From positions 1 to 50,129 of the forward strand of contig JAJISK010000001.1 of assembly GCA_022848785.1 (NCBI GenBank): a stretch of 50,129 bases of DNA, in the 5' to 3' direction. Source of the DNA: Thermoplasmatota archaeon (GTDB taxonomy: Archaea > Thermoplasmatota > Thermoplasmata > RBG-16-68-12 > JAJISG01). Positions 1 through 50,129 of the stretch are shown here, piece by piece (the stretch's first letter is position 1; each line of letters starts with the position of its first letter). The position numbers and the translations under genes are program-made. The notes beneath the pieces are model-generated. The model saw only the letters and a list, made by a program, of their open reading frames with translations, searched no databases and was not told where the DNA came from.

Positions 1-185
1 CACCCCCCGGCCAAGAACCAAGGATGGGGGAATCCCGCCAACAGATCGTTGATGGAAGCAAGATCCTCGAAGGCTGGCAGCGCCATCGTCCCCTCCGGAG
101 AGTCGTTGGTTGTTCATCAGGATTCGGGGTAGGAACCCATGCCAAATCCTAAGCATCGACCCCGCATCTTGCCTCCCGCCGCATC

Positions 186-731
186 ATGACCAAGCCTCCC
201 GTCATCATCGTGCCGTACGACCCCCAGTGGCCACGCCTCTTTCACGCCGAATCGGAGCTCATCCGAAAACAAATCGGATCGTACCTGGAGGCCCTCGAAC
301 ACGTCGGGAGCACCGCTGCGCCCGGTCTTGGCGCCAAGCCCATCATCGACATAATGCCTGGGCTCCGGCAACCCTCTGACGGGCGGGGATGTATCGAGCC
401 CCTAGCCGACATCGGTTACGAATACGTGCGCGGATACGAGAACTGGCTACCGGAACGCCGATACAATCGGAAGGCCCTTCGGAAGGGAGGACACACCACG
501 TGCACATGGTGGAAACTGCCACCGCGTTCTGGCACCGCCATCTCCTCTTCCATGACTACCTGGGGACCCAACGCGGAAACGGCGGAAACGGCGGAAGCGT
601 AGGAGGCTCTGAAGGACCGCCTGGCCCGCGAGCATCTCACCAATCGCGACGCGGACACCAGCGGGAAGACACCGTTTATCGAGGCCGTAGTCGAAAGGGC
701 TCGCGGTGAGGCCGCACGCGGGACGCCCTAG
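186..731 (+). pseudogene. GrpB/UPF0157-family protein, decayed or mis-sequenced
   Basis: The first reading frame (186-about 485) gives a good GrpB-family N-terminus: VPYDPQWP, then HVGSTAAPGLGAKPIIDI and a short GYEY segment. The family core then continues in another frame (about 485-567, reading THHVHMVETATAFW and HLLFHDYLG) and returns to the first frame for the C-terminal helix (EALKDRLAREHL) ending at 731. An in-frame TAG at 600-602 sits where family members often have Tyr. Two compensating shifts and one nonsense codon are therefore needed to read the whole protein. A short run of GGAAACGGC repeats lies near the second shift. GrpB-like proteins belong to the nucleotidyltransferase fold and their role is poorly defined. 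The 185 bases upstream show no gene I can support. Sequence errors are an alternative to decay. Confidence 0.75.
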
Positions 732-770
732 GGAGGTCTCCCCCACGCACGATGGAGAGGGGTTGCTCAA

Positions 771-780
771 ACTCTTTAAC
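771..780 (+). promoter_or_regulatory. TATA-like box for the PIN-ATPase gene
   Basis: The stretch ACTCTTTAAC lies about 36 nt before the ATG at 813 but only about 15 nt before the alternative ATG at 792. This spacing supports the downstream start. Confidence 0.45.
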
Positions 781-812
781 CCGTCCGAGGAATGGTCGGT
801 TCGAGACACGAC

Positions 813-2642
813 ATGAAAATCGTTCCCGACACGAGCGTCGTCGTCGACGGACGTATCACGAGCATCGTTCGGCACAAGGAACGGGGGGCGGCAGAGGTCA
901 TCGTCCCCGAGGCCGTCGTCGCCGAGCTGGAAGCCCAGGCCGACCGAGGGCAGGAGACGGGCTACAAGGGGCTGGAGGAGCTCGGGGAGCTCGCCCAACT
1001 CGCTGACAGCGGCCACATCGCGTTGCGATACGTCGGAAGTCGTCCCACGCTGGATGACATCAAACTGGCCGGTGGCGGGGCCATCGACGCCGCCATCCGG
1101 TCCGTCGCGGAGGAGGAGGGCGCCACCCTCATCACGAGCGACTGGATTCAGGCGCGCGTCGCCGAGGCGAAACGGATCCCCGTCGAGTATCTGCGCCCCA
1201 AGACCAAGGGGAAGCGGCCCAAGCCCGGTCTGCTGAAGTACTTCGAACCGGACGTCATGTCTGTACACCTCAAAGTGAACACCTTGCCCCGCGTGAAGGC
1301 GGGGAAGCCCGGTCAGATGGTCCTGAAGACCGTGGGCAAGGAGAAACTGGGAGAACAGCAGGTCAAGCGCATGGCCCGCGAGATCCTGGCGGAAGCCAAA
1401 CAGCATCCGAAGGGGTTCGTGGAGATGGACGAAGGCGGGGCGACGGTCGTGCAGCTCGACGACATCCGTGTCGCGATGGCGTGGCCTCCCTTCTCCGATG
1501 GCCTGGAGATTACGGCTGTTCGTCCCGTGGCCCACGTGAGTCTGAAGGAGTACAAGTTCGCGGAGATTATCCAAGAACGACTGCGGGATCGGTACCGTGG
1601 CCTCCTGATTGCCGGGCCGCCAGGGGCGGGGAAGAGCACGCTGGCTCAGGCGGTCGCGGAGTACCTTCACGAGATCGGGTGGATCGTCAAGACGATGGAG
1701 AAGCCACGCGACCTGCAAGTCATCGACGAGATCACGCAGTACACGGCCCTCGAAGGCGACATGAGCCGAACCGCCGACCTCCTTCTGCTCGTTCGCCCCG
1801 ATTACACCATCTACGACGAGCTCCGGAAGACGGCGGACTTTCAGGTCTTCGCGGACATGCGGCTTGCCGGGGTAGGCCTCGTCGGCGTGGTGCACGCCAC
1901 GCGAGGAATCGACGCCATCCAGCGGCTCATCGGACGTGTCGAGCTCGGCATGATACCCCAGATTGTGGACACCGTGCTCTTCGTGGAAGATGGGGCGATC
2001 CGACAGTTCTACAACCTCCGCTTCTCGGTGAAGGTGCCGCAAGGCATGATCGAGGCGGACTTGGCGCGGCCCGTCATCGAGATCGTGGACTTCGAGTCAG
2101 GACGTACCGAGTTCGAGATTTACACCTACGGCGATCAGGTCGTCGTGATGCCGGTCGAGGAGGGGGCGGAGAGCAGCCCGCTGAAGAGCCTGGCCGAACG
2201 GCAGGTCGCCTACGAGCTCGCCCGATTCGTCAACGGTCCCGTGCACGTCAAGCTGGAGGGAGAGAGTGCGGCCACGGTCTATGTCCCCGAGAGGGAGATC
2301 GCCGGCGTGATTGGCCGAGAGGGTCGGCACATCTCCGAGATCGAACGAATCATCGGCATCAAATTGAACATCCAGCCCCTGAAGGCACGGAACCGAAAGG
2401 GCCAGACGCGCTCCGAGGGCAAACCGGCGAAGGTCGACATGGAGCGCCGGAGCGTCATCGTCCAGGCCGGAGGAGAATTCTCAGGGCAGCACGTGGAGGT
2501 CCGAATCGCAGGCCAGCCCCTTTTCCAAGGGACCGTCGGACGAGACGGCCTCATCCGGGTCGCCAAGGGGAGTGAGGAGGGGAAGACCCTCCAGGACGCC
2601 TTCTTTGCCAACAAGCGGGTGACCGTGGCCCGGCTGAGCTAA
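813..2642 (+). CDS. PIN domain-ATPase-KH domain protein (PINa family)
   Basis: The 609-residue protein has three parts. An N-terminal PIN nuclease domain (about 1-130) starts [10 protein letters not shown] and carries the acidic residues typical of the fold. A central PilT/VirB11-like secretion-type ATPase has Walker [10 protein letters not shown] near residue 267. A C-terminal KH RNA-binding domain has [16 protein letters not shown] near 490-510. This order is characteristic of archaeal PINa proteins, thought to act on RNA or in ribosome-linked processes; the exact substrate is not established. I chose the ATG at 813 because the PIN motif begins there and a TATA-like box is correctly spaced; an ATG at 792 would add seven residues. 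The SAM hydrolase gene follows after three bases, so the two are probably co-transcribed. Confidence 0.92.
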
Positions 2643-2645
2643 GCG

Positions 2646-3446
2646 ATGCCCCTCGTTACCCTCCTTTCCGACTTCGGGCCCGGCAAGTACGTGGCAGCGA
2701 TGAAGGGCGTGATCCTCTCCATTAACCCAGAGGCCACGCTCGTGGACTTGGACCACGACATTCCGCCGCAGAACGTGCGCGAAGGGGCCTTCGTGTTGAG
2801 TTCGGTGGTCCCCTATTATCCCTCGGCCATCCACCTCGCCATCGTGGATCCCGGAGTTGGCGGCCCCCGCAAACCCCTCGTCGTCGAGGGAGAGAGGGGC
2901 ACTCTGGTCGGCCCCGACAATGGTCTCCTCCTTCCTGCAGCCGCGACCCTCGGCGAGTTTACGGCCTACGAGCTCTCTAACGAGGCGTATCGCCTCCCCG
3001 AGGTTTCCCCAACCTTCCATGGGCGCGACATCTTCGCCCCAGCCGCCGCCCACCTAAGCCTGGGGGTGGAACCCGCGGAAATGGGCAACCTCGTCTCGTC
3101 CCCTATGTCGTTGGACTTTGGAGAGTACGAGGTAACGGAGGACGTCATCCGAGGGGAGATTCTCTTCGAAGATCGCTTCGGGAACCTGATCACCAACGTT
3201 CCTGAGGAGGCCCTCCCACCTTGGACGTCCCTCGGTGGCTCCTATACCTTGGAAACGGGGGGAACCTACGAGGTCCCCTTCGTAGCGAGCTACGTCTCTC
3301 ACGAACCGGGGAAGGCCCTCCTCATCACCATCTCTAGCGACGGATACCTGGAAATCGCGGCGAACTGGGGGCACGCAAGGGAAATCGTTGGGGTGGGGCC
3401 TGGCGAGCGCTTCGTTCTTCGCAAATCCCCTGTGCAACCGCGTTAG
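2646..3446 (+). CDS. SAM hydrolase (DUF62 / SAM hydroxide adenosyltransferase)
   Basis: The 266-residue product matches the DUF62 family end to end: TLLSDFG at the N-terminus, the VDPGVGG segment, VGPDNGL, and FHGRDIFAPAAAHL in the middle, then the C-terminal beta domain starting near GEILFEDRFGNLITN. The family hydrolyses S-adenosylmethionine to adenosine and methionine using an activated water, and is cytoplasmic and trimeric. Length is normal for the family. It begins three bases after the PIN-ATPase stop and is probably expressed from the same promoter; a functional link between the two is not obvious. A short gap of 58 bases separates it from the convergent radical SAM gene. Confidence 0.93.
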   Translation: MPLVTLLSDFGPGKYVAAMKGVILSINPEATLVDLDHDIPPQNVREGAFVLSSVVPYYPSAIHLAIVDPGVGGPRKPLVVEGERGTLVGPDNGLLLPAAATLGEFTAYELSNEAYRLPEVSPTFHGRDIFAPAAAHLSLGVEPAEMGNLVSSPMSLDFGEYEVTEDVIRGEILFEDRFGNLITNVPEEALPPWTSLGGSYTLETGGTYEVPFVASYVSHEPGKALLITISSDGYLEIAANWGHAREIVGVGPGERFVLRKSPVQPR

Positions 3447-3504
3447 CAAGGTCGAAAATGGGAGTCGTGACCTCTCGCAGCGCAGAATCGAGCGAACGGT
3501 GCAC

Positions 3505-4953
3505 TTAGGTTAGTTCGGACCTGACCCTCTTCCCGAAGAAGGCCCTCTCGATCAGTTTCTCCGGGAGGATCCCTCGATGCTTGAGACCCATGAAGGCACG
3601 GACTCCGTGCCTAATGGCCCCTCTGGGCGTCCCGCGAATCAGATTGTACGCGACGAGAAGGGCGCTCTTTGTGAGCCCCGTTTCGTAGTTGTTCATCGCC
3701 CACTCCCGCATCTCTTCAATCTCCTGGGGTCCATGCGGGGCCCCTTCCGCCCCCCAGACCGTGTGGAGCACGTCGTACTTGCTCCAATCCAAGTCCAACC
3801 ACTCCACCTTCGTCGCCTTGCTCTTGTCGTCTCCCGTGTAGACGATGCCCTCGCGATACATCTTGTCGAACAGCGGGGTGCCGGGCAGAGGGGTCAGAAT
3901 GCTCCAGCCCATCACGTCAATCTCGGCGGCGTTATACCAGTCTACCATGAACTCGACGTCCTCCCAGGTCACGCTCTGCGGCGACAAAATGGTGGACCCC
4001 CAGGCCATGATGCCGTAATCGTGACAAGCCTTCGCCAGCTTCGGGTAGTACTTGGGAGTGTTCTTCTTGACGCCCATTTCCTCTTTCAAGACACGAGGAC
4101 TAGCGTTCTCGAAACCGAAGTACAGGGAGTAGCAGTTTGTGTCGCTGGCCAGCTGAAGAAACTTGTGGTTGATTCCGCCCTTGAAATTCACCACGAGGTT
4201 CATGTCGGTTGCGCTCGTCCAACCCCCCTGGACCCCTCCGAAGCGCTCGCGAATCGCTTCCAGAACGGGATAGACGGTCTTGGGATCATTGAGGTCATCG
4301 TCCAAGGAGACCATGGTGTTCGTCGGACCTCGAACTTCGTGATAGCGCTCAACCTCTTGGAGGATGAACTCGATGGGGCGCTGCCGATATCGATTCCCGA
4401 ACATGCCCGGGACGCTGCAGAATTCGCAGCCCCAGGGGCAGCCGCGGAGAAACTGGACCGGAAACTGCCAGCCTGGCCGCAGCGGTTCCTCGCACAAGAC
4501 CGGGAAGTCCGATTCAACCGGATGACCTTTGTACAGCGGCTTCAGTCGGTCGGCCTTCAAGTCCGCGATGAGGTCTGGGACGACGCTCTCTCCTTCCCCC
4601 AGGACGATCGCGTCGGCGTTCTTGTATTCCTCGCGCCAAAACTCCGGATAGCCCGCGATCATGCTGACGTGGATGCCACCAAGGACCACCGGCTTCCCGC
4701 GACTCCGATACCCCTGGGCGATCCGGTATAGCCGCTTGACGGGGTAGGTGTAGGCGGTCCCGAACATCACGTCGCCTTCGAAGTCCATCTGGTCCCCACG
4801 GGTCTCGTCTAGGATTCGAAACCGGATGGAGGGATCGATCTGGCGGACGAGCTGCCGGATGATCTCTCCGCCATAGGGCTGGCAGTACACGCCGTACTTG
4901 CTGTACCCCTCACCGTGCAACGGATTGACAAAATCGATCTGCTGCAGTTGCAT
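3505..4953 (-). CDS. B12-binding-type radical SAM protein
   Basis: The 482-residue protein has an N-terminal Rossmann-like cobalamin-binding-type region (about 1-150, including VVLGGIHVSM and AIVLGEGE), followed by a radical SAM core whose cluster motif is CPWGCEFC (Cys-x3-Cys-x2-Cys). The C-terminal 130 residues contain WSILTPLPGTPLFDKMYREG, typical of this class. I do not see the DxHxxG cobalamin ligand, which many class B enzymes also lack. Homologues methylate unactivated carbons or remodel lipids (for example hopanoid C-methylation or tetraether ring formation), but nothing here fixes the substrate. The gene stands alone: convergent with the SAM hydrolase and divergent from apgM across 439 bases. 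An AT-rich box near 5003-5012 on the minus strand could be its promoter. Confidence 0.88.
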   Translation of the reverse strand: MQLQQIDFVNPLHGEGYSKYGVYCQPYGGEIIRQLVRQIDPSIRFRILDETRGDQMDFEGDVMFGTAYTYPVKRLYRIAQGYRSRGKPVVLGGIHVSMIAGYPEFWREEYKNADAIVLGEGESVVPDLIADLKADRLKPLYKGHPVESDFPVLCEEPLRPGWQFPVQFLRGCPWGCEFCSVPGMFGNRYRQRPIEFILQEVERYHEVRGPTNTMVSLDDDLNDPKTVYPVLEAIRERFGGVQGGWTSATDMNLVVNFKGGINHKFLQLASDTNCYSLYFGFENASPRVLKEEMGVKKNTPKYYPKLAKACHDYGIMAWGSTILSPQSVTWEDVEFMVDWYNAAEIDVMGWSILTPLPGTPLFDKMYREGIVYTGDDKSKATKVEWLDLDWSKYDVLHTVWGAEGAPHGPQEIEEMREWAMNNYETGLTKSALLVAYNLIRGTPRGAIRHGVRAFMGLKHRGILPEKLIERAFFGKRVRSELT

Positions 4954-5392
4954 GAATCCCCCAGCCCGTCCGGCTAGACCACCCCGATCAGCACGCCGAA
5001 ACGCAAATACTCATTCCTCACACCAGGCCTCCCTTGAGCTGGGTCGGTCGACACCAGTCCCATACGTACCGCCTCCGGATGAGACGAAACGGAGGCCCTT
5101 CCTTCGTCGCCACTCCTCTCCGAAGATCGGTGACCACTTCCTCTCCTCCGGGACCCAGATCGCGAATCTGATCACCCCCATAACGCAGTTATTCCTGGGG
5201 CATAAACCGCCTTAATAAAGTCTCTTCGGCTGCGCCTCCGGCCTTGGAACAGCCCATGCAAGGCGTGGAAGTCAAGATAACCCTGAAATTGTAGAATATC
5301 AACAGCCTCCTACATGAGTCTTCGACTTGTGACAACTCTTCATCACCGGAGTCCAATAACCCTAATTAGCCCGAGCCTCTACCGCCCCGCGG
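4954..5392. other. Long intergenic region between divergent genes
   Basis: No credible protein gene is visible here; open frames lack codon character. It should hold the radical SAM promoter (minus-strand GAGTATTTGCG near 5003-5012) and the apgM promoter (CCTAATTAGC, 5361-5370, 28 nt before the ATG). The segment 5185-5370 is clearly more AT-rich than its surroundings and contains additional TATA-like words (GCATAAACC near 5200 and CCTTAATAAAG near 5210) not matched to any gene. The only downstream start for the second box would give a 12-residue peptide, which I do not accept. An unannotated short RNA is possible. Confidence 0.5.
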
Positions 5393-6619
5393 ATGGAGAA
5401 GCGGGTCATCCTCGTGGTCTGCGATGGCTTAGGGGATCGGCCTGTCAAGAAGCTCCAAGGCCAGACCCCCTTGCAGGCCGCCACCACCCCCAACTTGGAC
5501 TGGTTCACCGCTCAGGGGGCGTGCGGGCAGGTCGATGTCATCGCACCCGGGGTTCGACCGGGAAGCGATACGGCGCATTTGGCCCTCTTCGGTTACGACC
5601 CTCACAAGGTCTACACGGGAAGGGGTCCCTTCGAGGCCGCCGGTGTGCGCCTTGACGTGCGGGAGGGAGACGTCGCCTTTCGATGCAACTTCGCCACCTT
5701 GGACTCTGCCGGGAAGGTGGTGGATCGTCGGGCCGGCAGGATTCGGGAGGGGACCGATGAGCTCGCGGCCTCACTCACGGACATGACCCTGGATGGGACC
5801 GCGGTTGCCTTTCGGGAGGGCACCGAACACCGCGGAGCCCTCCTACTCCGGGGAAAGGGACTCGACCCCCGGGTAACCGATGGGGATCCCCATGCCGTAG
5901 GGGTGCCCGTGGCCGAGGTAAGGGCCCTCGCACCCGAGGCGGCGAAGACGGCGAAGATCGTCAACCAATTCATGGACCGCGCCCGGGAAATCCTCTCTAC
6001 CCATCCCATCAACAGACAGCGCCTCCAGGAGGGTCTCCCTCCCGCCAACGTCGTGTTGCCCAGAGGGGCGGGCCGACTTGCCAAGATATCCCCTTTGTCC
6101 GAGGTATGGGGCCTCCGATTCGCGGCGGTGGCGGGCGTCGCCCTCGTGAAAGGCATCTGTCGTGTGGTTGGGATGGATCTCCTCGACGTAGAGGGGGCCA
6201 CGGGAGGCCTCGATTCGGACTTCAACGCCAAGGTTTCCGAAGCCATGGCGGCCCTGGACACACACGACGTCGTGGTGGTGAGCATCAAAGCGCCCGACAT
6301 CGCGGGTCACGACGGACGCCCCGAGGAGAAGGTCCGGGTGGTCGAACGCATCGACCGGGCCTTGGGGCCCTTGCGGGAGGCCTTCCGCGAGGAGTGGGTC
6401 CTTGGCGTCACCGCCGATCATTCCACTCCCAGCTCGACGGGGGAGCACAGCGCAGATCCGGTTCCTCTTCTCGCCTACACCGACGGGGGACGAAAGGACG
6501 AGGTCCGCCAGTACGACGAGCTCGCCGTGGCAAAGGGATCCCTCAGCAGAATTCGTGGGGTGGACGTGCTTCCCCTCCTGCTCGATCTGGCGAACCGCAC
6601 AAAGAAGTTCGGGTCCTGA
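5393..6619 (+). CDS. apgM: 2,3-bisphosphoglycerate-independent phosphoglycerate mutase, archaeal type
   Basis: The 408-residue protein belongs to the alkaline-phosphatase superfamily branch that interconverts 3- and 2-phosphoglycerate in glycolysis and gluconeogenesis. It starts EKRVILVVCDGLGDRPV with the first metal-binding Asp, carries the phospho-accepting Ser in PGSDTAHLALFGYDP near residue 58, a mid-region DIAGHDG metal site, and VTADHSTPSSTGEHS near the C-terminus, matching the ApgM order of motifs. Length is normal. The TATA-like CCTAATTAGC 28 nt upstream implies a leaderless transcript. It is followed by the RNA polymerase rpo7 operon but separated by 136 bases with its own likely promoter, so co-transcription is not required. 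Confidence 0.95.
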   Translation: MEKRVILVVCDGLGDRPVKKLQGQTPLQAATTPNLDWFTAQGACGQVDVIAPGVRPGSDTAHLALFGYDPHKVYTGRGPFEAAGVRLDVREGDVAFRCNFATLDSAGKVVDRRAGRIREGTDELAASLTDMTLDGTAVAFREGTEHRGALLLRGKGLDPRVTDGDPHAVGVPVAEVRALAPEAAKTAKIVNQFMDRAREILSTHPINRQRLQEGLPPANVVLPRGAGRLAKISPLSEVWGLRFAAVAGVALVKGICRVVGMDLLDVEGATGGLDSDFNAKVSEAMAALDTHDVVVVSIKAPDIAGHDGRPEEKVRVVERIDRALGPLREAFREEWVLGVTADHSTPSSTGEHSADPVPLLAYTDGGRKDEVRQYDELAVAKGSLSRIRGVDVLPLLLDLANRTKKFGS

Positions 6620-6755
6620 GGCTGGCGACCTCTCCCGACAACTTCTTATTCTGGGCGCCCTTGAACCGAAGCCCGCGACTACGGGCGCCTGCCCGGTGCC
6701 CCGGCGGGATCCCGTTGAGACGACCTTGTGCTCGACGCGGGCCTGAGGCTATCCC

Positions 6756-7325
6756 ATGTATGTCAAAGTCACCCGTGAGGACGTCGTGCGCATCCCGCCC
6801 GACCGACTGGGCGAGAACCTGGACGAGGTCGCCAAGGAACTCACCCGAACCACCCTCGAGGGGAACGTGAGCGGGGAGGACGGACTCACCCTCCTGGCCT
6901 CCAACATCAAGCGGGTGGGCGACGGGCGTATCGTCCACGGGGACGGCGCCGTCTACCAGAAGGTCCGTTTCGACGCCCTGATGTTTCAACCAACCATGCA
7001 GGAGATGGTCGAAGGGAGCGTCGTCGAGGTGCTCAAGTTCGGGGCCTTCGTCCGCTTCGGGCCTCTGGATGGCCTGCTCCACATCAGCCAGATCATGGAT
7101 GACCGCGTGGACGTGGATGAGGACAATCAGCGACTCATTGGCAAGGATACGAAGCGGGACTTGCGCCTGGGAGACAAGACCCGGTCGCGCATCGTGGCCG
7201 TGAGCCTCAACGAGCGAAATCCGCGGGAGAGCAAGATTGGGCTCACGATGCGCCAGGCGGCCCTCGGCAAGCTCGACTGGTTCGAGGAGGATCGCAGGAA
7301 GGCCAGGAAGGCCCGGGGGCGCTAA
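6756..7325 (+). CDS. rpo7: DNA-directed RNA polymerase subunit Rpo7 (RpoE')
   Basis: This 189-residue protein is the archaeal counterpart of Rpb7. The N-terminal RNP-like tip domain begins MYVKVTREDVVRIPPDRLG, and an S1-type OB domain follows from about residue 82 (GSVVEVLKFGAFVRFGPLDG, then LLHISQI). With Rpo4 (encoded at 11810-12127) it forms the polymerase stalk that contacts nascent RNA and initiation factor TFE. The stop overlaps the spt4 start as TAATG, showing tight translational coupling. It opens the conserved archaeal operon rpo7-spt4-dephospho-CoA kinase-rps24e-rps27ae. A possible TATA-like ACTTCTTATT at 6641-6650 would leave a leader of roughly 85 nt. Confidence 0.97.
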   Translation: MYVKVTREDVVRIPPDRLGENLDEVAKELTRTTLEGNVSGEDGLTLLASNIKRVGDGRIVHGDGAVYQKVRFDALMFQPTMQEMVEGSVVEVLKFGAFVRFGPLDGLLHISQIMDDRVDVDEDNQRLIGKDTKRDLRLGDKTRSRIVAVSLNERNPRESKIGLTMRQAALGKLDWFEEDRRKARKARGR

Positions 7326-7516
7326 TGGTAGCCAAAGTTCTCAAAGCGTGCCGCGTGTGCAGCTTCATTACGGAGGAGGACCGCTGTCCCCGGGACGGGA
7401 CCGAGACCTCCAAGGACTGGCAGGGTTACGTGGTCATCGTGGACCATGCCAAGTCCGAGATCGCGAAGAAGATGGGGATCGATGCCAACGGACGATATGC
7501 CCTCCGGGTTCGGTAA
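7325..7516 (+). CDS. spt4: Transcription elongation factor Spt4 (RpoE'')
   Basis: The 63-residue protein matches archaeal Spt4, the small zinc protein that binds the NGN domain of Spt5 and raises polymerase processivity. It shows the N-terminal zinc region (KACRVC, then RCPRDG) and the conserved C-terminal half VVIVDHAKSEIAKKMGI ending YALRVR. Only three of the four usual zinc cysteines are present: the expected CPxCG reads CPRDG, with Asp in place of the fourth Cys. Asp could still coordinate metal, or the site may be weakened. It overlaps the rpo7 stop by one base, and its 3' end overlaps the start I chose for the next gene. Confidence 0.95.
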   Translation: MVAKVLKACRVCSFITEEDRCPRDGTETSKDWQGYVVIVDHAKSEIAKKMGIDANGRYALRVR

Positions 7517-8027
7517 GACACTGCGGCTTCCTGAGGCGATGCGCCCCGAACTCCGCATCCCCCTGGGACGCCTCACGGATGCCGAGGGCTTCGATCGTGA
7601 GGTCAAGGGTCAGGGCAAACTGGTGACCGTGGGGGATTACGTCACCGCCGCCGCCCTGACCGCGACGCAGCGGCCTCGGGTCGCCATCGTTGACTTTCAC
7701 GTCGAGAGACGCCCGGATGATCGACTGAACGACCTGCCCCTCTTCGAAGGGGCCAAGACCCTTGAGGTGGAGAACCCGGCGGGGCAGATCGCGGCCGGAA
7801 CGTGGGATGCCTTGAGGCAGGCCTACGATCATCGGGGGCCCGTCGTGATTCGGGTCCGAGGGGAGGAAGATCTGATGGCCCTGCCGGCCATCGCGCTGGC
7901 CCCGTCGGGGTATGTCGTGGCCTACGGGTTGCCGGCCCGGGGTGCCGTTCTTGTGGATATCACCGGCGAAAGCCGTGGACGTGCCGACGCGTTCCTGGCA
8001 CGCATGGAGGTCCTGAATGGAAATTGA
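7497..8027 (+). CDS. GTP-dependent dephospho-CoA kinase (DUF359)
   Basis: The 176-residue product matches DUF359, the archaeal enzyme that phosphorylates dephospho-CoA with GTP in the last step of coenzyme A synthesis. Family hallmarks are RPELRIPLGRL near the N-terminus, VTVGDYVTAAAL, RVAIVDFHVERRP, and later VRGEEDLMALPAIALAPSG with YGLPARGAVLVDI. Several ATG codons are possible (7446, 7482, 7497, 7539). I prefer 7497, which gives the usual short lead before LRLPEAMRPELR and overlaps spt4 by 20 nt. The 3' end overlaps the rps24e start. This gene is found inside the same ribosomal/polymerase operon in many archaea. Confidence 0.93.
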   Translation: MPSGFGKTLRLPEAMRPELRIPLGRLTDAEGFDREVKGQGKLVTVGDYVTAAALTATQRPRVAIVDFHVERRPDDRLNDLPLFEGAKTLEVENPAGQIAAGTWDALRQAYDHRGPVVIRVRGEEDLMALPAIALAPSGYVVAYGLPARGAVLVDITGESRGRADAFLARMEVLNGN

Positions 8028-8310
8028 GATTCTCTCCCGGCGGGAGAATAAGCTCCTGACTCGACTGGAAGTGCGCTTCCAGGTCCGCTACGCGGAAGGG
8101 ACAACCCCTTCGCGACCCGAGATGCGGGAGGGACTCGCGAAGGAGTTGAAACTCAAGAAGCAGGTGCTTGTCATCGACAGCGTCCACTCCCAGTTCGGGA
8201 AGCGAGAGGCCCGGGGGTACGCGAAGATCTACGAGTCGGTCGAGGATGCACGTCGCCTGGAGCGCCCCCACGTACTGGCCCGGAACGGGCTCGCGGAGGC
8301 GCCGGCATGA
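8017..8310 (+). CDS. rps24e: Small ribosomal subunit protein eS24
   Basis: A 97-residue protein with the eS24 pattern: [19 protein letters not shown] at the N-terminus, the basic loop [13 protein letters not shown], and the conserved [18 protein letters not shown] motif. It is part of the small ribosomal subunit. The start overlaps the dephospho-CoA kinase gene by 11 nt and its stop overlaps the eS31 start by three, so all members of this operon are translationally coupled. Confidence 0.97.
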
Positions 8311-8477
8311 AGAAGCGCGAGCTCTACAAGGTCGAAGAAGGCAAGCTCAAGCGGGAGCGCCCGTTCTGCCCCCGCTGCGGATCCGGCGTGTTCTTGGCGC
8401 AACACGAGGATCGGGTGTCCTGCGGTCGCTGCGGCTATACAGAGTTTCAGAAGAAAGACAAGGCCACGAAGGAGTAG
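8307..8477 (+). CDS. rps27ae: Small ribosomal subunit protein eS31 (S27Ae)
   Basis: A 56-residue zinc-ribbon ribosomal protein translated from 8307. Residues include [20 protein letters not shown] followed by CPRCG and, 14 residues later, CGRCGY, giving the four zinc cysteines. Unlike the eukaryotic form it has no ubiquitin fusion, as is normal in archaea. It ends the rpo7 operon. Confidence 0.96.
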
Positions 8478-8532
8478 CTCCGCCCATCCACCGTGAAAGG
8501 CTTATGGCGCAGGAGATTGGGAAGGATTGCCC

Positions 8533-8703
8533 ATGGTCGATATGTTTACGTTCAAATGCCCGGAGTGCGGGGCGAGTTTCTACGTCTATCCCATCGGGGA
8601 GGGATACACCACGGCGAGCCTGGAGGCCTCACGAGGTACCAAGGCCGTGCCCGTCTACTGTCGGAACGACCACAAGAACATGGTCTATTGGACCAAGGAA
8701 TAG
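8533..8703 (+). CDS. 56-residue protein with a Cys/His putative zinc site
   Basis: Translation from the ATG at 8533 gives a 56-residue acidic-to-neutral protein starting MVDMFTFKCPECGASFYVYP and ending NDHKNMVYWTKE. A CPEC knuckle near residue 9 is followed about 30 residues later by Y-C-R-N-D-H, so Cys-x2-Cys plus Cys-x3-His could bind one zinc. I do not recognise a named family. A TATA-like box (AAAGGCTTATGG, 8495-8506) lies about 31 nt before the ATG, arguing for a leaderless real gene separate from the preceding ribosomal operon. Its position beside ribosomal and RNA polymerase genes hints at a role in information processing, but that is only context. Confidence 0.75.
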   Translation: MVDMFTFKCPECGASFYVYPIGEGYTTASLEASRGTKAVPVYCRNDHKNMVYWTKE

Positions 8704-8733
8704 CGCCCCGGCCCCCATGGCTTTCTGAGCCCC

Positions 8734-8746
8734 CTATAGATATATC
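8734..8746 (+). promoter_or_regulatory. TATA box for tRNA-Arg
   Basis: CTATAGATATATC is centred about 30 nt before the first base of the tRNA at 8771, the expected distance for archaeal initiation just before a mature 5' end. Confidence 0.75.
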
Positions 8747-8787
8747 GCGTTGGGTCCTTCCCGCCTTCGCGGGCCTGTAGTGTAGCT

Positions 8788-8817
8788 ATCCTGCGCGCCG
8801 CACGTGCCGGACTGCAA
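8788..8817 (+). other. Predicted 30-nt tRNA intron in the D-loop
   Basis: A bulge-helix-bulge can be drawn: central helix GUAG (8782-8785) with CUGC (8812-8815), bulges CUA (8786-8788) and AAU (8816-8818), and inner helix UCC/GGA. Cutting after the second base of each bulge removes exactly 30 nt and leaves a normal D-loop. The outer helix is weak, as in relaxed motifs. Confidence 0.75.
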
Positions 8818-8860
8818 TGGACATCACAGGGGCCTCCGGAGCCCCGAACCTGGGTTCGAA

Positions 8861-8881
8861 AGGCCCTCGAGGGCCAGAAAT
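8861..8881 (+). other. Predicted 21-nt tRNA intron in the T-loop
   Basis: The intron folds as GGCCC-UCGA-GGGCC. Around it, outer helix GGG/CCC, central helix UUCG/AGAA (three pairs plus G-A), and bulges AAA (8859-8861) and AUU (8880-8882) form a bulge-helix-bulge. Cutting after the second base of each bulge regenerates the canonical T-loop TTCGAAT. Confidence 0.8.
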
Positions 8882-8923
8882 TCCCGGCAGGCCCGCTCCT
8901 GCCCCGCGGCAACGGCTTAACGG

Positions 8924-9508
8924 ATGCCCTCTCTGCCTAGGCCCGTGGTGAGGCTCGAGCGGCCCCCAGACGAGGAGGTCGATCGGCTCCTCCAGAAATA
9001 CGGGCGGATTCGGCGTCGTGTTGTCGACTGGGACAGGCGGGACCGCGACGAACCCGAGGAACCCCCATGCGATGGCGAGGTTGTGCCGCTCGTGCGGGAT
9101 GCTGATGGCCGTCTCGCGGTGGTCCGGCATCGAGAGGGATCCCAGGACTTCCTCCTCCCGACCGGCCGCATCCAGCCCGGGGAGGGGGTCGAGGAGGCTG
9201 CCCTGCGCGAGGCCCTGGAAGAGACGGGTTGCCACGTAGCCATCGACGAGGTCCCCGCCCTCCACCGTATTCGGATTCGGTTTCGGGATGCCGAATGGGA
9301 ACGATGGTCCTTCCTCGTGCTGTGCCGTGTGCTTGCGGCGGAAGACGGTCCACGGGACACCGACGAGATTGAGGCCGTCAAGTTTGTCCACCTTCCCGGG
9401 GAGATGCCCATCGAGTGGGTGCAGTGGGAGTGGCCGATGTGGGTCCTCAAGGACGCCAGTCTCCTCCACCCGCACTCGTTCTTGTTGGGGAAGGCATCCA
9501 CGGACTGA
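8924..9508 (+). CDS. Nudix hydrolase
   Basis: The 194-residue protein contains a complete Nudix box, GRIQPGEG followed by EEAALREALEETG (about residues 80-103), that binds the catalytic metal and hydrolyses a nucleoside diphosphate linked to another group. An N-terminal extension of about 45 residues precedes the domain and contains the basic stretch KYGRIRRRVVDWDRRDRDEP. The C-terminal half has EWVQWEWPMWVLKD. The substrate cannot be told from sequence. It follows the tRNA by 28 bases and is convergent with a second, unrelated-in-detail Nudix gene 13 bases away. The TATA-like GGCTTAACG near 8910 is too close to the ATG at 8924, so either the start lies further in or the promoter is upstream. 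Confidence 0.87.
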   Translation: MPSLPRPVVRLERPPDEEVDRLLQKYGRIRRRVVDWDRRDRDEPEEPPCDGEVVPLVRDADGRLAVVRHREGSQDFLLPTGRIQPGEGVEEAALREALEETGCHVAIDEVPALHRIRIRFRDAEWERWSFLVLCRVLAAEDGPRDTDEIEAVKFVHLPGEMPIEWVQWEWPMWVLKDASLLHPHSFLLGKASTD

Positions 9509-9521
9509 GGGACTCAGGAGC

Positions 9522-9965
9522 CTACTCCCGATCCGGTCTGTCTCGAAGCCGTACCGCCTCCAGGATGGCGGTGCGCGCGAGGGGAGTCAGATCAACCTCC
9601 TCGAGATCCGCAAGACGGACCCACTCCGTGGCGGAGGCATCGCTGCCCGGACGAAGCCGGCCGCCCACGATCTGGCAGAGGAAATCCAAGAGGACGAAAT
9701 GAAAGCGTACTCCGCCGCCCTCTTCCACGATGCTGTCGTAGGCGCCCACGAGTTCCGTCGGGCGCACATCCAATCCTGTCTCCTCAAGGACCTCCCGAAC
9801 CACCGCCTCGCGCAAGGTCTCCCCCACCTCGACCGACCCTCCCGGAAGGCTCCACCGACCGACGTAGGGAGCCACTTTTCGTCGGACCAGCAGCACCTCG
9901 TTGCCCCGGAAGAGCACACCGGACACCGCCGGGATGGGCCGAGGGGGAAAGTCACGGGTCACCAT
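9522..9965 (-). CDS. Nudix hydrolase (MutT/ADP-ribose type)
   Basis: The 147-residue protein is close to a minimal Nudix domain: VSGVLFRGNEVLLVRR, GRWSLPGGSVEVGE and REAVVREVLEETG give the full box (about residues 38-60). Family members sanitise oxidised nucleotides or cleave ADP-ribose-like compounds. I chose the ATG at 9965 because it overlaps the end of the Nre gene as ATGGTGA, a coupled arrangement; a longer frame upstream (to 10040) lies entirely inside the Nre gene. Coupling to a DNA repair protein fits a nucleotide clean-up role, but the substrate is inferred only from context. Confidence 0.87.
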   Translation of the reverse strand: MVTRDFPPRPIPAVSGVLFRGNEVLLVRRKVAPYVGRWSLPGGSVEVGETLREAVVREVLEETGLDVRPTELVGAYDSIVEEGGGVRFHFVLLDFLCQIVGGRLRPGSDASATEWVRLADLEEVDLTPLARTAILEAVRLRDRPDRE

Positions 9966-11185
9966 CCCGCCCACCCGGGATAGTCGGTAAGTCGACGCTG
10001 GCGCAGGGCGAAGGAAATCACGGCGCTCTGCCGAATCCACTCCTCCAAGGGAATCTCGAACCGCGTGCCGACGTACGAGAGGGCCTGGGTGAGGTCCGGG
10101 AAGCTCAGATAGGGCTGGCGCAAGGCCCGCCGCACGTTCTCCCGGACATTCCAGACGCCAAGGGGGAGGAAGTGACCCGCGTGAGTCTCCCGCAAGACGA
10201 TCGCCGTCGCCTGGCGGCCCTCCCGTGCAAGGGCTTCCGCGACCGCGAACCGGGCAGCGTAGTAACAGCCTCGGATGGAGGCGTAGGCCTTCCGGCCTCG
10301 ATACCCCTCGCTGTCTCCGATCATGGCAATCTCACGAGTGGAGGGGTTCCAGGTGGTCCGCGGAAACCAGGCTTCCAGGAGCTCATAACTCCAGACCCGG
10401 GGGAGCAACAAGACGAGGAAACGGTTGTCTAAGCGGACCGACTCATACACCCGGAAGGCATCGATCAGAGGGAGAGTCCGGACGTCCTCCAATAGGCGAA
10501 GGCCCAACGCATCATCCACAGCCGTGATGCTCCAGCGCGTGGGGACGAGCTTCCTCCCGTCCTCCAGCCCGAGAACCCCCGCGCTCAGGGCGCGCATGAT
10601 GCGGGAGACCTCCACCCCTTCATCGTAGAGCCGCAGGATCGCAGCCCCCGCTCTCAGGTCTCCGTCCCCCCAGACTCGTTCCAGGCGGGCGTCCGTCTTG
10701 ACACCACTCGTGCCCATCTGGAGCAAAGGGGCCGACGGGCCGAAGGGCTGCGCAACCCGATCGGACGACATCCCTCCTCGGGGCGGACGGGAAAATGCGA
10801 GTTCCAGGTCCGCGGGCCGGGCGGCCAGGGCCAGTTCCTGGAGCTGATCCAGAAATCGTCCGCCCTCGCTGACGTTCACGGCCACTCGACGCATTCCACG
10901 TACCAGGCTGAATCGAAAGGCGATGATCTCCGGGAAATCGAAATCAAGCCACGCTTCGGGGAGGTCGAGGAGCGTGGTGTCCCCGTGGAAGGGGGGCAGG
11001 AGGGGCCCGACGTTCACCTTCGGATACCCATAGCGTCCGATGAAAACCCCCGGAGGAGAGGTTCCGGAAAGGGAAAGGGAGGCAGGCGGGGTCCAGGGCT
11101 CGCCCCTCGCAATGGAAGGTATAGGAACCCGAGAGAGACGCGCGGAGGCGGCCTTGCCGGAGAGACGGCGGATAGGAAGGTCCAC
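9959..11185 (-). CDS. Nre family DNA repair protein (DUF650/DUF651)
   Basis: This 408-residue protein matches archaeal Nre proteins: the signature PPGVFIGRYGYPKVNVGPLLPP (residues about 44-65) and conserved C-terminal segments such as SEGYRGRKAYASIRG and VWNVRENVRRAL. Nre proteins act in repair of alkylation damage and bind the PCNA clamp. The last residues, QRRLTDYP near the C-terminus, resemble a PCNA-interacting peptide (Q-x2-L-x2-Y), although Pro follows the aromatic. I see no Cys-rich zinc motif at the N-terminus, which some Nre proteins have. Translation starts at GTG 11185, 26 nt downstream of a minus-strand TATA box (CGGATATAAG, 11209-11218), so the mRNA is probably leaderless. It is co-transcribed with the Nudix gene. 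Confidence 0.88.
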   Translation of the reverse strand: MDLPIRRLSGKAASARLSRVPIPSIARGEPWTPPASLSLSGTSPPGVFIGRYGYPKVNVGPLLPPFHGDTTLLDLPEAWLDFDFPEIIAFRFSLVRGMRRVAVNVSEGGRFLDQLQELALAARPADLELAFSRPPRGGMSSDRVAQPFGPSAPLLQMGTSGVKTDARLERVWGDGDLRAGAAILRLYDEGVEVSRIMRALSAGVLGLEDGRKLVPTRWSITAVDDALGLRLLEDVRTLPLIDAFRVYESVRLDNRFLVLLLPRVWSYELLEAWFPRTTWNPSTREIAMIGDSEGYRGRKAYASIRGCYYAARFAVAEALAREGRQATAIVLRETHAGHFLPLGVWNVRENVRRALRQPYLSFPDLTQALSYVGTRFEIPLEEWIRQSAVISFALRQRRLTDYPGWAGW

Positions 11186-11251
11186 GCGTGGGTCTGAGGT
11201 TAGAGGTTCTTATATCCGACGAGGGGAGGTGCCCGAAAGTACCGTCTCGGG

Positions 11252-11800
11252 TCAACGTGACACAAAGATGTGATACTTCTGGGCGGGATCCGCCAGCTCC
11301 ATCTCAATGCGCTTGGCGAGGAGGCGGGCGGGGTGATGGAGAGTGGGAACGCGCTTCGTGAGGTCCTCGAAGCTAGTGAACTGGCCCGCCTTCCGCTCCT
11401 CGAGGATTCCCCACATCGTCTTCTTTCCGAGCCCCGGGATGAGCTCGAGCATGTGAAACCGCGTCGTGATGGCCTGCGCCTCGTTGTAGAATCGCAGGTA
11501 CCGTTCCTCATGCTCCTCCACGATCTCCTCGAGCACAAAGGAGAGTTCGTTCTGGGCGGCCACGGTGAGCTCCTCGTATCCGATCCGGCGCTTCACGTGC
11601 TGAACCTTGTCCCGGAGCTCCAAGTCCTTCCCGATGTAGACTCCCTCCCCGATGACCATGTCAACGCCGTCCCGGGATACCAGCTCGAACAGCTTGAACT
11701 CGTCCTCGCCGATCCCGTAGGCCACGGCCTCCCGTCGATGGCGGGGTCCCTCGGGATGGCCTTGGGGCAAGTAATCGATGACGCGGGCGTAATCCTCCAA
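11252..11800 (-). CDS. DUF655 family nucleic-acid-binding protein
   Basis: The 182-residue protein matches DUF655: an N-terminal OB-like part (ARVIDYLPQG, later DMVIGEGVYIG) and a C-terminal helix-hairpin-helix region (ELIPGLGKKTMWGILEERK) likely to contact nucleic acid. The function is not experimentally defined. It sits directly after rpo4 and rpl21e, its usual place in archaea, where the rRNA dimethyltransferase gene ksgA commonly follows. Here no ksgA follows; the next gene is the separately promoted Nre gene. A gap of 9 bases from rpo4 supports one transcript. Confidence 0.92.
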   Translation of the reverse strand: MEDYARVIDYLPQGHPEGPRHRREAVAYGIGEDEFKLFELVSRDGVDMVIGEGVYIGKDLELRDKVQHVKRRIGYEELTVAAQNELSFVLEEIVEEHEERYLRFYNEAQAITTRFHMLELIPGLGKKTMWGILEERKAGQFTSFEDLTKRVPTLHHPARLLAKRIEMELADPAQKYHIFVSR

Positions 11801-11809
11801 AAGACCCCC

Positions 11810-12127
11810 TCAAAGGTACTTTTCCACGAGATTCAGCACGCGGTCGAGGTCCTCTTTGGCGAGGGTGAATCGTTCCTTGGAGAAGATGGCCCGCACTTCT
11901 TCGGGTTCCGTGGGCATGAGGTCCACGACCTTGACGGCGATGGCGGGGGACATGAACTCCAGCTCCAGAAGCCCTTGGACCAGTTTCTTGGCCTTCTTAG
12001 CCGGAATACGGGCGAAGGCTTCCGCGTGCTGGAGGGCATACCCTTGCTCCGGGGAGAGCTCGCCTCGATCCTCTTTCTCCTTCTCAAGGAGCTCCCTGAC
12101 CTCGGCCAGGGTCAAGTAATCCTCCAT
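11810..12127 (-). CDS. rpo4: DNA-directed RNA polymerase subunit Rpo4 (RpoF)
   Basis: A 105-residue helical protein with the Rpo4 layout: EDYLTLAEVRELLEKEKEDRG, then EQGYALQHAEAFARIP and the HRDC-like C-terminus ending DLDRVLNLVEKYL. It pairs with Rpo7 (6756-7325) to form the RNA polymerase stalk. It lies between rpl21e (8 bases upstream) and DUF655 in the conserved archaeal order, so ribosomal protein and polymerase subunit are produced together. Confidence 0.95.
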   Translation of the reverse strand: MEDYLTLAEVRELLEKEKEDRGELSPEQGYALQHAEAFARIPAKKAKKLVQGLLELEFMSPAIAVKVVDLMPTEPEEVRAIFSKERFTLAKEDLDRVLNLVEKYL

Positions 12128-12135
12128 CCAAGCAC

Positions 12136-12429
12136 CTACCGTACCTTGCGCAAGTGCTCGGGGGTCGCGATCACCCGCTTGATGAGGCCCCCCTGCCGTA
12201 CGGCCACCACGTACGCCCGGCCCCGTCGCTCCTCTACCGTCCCCGTCAGGCCGTGGTAGCGCTTGTTGGGCTGGCCCTTGTGGACGCTCGGATCGATGAC
12301 GATGGCGGCCTTCTCGCCGGGGACGAAGGGGGTGAAGAAATGCGTGACAGGAGGGAGTCCTCTATCCCGGGGTCGTTTCCGGAACTTCCGTCGCGTCCTG
12401 CGCCTTGGACCCTTGGAGGCCTTGACCAT
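12136..12429 (-). CDS. rpl21e: Large ribosomal subunit protein eL21
   Basis: The 97-residue protein starts MVKASKGPRRRTRRKFRKR and contains the eL21 segments KAAIVIDPSVHKGQPNKRYH and LTGTVEERRGRAYVV. I placed the start at 12429 because the family begins at this basic N-terminus; the open frame upstream lies inside pus10. As a result the first 68 bases of this gene overlap the end of pus10 in another frame. Confidence 0.95.
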   Translation of the reverse strand: MVKASKGPRRRTRRKFRKRPRDRGLPPVTHFFTPFVPGEKAAIVIDPSVHKGQPNKRYHGLTGTVEERRGRAYVVAVRQGGLIKRVIATPEHLRKVR

Positions 12430-13645
12430 ACGCTCCCTCGTCGTGTACCTCGAGAACGTCCAAGCGCTCCACTTGAGCCTCGGTCTCCAGCAGTGCGGCC
12501 AGGCTGGGACGCGTCCGGCCCTCGTCTCCGTGGACCAGTTCCTTGATGTAGGTCCCGGCCTCGGCCCGGATCCGAAGCTCGACCTCCGTGCCGTGGGCTT
12601 GAAGGACCTCGGCGTCCACAACCCGTTTGACGCGCTCTCGGTCGGCCCGACGGTGGGAGACCCTGGCGGGAGTTCTCTGGACGATCTCCTTGCCCTTCAA
12701 TGCGGCCACCGCTTCTTGAAGTTTTGCTAGGCTCGTGGGCGAACCCAATCGGACCCGGACGGCGTAGGATTTCTCGGATCGGAGGGCCTTGATGGCCACG
12801 ACCTCCTCCCGGGACGACAGACGCATCTCCGAGACGGAAACTTGTCCTCCGGGCTCGATCTCGAGCGCCACCGCCTCGTAATCCAGGGTCCGCCGACGAG
12901 GTCGTTGGATCTCGAAGACGAAGGGGCGCCCCCGGCCTAACATTCGCGCGTCGATGTCCTCCCGGCCCATGCCGTGGAAGGTGTGGTCCTCGCCCTCGAC
13001 CCGGGGCATGACGGCGGCGGCGATCACCTCCTCCACGCTCATCTCGTAGAGGGTTCCGCGGTGGTCACACGTCTCGCATCCCGCACCTCGACAGTCCGGA
13101 CACGGCCATTTCGTCTGCGGCATGGGGGCCAGCTTCCGGTAGCGACCGTACAGATAGAGTGGGGCCACCTGGAGGTCTACATGGTCCATCATCGTGTCGA
13201 TGACAGCGGCGATGGTGGGCCGCTGGAAGTCTACGGTCTGCCCGAGGCGCGCCTCCAAGAGCTTTCCCACCTCCCGATTGATCTCGGCCTTGATGGGTTC
13301 GTACGTGTCCAGACCCAGCTCCGCCCACAGAATCTCCTCTCGGTTCAGGACATCGGGGTCCACGCGCGAGCCCACGAGAAAGCTGTCGAAGTCCCACCCC
13401 TCGAGGGCGGCCGCAACCAGGTCGGCAAACGTGGGGATTTCCTCCATGAGGCCCTTGCAGAGCCAGCAGGCAGCGGGGGCCTCCAAGCCGAGGCTCGCCA
13501 AGACTCGGCGGCCACGCTCCCGGTTCGTCAGCCCCGTGTCCACCTTCGCGAAGAGACGTCCTAGACAGGAGGGACAGAGGGGGGTCTTGGCGAAGACGCG
13601 ACGCGTATCCTCCTCGGCCTCCGGCGGCGGAATCGGGAGAGCCAC
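12362..13645 (-). CDS. pus10: tRNA pseudouridine synthase Pus10
   Basis: The 427-residue protein matches archaeal Pus10, which makes pseudouridine 54 and/or 55 in the tRNA T-loop. The N-terminal zinc region has CPSC and CWLC, and a second Cys cluster CPDCRGAGCETC lies near residue 190. The catalytic segment is GREDIDARMLGRGRPFV near 236. The C-terminal PSUS fold ends with AGTYIKELVHGDEGRTRPS. After the family core (VERLDVLEVHDEG) about 30 extra residues run on and overlap the rpl21e coding region by 68 bases. Start is GTG 13645, 26 nt after a minus-strand TATA box (13668-13678). It heads the pus10-rpl21e-rpo4-DUF655 operon. Its substrate loop is the one interrupted by an intron in the tRNA-Arg gene nearby. 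Confidence 0.94.
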   Translation of the reverse strand: MALPIPPPEAEEDTRRVFAKTPLCPSCLGRLFAKVDTGLTNRERGRRVLASLGLEAPAACWLCKGLMEEIPTFADLVAAALEGWDFDSFLVGSRVDPDVLNREEILWAELGLDTYEPIKAEINREVGKLLEARLGQTVDFQRPTIAAVIDTMMDHVDLQVAPLYLYGRYRKLAPMPQTKWPCPDCRGAGCETCDHRGTLYEMSVEEVIAAAVMPRVEGEDHTFHGMGREDIDARMLGRGRPFVFEIQRPRRRTLDYEAVALEIEPGGQVSVSEMRLSSREEVVAIKALRSEKSYAVRVRLGSPTSLAKLQEAVAALKGKEIVQRTPARVSHRRADRERVKRVVDAEVLQAHGTEVELRIRAEAGTYIKELVHGDEGRTRPSLAALLETEAQVERLDVLEVHDEGAYGQGLQGSKAQDATEVPETTPG

Positions 13646-13700
13646 GGCTGAAACACCCAGAACACAACCATAAACCTTACCGGGTCGGGCCCGGACTCGC

Positions 13701-13972
13701 CTAGCGTGTCAAAAAGATCTCGATGCTGGACACATTGGCCGTACGACCGTCCTCGCCAGTGATCTTCTCCGTGGAGATTTCGATGTCCTTGACCTTGCAG
13801 TCCGGCATGAAACGGTGGCGCACAACTTCTGCGACGTCCACCGCGCGACCGATGGACCTGCCCGGGCCTTGATGATGACCACTTCGGAACCGCTGTTGAA
13901 CTGGGTCACGACAGCCAGCACGTAGTTCATGATGGGTTTCTTGCCGATGTAGACGGTGTTCTCCTCTGCCAT
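13701..13972 (-). CDS. Alba DNA/RNA-binding chromatin protein, broken by a one-base frameshift
   Basis: Read from ATG 13972, the first frame gives [20 protein letters not shown] and [16 protein letters not shown], a clear Alba N-terminus. The rest of the domain, [18 protein letters not shown] onward to the stop at 13701 (SSIEIFLTR), is in another frame. Restoring one C in the CCC run at about 13861 (plus strand) rejoins them into a full Alba of roughly 90 residues with the conserved Lys-rich loop. Alba coats archaeal DNA and RNA. A TATA-like GCATTTAACT (14019-14028, read on the minus strand) lies about 50 nt upstream. A homopolymer deletion in the sequence is more likely than true loss of such a gene, but decay cannot be excluded. 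Confidence 0.9.
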
Positions 13973-14093
13973 CTCTAGCTCCCCTGGCCAAGTGGGGCGT
14001 TTGCAATGGCAAAAAACCGCATTTAACTATTCTCACGAGGCCAGGAGCCGCGAATCGGCCCGTGTGAGGGGGGGTGATGGCCAGTCACTGATT

Positions 14094-14104
14094 CTTTATA
14101 TAGG
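14094..14104 (+). promoter_or_regulatory. TATA box for Sec61 beta
   Basis: CTTTATATAGG is centred about 27 nt before the ATG at 14126, a near-consensus archaeal box predicting a leaderless or almost leaderless mRNA. Confidence 0.8.
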
Positions 14105-14125
14105 AACGTCTCCCATAGCGCGGCG

Positions 14126-14290
14126 ATGGCCAAGGAGAAGAGGCAGGGTTTCCAGTCCTCGGCGGGTCTCATTCGTTACTTCGATTCCGAGTCGGACAAG
14201 TCCCTGAAACTCTCTCCCTATCTCGTGATCGGGATGGCCATTGCCAGCGTGGTCATTGTCACCGCGGTTTCCCTGATCTGGTCCATCTAG
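14126..14290 (+). CDS. Preprotein translocase subunit Sec61 beta (SecG)
   Basis: A 54-residue tail-anchored protein: a hydrophilic N-terminus with FQSSAGLIRYFDSES, typical of archaeal Sec61 beta, then one C-terminal membrane helix (VIGMAIASVVIVTAVSLIW). It is the smallest subunit of the SecYE-beta protein-conducting channel. It is divergent from alba and has its own strong promoter. Confidence 0.95.
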   Translation: MAKEKRQGFQSSAGLIRYFDSESDKSLKLSPYLVIGMAIASVVIVTAVSLIWSI

Positions 14291-14347
14291 TCCGGATCAA
14301 CGGGAGCGCCGGGGGGGAGATTTCCGATATCCTTTTCGAACTCCCGC

Positions 14348-14378
14348 GGTGCGAAGCACCAGTAGCTCTCGAGGCTAC
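14348..14378 (+). repeat. Two adjacent short hairpins
   Basis: GGTGC-GAA-GCACC (14348-14360) is followed after one base by GTAGC-TCTCGAG-GCTAC (14362-14378). They lie between the Sec61 beta stop and the promoter of the ubiquitin-like gene, so they may mark a 3' end. No U-rich tract follows, and function is unproven. Confidence 0.4.
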
Positions 14379-14448
14379 CGCCTTGGCCTGGCTAGGCTAC
14401 CCCGGCCCGGAGACGCTTAATAGCCAACCAGGTCTTAAGTGGAACCCC

Positions 14449-14709
14449 ATGCTCCTTCGGGTCCGCACCCTCCCCGATGGGGAGGACCACAGGGTCGAAC
14501 TCGAGGATGGAGCAACCGGGTTCCAGCTCCTGGAGAACCTCGATCGGAACCCGGAAGCCCACCTCCTCTTACGCGGCCGTCTCCCCATTCCCATGGACGC
14601 GCCCCTCGATGACCGGGAGGAATTCGCGGTGATCGCGATTGTCTCCGGCGGGGACAAGGCCTCGGGAGACGCCGAAGGGCAGGACGCCCGACTCGCTCAC
14701 GCTCATTAA
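14449..14709 (+). CDS. Ubiquitin-like beta-grasp protein (MoaD/ThiS/SAMP type) with a tail after the diglycine
   Basis: From ATG 14449 the 86-residue product starts MLLRVRTLPDGEDHRVELED and has the beta-grasp pattern of sulfur carriers and archaeal SAMP modifiers: an LL-enriched helix (GFQLLENLDRNPEAH), LRGRLPIPMDAPLDDREEF, and IAIVSGG. In ThiS, MoaD and SAMPs the Gly-Gly is the C-terminus that is adenylated. Here 18 residues (DKASGDAEGQ and so on, ending AHAH) follow. The tail would have to be removed before E1-type activation, or the protein is not a carrier. The TATA-like CGCTTAATAG at 14414-14423 is about 30 nt upstream and supports this start over an earlier ATG at 14383. gcvPA follows 29 bases later. 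Confidence 0.8.
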   Translation: MLLRVRTLPDGEDHRVELEDGATGFQLLENLDRNPEAHLLLRGRLPIPMDAPLDDREEFAVIAIVSGGDKASGDAEGQDARLAHAH

Positions 14710-14738
14710 AGGCCCCTCAATTTCCGAGAAGGTTCGAT

Positions 14739-16064
14739 ATGTCTCCCACCAAGGACGTCCTGCTGGAATTCCTTGGGCTGAAGGACATTGACGCGTTGTT
14801 CGAGGATATTCCCCCGGAGGTCCGAGTGGAGGGCCTCGATCTGCCCACGGGGCTCAGCGAAGCGGAGACCGTTCGGAAGGTTTCCCGCATCCTGGAACGC
14901 AACCGCACCGTTGGCGAGGTGACGAGCTACCTGGGTGCAGGGTACTACGACAACTACGTTCCCGCGTTGGTAGACGCCCTCCTTAGCCGGTCCGAGTTCT
15001 ACACGTCATACACCCCCTATCAGGCGGAGTTGAGCCAGGGACTCCTCCAAGTCCTCTTCGAGTTCCAGAGTCTCGTGTGCGAGCTCACGGGCATGGACGC
15101 GGCCAACAGCTCGATGTACGACGCTTCCACCGCCCTCGGCGAGGCCGCTCTGATGGCCCGGCGCATCACGGGAAAGCGCGAGATTGTCATCCCGACCCTG
15201 CTCGATGGGGAGAAGAAGGCCGTTCTTGCAAACTATGCTCGAGGGCCCGGGATGCGGGTTCGCGAGGCCGGATACGACACGGAGGATGGGACCCTTGATC
15301 TTGGCCATTTGGAGGAGTTGGTCGGAGACGACACGGCCGCCGCTTACGTCGAGGCGCCCAGCTTTCTCGGCCAGCTGGATTCGAAAGTCACGGAGGTCCA
15401 GGATGCCCTCTCTGACGCTCTCCTGATCGTTGGGGTTCATCCTCTGGCGCAGGCCGTCCTTCGACCGCCGGGCGACTACGGGGCGGACATTGTCATCGGG
15501 GAAGGCCAGAGCCTGGGAGGCTGGATGAACTTCGGGGGGCCCTCCCTTGGCCTCTTCGCCTGCCGACAGGAGCACATCCGAAAGATGCCGGGGCGCGTCA
15601 TCGGCCTGACAAAGGATCGAGGGGGGGACCGCGCCTTCACCATGACCCTGCAGACCCGCGAGCAACACATCCGGAAGGGCAAGGCCATGAGCAACATCTG
15701 CACGAACGAATCTCTCCTGGCCGTGGGTGCCACGATCTACCTCGCGTTCCAAGGGGCCCGAGGCCTTCGGAGTCTCGCGACCCATCTCATGGACCGGGCC
15801 CGGGAGCTCATGAGTCATCTCGACGGAGTTCCCGGCTTCCAGGCCCCCCTCTTCCCCGGGTCCTACTTTAACGAGTTTCCCGTGGCTCACAAGGCTCCGT
15901 TCGCTACCCTGGTGGAGCGCCTGGCTCGACGCGGGCTGAACGGCGGCGTGGACCTGTCGACGGTCCTTCCCCAGGCCGCCCCCGCATCCCTCTTTGCGGT
16001 CACCGATCGACACACGCGGGCCGACTTCCAGGAGCTGGTTCGAGCGCTGGAGGGGGGCAAATGA
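14739..16064 (+). CDS. gcvPA: Glycine dehydrogenase (decarboxylating) subunit 1
   Basis: The 441-residue protein is the alpha half of the two-subunit P-protein of the glycine cleavage system. Family segments are GAGYYDNYVPALVDALLSRSEF, TPYQAELSQGLLQVLFEFQS, the NSSMYDASTALGEAALMA stretch and GEGQSLGGWMNFGGPSLGLF. With subunit 2 it decarboxylates glycine and passes the aminomethyl group to lipoylated H-protein. It overlaps gcvPB by four bases (ATGA), so both are made in equal amounts. A TATA-like CTCATTAAAGG at 14702-14712, inside the end of the preceding gene, is suitably placed for its own promoter. T- and H-protein genes are not in the window. Confidence 0.96.
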   Translation: MSPTKDVLLEFLGLKDIDALFEDIPPEVRVEGLDLPTGLSEAETVRKVSRILERNRTVGEVTSYLGAGYYDNYVPALVDALLSRSEFYTSYTPYQAELSQGLLQVLFEFQSLVCELTGMDAANSSMYDASTALGEAALMARRITGKREIVIPTLLDGEKKAVLANYARGPGMRVREAGYDTEDGTLDLGHLEELVGDDTAAAYVEAPSFLGQLDSKVTEVQDALSDALLIVGVHPLAQAVLRPPGDYGADIVIGEGQSLGGWMNFGGPSLGLFACRQEHIRKMPGRVIGLTKDRGGDRAFTMTLQTREQHIRKGKAMSNICTNESLLAVGATIYLAFQGARGLRSLATHLMDRARELMSHLDGVPGFQAPLFPGSYFNEFPVAHKAPFATLVERLARRGLNGGVDLSTVLPQAAPASLFAVTDRHTRADFQELVRALEGGK

Positions 16065-17491
16065 CTTTCCGTCAGGCCCGGCACGACGAACCGCTCCTGA
16101 TCGAGCTGCCTCAAGAGGTGGACGGTACGATTGGCCCCTCGGCGCGGGTGCCCGAGGACCTGCGTCGAGCAGAGCTAGACATCCCCAACCTGGAGGAGTT
16201 CCAGGTCGCCCGTCATTTCACCCGACTCTCTCAGATGAACTACGGGACGGACTCGGGCTTCTACCCCCTGGGGTCCTGTACGATGAAGTACAACCCGAAG
16301 TACGCCGAGTCCTTGGCCGCGTCCCCGAAGGCGCGTCGGCTGCATCCCCTGCAGCCCGAAGAGACCGTGCAGGGGGCCCTCCAGATTCTGTTCGAGCTCC
16401 AAGAAATGCTCGCCCGAGTCGCCGGGATGGACGAGGTGAGTCTGCAGCCGGTGGCGGGGGCCCAGGGCGAACTCACGGGCCTCCTCATGGCCCGTGCCTA
16501 CTTCGAGGAGCGGGGAGAGGACCGATCCGAGGTCGTCCTCCCCGATACCGCACACGGGACCAATTTCGCCAGCGCGACGATGGCAGGTTACGACGTTGTC
16601 GAGATCCCCTCCAAGGAGGGGGTCGTCGATCTGGGGGCCCTAGAGGGCGCGGTCAGCGAGCGAACGGCGGCCTTCATGTTGACCAACCCCAACACGCTGG
16701 GCATCTTCGAGTCCGAGACCCTGACCATCGCGAAGCTGGTCCATGCCCAGGGCGCCCTCCTCTATTACGACGGGGCCAACCTCAACGCCATCCTGGGGAA
16801 GACCAACCCCGGGAAGATGGACTTCGATCTGGCTCATTTCAATCTCCACAAGACCTTCTCCACCCCCCACGGGGGCGGGGGGCCCGGTGCGGGACCTGTG
16901 GGCGCCCGCGGCCCCCTCGCGGAGTTCCTCCCCTTACCCCTCGCTGCCTACGATGGTGTCCGATATCGCCTCGATTACGACCGGCCGAAGTCGATCGGCA
17001 AGGTGCGGGCGTTCTACGGGAACTTTGGCGTCCTCCTCCGAGCGTATGCGTACATCACCCGGATGGGCGCCGACGGTCTCCTCCGCGTCACCGAGCGCGC
17101 GGTCCTGCACACGAATTACCTCCGGGTGCGCGTCGAGGAGCACTTCCCCGTTCCCTTCGGAGGGCTGCGCAAACACGAGTTCGTGGCGAGTGCCGCCCCC
17201 CTGAAGGAAAAGGGGGTGCGCGCGATCGACGTGGCCAAGCGTCTCATCGACTACGGGATCCACCCGCCCACGATTTATTTCCCGGGCCTGGTGGAGGAGG
17301 CCCTCATGATTGAGCCGACGGAGTCCGTGACCCAAGAGGGACTGGACGCCTTTGTGGATGCGCTCGCGCGGATCAAAGAGGAGGACCCCGATGTGCTCAG
17401 GGCCGCTCCCCAGAATGCCGCCGTGGCCCGCGTCGACGAGGTCTCGGCAGCGAAGCGCCCTATCCTGAGTTGGCGGATGATGGACCGGTGA
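16061..17491 (+). CDS. gcvPB: Glycine dehydrogenase (decarboxylating) subunit 2
   Basis: The 476-residue beta half of the P-protein carries the pyridoxal-phosphate lysine in HFNLHKTFSTPHGGGGPG near residue 265. Other family segments are GFYPLGSCTMKYNPK, QPVAGAQGELTGLL, LPDTAHGTNFASATMAGY and LTNPNTLGIFE. The four-base overlap with gcvPA indicates coupled translation. The last 32 bases overlap the convergent mptE gene. The enzyme is cytoplasmic and, with folate- or methanopterin-type one-carbon carriers, links glycine to C1 metabolism; the adjacent pterin gene mptE is consistent with that. Confidence 0.97.
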   Translation: MTFRQARHDEPLLIELPQEVDGTIGPSARVPEDLRRAELDIPNLEEFQVARHFTRLSQMNYGTDSGFYPLGSCTMKYNPKYAESLAASPKARRLHPLQPEETVQGALQILFELQEMLARVAGMDEVSLQPVAGAQGELTGLLMARAYFEERGEDRSEVVLPDTAHGTNFASATMAGYDVVEIPSKEGVVDLGALEGAVSERTAAFMLTNPNTLGIFESETLTIAKLVHAQGALLYYDGANLNAILGKTNPGKMDFDLAHFNLHKTFSTPHGGGGPGAGPVGARGPLAEFLPLPLAAYDGVRYRLDYDRPKSIGKVRAFYGNFGVLLRAYAYITRMGADGLLRVTERAVLHTNYLRVRVEEHFPVPFGGLRKHEFVASAAPLKEKGVRAIDVAKRLIDYGIHPPTIYFPGLVEEALMIEPTESVTQEGLDAFVDALARIKEEDPDVLRAAPQNAAVARVDEVSAAKRPILSWRMMDR

Positions 17492-18131
17492 GGGGTCGGC
17501 GCTTTCCCAGGTCTTCCAGCAGCCGGCGGGCCCAATCGAGCTTGCGAAGCTTGACGGCCGTGGGCCGGTCCTTCGGGTTGGGTCGATCGAAATCGAACCC
17601 CACGGTCCGAATCTCAAGCGCCCCGAAGTGGTCGGCCAGGAAGACCGCCCGATCTCCGTCTGTGAAGCCGCCGAAGTTGTGGATGGCGTCGAAGGGCTCG
17701 GCCTGCGTCGTCCCCACACTCAGCGGTCCGAACGCGGGTGCCCACCGTCGGAGGGCCTCCATGTTGTCCCCGTGGGCGTGTATGGCGACGAGGGCTCCCT
17801 GCTCGTGCGCCTCGACCTGGTCCTCGATATGACCATCCAAGTCCGTCACGACGATGGCTGGCACGATGCCCCGACGGAGGGCCACGGAGGTGGCCTCGTC
17901 CGCTGCCACCACGACTCCCTCGGTCCATTCCAGCTCGTCCCCCAGGTTGGGGCCGTTGCCTAGGATCGTGACCACCCGCCCCCGCAGGCGTTCCGCGAGG
18001 TCGCGAGGGCCTGCCCGGGGGAATGGAAGAAGCTCGGCGAGAATTCGGGCGGCCTCTTCATCCCGATGCCGATCAAACCCGAAATCTTGGAGAATCTGAA
18101 GGTAAACGGGCTCCCATTCCGCCCACTTCAT
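17460..18131 (-). CDS. mptE: 6-hydroxymethyl-7,8-dihydropterin pyrophosphokinase MptE (DUF115)
   Basis: The 223-residue protein matches archaeal MptE: VVTILGNGPNLGDEL, VVVAADEATSVALRRGIVPA followed by IVVTDLDGHIED, then IHAHGDNM and VGFDFDRPN. The DUF115 enzyme activates 6-hydroxymethyldihydropterin with ATP in tetrahydromethanopterin or folate synthesis. It lies 8 bases downstream of the DUF373 membrane protein and is probably co-transcribed with it. Its C-terminal codons overlap the 3' end of convergent gcvPB by 32 bases. The MptE call implies a methanopterin/folate C1 carrier in this organism, matching the glycine cleavage genes next door. Confidence 0.92.
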   Translation of the reverse strand: MKWAEWEPVYLQILQDFGFDRHRDEEAARILAELLPFPRAGPRDLAERLRGRVVTILGNGPNLGDELEWTEGVVVAADEATSVALRRGIVPAIVVTDLDGHIEDQVEAHEQGALVAIHAHGDNMEALRRWAPAFGPLSVGTTQAEPFDAIHNFGGFTDGDRAVFLADHFGALEIRTVGFDFDRPNPKDRPTAVKLRKLDWARRLLEDLGKRRPLTGPSSANSG

Positions 18132-18139
18132 ACCCTGCC

Positions 18140-19267
18140 TCAGGGCCGCCAGGCATCTTCCCTGAGGGCTTCCCGCTCCTCCGTCCGGCGCAGGAAGGCC
18201 GCCACCAGGACGATGGAAATGGCAAGCCCGACCTCGATATAGATCGGGATGAGGGCGTTCTGCTGGCTGGCCTGATCGAGGATAGCCGCCGCGAGCTGCA
18301 GGCCGGCCGCCGTGACCAGCATGAGGACGACGAAAGACAGGACGACGTAGAAGAACGACCTTGCGATCTTGCCCTTCGCGAAGTACGCCTGCGCCACCTT
18401 GCCTCCTTCGTGAAGCAGGAAGGCGATGATGAAAATCCAGAAGCTCTCCTGGAGGAAGACCACGATCATGGTCGCCACGAAGGTCACCCGATCGGCAACC
18501 AAGTCCTGGGCGAGGACGAAGGCCGCCCGAAACCCAATGAAAGAGGCGGCGAGGAAGGTCATGACGGCCACGATGTCAAACCACAGCGCGATCCGGCCGG
18601 AGGTGAGGGACTCCTTCACGCTCCGGTAATAGCCCGTGATACGTTGCCAGAGGCTGCGCGGGCTGAGGTATTCATCGTAGGCGCGGACCAGCATGTAGGC
18701 GCCCAGGACGAGGAGCACGGCCGGAAGCGCCCATTCGGGAGCCACCAGCAGGACCAGCGCGAGGGCAAGGAAGGAGAGGGCGAAGGGAAGGACGATGATG
18801 CGGCGGAGGCGAGGGTCCCGGATCGCCTTCGTGAAGAGGTAGAACGCGGACTCGACGCTCCGACTCTGCTGGACGTAGACGCGCTTGACGTGGTTCACTC
18901 GAATGCGGGAGGCGATCATGGGGTAGACGTACTCGTCCTCCGCGCCGTCGCTGACCAGATACGCGACGTCGGGCGCGACTTCTTCGAGCACCGCGTCCAG
19001 TTGCTCGCTCAGGATTCGGTCCGATTGCGGGCCGACCTTCGTGTCCCCCACGATGGTGGCCACCTCGACCTCCATGCCGTCGTTCCGCAGCTCGTCGTAC
19101 AAGGAGACGCCGGAGAGGATCGTGTTGACGTCCGTGTCCTCGGGGTCTTGAATCCCGAGTCTCATCGCGGCGTCCAAATTGGCTTGGCGCCCCACGACAG
19201 GGCCCGGGACGTTGGCTTTTACGCCCAGGTCGTTGTCGCGATCGACGCACAGGACCAGGGCCTTCAT
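18140..19267 (-). CDS. DUF373 family membrane protein
   Basis: The 375-residue protein starts with a soluble DUF373 domain (MKALVLCVDRDNDLGVKA, then GPVVGRQANLDAAMRLG and YLVSDGAEDEYVYPMI) and continues into about six to seven membrane helices in the second half (for example IIVLPFALSFLALALVLLV and ALWFDIVAVMTFLAASFIGF). The family is archaeal and uncharacterised. I prefer ATG 19267 over GTG 19273 because a minus-strand TATA-like box (AACTAAAAATAG, 19291-19302) is about 30 nt upstream. It is linked to mptE downstream. Confidence 0.88.
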   Translation of the reverse strand: MKALVLCVDRDNDLGVKANVPGPVVGRQANLDAAMRLGIQDPEDTDVNTILSGVSLYDELRNDGMEVEVATIVGDTKVGPQSDRILSEQLDAVLEEVAPDVAYLVSDGAEDEYVYPMIASRIRVNHVKRVYVQQSRSVESAFYLFTKAIRDPRLRRIIVLPFALSFLALALVLLVAPEWALPAVLLVLGAYMLVRAYDEYLSPRSLWQRITGYYRSVKESLTSGRIALWFDIVAVMTFLAASFIGFRAAFVLAQDLVADRVTFVATMIVVFLQESFWIFIIAFLLHEGGKVAQAYFAKGKIARSFFYVVLSFVVLMLVTAAGLQLAAAILDQASQQNALIPIYIEVGLAISIVLVAAFLRRTEEREALREDAWRP

Positions 19268-19364
19268 ACGCACGGATTCATCAGGGGCTCCCTATTTTTA
19301 GTTTCCTTCGTGGAACCTCCGAAATGAATTTAACCGCCCCTCAGCTTCGTGCGAGGGGGAGTCG

Positions 19365-19997
19365 GTGGAACTCGCGTGGCACGGCCACTCATGCTTTGAA
19401 ATCCGTGGGAGTCGGGCCGTGGTTCTGGACCCCCACGACGGCCGCTCCCTCGGAATCCCGCCCCCCTCGGCCAAGGCGGACTTCGTCTTTGTGAGTCACG
19501 ACCACTTCGACCACAACGCGACACGCATGGTGCGCGGGGATCCCCGAGTGGTCGACGACCGAGTCGACGGGAGGGTCGACGGAATGGCCGTCGAGACCCT
19601 GATCTTACCTCACGATGACGTGGGGGGCGAGAAGCGGGGTCTGGTCCGGGCCTACCAGCTTCACCTGGATGGGATGACATTCCTTCATCTCGGTGACGTA
19701 GGCGCGGGACCGGATACCGTGGAGTTGGAAAACGAGGAACGAGTCTCCGTCCTGTTCGTCCCCGTGGGAGGCGTCTTCACGGTCGGGCCGAATGAGGCTA
19801 TCGAGTGGGTTGAGGCCCTTCAGCCCGACGTAGTCGTCCCGATGCACTACCGGGTCGGCGGCCTCTCCCTCTCGATTCGGCCTGTGGAAGAGTTTCTCTC
19901 CCTCACCTCCCGGCCGATCCTCCGGCTCGGTCAGGCCGTTTCCTTCCAACCGGAGGACCTGGAGGGAGAGCCGAAGGTGTGGGTCTTCTCCTACTAG
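19365..19997 (+). CDS. Metallo-beta-lactamase-fold metal-dependent hydrolase (UPF0173-like)
   Basis: The 210-residue protein is a compact metallo-beta-lactamase fold: ELAWHGHSCFEIRG at the N-terminus, metal motif SHDHFDHN (near residue 45), FLHLGDVG (metal Asp near 107) and VVPMHYRVGG near the C-terminus. These features match the UlaG/UPF0173 branch of cytoplasmic hydrolases with unknown natural substrate. Translation begins at GTG 19365; TATA-like TGAATTTAAC at 19325-19334 precedes it by about 35 nt. The gene is convergent with aif6, overlapping its end by four bases. Confidence 0.88.
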   Translation: MELAWHGHSCFEIRGSRAVVLDPHDGRSLGIPPPSAKADFVFVSHDHFDHNATRMVRGDPRVVDDRVDGRVDGMAVETLILPHDDVGGEKRGLVRAYQLHLDGMTFLHLGDVGAGPDTVELENEERVSVLFVPVGGVFTVGPNEAIEWVEALQPDVVVPMHYRVGGLSLSIRPVEEFLSLTSRPILRLGQAVSFQPEDLEGEPKVWVFSY

Positions 19998-20650
19998 TAG
20001 AGCCGAAGACCTTCCTCGATCCGGCCCAGCTCGATGGGGGTGGTCGGCGTCCCGGTAATCGCGCCCCCATCGTTGGCCACGACGCAGGCCCCGAGCTGAG
20101 GGGTTCCGTAGTTCGCGGTGGCAATCACCGGTTTGACCTTCAGAACCTCCTCCAAGAGGACCAACTCCTCCTCGGTCGCGTGGGGATGGCAGATGGCCCC
20201 ACGGTTGGTCGCAACCCCCGCCGACCCCACGGTCCGTTGGCCTCCCAGGGTCGCCGGTTGGACCTGAACCCCGAACACGTCCTCCATCTCGTGGCGGGCC
20301 CGTTTGCTGTATCCAGGATGACAGAGAGCCCCGTGGTCATTGACCAGGACGTTGTTTCCGACGGCGTTGAGGCGATGCTCCAGGACGTACGCCTGGAAGC
20401 CCTCCAACTGCGCGATTTCCTCGTCCCGAACGAAGCTCGTGAGGAGAATCGCCTGGGAATTCAGAGCGAGGAGGCTGCCCACGAGAGTGGAGCCCCCGAT
20501 GTTCATGCGAATCGCACGGACGCCTAAGGCATCTTCGACCCGGCGCAGCGCCTTGGCGGGGACGGAAGGAGAGGCGATCACGGCGCCGTCGTTCGTCGCG
20601 GCGAAGACGCCGAGGTAGGGGTTGCCGGAAAAGTCCACCTTACGCAGCAA
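19994..20650 (-). CDS. eif6: Translation initiation factor aIF6
   Basis: The 218-residue protein has the five-fold quasi-repeat of eIF6: NPYLGVFAATNDGAVIASPS, RMNIGGSTLVGSLLALN, NAVGNNVLVNDHGAL, TVGSAGVATNRGAICHP and QLGACVVANDGGAITG. aIF6 binds the large ribosomal subunit and blocks joining. The start is probably TTG 20650 (MLRKVDFSGNP by family comparison); no ATG is available near. It lies 99 bases downstream of rpl31e in the conserved archaeal order S19e-PDCD5-L39e-L31e-aIF6. Confidence 0.94.
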   Translation of the reverse strand: MLRKVDFSGNPYLGVFAATNDGAVIASPSVPAKALRRVEDALGVRAIRMNIGGSTLVGSLLALNSQAILLTSFVRDEEIAQLEGFQAYVLEHRLNAVGNNVLVNDHGALCHPGYSKRARHEMEDVFGVQVQPATLGGQRTVGSAGVATNRGAICHPHATEEELVLLEEVLKVKPVIATANYGTPQLGACVVANDGGAITGTPTTPIELGRIEEGLRLY

Positions 20651-20749
20651 GGCCCCGGTTCCTCCCGCGGTTCCCCAGCGGAATGCCCGACCCAGGGATC
20701 GTCGTTCGGCGAGGGTTCATGCTCAGGATCCGTGGGCCCAAGGGGCCTT

Positions 20750-21016
20750 TCAGGCCTCCGGCAGAGATACCTCCACCAGGTCGTCTTCGAACTTTGTCGC
20801 CTTAATCTTAATCCGCCGGGGCGGCTTCTGGATGCCCCGCGTCCAGAGCTTCTCGTTCACCCGTGGATCGATCCATACGTCCTCCGCCGCCGCCTTCATG
20901 TGACGCTGGACGAAGGCCCGGATGATCTTGATCGCACCCGGAACCCGCTTCGTACGCGGGAGGTCCCACGCCTTCCGCAGGGGGACCGTGAGAATGCGCT
21001 CCTCCTCGTCAGCCAT
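20750..21016 (-). CDS. rpl31e: Large ribosomal subunit protein eL31
   Basis: An 88-residue protein with eL31 features: ILTVPLRKAWDLPRTKRVPG, AIKIIRAFVQRHMKA and the C-terminal half VWIDPRVNEKLWTRGIQKPP. It sits near the exit tunnel of the large subunit. It starts one base after the rpl39e stop. Confidence 0.96.
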   Translation of the reverse strand: MADEEERILTVPLRKAWDLPRTKRVPGAIKIIRAFVQRHMKAAAEDVWIDPRVNEKLWTRGIQKPPRRIKIKATKFEDDLVEVSLPEA

Positions 21017-21017
21017 G

Positions 21018-21176
21018 CTATCCCTTGTCCAGTTTCCGCCCTCGCCAATGCCTTCGCTTGGGATGGCGGAGGAACCGCCGGGAGGTGCGGACGATCACCC
21101 AGGCGGGCACCCTGCGGTTGCTGTTGGTCGCCTTGTGCAGTCTGCGTTTCATGGCGTGGGGCTTGTAATGGGCCAT
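21018..21176 (-). CDS. rpl39e: Large ribosomal subunit protein eL39
   Basis: Translation from ATG 21176 gives 52 residues, very basic: [20 protein letters not shown], then [19 protein letters not shown] and a final [10 protein letters not shown]. The [12 protein letters not shown] segment with the Arg-rich C-terminus is diagnostic of eL39, which lines the exit tunnel. Its start shares one base with the PDCD5 stop. Confidence 0.96.
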
Positions 21177-21511
21177 TAGCGCCTCTCGATGTTGATCTCC
21201 CGCTTCTTCGGGATGATGGCTCGGAGGATCTGACGGAGGGAGGCGTCGTCGATGGCCTTATCGATGCGTCCCGATTGAGCCAGCGCGATGAGGCGGTTTT
21301 CGATGTCCTGGGCGAGGTCCGGGTAAGCCAGCGTAATCCGTCCGAGGCGCTCCCGGGCTTCCGGGCGCAGAATCTGCCGGAGGATCGTCTGGCGCTGCGC
21401 CTGGGCCTGCGCGGCGACCTCTTCCTGGGCCTCCCGATCGACGGCGTGGCGCTGGAGCTCCTCCAACTTCCTGCGACGAATCGCCTCAAGCTCCTTCTCG
21501 TCCATGGACAC
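21176..21511 (-). CDS. PDCD5-family DNA-binding protein
   Basis: A 111-residue, highly charged helical protein: [18 protein letters not shown] at the N-terminus and [21 protein letters not shown] in the core, then [19 protein letters not shown]. This matches archaeal PDCD5/TFAR19 homologues, which bind DNA through a three-helix bundle; the cellular role is unclear. GTG 21511 or ATG 21505 could start it. It lies between rps19e (one base gap) and rpl39e, as usual in archaea. Confidence 0.94.
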
Positions 21512-21512
21512 C

Positions 21513-21968
21513 TCAGAGGTACTTCGCGAGCTCCGGCCGCTTCTTCGCCATACGCGTCATGATCTGACGGGCCTTTCCGTCGAGATACGATTGGCCCTTG
21601 GGGGTAATGGATCGGCCCCCCTTGTCGCCCTTCTTGACATATCCCAGTCCCTCAAGCTGGGTGAGGCAGGTGCGAATCACGGAGCGACTCCCCTTCCGGG
21701 GGTGGTAAGGCGAGGATCCCGCGTCCCGCGCCCCTCCGTACTCCCCTGCAAGGCGCTCGGTGCCTACGGGTCCCCGGATGTAGACCTTGCGAAGGACGGC
21801 GGCGAGGCGGGTGTGCCACCAATCCCTCTCGGAGGGGGATTTCTCCCGATGGACGCCCGTCTTGACGAAGGGTGCCCAAGGAGGAGGCTGGGCCTGCTTC
21901 GCCTTCCGAAGGTCTGCGGCTACCGCCGCAACGAGGAGATCGTGGGGTACGTCGTACACCGTGGTCAT
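21513..21968 (-). CDS. rps19e: Small ribosomal subunit protein eS19
   Basis: The 151-residue protein matches eS19: TTVYDVPHDLLVAAVAADLR, PFVKTGVHREKSPSERDWWH, then RKVYIRGPVGTERLAGEYGG and the C-terminal LEGLGYVKKGDKGGRSITPK. I chose ATG 21968 (MTTVYDVP) over ATG 21983. A minus-strand TATA-like CGTTTTAGG (21999-22007) lies about 35 nt upstream. It leads the operon rps19e-PDCD5-rpl39e-rpl31e-aif6 and is divergent from ubiX. Confidence 0.95.
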   Translation of the reverse strand: MTTVYDVPHDLLVAAVAADLRKAKQAQPPPWAPFVKTGVHREKSPSERDWWHTRLAAVLRKVYIRGPVGTERLAGEYGGARDAGSSPYHPRKGSRSVIRTCLTQLEGLGYVKKGDKGGRSITPKGQSYLDGKARQIMTRMAKKRPELAKYL

Positions 21969-22041
21969 GAGTGCGTTCGACAAATAGAGAGGGCGGGACC
22001 TAAAACGTTTCGCCCCGGCCAGGCTCCCGGCCGGCCGCCTA

Positions 22042-22050
22042 GGTATAAGA
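22042..22050 (+). promoter_or_regulatory. TATA box for ubiX
   Basis: GGTATAAGA is centred about 30 nt before ATG 22076 and 24 nt before GTG 22070, favouring the ATG as a leaderless start. Confidence 0.65.
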
Positions 22051-22075
22051 GGGTACGGTTCCTCCGTTTGTGGAT

Positions 22076-22627
22076 ATGCGCCTCGCGGTGTGCATCACTG
22101 GGGCCTCAGGGGCCCCTTACGCGTACCGGCTGCTCCGTGCGTTGAACGGGCAAGCGGAGCTGGTCATCTCGGCGGGAGGGGAGGAGGTCATCCGAGCCGA
22201 GACGGGTCGTTCGCCTAAGGATTTCAAGTCCCTCGCGTCGGCCTGGTATGCCAACGACGACTTCCACGCCCCTCTTGCCTCCGGAAGCGCCCCTCTCGAC
22301 GCCTTGGCCATCGTGCCCTGCTCGATGAACACCCTCTCCAAGATCGCCCTGGGTCTTTCCGATAACCTGATCACACGCGCGGCCGCCGTCACGCTGAAAG
22401 AGGGGCGGAAGCTCGTCCTCGTGCCGCGCGAGACCCCGCTGAGTGCCGTCCACCTCGAGCACATGCTGACCATCGCGCAACGTGGGGGCACGGTCCTCCC
22501 GGCGATGCCCGGCTTCTACCACCACCCGGAGACGATGGACGACCTCGTGGACTTCGTGGTCGCTCGCATCCTCGACCACCTAGGCGTGGAGCACGACCTC
22601 GTCCGGCCCTGGGGGAAGAAGGCGTAG
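22076..22627 (+). CDS. ubiX: UbiX-type flavin prenyltransferase
   Basis: The 183-residue flavoprotein begins MRLAVCITGASGAPYAYRLL, the FMN-binding UbiX signature, and has IVPCSMNTLSKIALGLSDNL, VLVPRETPLSAVHLEHMLTI and AMPGFYHHPETMDDLVDFVV. UbiX joins a dimethylallyl group to FMN to make prenylated FMN, the cofactor of UbiD decarboxylases used in quinone synthesis and aromatic acid metabolism. No ubiD gene is in the window. The neighbouring TrmB, reductase and prenyl-synthase genes suggest, but do not prove, a quinone context. Confidence 0.93.
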   Translation: MRLAVCITGASGAPYAYRLLRALNGQAELVISAGGEEVIRAETGRSPKDFKSLASAWYANDDFHAPLASGSAPLDALAIVPCSMNTLSKIALGLSDNLITRAAAVTLKEGRKLVLVPRETPLSAVHLEHMLTIAQRGGTVLPAMPGFYHHPETMDDLVDFVVARILDHLGVEHDLVRPWGKKA

Positions 22628-22711
22628 GCATCCGGAGTGGGCCACCACCATTGTCTTTGGACCCCTTGCACCGCCGAAACCTTTTACGGACTTGGGGAAT
22701 AGCGTGGGGCG

Positions 22712-23455
22712 ATGGAGGGCGCCTTAGAGGGTCTAGGCAAGGAACTCGATCTGCAACAGGAGACGCAGGAGGCGAGCGCCGTCCTCCAATCCTTGGGCCT
22801 TTCGGCCTACGAGGCCCGGGCGTACATCGCCTTGGTCGCCCATGGCTACGGGAACGCGGAGACCATTTCCGAAACCTCCCGGATCCCGCGAACGTCCGCA
22901 TACAAGGTCCTTTCCAGCCTCTGCGACAAGGGATACGCGATATCGACCCGCGGACGCCCCATGATCTTCAAGCCCGAGGCCCCCGAGAAGGTGAAGAACG
23001 ACGTCCTGCGTCGGGTGTCCTCGGTTTTCGAACACCTCCAGGTCCTCCATGAAGTTCTCATGGACAAGGGCGAACCCCAGCTCGTCTACACGATTCAGGG
23101 GAAGCAGCGTGTCCTCAGCAAGATTGCCGAGCTCTTGGACACGGCGACGCGGACCTTCATCATCTCCACACCCACGCTGGCCGAGGTACGGGAAACGTTG
23201 AACAAACGCATCGAGGCGGCCGTGAAACGGGGCGTCCAGGCGACCGTGATTACGGAGCCGAACCAGCGGGTTCTTCCCGGCGCCTACACCGTGCAGAAGC
23301 CGGGCCTCATCGCGACGGACATCATCGCGGACGGGGAACGGGCCCTCATCGCTTCGCCGGATCTCAACGCGTGCGGGTACACCGACAACGCCTCCCTCGC
23401 AAAACACCTGGAGAATTTTCTCCTGATCCTCATGGAAGGCCAGTGGGAGCCGTGA
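22712..23455 (+). CDS. TrmB-family transcriptional regulator
   Basis: The 247-residue protein has an N-terminal winged helix (LQSLGLSAYEARAYIALVAH, then SRIPRTSAYKVLSSLCDKGY) followed by a C-terminal TrmB effector-type domain (TFIISTPTLAEVRETLNKRI and GVQATVITEP). TrmB regulators sense sugars or other metabolites and control transport and central metabolism in archaea. TATA-like CCTTTTACGG at 22679-22688 is about 29 nt before the ATG. Its stop overlaps the start of a geranylgeranyl reductase gene (GTGA), so it may control that gene and itself. The ligand is unknown. Confidence 0.93.
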   Translation: MEGALEGLGKELDLQQETQEASAVLQSLGLSAYEARAYIALVAHGYGNAETISETSRIPRTSAYKVLSSLCDKGYAISTRGRPMIFKPEAPEKVKNDVLRRVSSVFEHLQVLHEVLMDKGEPQLVYTIQGKQRVLSKIAELLDTATRTFIISTPTLAEVRETLNKRIEAAVKRGVQATVITEPNQRVLPGAYTVQKPGLIATDIIADGERALIASPDLNACGYTDNASLAKHLENFLLILMEGQWEP

Positions 23456-24633
23456 GCGAGGCCTTCGACGTCCTCGTCATCGGCGGCGGCCCGGTGGGCG
23501 GCTACATGGCCCAGAAGGTGGCGGAAGCCGGCCGGAGTGTGGCCATCCTCGAAGAACACCGTGAAATCGGAGAACCCGTTCAGTGCGGAGGCATCTTCAC
23601 GCCGCGGGTCATGGACATGGTGGACTGCCGCAACACGATCCTGACGGACATCCAGGGCTGTGAGTTCTACTCCCCGAGCGGCCGGGAGCTCGTCGTCGAT
23701 GGCGGGGAGACGGAGGCCGTCGTGGTGGACCGGGCTGCCTTCGATCGCGAGGTGGTCAAGGGCGCGCTGCATGCCGGCGCCACGGTCTACCTCGGGACCC
23801 TCGCGACGGGCGTCGAACGAGAGGGGGGTGACCTCATCGTGCATGCCCGAGGAAACGGCGAGGCCGAGACCTTCAGGTGTAAGGTCCTCGTCGGAGCGGA
23901 CGGGGTGAAGGGAAACGTCACGAGATGGTTCGGCCTGGGTCGGCCGTACCGGATCCTGCCCGGGTTCGAGGCCGACGTCGTCGGCGCAGAGTATACCCGC
24001 GGTTACGTGAAGGTCTTCACGGGCCAGGCGGTCGCCCCGGGTTTCTTTGCGTGGCTTGTACCCGGCGCCCATACGGCGCGGGCCGGCCTCTGCCTCGGCC
24101 AGGGGAACGCCCGGCCCTACCTGAATCGGATGTTCACGGACGGACCCCCCTCCCGCTTCCTTGCCGACGCCCAGACCCTGGGCTACATCATTGGAGGCAT
24201 CCCGATCGGCGTGGCCAAGCGGACCTACGACGACGGAGTCATGATCGCGGGCGACGCGGCCTACCAGGCCAAGGCCACGAGCGGGGGGGGCATCTTCACC
24301 GGACTCGTCTGCGCCGAGGCATGCGCCCGCACGGCGGTCGAGGCCCTAAACGCCGGAGATACCTCGGCCGCGTTCCTGTCCCGGTACGAGACCCGGTGGA
24401 AGGAAGCCATCGGCAAGGAGCTGAGCCTGTACCTGTACCTACACCGGGCCTTCGTGAAGCTCAGCGATCCCCAGCTGGAGAGCCTCTTCGTGCTCCTCCA
24501 GAATCCGCGGCTCCTCCGCATCATCAACCAGCAAGGTGACATCGACTACCCCGGCCGGGCGATCCTGGCCCTCCTCAAGGAAGAACCGCGTCTCCTCAAA
24601 TTCCTGGGACCCGCCCTCCGGGCCGTCTTCTAG
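23452..24633 (+). CDS. Geranylgeranyl reductase family protein (copy 1)
   Basis: The 393-residue FAD protein starts at GTG 23452, overlapping the TrmB stop. It has the dinucleotide-binding DVLVIGGGPVGGYMAQKVAE, the GGR motif GEPVQCGGIFTPRV, GADGVKGNVTRWFGLG, and the second FAD motif MIAGDAAYQAKATSGGGIFTG. GGR enzymes saturate isoprenoid double bonds in archaeal lipids or quinone side chains. The usual GDAAGxxxPxxGGG motif is varied here (AYQAKATSGGG), which may mean a different substrate from copy 2. It is co-transcribed with TrmB and converges on the beta-CASP gene with a four-base overlap. Confidence 0.9.
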   Translation: MSEAFDVLVIGGGPVGGYMAQKVAEAGRSVAILEEHREIGEPVQCGGIFTPRVMDMVDCRNTILTDIQGCEFYSPSGRELVVDGGETEAVVVDRAAFDREVVKGALHAGATVYLGTLATGVEREGGDLIVHARGNGEAETFRCKVLVGADGVKGNVTRWFGLGRPYRILPGFEADVVGAEYTRGYVKVFTGQAVAPGFFAWLVPGAHTARAGLCLGQGNARPYLNRMFTDGPPSRFLADAQTLGYIIGGIPIGVAKRTYDDGVMIAGDAAYQAKATSGGGIFTGLVCAEACARTAVEALNAGDTSAAFLSRYETRWKEAIGKELSLYLYLHRAFVKLSDPQLESLFVLLQNPRLLRIINQQGDIDYPGRAILALLKEEPRLLKFLGPALRAVF

Positions 24634-25853
24634 AGCGTGTGGCGCTCGCCGTCCTCCGGCAAGATGACGTCCCTGCCTTCCAACGCCTCCGCCAGCTCCT
24701 CGCGGGCATCCCCGTGCATGAGCACGACGCGCGTCGGATCGCAGCCCTCCACGAACTCCACGAGCTTGGCATGCCCGGCGTGGGCGGAGAAATCGTGGGA
24801 AGAGATCTCGGCCTCCACGGGGACACGTACGCCCTGCAATTCGATGTTGCGTGTGTCCAGCAGCAGGCGCCCGTTCGTGCCCTCCACCTGATAGCCGGTC
24901 AGCAGGACCTCGCTCTGCAGGTCATCTTTCAGCGCGGCGAGGTAGTGCAAGACAGGTCCCCCGGACAGCATGCCTCCCGTGGTGAGGATTACGTCCCCGC
25001 GCAAGGCGCGATCCCGGGCCGCCTGCGAGTGGACGATGCGCGCTCGGCCCAGAGCCCGCTCGTATCGCTTGGGGGAACGGATGAAACGACGATGGCGCTG
25101 GTACATGCGCGCCACCTGCCGTCCCATCCCGTCCACCCAAATCTCGTGATCCGTCTCGGCGAGAACCATGAGAACCTCTTGGGTCCGGGCGACGGCGAAA
25201 CAAGGGACGAGGGCCGTCCCGCCCCGCTCCACCACCTCGTCGATCCGGGCGAGGAACTGGGCCTCGGTCTGGGCCCGATCCGGATGGTGACGACCCGCGT
25301 ACGTGGACTCCAGAACGAGGACGTCGCAAGGCACAGGCTGCGTGCCGCGGACGAGATGCGTGTCGATGGTCTGGAGATCGCCGGTAAAGAGGACGGTCTC
25401 CCGGTCATTGATGCGGAACATGGAGGACCCGGGAATGTGCCCCGCCGAATGGACATCCACTTCCAGGTTGCCCACCTGGAACGTGTCGCCATAATCGACG
25501 GCCACGACACCCTGGTTCATGGTCTGGACGTCCTCCCGGTCGAAGGGCTCCGGATAGCCCTCGGCGGCGCTGATCTTGAGGCTGTCCTTCAGAAGGAGGT
25601 TTGCGACCTCCTGGGTGACGGGGGTCGTGTAAGTCTTCGTCTCCGACTGACGCGAGACGACGGGGACCATCCCGCAATGGTCCAGATGCGAATGGCTCAG
25701 GAGGAGAGCGTCCACAGGCGGGGCCTCCATGGGGTACTGGGGAGGGTCCGATGGGGCCAGCCCGTAGTCGCAGAGCAGTGTGGTCCCTTGATCGCGTAGG
25801 AGCATGCCGAGGCGACCGACCTCCGCGGCTCCACCCAAGAATTGGATGTCCAT
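24630..25853 (-). CDS. Beta-CASP metallo-beta-lactamase ribonuclease (aCPSF2-like)
   Basis: From ATG 25853 the 407-residue protein begins MDIQFLGGAAEVGRLGMLL. It has all metallo-beta-lactamase motifs: HSHLDHCG (54-61), SAGHIPGSSM, FTGDLQ, and the beta-CASP motifs A (LESTYAGR), B (SSHDFSAHAGH) and C (VLMHGD). There is no N-terminal KH pair, so it resembles aCPSF2 rather than aCPSF1; such enzymes process RNA 3' ends or degrade RNA. The open frame extends upstream to 26177 but that part overlaps the next gene and is not family-like. It follows the second GGR gene by 79 bases. Confidence 0.93.
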   Translation of the reverse strand: MDIQFLGGAAEVGRLGMLLRDQGTTLLCDYGLAPSDPPQYPMEAPPVDALLLSHSHLDHCGMVPVVSRQSETKTYTTPVTQEVANLLLKDSLKISAAEGYPEPFDREDVQTMNQGVVAVDYGDTFQVGNLEVDVHSAGHIPGSSMFRINDRETVLFTGDLQTIDTHLVRGTQPVPCDVLVLESTYAGRHHPDRAQTEAQFLARIDEVVERGGTALVPCFAVARTQEVLMVLAETDHEIWVDGMGRQVARMYQRHRRFIRSPKRYERALGRARIVHSQAARDRALRGDVILTTGGMLSGGPVLHYLAALKDDLQSEVLLTGYQVEGTNGRLLLDTRNIELQGVRVPVEAEISSHDFSAHAGHAKLVEFVEGCDPTRVVLMHGDAREELAEALEGRDVILPEDGERHTL

Positions 25854-25932
25854 TCGGGGCCTCCTAGACCCCCTCGCTCTTAAGCCTTCCCTGGCTGGTT
25901 CGAGGGGGGCATGGGCCGGCGAAACCCCGTCT

Positions 25933-27015
25933 CTAGCTTGTAACCCAGGAGAAGAGAGGCTCGCACCGAATGGCCGTGGCCATGGGCCGGGGCCCCAACA
26001 CCCGCATGATCCGTTCGAGCCAGAAATCGCTGGGGAAGAAGAGCTCCGCGAGTTTCCGCATGCGGACGCCCACGTCCAACGTACTGCCCACCGCCGCACG
26101 CCATCCGGCTTCATACGCCTCGAGGGAGCTTCCATTCTGGAGATGATCTGCAATGGCGGCTCCCGCAATACGCGCACAAACCATGGCCGTGTTCACGCCG
26201 CCGCCGTTCGTCGGGATGACGTGACCGGCGGCATCCCCTACCAGGAGCACGTTGCCCTTCACGGTACGGGGGACACTGCCCATCTCCGGCACCCAACCCC
26301 CCGTCCGGCCGTCCGCGGTGAAGCCCATGTGATCGAGAAATTGCTGGAGGAGGCCATCCAGGCGTCCTTCATACTTCGGCCAGACCCCGAGTCCGACGTT
26401 GGCGGCTCCGCGCTTGGGGATGACCCACGCGTACCCTCCGGGCGCCGGGCTCCCGAAATGGATGTCCAGGGAATCTCCGAACGTTCCCTCGACCTCGCAG
26501 GTGATCGCCGCGGCCAGGGGGGAGGGGGAGGGGAGGCCGACCGACTTGGCGACCGTCGAATGGGGACCGTCTGCTCCCACGACGACTCGCCCTTCGAACG
26601 TCCCTCGGGAGGTCTCCACCCTGTTTCCCCGGACCCGGCGGACGCGGGAATCCGTGAGGATCTCGGCCCCTTCTCGCTCGGCCAGACGGGCCCAGTGGGG
26701 ATCCACCCGATCCCGGGACACCGTATAGCCCTCAAAGGGGACGTCGTAGCTTCGGCCCGAGGGGCTGAAAATCCGAATGACGTGAGTCCGAGCTTCCTTG
26801 AGCGACGCAGGGAGGTCGAAGAGGGAGGCCACCTCGCCGGCAAGTGGGAACAAGGCCTCCACCTCGCGGTTGGAAGCCATGTACTCCCCGCACTGGACGG
26901 GGAAACCAATGGTCCTCCGCCGCTCGAGGACCAGGGTTCGTAGTCCTCGCAGGGCTGTGTAGCGTGCGGTCGTGCTTCCCGCGGGTCCGGCCCCGACGAC
27001 GACTACGTCGTAGAT
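25933..27015 (-). CDS. Geranylgeranyl reductase family protein (copy 2), start codon unclear
   Basis: Family similarity begins at about 27015 with IYDVVVVGAGPAGSTTARY (FAD-binding), followed by GFPVQCGEYMAS, GADGPHSTVAKSVGLPS and the second FAD motif VGDAAGHVIPTNGGGVNTAM. About 360 residues. No ATG, GTG or TTG exists in this frame near the expected start: the codon there is ATC, and the frame stays open without a start into the preceding methyltransferase gene. The first conventional ATG (26880) would remove the FAD motif. A missing base near the junction, giving a GTG start at 27024 region, or a non-standard start, would explain this. It is in line with the prenyl synthase and methyltransferase genes and may hydrogenate their quinone product. 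Confidence 0.85.
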   Translation of the reverse strand: MYDVVVVGAGPAGSTTARYTALRGLRTLVLERRRTIGFPVQCGEYMASNREVEALFPLAGEVASLFDLPASLKEARTHVIRIFSPSGRSYDVPFEGYTVSRDRVDPHWARLAEREGAEILTDSRVRRVRGNRVETSRGTFEGRVVVGADGPHSTVAKSVGLPSPSPLAAAITCEVEGTFGDSLDIHFGSPAPGGYAWVIPKRGAANVGLGVWPKYEGRLDGLLQQFLDHMGFTADGRTGGWVPEMGSVPRTVKGNVLLVGDAAGHVIPTNGGGVNTAMVCARIAGAAIADHLQNGSSLEAYEAGWRAAVGSTLDVGVRMRKLAELFFPSDFWLERIMRVLGPRPMATAIRCEPLFSWVTS

Positions 27016-27722
27016 GGCTTCACCCCCTCGAGGAGATACACCGCCCGGAGTTGGAGTTCCGTCGCTACGATGCGGTCGAACCCGACCTCCCGCATGAGAT
27101 CGGCATAGTCCTGCCCCGGGCCGATGGCCTCATAGGTCTTCCGTAATTCCACGTAGGGGTTGCGCTTCCACGCCCGCCTGACCCGCGCCGGGACGACGAT
27201 GTCAACGAAAGCCCCGGCTCCCCTGCGAAGCCAGAAGTCCATGAGCGTGCGCTGGAGGCCCGGGGGCGGACGAAAGAGATCGAGAATGTGGAGTTCCCCT
27301 CCCGGTCGCAAGACACGATGGACTTCCTCTAGGCCGCGCCGGCGGTCGAGAAAGTCCCGAAAGGAGAAGATGCAGAACACCTTGTCCACGGTGCCCTCCC
27401 GCAACGGAATGGCCTCCGCAAGGCCGCTCAACGCCACGTACCGAGGGTCGCGGAGGCGGTCGCGGGAAAATCGGAGGATCGTGCGGGAGGGCTCCAGCAG
27501 ATACACCCGATGGCACGGGAGGGTCCCCGCGAAGGAACCGGGTCCGGGACCAATCTCCAGGACCGCATCCGCGGGGGAGGCCGTCCGTGAGGCCAAGGAC
27601 CGCCAGCGTTCCAATCTCCCGAAGGTCGTGGCTCGGTTCGCCCGTTCGTAGTAGGGCATGAACTCCTCGAGCGATTCGATGACGCCCTTCCACGTAGCCG
27701 GGTCGAGGCCGGACGCGACCAT
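27003..27722 (-). CDS. UbiE/MenG-like class I SAM methyltransferase
   Basis: The 239-residue protein has the Rossmann methyltransferase motifs: VLEIGPGPGSFAGTL (motif I), LLEPSRTILRFSRDRL, LAEAIPLREGTVDKVFCIFS and HRVLRPGGELHILDLF. The last motifs resemble UbiE/MenG methyltransferases that finish ubiquinone or menaquinone rings. ATG 27722 is preferred: it lies 10 bases after the prenyl synthase stop, whereas the longer frame would overlap that gene. Position between a long-chain prenyl synthase and a GGR supports, but does not prove, a quinone substrate. Confidence 0.85.
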   Translation of the reverse strand: MVASGLDPATWKGVIESLEEFMPYYERANRATTFGRLERWRSLASRTASPADAVLEIGPGPGSFAGTLPCHRVYLLEPSRTILRFSRDRLRDPRYVALSGLAEAIPLREGTVDKVFCIFSFRDFLDRRRGLEEVHRVLRPGGELHILDLFRPPPGLQRTLMDFWLRRGAGAFVDIVVPARVRRAWKRNPYVELRKTYEAIGPGQDYADLMREVGFDRIVATELQLRAVYLLEGVKPSTT

Positions 27723-27732
27723 GACCAACAGC

Positions 27733-28704
27733 CTACGCGTCCCGATGGAGGACGAGGTCGGCGATGCGCATGAGCTCGAGTTTCTGAGGCTCGGGCCCGA
27801 GGAAGTCGAGGCTCTCTCTGGCACGAACCGCGTACTCGCTCGCCCGCGCGCGGGCCTCGTCCACCGCCCCCGAAGCGGCGATGATATCGATAGCGCGCAG
27901 AACCTCCTCTTCGGACTTCGGGCCTTCCCTAATGATGCCTTCCAACTCCGTCCTTGCGGTGGGGTTTCCGTTGTTCAAGGCGTGCTGGAGGAGGAGGGTC
28001 ACGTTCCCCTCACGAACGTCGCTGCCGATGGGCTTGCCCGTGACGGACTCGTCCCCTACGACGTCTAAGATGTCGTCGACAATCTGGAACGCGATCCCGA
28101 GATGACGCCCGTACTCGCTCAACGCGGCGATCTGCTGCGGGTTCCCCCCTCCGAGCATCGCCCCGATCCGCGCCCCGGCCGCAAAGAGACCGGCGGTCTT
28201 CTGTTGGATGATGGCGAGGTAATCCTCCTCGCTCATGCTCAGATCCCGCGCGTTCCCCTGTTGGCGGACTTCCCCTTCCGCCAGCCGGACGCAGGCCTCG
28301 GCCGTAACTTCGACAATCTCCGGGTCGAACCTCGCACCGATGGCGAAGGCTTTCGTGAAGAGGAAGTCCCCCGTAACCAAGGCATTCTGAAGCCCGTATT
28401 TCTTGAACGCTGCCGGCTGCCCCCGACGCATGACGCCGCCGTCGTTGATGTCGTCATGAAGGAGGGTCGCGCTGTGCACCAGTTCCAAGGCGGCCGCGAT
28501 CTGCACGGCCCGGTCCACATCCTTCCCCCCAACCACGTAGTACGAGAGAATGGTCACGGCAGGTCGGACCCGCTTCCCGCCCGCTCCGATGACGTACCCA
28601 GCAATCTCGGTAAGCAGGGATTCCCGGGAGTCGATACTCCGTTGAATGAGGTCCTCCACGAGGGAGAGTTCCTTAGAAATCGACAGGTCCCAGGAGCCCA
28701 TCAT
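27733..28704 (-). CDS. Long-chain polyprenyl diphosphate synthase
   Basis: The 323-residue all-alpha protein has the first aspartate-rich motif in HSATLLHDDINDGGVMRRG and the second in FQIVDDILDVVGD, with GKRVRPAVTILSYYV upstream. Five residues before the first Asp is Ala, a small residue as in octaprenyl/heptaprenyl synthases, rather than the bulky aromatic of short-chain enzymes, so a long product suited to a quinone tail is likely. Membrane-lipid GGPP synthases usually differ here. It starts the operon with the methyltransferase and GGR. The family and motifs are direct; the chain length is inference from one position. Confidence 0.92.
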   Translation of the reverse strand: MMGSWDLSISKELSLVEDLIQRSIDSRESLLTEIAGYVIGAGGKRVRPAVTILSYYVVGGKDVDRAVQIAAALELVHSATLLHDDINDGGVMRRGQPAAFKKYGLQNALVTGDFLFTKAFAIGARFDPEIVEVTAEACVRLAEGEVRQQGNARDLSMSEEDYLAIIQQKTAGLFAAGARIGAMLGGGNPQQIAALSEYGRHLGIAFQIVDDILDVVGDESVTGKPIGSDVREGNVTLLLQHALNNGNPTARTELEGIIREGPKSEEEVLRAIDIIAASGAVDEARARASEYAVRARESLDFLGPEPQKLELMRIADLVLHRDA

Positions 28705-28779
28705 CGTCTCAAATCGGGGAGCGTATATTAGGTTTCCCTATTGTCCCTTCGCCGGAATTCGAATGCCTGGCCAGACCCC

Positions 28780-29517
28780 TCAGAGGGCCTCCACCTTGGC
28801 CGGCCGACCGACGGAGACGGCGCGGGTGATTTCGAAGGAATCTCGATTCCAGACGAGGGCGAAGGAACCCATTTCGTGCTTCGTTGCCCGCATCTTCACG
28901 CAGCGGATGCGTCGTTGGACGTCGAGATCCGAAACGGAGTAGAGGGAGAGATGAATGATGCCGTCCGCCAGGAATGCCTCGTCCGAATCGCCCGTTCCGC
29001 GGGAGCCCCCGACGGTCTCCGACAGGAGGAAGGTGGTGGCACCGAGGTCCTTCAACCACTCGAAGAGGTAGAAGAGGTCCGTGCGCCGCGCGTCGAAGTT
29101 GGCTAGGGTTTCGAGGACATTCAGGGAGTCGATGACCAGGAACTGATAGGGGTCAGACTCCATCAGGTTCGTCAGATACGCCTTCAGCAAGGTGTTCCAG
29201 GAGCCCTCCGCCTTGATGAAGGAGAGGTTCTTGCGGAGGGCGGCCATGTCGAAGAGGGAGATCCTCTTGTACGCCTTCGCGTCGGACATCCCCATGGACT
29301 CCACGTGAGCGATGAGGGAGCCCTTGCTCTGCTCCAGCGTGAGATAGAGGCCGTTGGTTCCCGCCTTGCGCGCGTTGTGGTAGAGGATGCTGAAGCCAAG
29401 CGTGGACTTCATGGTCCCGGGGGCCCCCGTGATCAGCACGATGTGACCCTCCGGGATGCCCCCCTGAAGGATCTCATCCAGTCCCTTCACATAGGTACTC
29501 AGACGGTTTTTCGTCAA
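28780..29517 (-). CDS. Single-domain KaiC/RecA-superfamily ATPase
   Basis: The 245-residue protein has one KaiC-type domain: GLDEILQGGIPEGHIVLITG, Walker A GAPGTMKST, YLTLEQSKGSLIAHVESMG and Walker B FLVIDSLNVL. Single-domain archaeal KaiC homologues act in signalling and motility control, not in a circadian clock. I chose TTG 29517, 30 nt after a minus-strand TATA-like box (CAATTTTTAGAAG, 29541-29552). The frame extends upstream to an ATG at 29625, but that extension is not domain-like and would lie upstream of the promoter. The Cys-rich peptide gene lies upstream on the same strand. Confidence 0.88.
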   Translation of the reverse strand: MTKNRLSTYVKGLDEILQGGIPEGHIVLITGAPGTMKSTLGFSILYHNARKAGTNGLYLTLEQSKGSLIAHVESMGMSDAKAYKRISLFDMAALRKNLSFIKAEGSWNTLLKAYLTNLMESDPYQFLVIDSLNVLETLANFDARRTDLFYLFEWLKDLGATTFLLSETVGGSRGTGDSDEAFLADGIIHLSLYSVSDLDVQRRIRCVKMRATKHEMGSFALVWNRDSFEITRAVSVGRPAKVEAL

Positions 29518-29540
29518 GGCGCCCCCTCGTGGCCCCTCCT

Positions 29541-29552
29541 CTTCTAAAAATT
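29541..29552 (-). promoter_or_regulatory. TATA-like box for the KaiC-like gene
   Basis: On the minus strand AATTTTTAGAAG lies about 30 nt upstream of the TTG at 29517, predicting a leaderless transcript. Confidence 0.5.
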
Positions 29553-29629
29553 GTTCGTGGCGATTCCGTCCGCTGAGAATGAGAGCGTGCGCGCTTATCA
29601 ACCAAGGATCGCCTGCCCGAGCCATTCAA

Positions 29630-29686
29630 TTTGCCGTCGGAGAGCGCTTCGACCGGCGTCCCTGTCCGAGACGGGAGGGCGAGGAG
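29630..29686 (-). repeat. 57-bp direct repeat, copy A
   Basis: Copy A matches copy B (29913-29969) at 49 of 57 positions by eye. Both keep a hairpin read on the minus strand as GTCCCTGTC-like complement, TCCC(T)GTC/GACGGGA, with changes in the loop. It begins 38 bases after the stop of the Cys-rich peptide gene. Differences do not fall mainly on third codon positions in any frame, so it looks like an RNA or DNA element, not coding sequence. Confidence 0.75.
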
Positions 29687-29723
29687 AGCTCGTGGAGAGG
29701 CAGGGGACCCGAACAAAACGCTA

Positions 29724-29840
29724 CTACGAGGAGCAACAGGAGCACGCGCAACCGCAGGTGCACGCTTCCCCCGAAGCGGAGACGATGGGGAGGACCACCT
29801 TTCGCTCAGGGTACAGCTCGATGGGCTCCTGCGTGGCCAT
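29724..29840 (-). CDS. 38-residue peptide with Cys-rich C-terminus
   Basis: ATG 29840 to a double TAG (29724-29726, then 29721-29723). The product starts MATQEPIELYPERKVVLPIV and ends SASGEACTCGCACSCCSS: six Cys in the last twelve residues after a Cys-free, mostly polar first part. That division resembles a RiPP leader/core, and also small metal-binding peptides. A near-consensus TATA box (GTATAAATAC on the minus strand) is centred 27 nt before the ATG, the spacing used by neighbouring leaderless genes. No obvious maturation enzyme is adjacent; the only radical SAM enzyme in the window is about 25 kb away. I recognise no family. The promoter and the double stop are the main arguments for a real gene. 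Confidence 0.6.
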   Translation of the reverse strand: MATQEPIELYPERKVVLPIVSASGEACTCGCACSCCSS

Positions 29841-29861
29841 TGCATCCCATACCTTCAGCCC

Positions 29862-29873
29862 CGTATTTATACT
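29862..29873 (-). promoter_or_regulatory. TATA box for the Cys-rich peptide gene
   Basis: AGTATAAATACG on the minus strand is the best TATA match in the region, centred 27 nt before ATG 29840. The core is close to palindromic (GTATTTATAC on the plus strand), so it could also fire rightward. Confidence 0.7.
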
Positions 29874-29912
29874 GTCAAGAGGAAAGTGAGGGACTAGATG
29901 GCCTCGAGGAAA

Positions 29913-29969
29913 CTTACCTTCGGAGAGCGATTGGGCCTGCGTCCCTGTCCGGGACGGGAGGGCGAGGAG
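29913..29969 (-). repeat. 57-bp direct repeat, copy B
   Basis: Second copy of the element at 29630-29686, offset by 283 bp. It keeps the same hairpin with loop CGG instead of CGA. It lies 18 bases downstream (minus strand) of the stop of a hydrophobic short frame (29987), paralleling copy A downstream of the Cys-rich gene. Confidence 0.75.
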
Positions 29970-29986
29970 CGTACGTTGCGGGGCAC

Positions 29987-30177
29987 TCAACGAGCACGCA
30001 GATAGGTGCCTGTTGCGCGGTCGACGCGTATGTGGGCCGCCCACCCCACCAGCAGTGGCCAGACGATGGCCCCTGCTAACAGACTCCACACAGCGAATAC
30101 AGGCAGACCAGGAAGCGGTGCGGGATGTCGTACAGGACGGGCCCCCGCGTCGCAATTCCGTCCGCCAATCGTCGCAC
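29987..30177 (-). pseudogene. Possible small membrane protein split by a frameshift
   Basis: GTG 30177 lies six bases after the stop of the upstream gene, preceded by GGAG. The frame reads VRRLADGIATRGPVLYDIPH and stops early at 30076. The overlapping frame that ends at TGA 29987 holds a strong membrane helix (VFAVWSLLAGAIVWPLLVGW) followed by a basic tail (HIRVDRATGTYLRAR) but lacks its own start. One added base near 30110 would join them into a protein of about 60 residues with one membrane segment. This is a hypothesis; neither half is recognised. Confidence 0.35.
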
Positions 30178-30183
30178 CGCTCC

Positions 30184-31488
30184 CTAGCCTCGAACGCGAC
30201 TACGCCTCGCGGTCTCCTCCGCCTGGGGGGCTCGGGTTCTCGGAGACCTCTCCGCCGCCCTTCGAATGCTGGGCGCCGCCGCCTCAATATAGGCGTGAAT
30301 CATCTCGTCATTTTTTCCGATCCACTCCGCGAGGAGCACCACAGGAAGCATGACGGCACTGAAGGGGAAGTACTGGTGGGGGTCCGCGTAGGATGGGCTG
30401 ACAATCTCGAGGCCCCGCGAGGCGATGTTGGCTAGGCGCACGATGTGCGTGCGATAGTCATCGAGGGTGAGTTCGGGCTTGAACCCCTGCAGAGTACGGA
30501 GAGGACGGAGCTCCTTCTCCCGCATGGCGACCAGCGAGAGGTTGACCAGGCCATCACGAAGGTCCTGATGGATGCCCCCCACGGTATTCAGAAGGATGAT
30601 GACGGTATCGTAAAGGGACCATCCTTTGAGGAGGGTCTTGAGCTTCCCCGCCCGAAGGCGCCGGTCTACGAAGGCGGCGTCGATCAGGTTGAGCCGCGCA
30701 GCACCTCCAATGTAGCTGGCGAGGCGCTCATACCACGTGAGGGAGCCATCGGCCGCGTGGAAGCTTCGGGCGATGGAAGCGAGCTTCGGGATGTCCAGGG
30801 TGGCCTCCTTCTGGAACATCGTTAGGGCCTGGCCCAGGGCTGCCCGCTCCTCTAGCTTCTCCATCTCGTAGAAGAGGCGCCCGCCGTGAGGCGAGTCGTG
30901 AAACAGCCGGTTGAAGTGGAGGGTGATGGTGACGATGGTCTCGAACAGATCCAGCTGTTCCTGCCCCAGACCCCCCATCAGCCGCTTCATGAAGGCATTG
31001 GGATTCAGAGAGGGGTCCGTCATGGAGGAGAGAACGAGGTGGTAGAGGTCCTTCGCCTCGAGGTACCCCGCGGGACCCTTGTCGATGACATCGTCCAAGA
31101 TGCCCTCCTGGCACGCGTAAAGGACCTTGGCGACGAGAGCCCGCTTCAGATTGTCCTCACTCATCCAGCGGGCGTACATCCGAGAGATCATGCACGATCC
31201 CGCGGCGAAGCGGAGATCCTGAGGGTAATTCCAGGCCAGGTTCGTCGCCTCGAAGAGGGCTTGGTGGGAGAACCCCTTGGGTCGGAGGTCGACGAGGACA
31301 GACCCCGCGCTGCCCACCATGGTCCGGACGTGGTCCTGCGTGCGCATCAGATGATGCTGGAACAGATCCCGATCGATCCCAAGGTCAAAGTGTTCCACAA
31401 GGCCGAGCGCGTACCCCCCGAGCTTGGAGACGTTTCCCGCGATGCGCTCGACATCGGCGGGGCTGAGGGCCACCTCTCGGCTGAGCAT
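30184..31488 (-). CDS. Unassigned alpha-helical protein with a DDxxD-like motif
   Basis: The 434-residue protein is predicted almost wholly helical and soluble, with no membrane segment. At residues 131-136 it reads LDDVID, in the helix context YACQEGILDDVIDKGP, resembling the aspartate-rich motif of class I terpenoid synthases. A later VNLSLVAMREKE could be a loose counterpart of the second metal motif, but the match is weak. The C-terminus is basic and disordered (RRAAERSPRTRAP). The start ATG 31488 is preceded by AGGAGG at a good distance. It lies upstream, on the same strand, of the small-gene island and the KaiC-like gene, and is divergent from the DUF835 gene. I do not assign a function. 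Confidence 0.8.
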   Translation of the reverse strand: MLSREVALSPADVERIAGNVSKLGGYALGLVEHFDLGIDRDLFQHHLMRTQDHVRTMVGSAGSVLVDLRPKGFSHQALFEATNLAWNYPQDLRFAAGSCMISRMYARWMSEDNLKRALVAKVLYACQEGILDDVIDKGPAGYLEAKDLYHLVLSSMTDPSLNPNAFMKRLMGGLGQEQLDLFETIVTITLHFNRLFHDSPHGGRLFYEMEKLEERAALGQALTMFQKEATLDIPKLASIARSFHAADGSLTWYERLASYIGGAARLNLIDAAFVDRRLRAGKLKTLLKGWSLYDTVIILLNTVGGIHQDLRDGLVNLSLVAMREKELRPLRTLQGFKPELTLDDYRTHIVRLANIASRGLEIVSPSYADPHQYFPFSAVMLPVVLLAEWIGKNDEMIHAYIEAAAPSIRRAAERSPRTRAPQAEETARRSRVRG

Positions 31489-31615
31489 TGTCCTCCTGCG
31501 CAGCGCGCGAGGGAGCCGTGGGCCCCCGGGTGTCTAAACCCGCGTCTCAGAAATTCAGAGATGATTCTCAGTCTCGAGGCCAGTGGCCTCTGCCGGTTGA
31601 TATCCACGGGTCTGC

Positions 31616-31626
31616 CCCTTTTATAG
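31616..31626 (+). promoter_or_regulatory. TATA box upstream of the DUF835 gene
   Basis: CCTTTTATAG is a good archaeal box, but the expected transcript start (near 31648) does not meet a start codon in the DUF835 frame; see that gene. Confidence 0.6.
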
Positions 31627-31714
31627 GTCCTAACGCGAGAATGCGACACTAAGACACGGGGCGATTGCCATTCTCGAGGTCCTCGCGGCGGCAGCGGCCG
31701 TCTTTCTCTCCGCG

Positions 31715-32959
31715 GTGCTAGTGGCCGCCCTCGTCCGACAGACCACCGGGAAGGCGTTTCAGAAGAAACTCCTCATCGGGGCCATCCTCCTGCTGCTGGC
31801 CGCCGTCGTGTCCAACCTGGTCATCAACTTCGTGCTCCGACCCGGGAGTCCCGAGGGCATCATCGTCCTCAGCAAGCGGGTGCAGGCAACCTTTGACATC
31901 CTGTTCGCCCTCGCAATCGGCGCGTTCCTCGTGGCGATGACACGCCCCCAGATCAACTCGTTTCGGGACTTCCGGAACTACATGGTGAACGAGTTCCCGA
32001 ACTCGTACCTGATCTATGGCTTCATCCAGGTCCTCGGCATCTTCAGCGTCCTCACGACCGGCGCGACGGTCGTGTTCACAGGCCCGACCACGTACATCAT
32101 CAGCTTCCCGTCGTGGTTTCTCATCATGATGATGGTGGTCGCGGCTAGCTTCCTGATCTACGTGCCTTACAACCTTCTGGGGTATCTGCGCACCGTCAGA
32201 CCCGCACCCCACGTCAAGCGGACCACCTACCTCATTCTCGTCGCCTTGGAGGGCTACTCGATCACCGAACTCCTCACCGAGGTGGTTCTCCCCAACATGG
32301 GTATCGACATCCGGCTGCTGGGGTTCCTCATCAACGTCGCCCTGCTGTCCCTCGTCGCCCTCGCTTTCAGGAAACGGAGTTCCGTACAGGAGTTTCTGGT
32401 CCCGGTTCCCGAGGCACACCTCGACACGGCCCCCAGCTTCGACCTTGACCACGGCTACGCCTACCTGATTCCAGGGGACAACCCGGCCCACAGCTTCGAG
32501 ATCTTCACCGACATGGTCACCCACGGCGTGCGGGGCCTCTGCGTGACGCGCCAATACCCCGACCGGGTGGCCCAGGCCTACGGACTGGAGAAGACGCCCA
32601 TCCTCTGGCTCAGTCGCGTGGTCAGCAACCAGAATTGCTTGCGCCCGACGCCCCCCGAGAACGTTGCCATGGCCATCGACCATTTCCTGGAGCGGAGCAA
32701 GGGCAGCGTCGTCCTCCTCGACGGCGTCGAGTACCTCATTTCCCACAACGACTTTTCCTCCATCCTGACCTTGCTCCATGACCTGAACGAGCGGGTGTCC
32801 CTCACCAACGCGGTGCTCCTGCTCCCGGTGGATCCGCACGCGATCGAGGTCCGAGAGTTCAACCTGCTCAAACGGGACCTCCGTATCCTCTATCCCGGCG
32901 CCCCCTCGACCTCGCCGGCGCCCGACGAGGTGCCTCCAGAGCCCTATGTCAGAGGATGA
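31715..32959 (+). CDS. Multi-pass membrane protein with C-terminal DUF835 domain
   Basis: From GTG 31715 the protein is 414 residues: about six to seven membrane helices (for example LLIGAILLLLAAVVSNLVIN and WFLIMMMVVAASFLIYVPYN) followed by a cytoplasmic DUF835 domain (from about residue 240; YAYLIPGDNPAHSFEIFTDM, LLDGVEYLISHNDFSSILTL). DUF835 proteins are putative archaeal signalling proteins. The in-frame sequence upstream of GTG 31715 encodes another hydrophobic helix (AIAILEVLAAAAAVFLSAV), so translation probably begins earlier, yet no ATG, GTG or TTG is in frame back to the promoter. ATG 31641 would fit if one base were missing soon after it. It is divergent from the helical protein gene. 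Confidence 0.82.
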   Translation: MLVAALVRQTTGKAFQKKLLIGAILLLLAAVVSNLVINFVLRPGSPEGIIVLSKRVQATFDILFALAIGAFLVAMTRPQINSFRDFRNYMVNEFPNSYLIYGFIQVLGIFSVLTTGATVVFTGPTTYIISFPSWFLIMMMVVAASFLIYVPYNLLGYLRTVRPAPHVKRTTYLILVALEGYSITELLTEVVLPNMGIDIRLLGFLINVALLSLVALAFRKRSSVQEFLVPVPEAHLDTAPSFDLDHGYAYLIPGDNPAHSFEIFTDMVTHGVRGLCVTRQYPDRVAQAYGLEKTPILWLSRVVSNQNCLRPTPPENVAMAIDHFLERSKGSVVLLDGVEYLISHNDFSSILTLLHDLNERVSLTNAVLLLPVDPHAIEVREFNLLKRDLRILYPGAPSTSPAPDEVPPEPYVRG

Positions 32960-33029
32960 GTGCCCTCGCGCCGTCTAAGGGTTGAACCCGCCTCTTTAAG
33001 CTTAGGACCCACCTAATGTGACCGTACCC

Positions 33030-33431
33030 ATGGACGAACTCCAGAACATTCGGAAGCAGAAGCTCAAGGAACTCGAGGAGCGGGCCGCCAGGCCTACCTC
33101 GGGCGCCCAGGGAATGCCCTTCAAGCTCCACGACGCCACCTTCGACGAGGAAGTGGCCAAGCACGACCTCGTCCTGGTGGATTTCTGGGCCCCCTGGTGC
33201 GGCCCTTGCCGCATGGTGGCCCCCGTCATCGAACAGCTCGCGAGGGACTACCGGGGACGCGTTTCCTTCGGGAAGCTCAACACGGACAACAACCAGATGA
33301 CTGCCATGCGGTTCCGCGTGATGTCCATCCCTACGCTCATCCTGTTCCGCGACGGCAAGCCTGTCGACCAGGTCATCGGCGCGGTCCCGCGGCAGCAGCT
33401 CGAGAAAATGCTCGACCGGCACCTGACCTAG
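33030..33431 (+). CDS. Thioredoxin
   Basis: The 133-residue protein has a charged helical N-terminal extension (MDELQNIRKQKLKELEERAA) and a thioredoxin domain with active site FWAPWCGPCRM, the cis-Pro segment MSIPTLILFRDGKP and a final helix. It reduces cytoplasmic disulfides. The extension resembles the basic start of the PDCD5 protein but is probably a coincidence of helix composition. ATG 33030 is preferred to GTG 33018 because a TATA-like CCTCTTTAAG (32991-33000) is about 34 nt upstream. It converges on the Mrp gene with a four-base overlap. Confidence 0.93.
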   Translation: MDELQNIRKQKLKELEERAARPTSGAQGMPFKLHDATFDEEVAKHDLVLVDFWAPWCGPCRMVAPVIEQLARDYRGRVSFGKLNTDNNQMTAMRFRVMSIPTLILFRDGKPVDQVIGAVPRQQLEKMLDRHLT

Positions 33432-34300
33432 GCCGAGCCGTCTTCTTCCACGATCTTCGCGACCCGCTCCACGATCTCGGCGAACGCCTTGGCAGCCGGT
33501 GAATCCGGCTGCGAAAGGACGAAAGGCTTCCCGGCGTCCCCGCCCACGACGATTTCGGCCTCGAGCGGGATATGCCCGAGGAAGGTCAGTCCGAGCTCCT
33601 TCGCCGCCTGCTCGCCCCCACCCTTCTTGAAGACGTCGTCGTGGTGTCCGCACTCGGGGCAGGTGTAGCCACTCATGTTCTCGATCACGCCGATGATGGG
33701 CATGTTGAGGGTCCGGGCAAAGGAGATGGCCTTGCGGACGTCCAGGAGGGCCACGTCCTGGGGGGTGGTGACCACGATGGCGCCGTCTGCGTCCGGGATG
33801 TTCTGGGCGATGCTCAGGGGCTCGTCGCTCGTTCCGGGCGGGAGGTCAACGAGGAGGTAATCGAGCTCGCCCCAATGGACGTCGCCGAGCATCTGGTTGA
33901 TGGCCTTCATCTTGAGCGGGCCTCGCCAGATCACGGCCTGGTCCTTGGTCTGGGCGAAGTACGCCATGGACATGACCCTCACGTCGTGGTAGCTGATCGC
34001 AGGCTCGATGCCATCTTCCCCCGCCAGCAGCTTCACATCCTCCACGCCGAGAATCTTCGGTATATCGGGCCCCGTGATGTCCACGTCCACGACCCCGACG
34101 TCCCGCTCCTTTCCGAGGGCCACGGCCAGATTGGCCGCCACGGTGCTCTTTCCGACGCCCCCTTTGCCGCTCATGACGATGAGCTTGTGCTTCACCCGCT
34201 CCATGTTCTCAGAAATCTTGGTTCGCTCCTCCCACATCCGCATCATGTGAGGCGGGACTTCGGGAGCGCTTTCGGGGGAACCTTGGGGTGGAACAGCCAT
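33428..34300 (-). CDS. Mrp/NBP35-type ATP-binding protein (ApbC family)
   Basis: The 290-residue P-loop protein has the deviant Walker A GKGGVGKST near residue 45, DVDITGPDIPKILGV, the switch segment LVDLPPGTSDEP and the CxxC pair in SGYTCPECGHHDDVF that holds a bridging Fe-S cluster between subunits. It acts as a scaffold and carrier in Fe-S cluster assembly, consistent with the many Fe-S sites of complex I and the radical SAM enzyme here. A minus-strand TATA-like CTTGTAAGA (34331-34339) lies about 35 nt upstream. Confidence 0.93.
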   Translation of the reverse strand: MAVPPQGSPESAPEVPPHMMRMWEERTKISENMERVKHKLIVMSGKGGVGKSTVAANLAVALGKERDVGVVDVDITGPDIPKILGVEDVKLLAGEDGIEPAISYHDVRVMSMAYFAQTKDQAVIWRGPLKMKAINQMLGDVHWGELDYLLVDLPPGTSDEPLSIAQNIPDADGAIVVTTPQDVALLDVRKAISFARTLNMPIIGVIENMSGYTCPECGHHDDVFKKGGGEQAAKELGLTFLGHIPLEAEIVVGGDAGKPFVLSQPDSPAAKAFAEIVERVAKIVEEDGSA

Positions 34301-34409
34301 GGCACGACCTCTCGGGAGAAACGGGGCGCATCTTACAAGGGGTTATGCCCATGGTCGTCGTCGGGGGCCTTTTATAGCCGCCAGCCGTCAGCGCCTTCGG
34401 GGAGTGGGC

Positions 34410-36368
34410 GTGAAGGCGGGCGAGGTCGAGCGCATCTCCGTCATCGGAGCGGGGGAAATGGGCCACGGGATCGCCGAGTTGGCCGTCCTCAACGGGTTCC
34501 AAGTAACCCTCCACGACATCAAAGACGAGTTCATCGAGCGCGGATTGGAACGAGTTCGATGGAGCCTGGAGAAGCTCGCCAAGAAGGGTCAGATCGACAG
34601 CTCACCCGACGAGCTGCTGGAACGCATCGCCACCACCACGGACCTGCAAGAGGCGGCGAAGACCGCTGACTTCGTCATCGAGGCGGTTACGGAGGACCTC
34701 GAACTCAAGAAGAAGATCTTCAGAGAGCTCGATGCCTACGCGCCGGCGAGGGCGGTGCTCGCCAGCAACACCTCCGGCCTCAGCATCACGACGATGGGGA
34801 AGGCCACGAAGCGACCCTCCCAGGTCGTCGGGATGCACTTCTTCAACCCCCCGATCCTGATGGAACTGGTCGAGATTGTCAAAGGGGATGAAACGGCGGA
34901 CGAGACCTTGGAGACGACATCCGAACTCGCCCGGCGACTCAAGAAGACGCCCATCCTCGTCCGGAAGGACGTTCCGGGCTTCATCACGACACGGATCATC
35001 TTCCACTTCATGAATGAGGCCGCCTGGATCCACCACGAGGAGGGTACTTCCAAGGAGAGGATCGACGCCGCCATGAAGTTCCAGATCGGGTTCCCGATGG
35101 GCCCCTTCGAGCTGGCGGACCAGGTCGGGATCGACCTGTTGGTTGTGGCCCAGGAAAAGCAAGGCCTCCCGGTCCCGCCTCCCTTCAGAGAGATGTTTGA
35201 CCAGGGCCGGTTCGGGAAGAAGACGGAACGGGGATTCTATGACTATCGAGGCGATGCGAAACCCACGCTTTCGCCGGACGACGGGGCGGACTTTGATCCC
35301 GTCCGCATCCTGGCACCCATCGTGAACGAGGCCGCCACCCTGGTCGAGATGGAGGTGGCGCCCCCCGAGGAGATTGACCTGGCCATGCGGCTTGGAACGG
35401 CGTTCCCCCTGGGCCCCCTTGCGCAGGGCGACGCCATGGGCCTCGACCGCATCGTGGCGGAGCTGAAAGGCTCGAAGCGTCATGATCCCGCGAAGATCCT
35501 CTTGGACATGGTGGACGCAGGGGACCTGGGAAAGAAGAGCGGGCAGGGCTTCTTTGCCTACGGAAGGACGGAGACAGCTTCCTTCAACACCCTCCTCCTC
35601 GAACGGGACCCGGAGGCCATGACCGCGACGCTGTGGCTGAACCGCCCCGAGCGATTGAACACCATCACCCCCGAGATGATCGAGGAATGCTCGCGGGCCC
35701 TGGCAAGCCTCCGGGAGGATCCGGACGTCCGATGCCTCGTCCTGCGAGGGGCCGGCGAACGGGCCTTCTGCGCCGGAGCCGATGTGACATCCTTCGCCGG
35801 GATCGACAAGGCCCACAAGGCCTGGGCATCGGCCCGCGAGGCGCACCGTGTATTCAAGGAGTTGGAGGACTTTCCCAAACCTACCCTCGCGGCGATTCAC
35901 GGGTATGCGTTGGGGGGTGGATTGGAGATCGCTCTCGCTTGCGACTTCCGCATCGCGACGAAGGATGCGACGTTGGGCCAGGTGGAGACGTCACTCGGCC
36001 TGATCCCCGGTGCCGGCGGAACCCAGCGGTTGACGGCCCTCGTCGGCCTGGGACGAGCGAAGGAGCTCGTTCTCCTCGCGAAGCGCATCAGCGGAGAGGA
36101 GGCTGAGGCCATCGGTCTGGTGGGGGAGGCGGTGGACCCGGAGGCCTTCGAGGAAGCCGTGGCAGACCTGGCGGGCAGACTCGCAAAGGGACCGCCGGTG
36201 GCGCTGCGGCTTGCCAAGATGCTCCTCAACCGATCCGCACAGGGTGTAGGCGAGGCGGGCTTGGATCTGGAGGCGCTTGCCTTCAGCGTTGTCACGTCTA
36301 CCGAGGATCTCTTTGAGGGAATCTCGGCCTTCATGAGCAAGAAAGAGCCCGAGTTCAAGGGGAAGTAA
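34410..36368 (+). CDS. 3-hydroxyacyl-CoA dehydrogenase / enoyl-CoA hydratase fusion
   Basis: The fusion (652 residues from GTG 34410) carries an N-terminal NAD-binding dehydrogenase (SVIGAGEMGHGIAELAVLNG; catalytic His in GMHFFNPPILMELVEIV), two C-terminal dehydrogenase domains (about 190-400) and a crotonase domain at the end (RAFCAGADVTSF, GGGLEIALACDFRIA, VETSLGLIPGAGGTQRL, with both catalytic Glu residues). This order, dehydrogenase first, is found in archaeal enzymes and is the reverse of bacterial FadB. It hydrates enoyl-CoA and oxidises the product. TATA-like CCTTTTATAG (34368-34378) supports GTG 34404 or 34410 over the distal ATG 34299. Confidence 0.93.
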   Translation: MKAGEVERISVIGAGEMGHGIAELAVLNGFQVTLHDIKDEFIERGLERVRWSLEKLAKKGQIDSSPDELLERIATTTDLQEAAKTADFVIEAVTEDLELKKKIFRELDAYAPARAVLASNTSGLSITTMGKATKRPSQVVGMHFFNPPILMELVEIVKGDETADETLETTSELARRLKKTPILVRKDVPGFITTRIIFHFMNEAAWIHHEEGTSKERIDAAMKFQIGFPMGPFELADQVGIDLLVVAQEKQGLPVPPPFREMFDQGRFGKKTERGFYDYRGDAKPTLSPDDGADFDPVRILAPIVNEAATLVEMEVAPPEEIDLAMRLGTAFPLGPLAQGDAMGLDRIVAELKGSKRHDPAKILLDMVDAGDLGKKSGQGFFAYGRTETASFNTLLLERDPEAMTATLWLNRPERLNTITPEMIEECSRALASLREDPDVRCLVLRGAGERAFCAGADVTSFAGIDKAHKAWASAREAHRVFKELEDFPKPTLAAIHGYALGGGLEIALACDFRIATKDATLGQVETSLGLIPGAGGTQRLTALVGLGRAKELVLLAKRISGEEAEAIGLVGEAVDPEAFEEAVADLAGRLAKGPPVALRLAKMLLNRSAQGVGEAGLDLEALAFSVVTSTEDLFEGISAFMSKKEPEFKGK

Positions 36369-36371
36369 CGG

Positions 36372-37523
36372 TCACGACCGTGGGAGCTCCACGACGCCGA
36401 CTCGATCCCACTCGGTAATCGTCCCCGTTCCGTAGCCGAGATCCTCCAAAATCTCTCTCGTGTGTTCGCCGAGTCGCGGTGCTTTGCCCTTTCGATCCGG
36501 ACCGCCCTCCCGCCAGCGAGTCGGGTGGGCCATGGAGAGCATCGGTTCTCCCCCTTCCTCGATTTCTCGGAGGAGATGCATCGCACGCACGTGGGGGTCT
36601 TGGAGCACCTCATTCGGTCTCGCGACCGGAGCCGCCGGGACGTCATGCCTCCGTAAGAGCTCGTCCCACTCCTGGGCTGGCCTCGTCAGGAAGGTCTCAC
36701 GGAGAATCTCGCGAGCGTGTTGTGCTTCCTCCTCGTGTTCCAGATCGGCGTCGGCCAGATCAGGCCTCTCGATGGCCCTACAGAGCCTCCGCCAGAACCG
36801 CCGTTCCAGGGCCCCGAGACTGAGGACGCGGCCGTCGGCCGTCGCATACAGGCCATAGCCGGGGGAGGTCCCAGTAAGGAACGTCTCTCCTGCCGTCAGG
36901 CCGACCATGCTGAGATAGAGAGCAGCATCGAAGAGGGAGAGATCGAGATAGTGTCCCTCCCCCGATCGCTCACGCTCGAGGAGAGCTGCCACGATGGCGA
37001 ATGCGGCCAGGAACCCAGAGGAGACATCCGCGGCTGGCACAGGGGAGAGGGTCGGTTCTCGCTGGGCTCCCGGGTGCAAGCCCCCGGCAAGGGCCAGGTA
37101 GTTGATGTCGTGACCGGGACGATTCCGGTAGGGACCTTGCGCGCCAAACCCCGAGAGCGAGCAGTAGATCAGGTCGGTTCGAAGGGCGCCGGCCGTCTCG
37201 TAGTCCACGCCGAGCTCGGCGGCGACACCCGGACGGAACTGCTCAATCAGCACGTCCGCCGTCGGGATGAGACTTTGGAGAATGGCCTGCCCCTCGGGCT
37301 CCTTGAGGTTGACAGTCAGGCTCTTCTTGCCTTGATTCAGGAGGAAGAACACCGGACTCTGGCCCGAGGCGTTCCGAGCCATCTCCCGCAGGTAGTCGCC
37401 CCTCCCGGGTTGTTCCACCTTGATGACCTCTGCGCCAAGATCGACGAGGAGCTGGGTGGTCAATCCGCCGGGGAGCAGGCGCGTAAGATCCAGGACTCTC
37501 ATCCCCTCCATGGGTCTGTGCAC
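36372..37523 (-). CDS. CaiB/BaiF family enzyme, alpha-methylacyl-CoA racemase-like
   Basis: The 383-residue protein starts GMRVLDLTRLLPGGLTTQLL with VIKVEQPGRGD, typical of family III CoA-transferases. The active-site region reads RPGHDINYLALAGGLHPG, with Asp in the Gly-His-Asp-x-Asn-Tyr-Leu arrangement of alpha-methylacyl-CoA racemase rather than plain transferases. It also has LLPR-free, AMACR-like EGHYLDLSLFDAALYL. The racemase lets 2-methyl-branched acyl-CoAs enter beta-oxidation. It lies tail-to-tail with the fusion gene (three bases) and divergent from the thiolase gene. Start is GTG 37523 by promoter spacing (GGCTAAAGAGG, minus strand, 37551-37561) or ATG 37511. Confidence 0.88.
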   Translation of the reverse strand: MHRPMEGMRVLDLTRLLPGGLTTQLLVDLGAEVIKVEQPGRGDYLREMARNASGQSPVFFLLNQGKKSLTVNLKEPEGQAILQSLIPTADVLIEQFRPGVAAELGVDYETAGALRTDLIYCSLSGFGAQGPYRNRPGHDINYLALAGGLHPGAQREPTLSPVPAADVSSGFLAAFAIVAALLERERSGEGHYLDLSLFDAALYLSMVGLTAGETFLTGTSPGYGLYATADGRVLSLGALERRFWRRLCRAIERPDLADADLEHEEEAQHAREILRETFLTRPAQEWDELLRRHDVPAAPVARPNEVLQDPHVRAMHLLREIEEGGEPMLSMAHPTRWREGGPDRKGKAPRLGEHTREILEDLGYGTGTITEWDRVGVVELPRS

Positions 37524-37631
37524 GGAATCGCCGGAGGGCCATCTCCTCGCGCCTCTTTAGCCTGCGTGGCCGATTCCCACCCGGTAAGCCTTAATTAGCG
37601 CGGTAGCCGTATCTTTGATTGGGTACGACTT

Positions 37632-38783
37632 ATGCAGGAGAGCGTCATCGTCGGAGCTGTCCGCACGCCTATTGGAAGGCAAAATGGCGCACTGAAGGAC
37701 GTGCGAGCGGACGACCTGGCCGCCTTGGTTCTCCGCGAACTCATCGACCGCAGCGGAGTGGATCCCGAGAGCGTGGACGACGTCATCCTCGGCTGCAACA
37801 CGCAGATCGAGGAACAGGGGCTCAACATCGCACGCCTTGCGGTCCTCACCGCGGGGTTACCTGAGACCGTTCCGGGCACCACCGTCAATCGTCAATGCGG
37901 CTCCGGACTCCAGGCGCTCAACGTGGCCTCCATGGGCGTATCGACCGGCCATTATGACCTTGCCATCGGCGGGGGGGTCGAGAGCATGAGCCGGGTGCCG
38001 ATGGGAAGCGACGCGGGGGTGTTCAATGAGAAACTGGTGGCCCGGTACGACCTGGTCCCTCAGGGGGTGTCCGCCGACCTCATTGCGGACAAGTGGGGCC
38101 TCACACGGGAGGAGCTGGACGAGTACGCTTTCATGAGCCACCGTCGGGCCATCGCGGCCATCGACGCGGGCCGGTTCAAGGACGAGATCGTCCCGGTGCC
38201 CGTCCCGAACGGCGCGAACGGCGAGTCCTTGTTCAGCGTGGACGAGCGTCCACGACGAGACACCTCCCTCGAGAAGTTGGCCTCCTTGAAGCCGGCCTTC
38301 CGGCCTGACGGGAAGATCACGGCGGGAAACTCCTCCGGAATCAACGACGGCGCGGCGGCGGTGCTCGTCACGACGAAGAAGAAGGCAAGGGAGTTCGGTC
38401 TCGAGCCCCTCGCAACGATTCGTTCCATGGCGGTCGCGGGCGTAGACCCCGTCCTGATGCTGACAGGCCCGATTCCCGCCACCCGAAAGGCGCTGAAGAA
38501 GCTGGATCTGACGATGGACGACATCGACGTCCTTGAGCTGAACGAGGCGTTTGCCTCCATTCCCCTCGCCTGTGGACGCGATCTGGGGATCGACTTCGAA
38601 AAGATGAACCCCAATGGAGGCGCGATCGCCCTCGGCCATCCCTTGGGCTGCAGTGGGGCCCGCCTCCTCACTTCGCTCCTCTTTGAGATGGAACGGCGGG
38701 ACTCGCGATACGGCCTGGCCACGCTCTGCATCGGCTTCGGACAGGGCATCACGACCGTCGTCGAGCGCGAAGCCGCGTCGTAG
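37632..38783 (+). CDS. Acetyl-CoA acetyltransferase (thiolase)
   Basis: The 383-residue thiolase has the acylated Cys in TTVNRQCGSGLQALNVA, the conserved ELNEAFASIPLACGRDL, the His in GGAIALGHPLGCSGAR and the second Cys in LATLCIGFGQG. It cleaves 3-ketoacyl-CoA to acetyl-CoA, completing beta-oxidation with the neighbouring enzymes. The NEAF motif and catalytic triad are intact. A TATA-like GCCTTAATTAG (37588-37598) lies about 38 nt upstream of the ATG. It is tail-to-tail with the acyl-CoA dehydrogenase gene. Confidence 0.95.
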   Translation: MQESVIVGAVRTPIGRQNGALKDVRADDLAALVLRELIDRSGVDPESVDDVILGCNTQIEEQGLNIARLAVLTAGLPETVPGTTVNRQCGSGLQALNVASMGVSTGHYDLAIGGGVESMSRVPMGSDAGVFNEKLVARYDLVPQGVSADLIADKWGLTREELDEYAFMSHRRAIAAIDAGRFKDEIVPVPVPNGANGESLFSVDERPRRDTSLEKLASLKPAFRPDGKITAGNSSGINDGAAAVLVTTKKKAREFGLEPLATIRSMAVAGVDPVLMLTGPIPATRKALKKLDLTMDDIDVLELNEAFASIPLACGRDLGIDFEKMNPNGGAIALGHPLGCSGARLLTSLLFEMERRDSRYGLATLCIGFGQGITTVVEREAAS

Positions 38784-38796
38784 GTTTCGGGAGGTC

Positions 38797-39948
38797 CTAG
38801 AGCTCCCCTATCTCTTCCCTCGAAATGACCAGGCGCTGAATCTGGGATGTTCCCTCCCAGATCTGGAAGACCTTGGCGTCCCGCATCCACTTCTCCACAG
38901 GCAGATCCTTCATGTAGCCAGACCCGCCCACAATCTGGACGGCGTCCGTCGTAACCTTCATGGCCATGTCGGCCGCGAAGAGCTTGGCGATGGCGGCGTC
39001 CTTGTTGGCCGGCATCTCGTTGTCTGCCATCCAGGCCGCTTTCCAGACGAGGAGACGGGCCGCCTCGATGGCCGTCTTCATGTCCGCCAGCATGAACGCG
39101 ATGGCCTGGTGCATGGCGATGGGTTTCCCGAAAGCCTTCCGCTCCCGCGCATATGCGAGAGCGTACTCGTACGCCGCCCGGGCCACCCCAATGGAACCCG
39201 AGGCCACGACCGGACGTGACATCTCCAACGTCTTCATGGCCCCGATCCAGGAGGTCTTCTCGCCCCCCAGCAAGTTCGCATCCGGCACCCTGCAGTCGTC
39301 CAGGATGACCTCGGCCGTATGGGAGGCTCGAATCCCCATCTTGTCCTCCACCTTCCCCATCTTGAGCCCAGGGTTGTCCTTCTCCACCACGTACGCCCGG
39401 ATGCCGAAGTAGCCCAGATCCGGGTCCGTCTGGGCGAAAATCACGTGGATGTCGGCGATGCCCCCGTTTGTGATGAAGCGCTTGGTGCCGTTGAGAACCC
39501 ACTCGTCCCCCTCCCTCACTGCCCGCGTGGCGATGGCCCGCACGTCGGAACCGGCGCCGGGTTCCGTCAGGCCGAGGGCCCCCAACCGGGGCTTCGAATC
39601 GGTGAAGACAGGGAGGAACCGTTCCTTCTGCTCCTCTGTCCCCATGTACAGGATCGGCAGGACAGCCAGGCCCCCACCGATGAGCCCGGTGGCCATCCCC
39701 GCACAGCCCCAGTTCAACTCCTCCATGACCATGGCCCAGCTGAGGGTCCCCACCATGCCGCCCCCGCCGTACTTCTCCGGGATGTACGCGTTCGTCAGCC
39801 CGAGCTTGTGGGCCTTTGCGATGATGTCCCAGGGCACCTCGGCTTTCTTATCGTACTCGAGGGCCACCGGCCGCATCTCCTTCTCCGCGAACTCGTGGGC
39901 CGTCTGGACGAGAAGTTTCTGTTCCTCACTGGGCGCAAAATCGATCAT
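38797..39948 (-). CDS. Acyl-CoA dehydrogenase
   Basis: The 383-residue flavoprotein starts MIDFAPSEEQKLLVQTAHEF. It has GALGLTEPGAGSDVRAIATR, FITNGGIADIHVIFAQT and the C-terminal catalytic region RDAKVFQIWEGTSQIQRLVI, whose Glu is the base that removes the alpha proton. It oxidises acyl-CoA to enoyl-CoA; chain preference cannot be read off. The longer open frame to 40035 overlaps the SCP2 gene and is not family-like, so ATG 39948 is chosen. No electron-transfer flavoprotein genes are in the window. Confidence 0.95.
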   Translation of the reverse strand: MIDFAPSEEQKLLVQTAHEFAEKEMRPVALEYDKKAEVPWDIIAKAHKLGLTNAYIPEKYGGGGMVGTLSWAMVMEELNWGCAGMATGLIGGGLAVLPILYMGTEEQKERFLPVFTDSKPRLGALGLTEPGAGSDVRAIATRAVREGDEWVLNGTKRFITNGGIADIHVIFAQTDPDLGYFGIRAYVVEKDNPGLKMGKVEDKMGIRASHTAEVILDDCRVPDANLLGGEKTSWIGAMKTLEMSRPVVASGSIGVARAAYEYALAYARERKAFGKPIAMHQAIAFMLADMKTAIEAARLLVWKAAWMADNEMPANKDAAIAKLFAADMAMKVTTDAVQIVGGSGYMKDLPVEKWMRDAKVFQIWEGTSQIQRLVISREEIGEL

Positions 39949-40027
39949 GGGGACGGACCTCCGTCTCGGATTTCCAGGCCGTGCGGCGAGAAAACGGTTT
40001 CGGTGACGCCAGGGCGCCCGACCCGCC

Positions 40028-40408
40028 CTAGTCAAAGTCCTTCGGGAGCTCCCTAAGAATCTCGGTCAGCCGATTGAGGGGGGCCATCATCGCCATGATC
40101 TTCGACATGGAGCCTCGGAAGCGCATACGGCCCGTCATGACGAGCGTCGTCAGGTCCCCCTCCCCCTGGGCCGAGGCCTTCCAGACGTCGTAGTCCGCCT
40201 CGAACTTGAAGTCGGCGGGGGTGTCGGCATCCACCTGCGAGGCCGTCACTTCGCCATTCTGGATGTCCAAGAGCGCCGAAAAGCCGCGGTCGCTCACGGT
40301 GGTAACGATCCGGGAGGTGATGCCTTCCGCCTTCTTCCGCCACTCCGCATCCGCGTTGAGGCGCGCTGCCAGGTCCTGGAAATACGGCTCCGTGAAGAAC
40401 GTGGCCAT
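40028..40408 (-). CDS. SCP2 sterol-carrier/lipid-binding domain protein
   Basis: The 126-residue single-domain protein has the SCP2 fold pattern: FSALLDIQNGEVTASQVDAD, then FKFEADYDVWKASAQGEGDL and MTGRMRFRGSMSKIMAMMAP. SCP2 domains bind acyl-CoAs and hydrophobic lipids and in eukaryotes act beside peroxisomal oxidation of branched chains. It lies upstream of the acyl-CoA dehydrogenase gene on the same strand (79-base gap) and probably presents substrate to these enzymes. Confidence 0.9.
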   Translation of the reverse strand: MATFFTEPYFQDLAARLNADAEWRKKAEGITSRIVTTVSDRGFSALLDIQNGEVTASQVDADTPADFKFEADYDVWKASAQGEGDLTTLVMTGRMRFRGSMSKIMAMMAPLNRLTEILRELPKDFD

Positions 40409-40418
40409 GCCCCCACCC

Positions 40419-41099
40419 TCAACGGACCCAGTCTGCGGTAGTATAAATGGACTTGGCGGGCGATGCCGAAGGGGCCTTCATCGCCACGGCGGCCCCGATG
40501 AGCCAACCCATCATGCCAGAGAGAGCGTAGAGCACGGCGTACGCCGGGAAGGCGAAGGGCGCCACCACGGAGAAGGCGAGGGAGAAGAGGATCGCGGCCA
40601 CCCAAACGACGAACCTGTCGTAGGAGCCATGCGGCATCACCTTCAGCTGGAAGCGGAGGAAGATCAGGGAGGTGCCCGCCGCCATGGCGATGCGCTCACT
40701 AATCAGAAACGGATCGACGGTGGGGGTCTCCCAGAATCCATGGATGGCCATGTAGATCCCCAGAGTCACGAATCCAACGATCAGGCCCATTCGGACTGGG
40801 GTCCACGAACCCGTTCCCTCCAGTCGTTGTCGGACGCTGAAGAAGGTGAGGGTGGGCGCAACCACCCGCATCACGAAGACGACGGCGACCACGGGCGCGA
40901 GAACCGTGGGGTCCGCGAAGCCCAACTGGACATAGGAGAGGCCCAGGATTACGAGAAGAACGGCCGGAACGGCCAGAACCACGCTGAAGATCCCGGAGCC
41001 CTGGCGGGCCAGGCGATAGAAGATGGGGGCGAAGAGGATCAAGATGGCTCCCGAGATGAGGAGCACGGCGAGTAGGGTGACGAGCTCTTGCTCTGCCAT
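40419..41099 (-). CDS. Multi-pass membrane protein (paralogue 1)
   Basis: A 226-residue protein with about seven membrane helices (LVTLLAVLLISGAILILFAP at the start, WVAAILFSLAFSVVAPFAFP and YALSGMMGWLIGAAVAM near the end). It is paralogous to the neighbour at 41192-41851: both have a V-W-[VI]-A-A-I-L segment followed by APFA and an LSG-x-x-GW helix. No catalytic motif is visible and I do not recognise the family. It lies 10 bases upstream of the SCP2 gene on the same strand, so it may belong to the acyl-CoA operon. Confidence 0.8.
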   Translation of the reverse strand: MAEQELVTLLAVLLISGAILILFAPIFYRLARQGSGIFSVVLAVPAVLLVILGLSYVQLGFADPTVLAPVVAVVFVMRVVAPTLTFFSVRQRLEGTGSWTPVRMGLIVGFVTLGIYMAIHGFWETPTVDPFLISERIAMAAGTSLIFLRFQLKVMPHGSYDRFVVWVAAILFSLAFSVVAPFAFPAYAVLYALSGMMGWLIGAAVAMKAPSASPAKSIYTTADWVR

Positions 41100-41191
41100 C
41101 TCCAGTCCTTGGACCTTGGTGGCGAGCTATCCGGGGAAAAGCGTTGCTTCTCGAGTCTTGGCTGTGGTAATCAGGAGCGAAAACCACGCTC

Positions 41192-41851
41192 CTATGAGTA
41201 CTTCCAGAGGACGATGAAACCGAGAACCCAGCCGGCAAGGCCGGAGAGGCGGTAGTAGATGTCGTACCCCTCGATGGCAAAGGGGGCCAGGAAGGCGAAG
41301 GACACAGAGATCAGGATGGCGGCAATCCAGACGGTCGGCTTGTCCCGAAGGGCCTCCGGGAGGATTCGAGTCAGGACCCGAATGATGACGAAGGCGCCCC
41401 CGAGGGCCATCAGGAGCTGCTCCGTGAAGAGGGCCTCGGCAGAGGGAGGTCCGAGAATGGGCTGAAGGGCAAACAGAAGCAGCAGGGTATAGACAATGTA
41501 CCCGGCATAGCCTAGGAAGGCAATGGCAAGAGTGACCCTTAGAAACACCCACCACTTCCGCTCCTCGAACCGGAACTCGAGGGACCGGTAAAGGAACGTG
41601 GGGGAGGCCACGCGCAGCGCCGTCACCAATAGGGCGAAGGGCAGGAAGAAGAGGGGCTCACTCAGGGCCAGGAACACGAGGTACAAGGAGCCCGCCATGA
41701 CACCGATGACAAGGCCCAGAAGCGCGTAGAGACGGAACTTGGTCTGCTTCTCCACGAGCTTGTAAATCACGGGGGAGAGGAGAACGATGAAGGTCCCGGC
41801 AAGGAGCGTCCCGGCAAAGAGAATGGCAACGAGCTCCGTGTGGTTGGCCAT
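41192..41851 (-). CDS. Multi-pass membrane protein (paralogue 2)
   Basis: A 219-residue protein with about seven helices (LVAILFAGTLLAGTFIVLLS first; VWIAAILISVSFAFLAPFAI and YRLSGLAGWVLGFIVLW last). The shared C-terminal pattern with 40419-41099 indicates an old tandem duplication with strong divergence. A minus-strand TATA-like GGTTTATCC (41878-41886) lies about 31 nt upstream of ATG 41851, so this gene may start the transcript that runs through paralogue 1, SCP2 and the dehydrogenase. Function is unknown. Confidence 0.8.
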   Translation of the reverse strand: MANHTELVAILFAGTLLAGTFIVLLSPVIYKLVEKQTKFRLYALLGLVIGVMAGSLYLVFLALSEPLFFLPFALLVTALRVASPTFLYRSLEFRFEERKWWVFLRVTLAIAFLGYAGYIVYTLLLLFALQPILGPPSAEALFTEQLLMALGGAFVIIRVLTRILPEALRDKPTVWIAAILISVSFAFLAPFAIEGYDIYYRLSGLAGWVLGFIVLWKYS

Positions 41852-41961
41852 GAACTGGCTGCCCAGAAGTTAGAGTAGGATAAACCTTTGGAAGCGAGTC
41901 CTGGCCACGAGAAGGTTCCTCCTTGTGATCCCTTCGGCGTCACGTGGGGGACCTTAAGGCG

Positions 41962-43701
41962 CTAAGGCGAGACGGTCGCCTCGAGGTCGGCGGCGAACGC
42001 CTCGACTTCTTCGAGGGGCGCCGGAGAGGTGATTGGGGGGGAACACAACCTCCCTTTGCACGCATAAATCGCCGGAACGGGATCCTCTGGGTAGTTCGCG
42101 GCCTGGAAGAGGTCGGTCCCCACCTCGAGGGGACGGAGTACCCAGTCGGGCCGGAACGCACGGAGAAAGGGGGCCAGGATCTCGTCTCTCCCCTCCGTAC
42201 GGGCCTCGAGAACCACATCGACCTTGAGCACGCCCTTTCGATAGGCCCCTAGGGCCAAGGCGTACCCCGATGCGAAGATGGCATATCGACGATACTGGCT
42301 CCCGAACCCCTCGAGAATCTGCGCCGCCGCCGTGCCGTACTCTTCCTTCCAGGTGAGTTCCTTCAGCTTCATCAAGAGAAGGGCGGCGTGCGCGTTGTCC
42401 ATCAGGGGCTTCTGCCCCTCGCGCAGGAGGCCGATGTCGCCATCCTGGGTTCGTCGATCCATCAGGACACCGCCTTCGTCCGTGAGGACGGCCATCATCT
42501 CACGGACCAACGCCTCGGACCGGTCGAGGTACCCTCGTTCACCCGTGTGCTCGAACGCGGCCAGGAAGGCCTGCGCGACCGAGACGTAGTCGCTCAACAA
42601 CGCCTCCACGCGGGGGCTCCCGTCCCAGTAGTGGTAGAGCGCGCCCTCCTTTGTCATGAGTTGTTCCTCCAGCCGGGCCAGGGCCGCCAAGGCCGCGTCT
42701 CGGTAGCGTTCCTCCCCGAGGACCGTGCTCGCCAGAAGATAGGCCTCGATGGCCTGTCCGCTCAAGTCGGCGTAGACGGTTCGGTCGATGTAGGGGGCCT
42801 CCCGCTTCTGCCGCTCTTCCAAGGGGAGAGGGTAGTACTCTTCGTCCGCGTCCTGGCTTCCCCAGAAACCCTCCTTTGGATCCCGAAGGTTGGCCTCGAG
42901 GTAACGAAGCACGTCGCGGGCCACATCTCGATATGCTTCCTTTCCCAGCACGGTGTAGGCGTGGAGGTAATTCCGGAGGAGGCCGACGTTCACCTCCAAC
43001 ATCTTCTCGTAGTGAGGCTCGGTCCAGTCCCGCGTCACGGAGTACCGGTAGAAGCCCCCCTCGACGGGATCGTACATCCCGCCCCCGGCCATGCCGTCCA
43101 GGGTCTTCTCCACCATCTTTCGGAAGAAGTTGTTCCCGGAGGCCTGATAATGGTACAGGGCCAGGTCGAGGACGTCTGGCTGGGGGAACTTGGGGGCTCC
43201 CCCGAATCCGCCGTAGACCTCGTCGTACTGCTGGAGCAGGTGACCCAGAACCTCCTCGTAGATCTCGTCGCTCAGGCCTCCCTGTGAGGGCTCCACGTCG
43301 ACCTCCGGGGGCCTACGATGCGCTTGGTCGGCGGTCCCGCCGGTCTTCTGGAAGTGGTTCTTGATCTGGAGCAGGGCTCGTTTCATCTGGTCGGGCGGAA
43401 TGTAGGTCCCGCCCGAGATGATCTCCCCGTCCCCGTTCAGAAACGCGGTGGTGGGATAGCCCCCGAGATTGTAGCGCTCCCGGATGTCAGGACGCCGGTC
43501 GATGTCGACCCGGATGGGGACGAAGTCCTCGTTGATGAGCCCGATGATCTCGTCGTCGGCGTAGGACGTCTCGTCCATCACGTGGCACCAGTGGCACCAA
43601 ACCGCGGACAAGTCCAGGAGAATCGGTTTCCCGGTCTCCTTCGCCTCCTGGAAGGCCTCCTTGCCCCACGCCTCCCAGCGGATGTCGGTGTGGGAGCCCA
43701 T
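41962..43701 (-). CDS. DUF255 thioredoxin-domain protein (YyaL/SSP411 family)
   Basis: The 579-residue protein starts with a thioredoxin-like DUF255 domain (IRWEAWGKEAFQEAKETGKP, SAVWCHWCHVMDETSYADDE) and continues into an (alpha/alpha) toroid region (KFPQPDVLDLALYHYQASGN, EVNVGLLRNYLHAYTVLGKE). The family is widespread and its reaction is unclear; relatives have been linked to epimerase-like folds. It is shorter than the roughly 650-700 residues common in bacteria because the C-terminal region is compact. A minus-strand TATA-like CATAATGCC (43722-43730) is 25-27 nt before the ATG. Confidence 0.92.
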   Translation of the reverse strand: MGSHTDIRWEAWGKEAFQEAKETGKPILLDLSAVWCHWCHVMDETSYADDEIIGLINEDFVPIRVDIDRRPDIRERYNLGGYPTTAFLNGDGEIISGGTYIPPDQMKRALLQIKNHFQKTGGTADQAHRRPPEVDVEPSQGGLSDEIYEEVLGHLLQQYDEVYGGFGGAPKFPQPDVLDLALYHYQASGNNFFRKMVEKTLDGMAGGGMYDPVEGGFYRYSVTRDWTEPHYEKMLEVNVGLLRNYLHAYTVLGKEAYRDVARDVLRYLEANLRDPKEGFWGSQDADEEYYPLPLEERQKREAPYIDRTVYADLSGQAIEAYLLASTVLGEERYRDAALAALARLEEQLMTKEGALYHYWDGSPRVEALLSDYVSVAQAFLAAFEHTGERGYLDRSEALVREMMAVLTDEGGVLMDRRTQDGDIGLLREGQKPLMDNAHAALLLMKLKELTWKEEYGTAAAQILEGFGSQYRRYAIFASGYALALGAYRKGVLKVDVVLEARTEGRDEILAPFLRAFRPDWVLRPLEVGTDLFQAANYPEDPVPAIYACKGRLCSPPITSPAPLEEVEAFAADLEATVSP

Positions 43702-43798
43702 CGGTCATCTATGGCCGAGGAGGCATTATGAACGTTGTGCCTAGGGGCCCTGGCCGAACGGCGCGGTCTCCCCCTCCCCGGGAGCGCCGTCCCGCCCT

Positions 43799-44374
43799 TC
43801 AGTCCGAGGCACGCGACTGACGGATCGCCCCCGCGAGGAGCACGACGCCCCCACCCACGAGCCCGATCGCCAAGGCGATGTCCGCACTCAGGCCCGCCTG
43901 GTTGATCGTGAGGAAGTTCAGGCTGATCCCCACCAGCAGGCTCCCGACGAGGGCCGTGATCACCCCCAGGAGGCGGTTGAAGAAGAGGTAGATCAGCACG
44001 GCGCCCGCGAGGAAGCCAATGAACGTAAGCCCAAGGGTTTCGGCCGGAATCATCGCCCCCGGCTCCGTCGACCCGCCGAGGAGGATGTAGGTCACGCTTC
44101 CCACCACGATGCCGGCCGCGAGGGAAATCGCGGCCCGCACCACAAAGCCGAACAGGACCACTCCGACGATGACACCCACAACGCCGAAGATCAGGGGAAA
44201 AATGGGCTCGCCCAACAGACTCCCGCCGAGGAAGCCGAATGTCCCCCCGATAATCGCCCCGAGCACCGCCATCAAGACACGAACGAGGCCGGCTCCGAAG
44301 AACGCGAGAACCAAGCCGGCAACAATCAAGACCACGCCGACAACGACTGCAGCCAGGGGGTCGACCAGGGCCAT
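43799..44374 (-). CDS. Small multi-pass membrane protein (DUF4203/TMEM198-like)
   Basis: From ATG 44374 the 191-residue protein consists of about seven Gly-rich helices (VVVGVVLIVAGLVLAFFGAG, GAIIGGTFGFLGGSLLG, IFGVVGVIVGVVLFGFVVRA). The Gly-rich helix pattern resembles DUF4203/TMEM198-type proteins; this is a weak, composition-driven resemblance. The ATG is 30 nt after a minus-strand TATA-like box (CGACTTAAGTGG, 44398-44409), favouring it over GTG 44401. It lies 3' of nuoN on the same strand with its own promoter. Function unknown. Confidence 0.75.
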   Translation of the reverse strand: MALVDPLAAVVVGVVLIVAGLVLAFFGAGLVRVLMAVLGAIIGGTFGFLGGSLLGEPIFPLIFGVVGVIVGVVLFGFVVRAAISLAAGIVVGSVTYILLGGSTEPGAMIPAETLGLTFIGFLAGAVLIYLFFNRLLGVITALVGSLLVGISLNFLTINQAGLSADIALAIGLVGGGVVLLAGAIRQSRASD

Positions 44375-44450
44375 AGTCCGGCCATGATAGGGGATGACCA
44401 CTTAAGTCGAACGGTCGGCCTTCCCCCGATCCGGGTGGCTACGGATCCTC

Positions 44451-45989
44451 TCAGCCAAAGAACAAGGCGGCGGCCCGCGTGACGAAATCGATGAAGACGA
44501 AGGCGAAGACCCCCGTGGCGATGGTCCCAATCAGCGCCACCCAAAGGGCAAGGGCGTAGGGAGTCGGCACCTGCACAGGCTCCCTCGGACCCTCAAGGAT
44601 GTACATGTGCTTGATCACGCGCGCGTAGTAGAACAGAGAGAGGGCGCTATTGAGGACGCCAGCCACCGCGAGGGAGACCATCCATTCCGACCCGGGGACC
44701 AGGCCGGCCTGAACGGCGGACCAGAAGAGGATGAACTTGCTTACGAACCCTCCCAGGGGGGGAATGCCTGCCAAGGAGAGAAGCATGATCATCATCGCAA
44801 AGGCGAGGAGAGGCATCCGTCTCGCCAGTCCGCTGAAGTCGTCCAAGCGCTCCCCAATCAGCAGGGTCGCCATCATCGCGACGAAAATGAAGGCCCCTCC
44901 CTTCATGAACACGTAGACGAGGAGGTGATAAAGTCCCCCGGCTAGTCCGAATGCCGCGATGGCGGGGTCGGAGTGGCTCCCCACCACGACGGCAATGAGG
45001 ACGTAGCCGGCGTGGGCGATGCTCGAGTAGGCCAGCATCCGCTTGATGCTCTTCTGGGTGAGGGCGGCCACGTTCCCCAGGGTCATGGTGGCGATGGCGA
45101 GAATGCCCAAGGCCAAGGCCCACTGCCCGGCCGTCCCGACGAGGGCGATGAGGAAGATCTTGAACAAGGCGGCGAACCCCATGATCTTGGACGCCGTGCT
45201 GAGGAAGGTGGTGACCGTGGTGGGGGCGCCGTCGTAGACGTCCGGGACCCACATGTGGAAGGGGACCGTGGCCACCTTGAACCCGAATCCCGCAATCAGC
45301 AGCACGACGCCCAGGACGATGACCGGCTCAAACTGCGCGAGGGCCAGGGGCAGGGCCGCGCCCAGGAAGCGGAGGTCCGTCACCGCAGGGGCTCCCGCCT
45401 GGGGCGGCATCTGGCTCGCGACGTGGGCGCTCACCCCGTAGATGAGGGAAATCCCAAACAGGATGATGGCCGAGCTCACCACCCCGATGATGAAGAACTT
45501 CATCGCGGCCTCGGTGCCCCGTTTGTCCCGCTTTCGGAAGGCCACCAGGGCGAACGTGGCGAGGCTCGCCATCTCGAAGGCGAGGTAGAGGACAAACAAG
45601 TCGGTCGATGCCGCGACCAGCAGCATGCCCACGAGGGCGATGAGGAGGAGCCCGTAGTACTCCCCGATGTTCCGATCGGTCTTCTGCAGGAAGGACCGCG
45701 ACGCCAGAACGACGATAACGCCCGTCAGGAGGAGGGCGACCCAGAAGAATAGCACGAACGGGGTCACCTCCAGCAACAGCCCGGGGAGCTGCTGCGATAC
45801 CGGGGCTCGCCAGAGGACGAGACCGAGCCTCTCCAACAGGCCCAGGCCCGCCATGTCGAGGCTGAGGAAGAGGGCAATGAGCAGCCCGACCAGGGCCACA
45901 TCGGCCAACCGCCGCCGATCGCGGACGATGAAGGTGAGGGCGATGAGGAGGAAGCCGAAGAGGGTGGCGATGATGACCGGGAGGAGCAC
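44451..45989 (-). CDS. nuoN: NADH-quinone oxidoreductase subunit N
   Basis: A 512-residue antiporter-like complex I subunit with about 14 helices. Motifs include YLAFEMASLATFALVAFRKR (helix 5 Glu), AGFGFKVATVPFHMWVPDVY (helix 7 Lys), and YHLLVYVFMKGGAFIFVA with LAGIPPLGGFVSKFILFW. It conducts one of the proton paths in the membrane arm. GTG 45989 is the first standard start; a CTG directly after the upstream nuoM TGA is in the same frame and would add five residues. It is the last complex I gene here. Confidence 0.95.
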   Translation of the reverse strand: MLLPVIIATLFGFLLIALTFIVRDRRRLADVALVGLLIALFLSLDMAGLGLLERLGLVLWRAPVSQQLPGLLLEVTPFVLFFWVALLLTGVIVVLASRSFLQKTDRNIGEYYGLLLIALVGMLLVAASTDLFVLYLAFEMASLATFALVAFRKRDKRGTEAAMKFFIIGVVSSAIILFGISLIYGVSAHVASQMPPQAGAPAVTDLRFLGAALPLALAQFEPVIVLGVVLLIAGFGFKVATVPFHMWVPDVYDGAPTTVTTFLSTASKIMGFAALFKIFLIALVGTAGQWALALGILAIATMTLGNVAALTQKSIKRMLAYSSIAHAGYVLIAVVVGSHSDPAIAAFGLAGGLYHLLVYVFMKGGAFIFVAMMATLLIGERLDDFSGLARRMPLLAFAMMIMLLSLAGIPPLGGFVSKFILFWSAVQAGLVPGSEWMVSLAVAGVLNSALSLFYYARVIKHMYILEGPREPVQVPTPYALALWVALIGTIATGVFAFVFIDFVTRAAALFFG

Positions 45990-46004
45990 GAGCCATTCGG
46001 CCAG

Positions 46005-47540
46005 TCAGATGCCTCCAAAGGCCTGGAAGAAGTTGGTCGTCCACGCGTTGAACAGGTCCATGAGTGGGGCCGGGAAGATGCCGAAGAGGGCGAAGAGTCC
46101 CGCCAGGACCACGAGCGGAAGGATTTCGTAGAGGGCGATGTCCCGGGGCTCTCCCAACGACTCTCGGAACGGGCCGTGAACCGCCCGCTGGACCGCCCAC
46201 AGGTAGTAGGCGGCGGTAAGGACCACCGTGAGGATCGGGAGGAGTACCCAGAGCCCGAAGGCCTCGTACGTCCCCAAGAAGACCGTGAATTCGGCCACGA
46301 ACCCCACGAGACCCGGCAGGCCCAGGGAGGCCAGGAAGGCGAGGATCAGGAGCCACGAGAGCAGGGGCATGCGGTTCATGATGCCCCCGAGCTCGGAGAG
46401 GTTGCGGGTGCCCAGGCGGTGAAGGACGGAGCCCGCGAGCATGAAGAGGGCCGCCGAGATGAGCCCGTGGGCAAACATCTGGAAGATGGCTCCGCTGATG
46501 CCCATGACGCCGGGTGAGCCGTTGTTGAAGGCGTACATGGAGGCGCCGATGCCGAGCATGACGATGCCCATATGGCTGATGCTCGAGTTCGCCACGAGTC
46601 GCTTGAGGTCGTCCTGAGCGAGGGAGACGATGGCCCCGTAGAGGATGCTGATCGTGCCGATGACCGCGAAGACCCAGAACAGCGACGTGGACGCTTCGGG
46701 TATCATCTGCACGTTGACTCGAATGAGCCCGTATGCTCCCATCTTCAACAGCACGCCAGCCAAGAGCACGGAGCCGGCCGTGGGAGCCTCGACGTGGGCG
46801 TCGGGAAGCCAGGTGTGCAGCGGGACCATGGGCAACTTCGTCCCGAACCCGATGAGAAGGGCGACGAACAGGAGGTCCTGGACGACGCCGATGGGGATGG
46901 GGCCCGTCTCGATGATCGCGATCATGTTGAAGGCGTCGACCCCGGTGCCCATGTAGAAGTAGAACACGAAGATCCCCAGGAGGACCAGCAGGCTGGCTGC
47001 CTGGGTGAAGAGGAAGAACTTGATGGAGGCGTATCGCCTCCGGGACCCGCCCCAGACGGCGATGAGGAAGTACATGGGGACGAGCTGGAGCTCCCAGAAG
47101 ACGAAGAACAGGAAGAAGTCCAACGACATGAAGACGCCCAGCATCGTGGTCTCCATCAGCAGAAGGAGGGCGAAGAACTCGGGGACCCGCTTCTTCTGGT
47201 CCCAGGAGTAGATCATGGAGAGGGGGACAAGGATGGTCGTGAGGAGGACCAGGGAGAAGGACAGCTCGTCGACCGCGAGGCGGTAGAAGACGTTGATCTG
47301 GGGAATCCAAGACGCCTCCTCGAACGCCCGGTAGCGCCCCTGAATCGGATCCAGGGCGAGGGGGATGAGGTCGGGGCGGAGGAACCCGATCAGCAGGTAC
47401 ACGGACACGGCCAGGGGAACCAGGGACGCGATGAGCGCTGCGAGCCGCGCCGTCTCGTCGCGACGGGCGAAGAGATACACGAGGATGGCCGCGACCGCGG
47501 GGAGAAAGAGGGCCAGGCCGAGGATGGGGAAGGCCGCCAC
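46005..47540 (-). CDS. nuoM: NADH-quinone oxidoreductase subunit M (first copy next to nuoN)
   Basis: A 511-residue NuoM-type antiporter-like subunit. Key pump residues are present: Glu in FVFWELQLVPMYFLIAVWGG, Lys in GFGTKLPMVPLHTWLPDAHV and the following EAPTAGSVLLAGVLLKMGAY. It also has FLASLGLPGLVGFVAEF. It shares the same domain plan as the next NuoM (47542-49068) but differs through much of its length, so the duplication is old. The two genes are separated by one base and must be co-translated. Two NuoM-type subunits would add a proton channel to the complex. Confidence 0.95.
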   Translation of the reverse strand: MAAFPILGLALFLPAVAAILVYLFARRDETARLAALIASLVPLAVSVYLLIGFLRPDLIPLALDPIQGRYRAFEEASWIPQINVFYRLAVDELSFSLVLLTTILVPLSMIYSWDQKKRVPEFFALLLLMETTMLGVFMSLDFFLFFVFWELQLVPMYFLIAVWGGSRRRYASIKFFLFTQAASLLVLLGIFVFYFYMGTGVDAFNMIAIIETGPIPIGVVQDLLFVALLIGFGTKLPMVPLHTWLPDAHVEAPTAGSVLLAGVLLKMGAYGLIRVNVQMIPEASTSLFWVFAVIGTISILYGAIVSLAQDDLKRLVANSSISHMGIVMLGIGASMYAFNNGSPGVMGISGAIFQMFAHGLISAALFMLAGSVLHRLGTRNLSELGGIMNRMPLLSWLLILAFLASLGLPGLVGFVAEFTVFLGTYEAFGLWVLLPILTVVLTAAYYLWAVQRAVHGPFRESLGEPRDIALYEILPLVVLAGLFALFGIFPAPLMDLFNAWTTNFFQAFGGI

Positions 47541-47541
47541 G

Positions 47542-49068
47542 TCAGCCGCCTCCTAAGGCCGCCACGAGGGACTGCGCGATGCCGCCACTGAAGGAAGAGA
47601 TCAGGCCCAGCCAGAGGGCGGGGAGGAAGGCCGAGAGGAAGATGAAGACGACGACGACGGCCATGGGCAGGTACTCCGATGCGCGCAGATCGCGGACCTT
47701 CCCCAGGGTGGGGCTGAAGCGCCCGAGGAGAACGCGGTGCATGGTCCACAGGTAATAGGCTCCGGTGAGGACGAGCGCGAGCAGGGGGATGACGATGAGT
47801 TTCTTCGTCTCGCCCGGCAGGCCTTGGTAGGTCCCAGCAAAGACCATGAACTCGCTGATGAAGCTGTTGAACCCGGGCAGGCCGAGGGAGGCCAGGAAGC
47901 CGATGATGAGGAGGAAGGTAAAGATGGGCATCTTGCTGCCCAACCCCCGCAGGTGGGGAATCTCCCGACTCCCAGTCGCGTGCTTTACCGAGCCGGCGAG
48001 CATGAACAGGACGGCGGCGATGAGGCCGTGGTTGAAGAGCTGGAAGATGGCCCCCGACATGCCGATGGCGGTGAAGGTGGACGCCCCGAGGAGAACGAAG
48101 CCCATGTGGCCGATGCTGGAGTAGGCGATGAGGCGCTTCAGGTCGACCTGGACGAGGCAGACCATGGAGGCGTAAATCATGCTGGCCACGCCGAGGGCGG
48201 CCACGAGCCACCAGAGGTTCACGGCGGCCTGGGGGAGCATGGAGTACGCGATGCGAAAGATCCCGTATCCCCCCATCTTGAGTAGGACCCCCGCCAGGAT
48301 GATGGACCCGGCCGTAGGTGCTTCGACATGGGCATCTGGTAGCCAGGTGTGGAAGGGCACCATCGGGAGTTTCACGCCGAAGCCAAAGAGGAAGGCCAGG
48401 AAAATGGGAACCTGCGTGGCGAGGGGGAGGATGGGGGCCAGCCGGGCAATCTCGATCATGTTGAGAGTGCCGGTCTGGAAGGCGAGGGCGAATATGCCCA
48501 GGAGCATGACCAAACCGCCCACGTGGGTGTAGATCAGGAATTTGATGGCCGCGTGGTGTCTGTTCGGCCCGCCCCAGATCCCGATGAGGAAGTACATCGG
48601 GAAGAGGACGAGCTCCCAGAACACGAAGAATTCCAGGAAATCCAAGGAGACGAAGACCCCGATCAGGGCGAGGCTGATCATCTGGAGGAGGGCGTAGTAC
48701 CCCTTCGGCTTGAAGTCCGTCTCCATGGGGTAGATGACGGCGACGAGGAGGAGCAAGGCCGCCAGGAAGACGAGGGGGAGCGAGAGGCCGTCGACGCCGA
48801 CCCGATACTGGACGGAGAAGTCAAAGATCTGGAACCAGGTGTATTCCTCGAAGGCCCCGTAGATCCCCGAGGGGTCTGTGGGCAGGCCTAGGTCGATAAC
48901 CGGGGCGACGAACTGCAGGAGGAGGACGAAGGCGAAGGCGAGGGTGATACCTGAAAACAGGATCGCCACGCGCCGCGCCTGCGCGCGGCTCCATGGCCCG
49001 ACGAGGGTCAGGACCGCGCCGATGGCCGGGATGGCCAGGATGAGGCTGATGAGCGGGATGGCGACCAT
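47542..49068 (-). CDS. nuoM: NADH-quinone oxidoreductase subunit M (second copy, next to nuoL)
   Basis: A 508-residue NuoM-type subunit with FFVFWELVLFPMYFLIGIWG (Glu), FGVKLPMVPFHTWLPDAHVE (Lys), EAPTAGSIILAGVLLKMGGY and GFLASLGLPGFNSFISEFM. All the charged residues expected of an active channel are retained. It begins immediately after the nuoL stop and is followed by the other nuoM after one base, giving the order nuoL-nuoM-nuoM-nuoN. Confidence 0.95.
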   Translation of the reverse strand: MVAIPLISLILAIPAIGAVLTLVGPWSRAQARRVAILFSGITLAFAFVLLLQFVAPVIDLGLPTDPSGIYGAFEEYTWFQIFDFSVQYRVGVDGLSLPLVFLAALLLLVAVIYPMETDFKPKGYYALLQMISLALIGVFVSLDFLEFFVFWELVLFPMYFLIGIWGGPNRHHAAIKFLIYTHVGGLVMLLGIFALAFQTGTLNMIEIARLAPILPLATQVPIFLAFLFGFGVKLPMVPFHTWLPDAHVEAPTAGSIILAGVLLKMGGYGIFRIAYSMLPQAAVNLWWLVAALGVASMIYASMVCLVQVDLKRLIAYSSIGHMGFVLLGASTFTAIGMSGAIFQLFNHGLIAAVLFMLAGSVKHATGSREIPHLRGLGSKMPIFTFLLIIGFLASLGLPGFNSFISEFMVFAGTYQGLPGETKKLIVIPLLALVLTGAYYLWTMHRVLLGRFSPTLGKVRDLRASEYLPMAVVVVFIFLSAFLPALWLGLISSFSGGIAQSLVAALGGG

Positions 49069-50129
49069 CTAGGGCACCCCCAGGAGCGGGAAGACGATCT
49101 GAATCAGGAAGAGGACAACGACAGCGCCAATGACGATGACCGCGACGTAGTTCTGGACTTGGCCCGTCTGTCCCCGGCGAAGGGTCCGGCCGCCCCGGAG
49201 GGTCTGGAGGCTGATGCTGTTCACCACGCCATCCACCACGCGCCGGTCCACCAGGTCCGTTCCGCGGGCCGCCCAGAGGGTCAAGCGCGCCACCAGGTTG
49301 ACCAGACCGTCAACGATGTTCCTGTCGAACCAATCGCTGACCCGCGCGATGCCGAGGACGAAGCGACGCCCAAAGGCGTCGTAGGCATCGTCGATGTAGT
49401 AGCGCCTTTCGAGGAGCGTATGAAGGGCTCGACGCCCCGGCCCCGCCGTCAGGGAGTCGGGGGAGATGGCCCCCATGCGATAGATGAGGGTCGCCCATCC
49501 GAGGCCCGCGGCGACGCCGAGGAGGGAGATGTAGGTGAGGAAGCTGCTGGGACCCGCGAAGGTTCTGATCAGGATGTCCAGCGGGGCCGTGAACTCGGCG
49601 TGGGCCCCCGCCACGAGCGGGTAGATGAGATTCCCGAAACCTCCCAGAGGGAAGATCACGAGGCCCGACCCGACCGCAACAACGGCCAAGATCATCAGCG
49701 GGGCCGTCATCACACGGGGCGACTCGTGGGGCTCATTCTCCCATCGCGGCTTCCCCCAGAAGGTCATGAACCAGAGGCGGAACATGTAGAAGGCCGTCAT
49801 GAAGACGGTCAGGATCCCGAGCAGCCACATCCAGAAGAACAGCTGGTTCCCGGCGGAAGCAGCGAAGGTCGCGGCCAGAATCTCGTCCTTGCTCCAAAAG
49901 CCGCTTAAAGGCGGGACCCCGGCGATGGAGAGGGCCGCCACCAGCATGGCGAGGGAGGTGATTCGCATCCGCTTATGGAGGCCTCCCATCTTCCGCATGT
50001 CGTTGGTGGCCAGCGCATGAATGACGCTGCCGGCCCCGAGAAAGAGGAGGGCTTTGAAGAAGGAGTGATTCGCGAGATGGAAGATGGCCGCGGAATACCC
50101 CTCTTGGGCCCCTGCCAGTCCCAAGTTCA
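49069..50129 (-). CDS. nuoL: NADH-quinone oxidoreductase subunit L, C-terminal part (runs off the window)
   Basis: The window holds the last 353 codons; the 5' end lies beyond 50129. It contains FHLANHSFFKALLFLGAGSV, LSIAGVPPLSGFWSKDEILA and the long lateral (HL) helix with its C-terminal anchor (TGQVQNYVAVIVIGAVVVLF). The HL region contains two related segments, FDRNIVDGLVNLVA and VDRRVVDGVVNSIS, spaced 28 residues apart, suggesting a lengthened helix. A longer lateral helix is what an extra NuoM subunit would require. The gene starts the visible nuoL-M-M-N run, with its stop touching the nuoM start. Confidence 0.95.
   Translation of the reverse strand, partial: NLGLAGAQEGYSAAIFHLANHSFFKALLFLGAGSVIHALATNDMRKMGGLHKRMRITSLAMLVAALSIAGVPPLSGFWSKDEILAATFAASAGNQLFFWMWLLGILTVFMTAFYMFRLWFMTFWGKPRWENEPHESPRVMTAPLMILAVVAVGSGLVIFPLGGFGNLIYPLVAGAHAEFTAPLDILIRTFAGPSSFLTYISLLGVAAGLGWATLIYRMGAISPDSLTAGPGRRALHTLLERRYYIDDAYDAFGRRFVLGIARVSDWFDRNIVDGLVNLVARLTLWAARGTDLVDRRVVDGVVNSISLQTLRGGRTLRRGQTGQVQNYVAVIVIGAVVVLFLIQIVFPLLGVP

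Follow-up and report, generated by a model that had tools for sequence, protein, structure and literature searches.

A Thermoplasmatota tRNA-Arg(CCG) gene with predicted D-loop and T-loop introns, in a lineage carrying a fused alpha'2-like splicing endonuclease

Results

Structure of an interrupted tRNA-Arg(CCG) gene

The window analyzed here is a 50,129-nucleotide stretch of a Thermoplasmatota archaeon (contig JAJISK010000001.1). On its plus strand lies a tRNA-Arg(CCG) gene of 125 nt (8771..8895) with three exons and two introns, identified by ARAGORN after intron removal and by its orthologues, where the mature tRNA would measure 74 nt without CCA. Exon 1 (8771..8787) holds the 5' strands of the acceptor and D-stems and the D-loop up to nucleotide 17, and aligns without gaps to 13 intact genes of relatives. 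A 30-nt D-loop intron follows between nucleotides 17 and 17a (8788..8817). Exon 2 (8818..8860) provides the remainder of the D-loop, an intron-free anticodon arm (CCG), the variable region, the 5' strand of the T-stem and the T-loop bases TTCGAA. After a 21-nt T-loop intron at position 59/60 (8861..8881), exon 3 (8882..8895) supplies the final T-loop base, the 3' strands of the T-stem and acceptor stem, and the discriminator G. A TATA-like box recognized by eye lies 25-36 nt 5' of the gene (8735..8746, plus strand) and is identical, except for its first base, at the sister locus L001. CGG is the most used arginine codon in 18 open reading frames of the window (168/499).

Inspection of the intron borders reveals a candidate bulge-helix-bulge (BHB) fold at each. 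The D-intron motif (8782..8818) is BHB-like, with a central helix of 8782-8785 paired to 8812-8815 and bulges at 8786-8788 and 8816-8818. All four central pairs form, with an inner helix of three pairs. With a single pair as its outer helix, the motif leaves the 3' end of the intron in an open loop and is better described as bulge-helix-loop. The T-intron motif (8855..8882) has a central helix of 8855-8858 paired to 8876-8879, bulges at 8859-8861 and 8880-8882, an inner helix of 5-6 pairs (8862-8866 with 8871-8875) and an outer helix of five pairs that is the T-stem itself; three of its four central pairs form, the fourth being G57 opposite A. With the junctions held fixed, shuffled introns match the observed pairing score in 15/20,000 cases for the D intron and 113/20,000 for the T intron. 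An alternative D register that leaves a 7-nt D-loop was dropped, since the sequence at this place in intact genes is AGCTTGGA or AGCCTGGA.

When 8788-8817 and 8861-8881 are removed, ARAGORN calls a tRNA-Arg(ccg) whose acceptor stem has 7 pairs, its anticodon and T-stems 5 each and its D-stem 3, with 13-22 unpaired. Both removals together restore the D-loop AGCTTGGACA and the T-loop TTCGAAT exactly, and thus give a canonical tRNA, as is expected of BHB introns. If only the D insertion is taken out, an Arg(ccg) results that has two mismatches in the acceptor stem and a T-arm out of place. If only the T insertion is taken out, the default settings return nothing, and laxer options return folds that are poor or false. 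A preliminary description of this DNA had proposed two BHB-type introns with these cut sites, exact regeneration of both loops and no anticodon-loop intron. Letters, coordinates and the ARAGORN call of the spliced form agree with it throughout, as does the position of a Pus10 gene that it had placed 3.5 kb away.

That gene (12362..13645, minus strand) encodes a tRNA pseudouridine synthase named for T-loop sites 54/55 and is context rather than part of the tRNA gene. Elsewhere in the window, 24630-26177 on the minus strand encodes a beta-CASP metallo-beta-lactamase-fold protein that partially matches the models of aCPSF1 and type VII Cas14, in neither case reaching the cut-off.

On the unspliced window, ARAGORN run with no intron option called no tRNA, and Rfam reported none at its gathering score in the window, nor at E<=1 in 8600-9100. 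A tRNA descriptor that lets the D-, anticodon- and T-loops carry insertions gave two matches in the real window and none in 100 dinucleotide shuffles. One match is tRNA-Arg(CCG) (8771-8895). The other, also interrupted, is a tRNA-Ser(CGA) on the minus strand (14308..14406, counted through the acceptor stem). Its T-loop carries a 14-nt intron at 59/60 (14321..14334, minus strand) with four of four central pairs. Since ARAGORN and Rfam saw neither interrupted gene, tRNA genes can go unnoticed in such genomes. An interrupted tRNA-Ser(CGA) also occurs on contig C60 of the sister genome.

Intron states of tRNA-Arg(CCG) in relatives

For the window's Pus10, the closest named relatives are Thermoplasmata metagenome-assembled genomes (MAGs), in line with the earlier impression of a Thermoplasmata-like genome. 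The sister genome (G001, locus L001) has the whole interrupted gene with 2 changes in 125 nt, and the 50 nt upstream carry 6 changes. To place the two introns among relatives, the sister and 40 further genomes were searched with the spliced 74-mer; 30 loci and one later stretch were inspected, and the state of the gene was decided in 22 of the 41 genomes. Both D and T introns are present in six of these 22 (G001, G004, G009, G013, G019 and G038), the D intron only in G002, the T intron only in G005, and an anticodon plus a T intron in G039. The remaining 13 genomes carry uninterrupted 74-nt Arg(CCG)-type genes (L233-L243, L245, L246) that align without gaps to the spliced form. One of these, L241 (G020), has an Arg(CCG)-like body but the anticodon CAG. 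The count omits seven genomes where the fetched locus is another tRNA (G011, G014, G016, G025, G031, G035, G037) and eleven without a fetched locus (G003, G008, G010, G012, G015, G017, G018, G021, G022, G024, G034). It also leaves out L249 (G023), where the 400 nt preceding the 3' part of an Arg(CCG) gene contain no recognizable 5' acceptor strand, through a truncated gene or an assembly break; L249 had been considered as a D-loop-interrupted case and was dropped, its 5' part not having been found.

The preliminary description had named a second, uninterrupted CCG gene together with absence of the spliced product, or relatives that keep the inserted bases, as grounds for doubt. No such second gene was found in the sister genome, a MAG possibly missing sequence, from which both CCG copy number and the splicing-enzyme genes were read, and 13 intact relatives are without exactly these bases.

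Both Arg(CCG) introns also occur in L370 and L375, and a Methanomassiliicoccales chromosome (L358) has D, T and anticodon introns together. Across the Arg(CCG) D introns, the central helix pairs GTAG with CTGC, CTAC or CTAT, which are pairing-preserving changes. In the L370 D intron, shifting the register by one base gives a slightly better score than the proposed placement.

Pairing is conserved in T-arm introns

Alignment of 13 T-arms allowed the proposed helices to be assessed by covariation. Standard pairs make up 94.5% of positions in these helices versus 74.5% after shuffling (0/500 shuffles as high), and double-sided changes number 31 versus 9.1 (again 0/500); the number of pairs showing a double-sided change was reached in 7/500 shuffles. 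At loop base 57, six rows have A facing U and six have G facing C; the G-A of the window's Arg gene is the sole exception of the 13. Among 53 further T-arm introns outside the alignment, all four central pairs form in 52, and base 57 is paired with the intron in 52 (46 G-C, 6 A-U). These 53 loci came from a model that rewards pairing, so the result is a confirmation rather than an independent test.

Introns across the sister genome

The sister genome (contigs C1-C68, 1,534,244 bases) was scanned with the insertion-tolerant descriptor, which matched nothing in two shuffled versions of the genome. Of 43 scanned tRNA genes, 25 are interrupted and 18 are not. The 32 introns divide into 19 in the anticodon loop, 4 in the D-loop and 9 in the T-loop, and six genes have more than one. 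Because the descriptor needs GTTC, T8 and T33, intron positions elsewhere would escape it; in this genome Cys(GCA) and Pro(UGG) went undetected, and Gly(CCC) was found by ARAGORN and Rfam only.

When the cut was left free and pairing scored, all nine T-loop introns were best placed at 59/60, with the T-stem counted or not. For the anticodon introns, 18 of 19 were best at 37/38 with the stem counted (one tie), and 15 of 19 without it (one tie, three other registers). That is to say, by the pairing of their sequences, T-arm and anticodon-arm introns follow one shared plan, with the predicted cut after loop base 6.

The tRNA-Lys(UUU) gene of the sister genome (C57:23298-23469, minus strand) has three introns, in the D-, anticodon- and T-loops, as it does in 21 further fetched loci. 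Its D-loop intron lies near 20/21, versus 17 in Arg(CCG). At C14:24385-24536, a tRNA with a CAT anticodon carries insertions of ~40 nt in both the D- and T-loop.

T-arm introns are widespread in the class

A covariance model of the T-arm intron matches 40/41 relatives at E<=0.05, 23/43 genomes accessed through named loci (E<=1e-3) and at least 165/300 genomes of the class at E<=1e-4. There were 0/149 matches in a control class, that of a Methanoculleus genome, in a run that contained no positive genome of its own. The number of candidates scored per genome was 20 in the 300-genome run, 41 for the 149 controls and ~143-150 for the 41 relatives and the 43 genomes. Since fewer candidates were scored per class genome, 165/300 is a lower bound and the controls were examined harder. 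The suggestion that such a gene is an exception within its lineage was therefore not borne out.

Among the 43 genomes, no match was obtained in nine labeled as Methanosarcinales, Methanophagales, Halobacteria, Methanoculleus, Methanoperedens and Methanomicrobia, nor in seven labeled Thermoplasmata or Thermoplasmatota. G050, labeled Methanomicrobia DTU008, gave two matches; we take DTU008 to be Methanomassiliicoccales. Of 71 loci fetched with the model, 70 hold a tRNA with a T-loop insertion, L374 being the exception, in a count that does not require the tRNA to overlap the model match; a placement condition also misses L386 and L387.

A Pus10 tree (39 rows, 16 labeled) was used to consider the age of the introns. 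The D+T state falls in three separate branches, and seven labeled intact genomes form one clade with the T-only G005. Four intron states require 3 changes on this tree versus a shuffled mean of 7.0 (0/200 as low). The tree represents one gene with long branches and weak deep support, where L006 (D+T by L375) and G016 are ungrouped and the intact G006, G020, G032, G036, G040 and G041 lie outside it. This pattern favors ancestral introns with later loss. Both introns are thus probably old in Thermoplasmatota and were then lost in a large sub-clade.

The lineage carries a single fused endonuclease

The sister genome has one PF01974 protein of 354 aa from a TTG start (L081:1450-2514, minus strand), composed of two repeats 34% identical to each other. 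No second endonuclease gene or copy was found there, and thus no separate alpha and beta genes. A fused two-repeat endonuclease is likewise the one such enzyme in 39/41 relatives; no match was obtained in G019 and G026, of which G019 has both Arg introns. G036 shows an additional 77-aa endonuclease fragment. Y283, H298 and K329 of repeat 2 are invariant in 30 homologues and, by motif, are assigned as the Tyr/His/Lys catalytic triad given in a passage of PMC12397907.

Like the alpha'2 enzymes, the protein comes from one gene with two fused repeats and catalytic residues in the second, and it has the A. fulgidus/T. acidophilum fold. The best PDB matches of a predicted structure of P0121 (a 97% homologue of the sister enzyme) are the Methanopyrus fusion and A. 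fulgidus alpha'2, followed by T. acidophilum alpha'2 and ARMAN epsilon2, tied. In the crenarchaea-specific loop (CSL) of A. pernix alpha, the residues that come after K44 face a gap in the sister enzyme, and no insertion at the CSL place was found in 30 aligned homologues. Judged by alignment, the lineage enzyme is alpha'2-like and without an A. pernix-type specificity loop. The preliminary description had expected a hetero- or epsilon-type broad-specificity endonuclease and proposed a genome check for one; with a fused protein in 39 relatives, no match in two and no such loop, this expectation is not supported. An RtcB gene is present in the sister genome.

Discussion

A model for splicing at the D-loop and T-loop

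Taken together, the locus very probably encodes a functional tRNA-Arg(CCG), interrupted by two BHB introns of the archaeal kind that the fused endonuclease of the lineage would splice. Sequence comparison provides the gene, its junctions, their pairing, their conservation and the enzyme genes of the sister genome; from these we infer transcription, cutting, ligation and the role of the fused enzyme. The precursor would be transcribed whole. A single fused alpha'2-like endonuclease would then cut the D-loop at 8787/8788 and 8817/8818 and the T-loop at 8860/8861 and 8881/8882, after which RtcB would ligate the three exons to give a 74-nt tRNA of standard form. The T-loop intron is expected to work because the T-arm has anticodon-arm geometry, with a 5-bp stem, a 7-nt loop and a cut after base 6. 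T-loop bases 1-4 (TTCR) would pair with the intron as a four-base central helix, and with its BHB built on the T-stem, the intron may present a narrow enzyme with the same shape as a 37/38 intron. The D-loop intron would be a looser bulge-helix-loop substrate that is harder to cut, and this is the weakest step of the model.

Pairing of the T-loop with the intron would also hide U54 and U55. In Cyanidioschyzon merolae, Pus4 is inactive on a pre-tRNA with a T-arm intron, according to a passage of PMC9602550, and by likeness to that case it is plausible that splicing precedes Pus10 action here.

Alternative explanations

Several observations weigh against this model: splicing is predicted from sequence, the window T intron has a central-helix G-A mismatch found in no other of the 13 rows, the D intron lacks an outer helix and its best L370 register is one base off, and G019 has both introns yet no endonuclease match. 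Reviews also rate alpha'2 enzymes as narrow (passages of PMC6379350 and PMC4033280), though homodimeric endonucleases can cut bulge-helix-loop motifs (PMC8707768). One alternative is a broad-specificity heteromeric or epsilon-type enzyme acting on genuine introns. According to excerpts of PMC12397907, non-canonical introns go together with enzymes of the (alpha-beta)2 and epsilon2 types that bear CSL/ASL loops. The best structural match, Methanopyrus 5x89, is classed as (alpha-beta)2, of constrained broad specificity, in the portion of PMC6379350 consulted. Such an enzyme is nonetheless improbable given the single fused gene in 39/41 relatives (with none matched in two), no second gene in G001, the gap after K44 and the uninterrupted CSL place in 30 homologues. 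Still less credible is a decayed pseudogene with two insertions, where another tRNA reads CGG. G001 does have a tRNA-Arg(UCG) that could read CGG by wobble. A pseudogene, however, sits poorly with the clean exons, with this being the only CCG gene found in G001, with fewer changes in the whole gene than in the short upstream stretch, and with identical junctions in separate branches around introns that have diverged yet still pair.

The age of the introns is a separate question. Recent and repeated gain by transposition, as proposed for Thermoproteales, would explain why T-arm intron ends are common to different tRNAs and why the Arg(CCG) state differs among genomes. We consider such gain unlikely, though a good deal less so than the two alternatives above: the Pus10 tree, with 16/39 rows labeled and weak deep support, needs 3 changes against 7.0 and places D+T in three branches, and Lys(UUU) has introns in all three loops in 21 fetched loci and in G001. 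Inheritance with later loss thus remains our preferred reading.

Comparison with known systems

Earlier work already records BHB introns, several introns per gene and position 59/60 (passages of PMC4090602). In Thermoproteales and other Crenarchaeota, BHB introns likewise occur outside 37/38, up to three per gene and with 59/60 listed (excerpts of PMC4090602 and PMC8450103). The enzymes there are heterotetrameric and broad and the positions many, in contrast to the present Thermoplasmatota, where 9/9 T-loop introns of the sister genome lie at 59/60 and the enzyme is a fused alpha'2-like protein. The BHB model of tRNAscan-SE 2.0 was built from Crenarchaeota and Euryarchaeota, as stated in part of PMC8450103. 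Within Euryarchaeota, less than 10% of tRNA genes are interrupted, with one canonical intron (section of PMC4090602), and reviews describe few introns, typically one at 37/38, matching narrow alpha4/alpha'2 enzymes (passages of PMC4090602 and PMC4033280). Those canonical introns share the loop geometry found here, where 19/43 tRNAs of the sister genome have an anticodon-loop intron.

Multiple-intron tRNAs are already listed for Methanopyrus, Methanothermobacter and ARMAN, the first two being named as exceptions; these are lineages different from Thermoplasmatota, with an (alpha-beta)2 enzyme in Methanopyrus and epsilon2 in ARMAN (all from passages of PMC4033280). The two-repeat folds of Methanopyrus kandleri 5x89 and A. 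fulgidus alpha'2 (1rlv, 2gjw) resemble the lineage enzyme, where 5x89 is a subunit fusion and A. fulgidus is listed as narrow (extract of PMC6379350). Asgard (Atabeyarchaeia, Freyarchaeia) and Aigarchaeota (Ca. Caldiarchaeum) also have many interrupted genes or multiple introns, including T-arm introns in Ca. Caldiarchaeum, and belong to other phyla (parts of PMC11291895 and PMC3293823). The tRNA-Ile(UAU) of C. merolae has D-, anticodon- and T-arm introns (passage of PMC9602550), the same arms as Lys(UUU) here, in a eukaryote with another splicing enzyme.

Implications

Within the literature library that was searched, we came across no account of T-arm introns in either Thermoplasmatota or Methanomassiliicoccales, and none pairing this lineage, this prevalence and this enzyme. 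What is likely new is the unexpected lineage, the high prevalence, a conservation that is probably deep, and the presence of an enzyme type with which the current model would not associate such introns.

A more speculative reading joins these elements into an inherited T-arm splicing regime with cutting by a narrow enzyme, a selected checkpoint and a break in an integrase site, and we offer the whole of it tentatively, as less likely than not. The T-arm would be a second anticodon-like arm in which a strict 59/60 intron pairs with TTCR, such that a narrow alpha'2 enzyme without specificity loops could cut it. By hiding U54, U55 and their neighbors, the intron may serve as a selected checkpoint that places splicing before T-loop modification, and it may also break the 3' half of the gene used by integrases. 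Were this joint reading true, the rule coupling non-canonical introns with broad-specificity enzymes would be overturned.

A class conventionally placed with Euryarchaeota thus has widespread T-arm introns, three-intron genes and a fused alpha'2-like enzyme. If the fused enzyme cuts these introns, the model in which enzyme type and intron position co-evolve would need to change.
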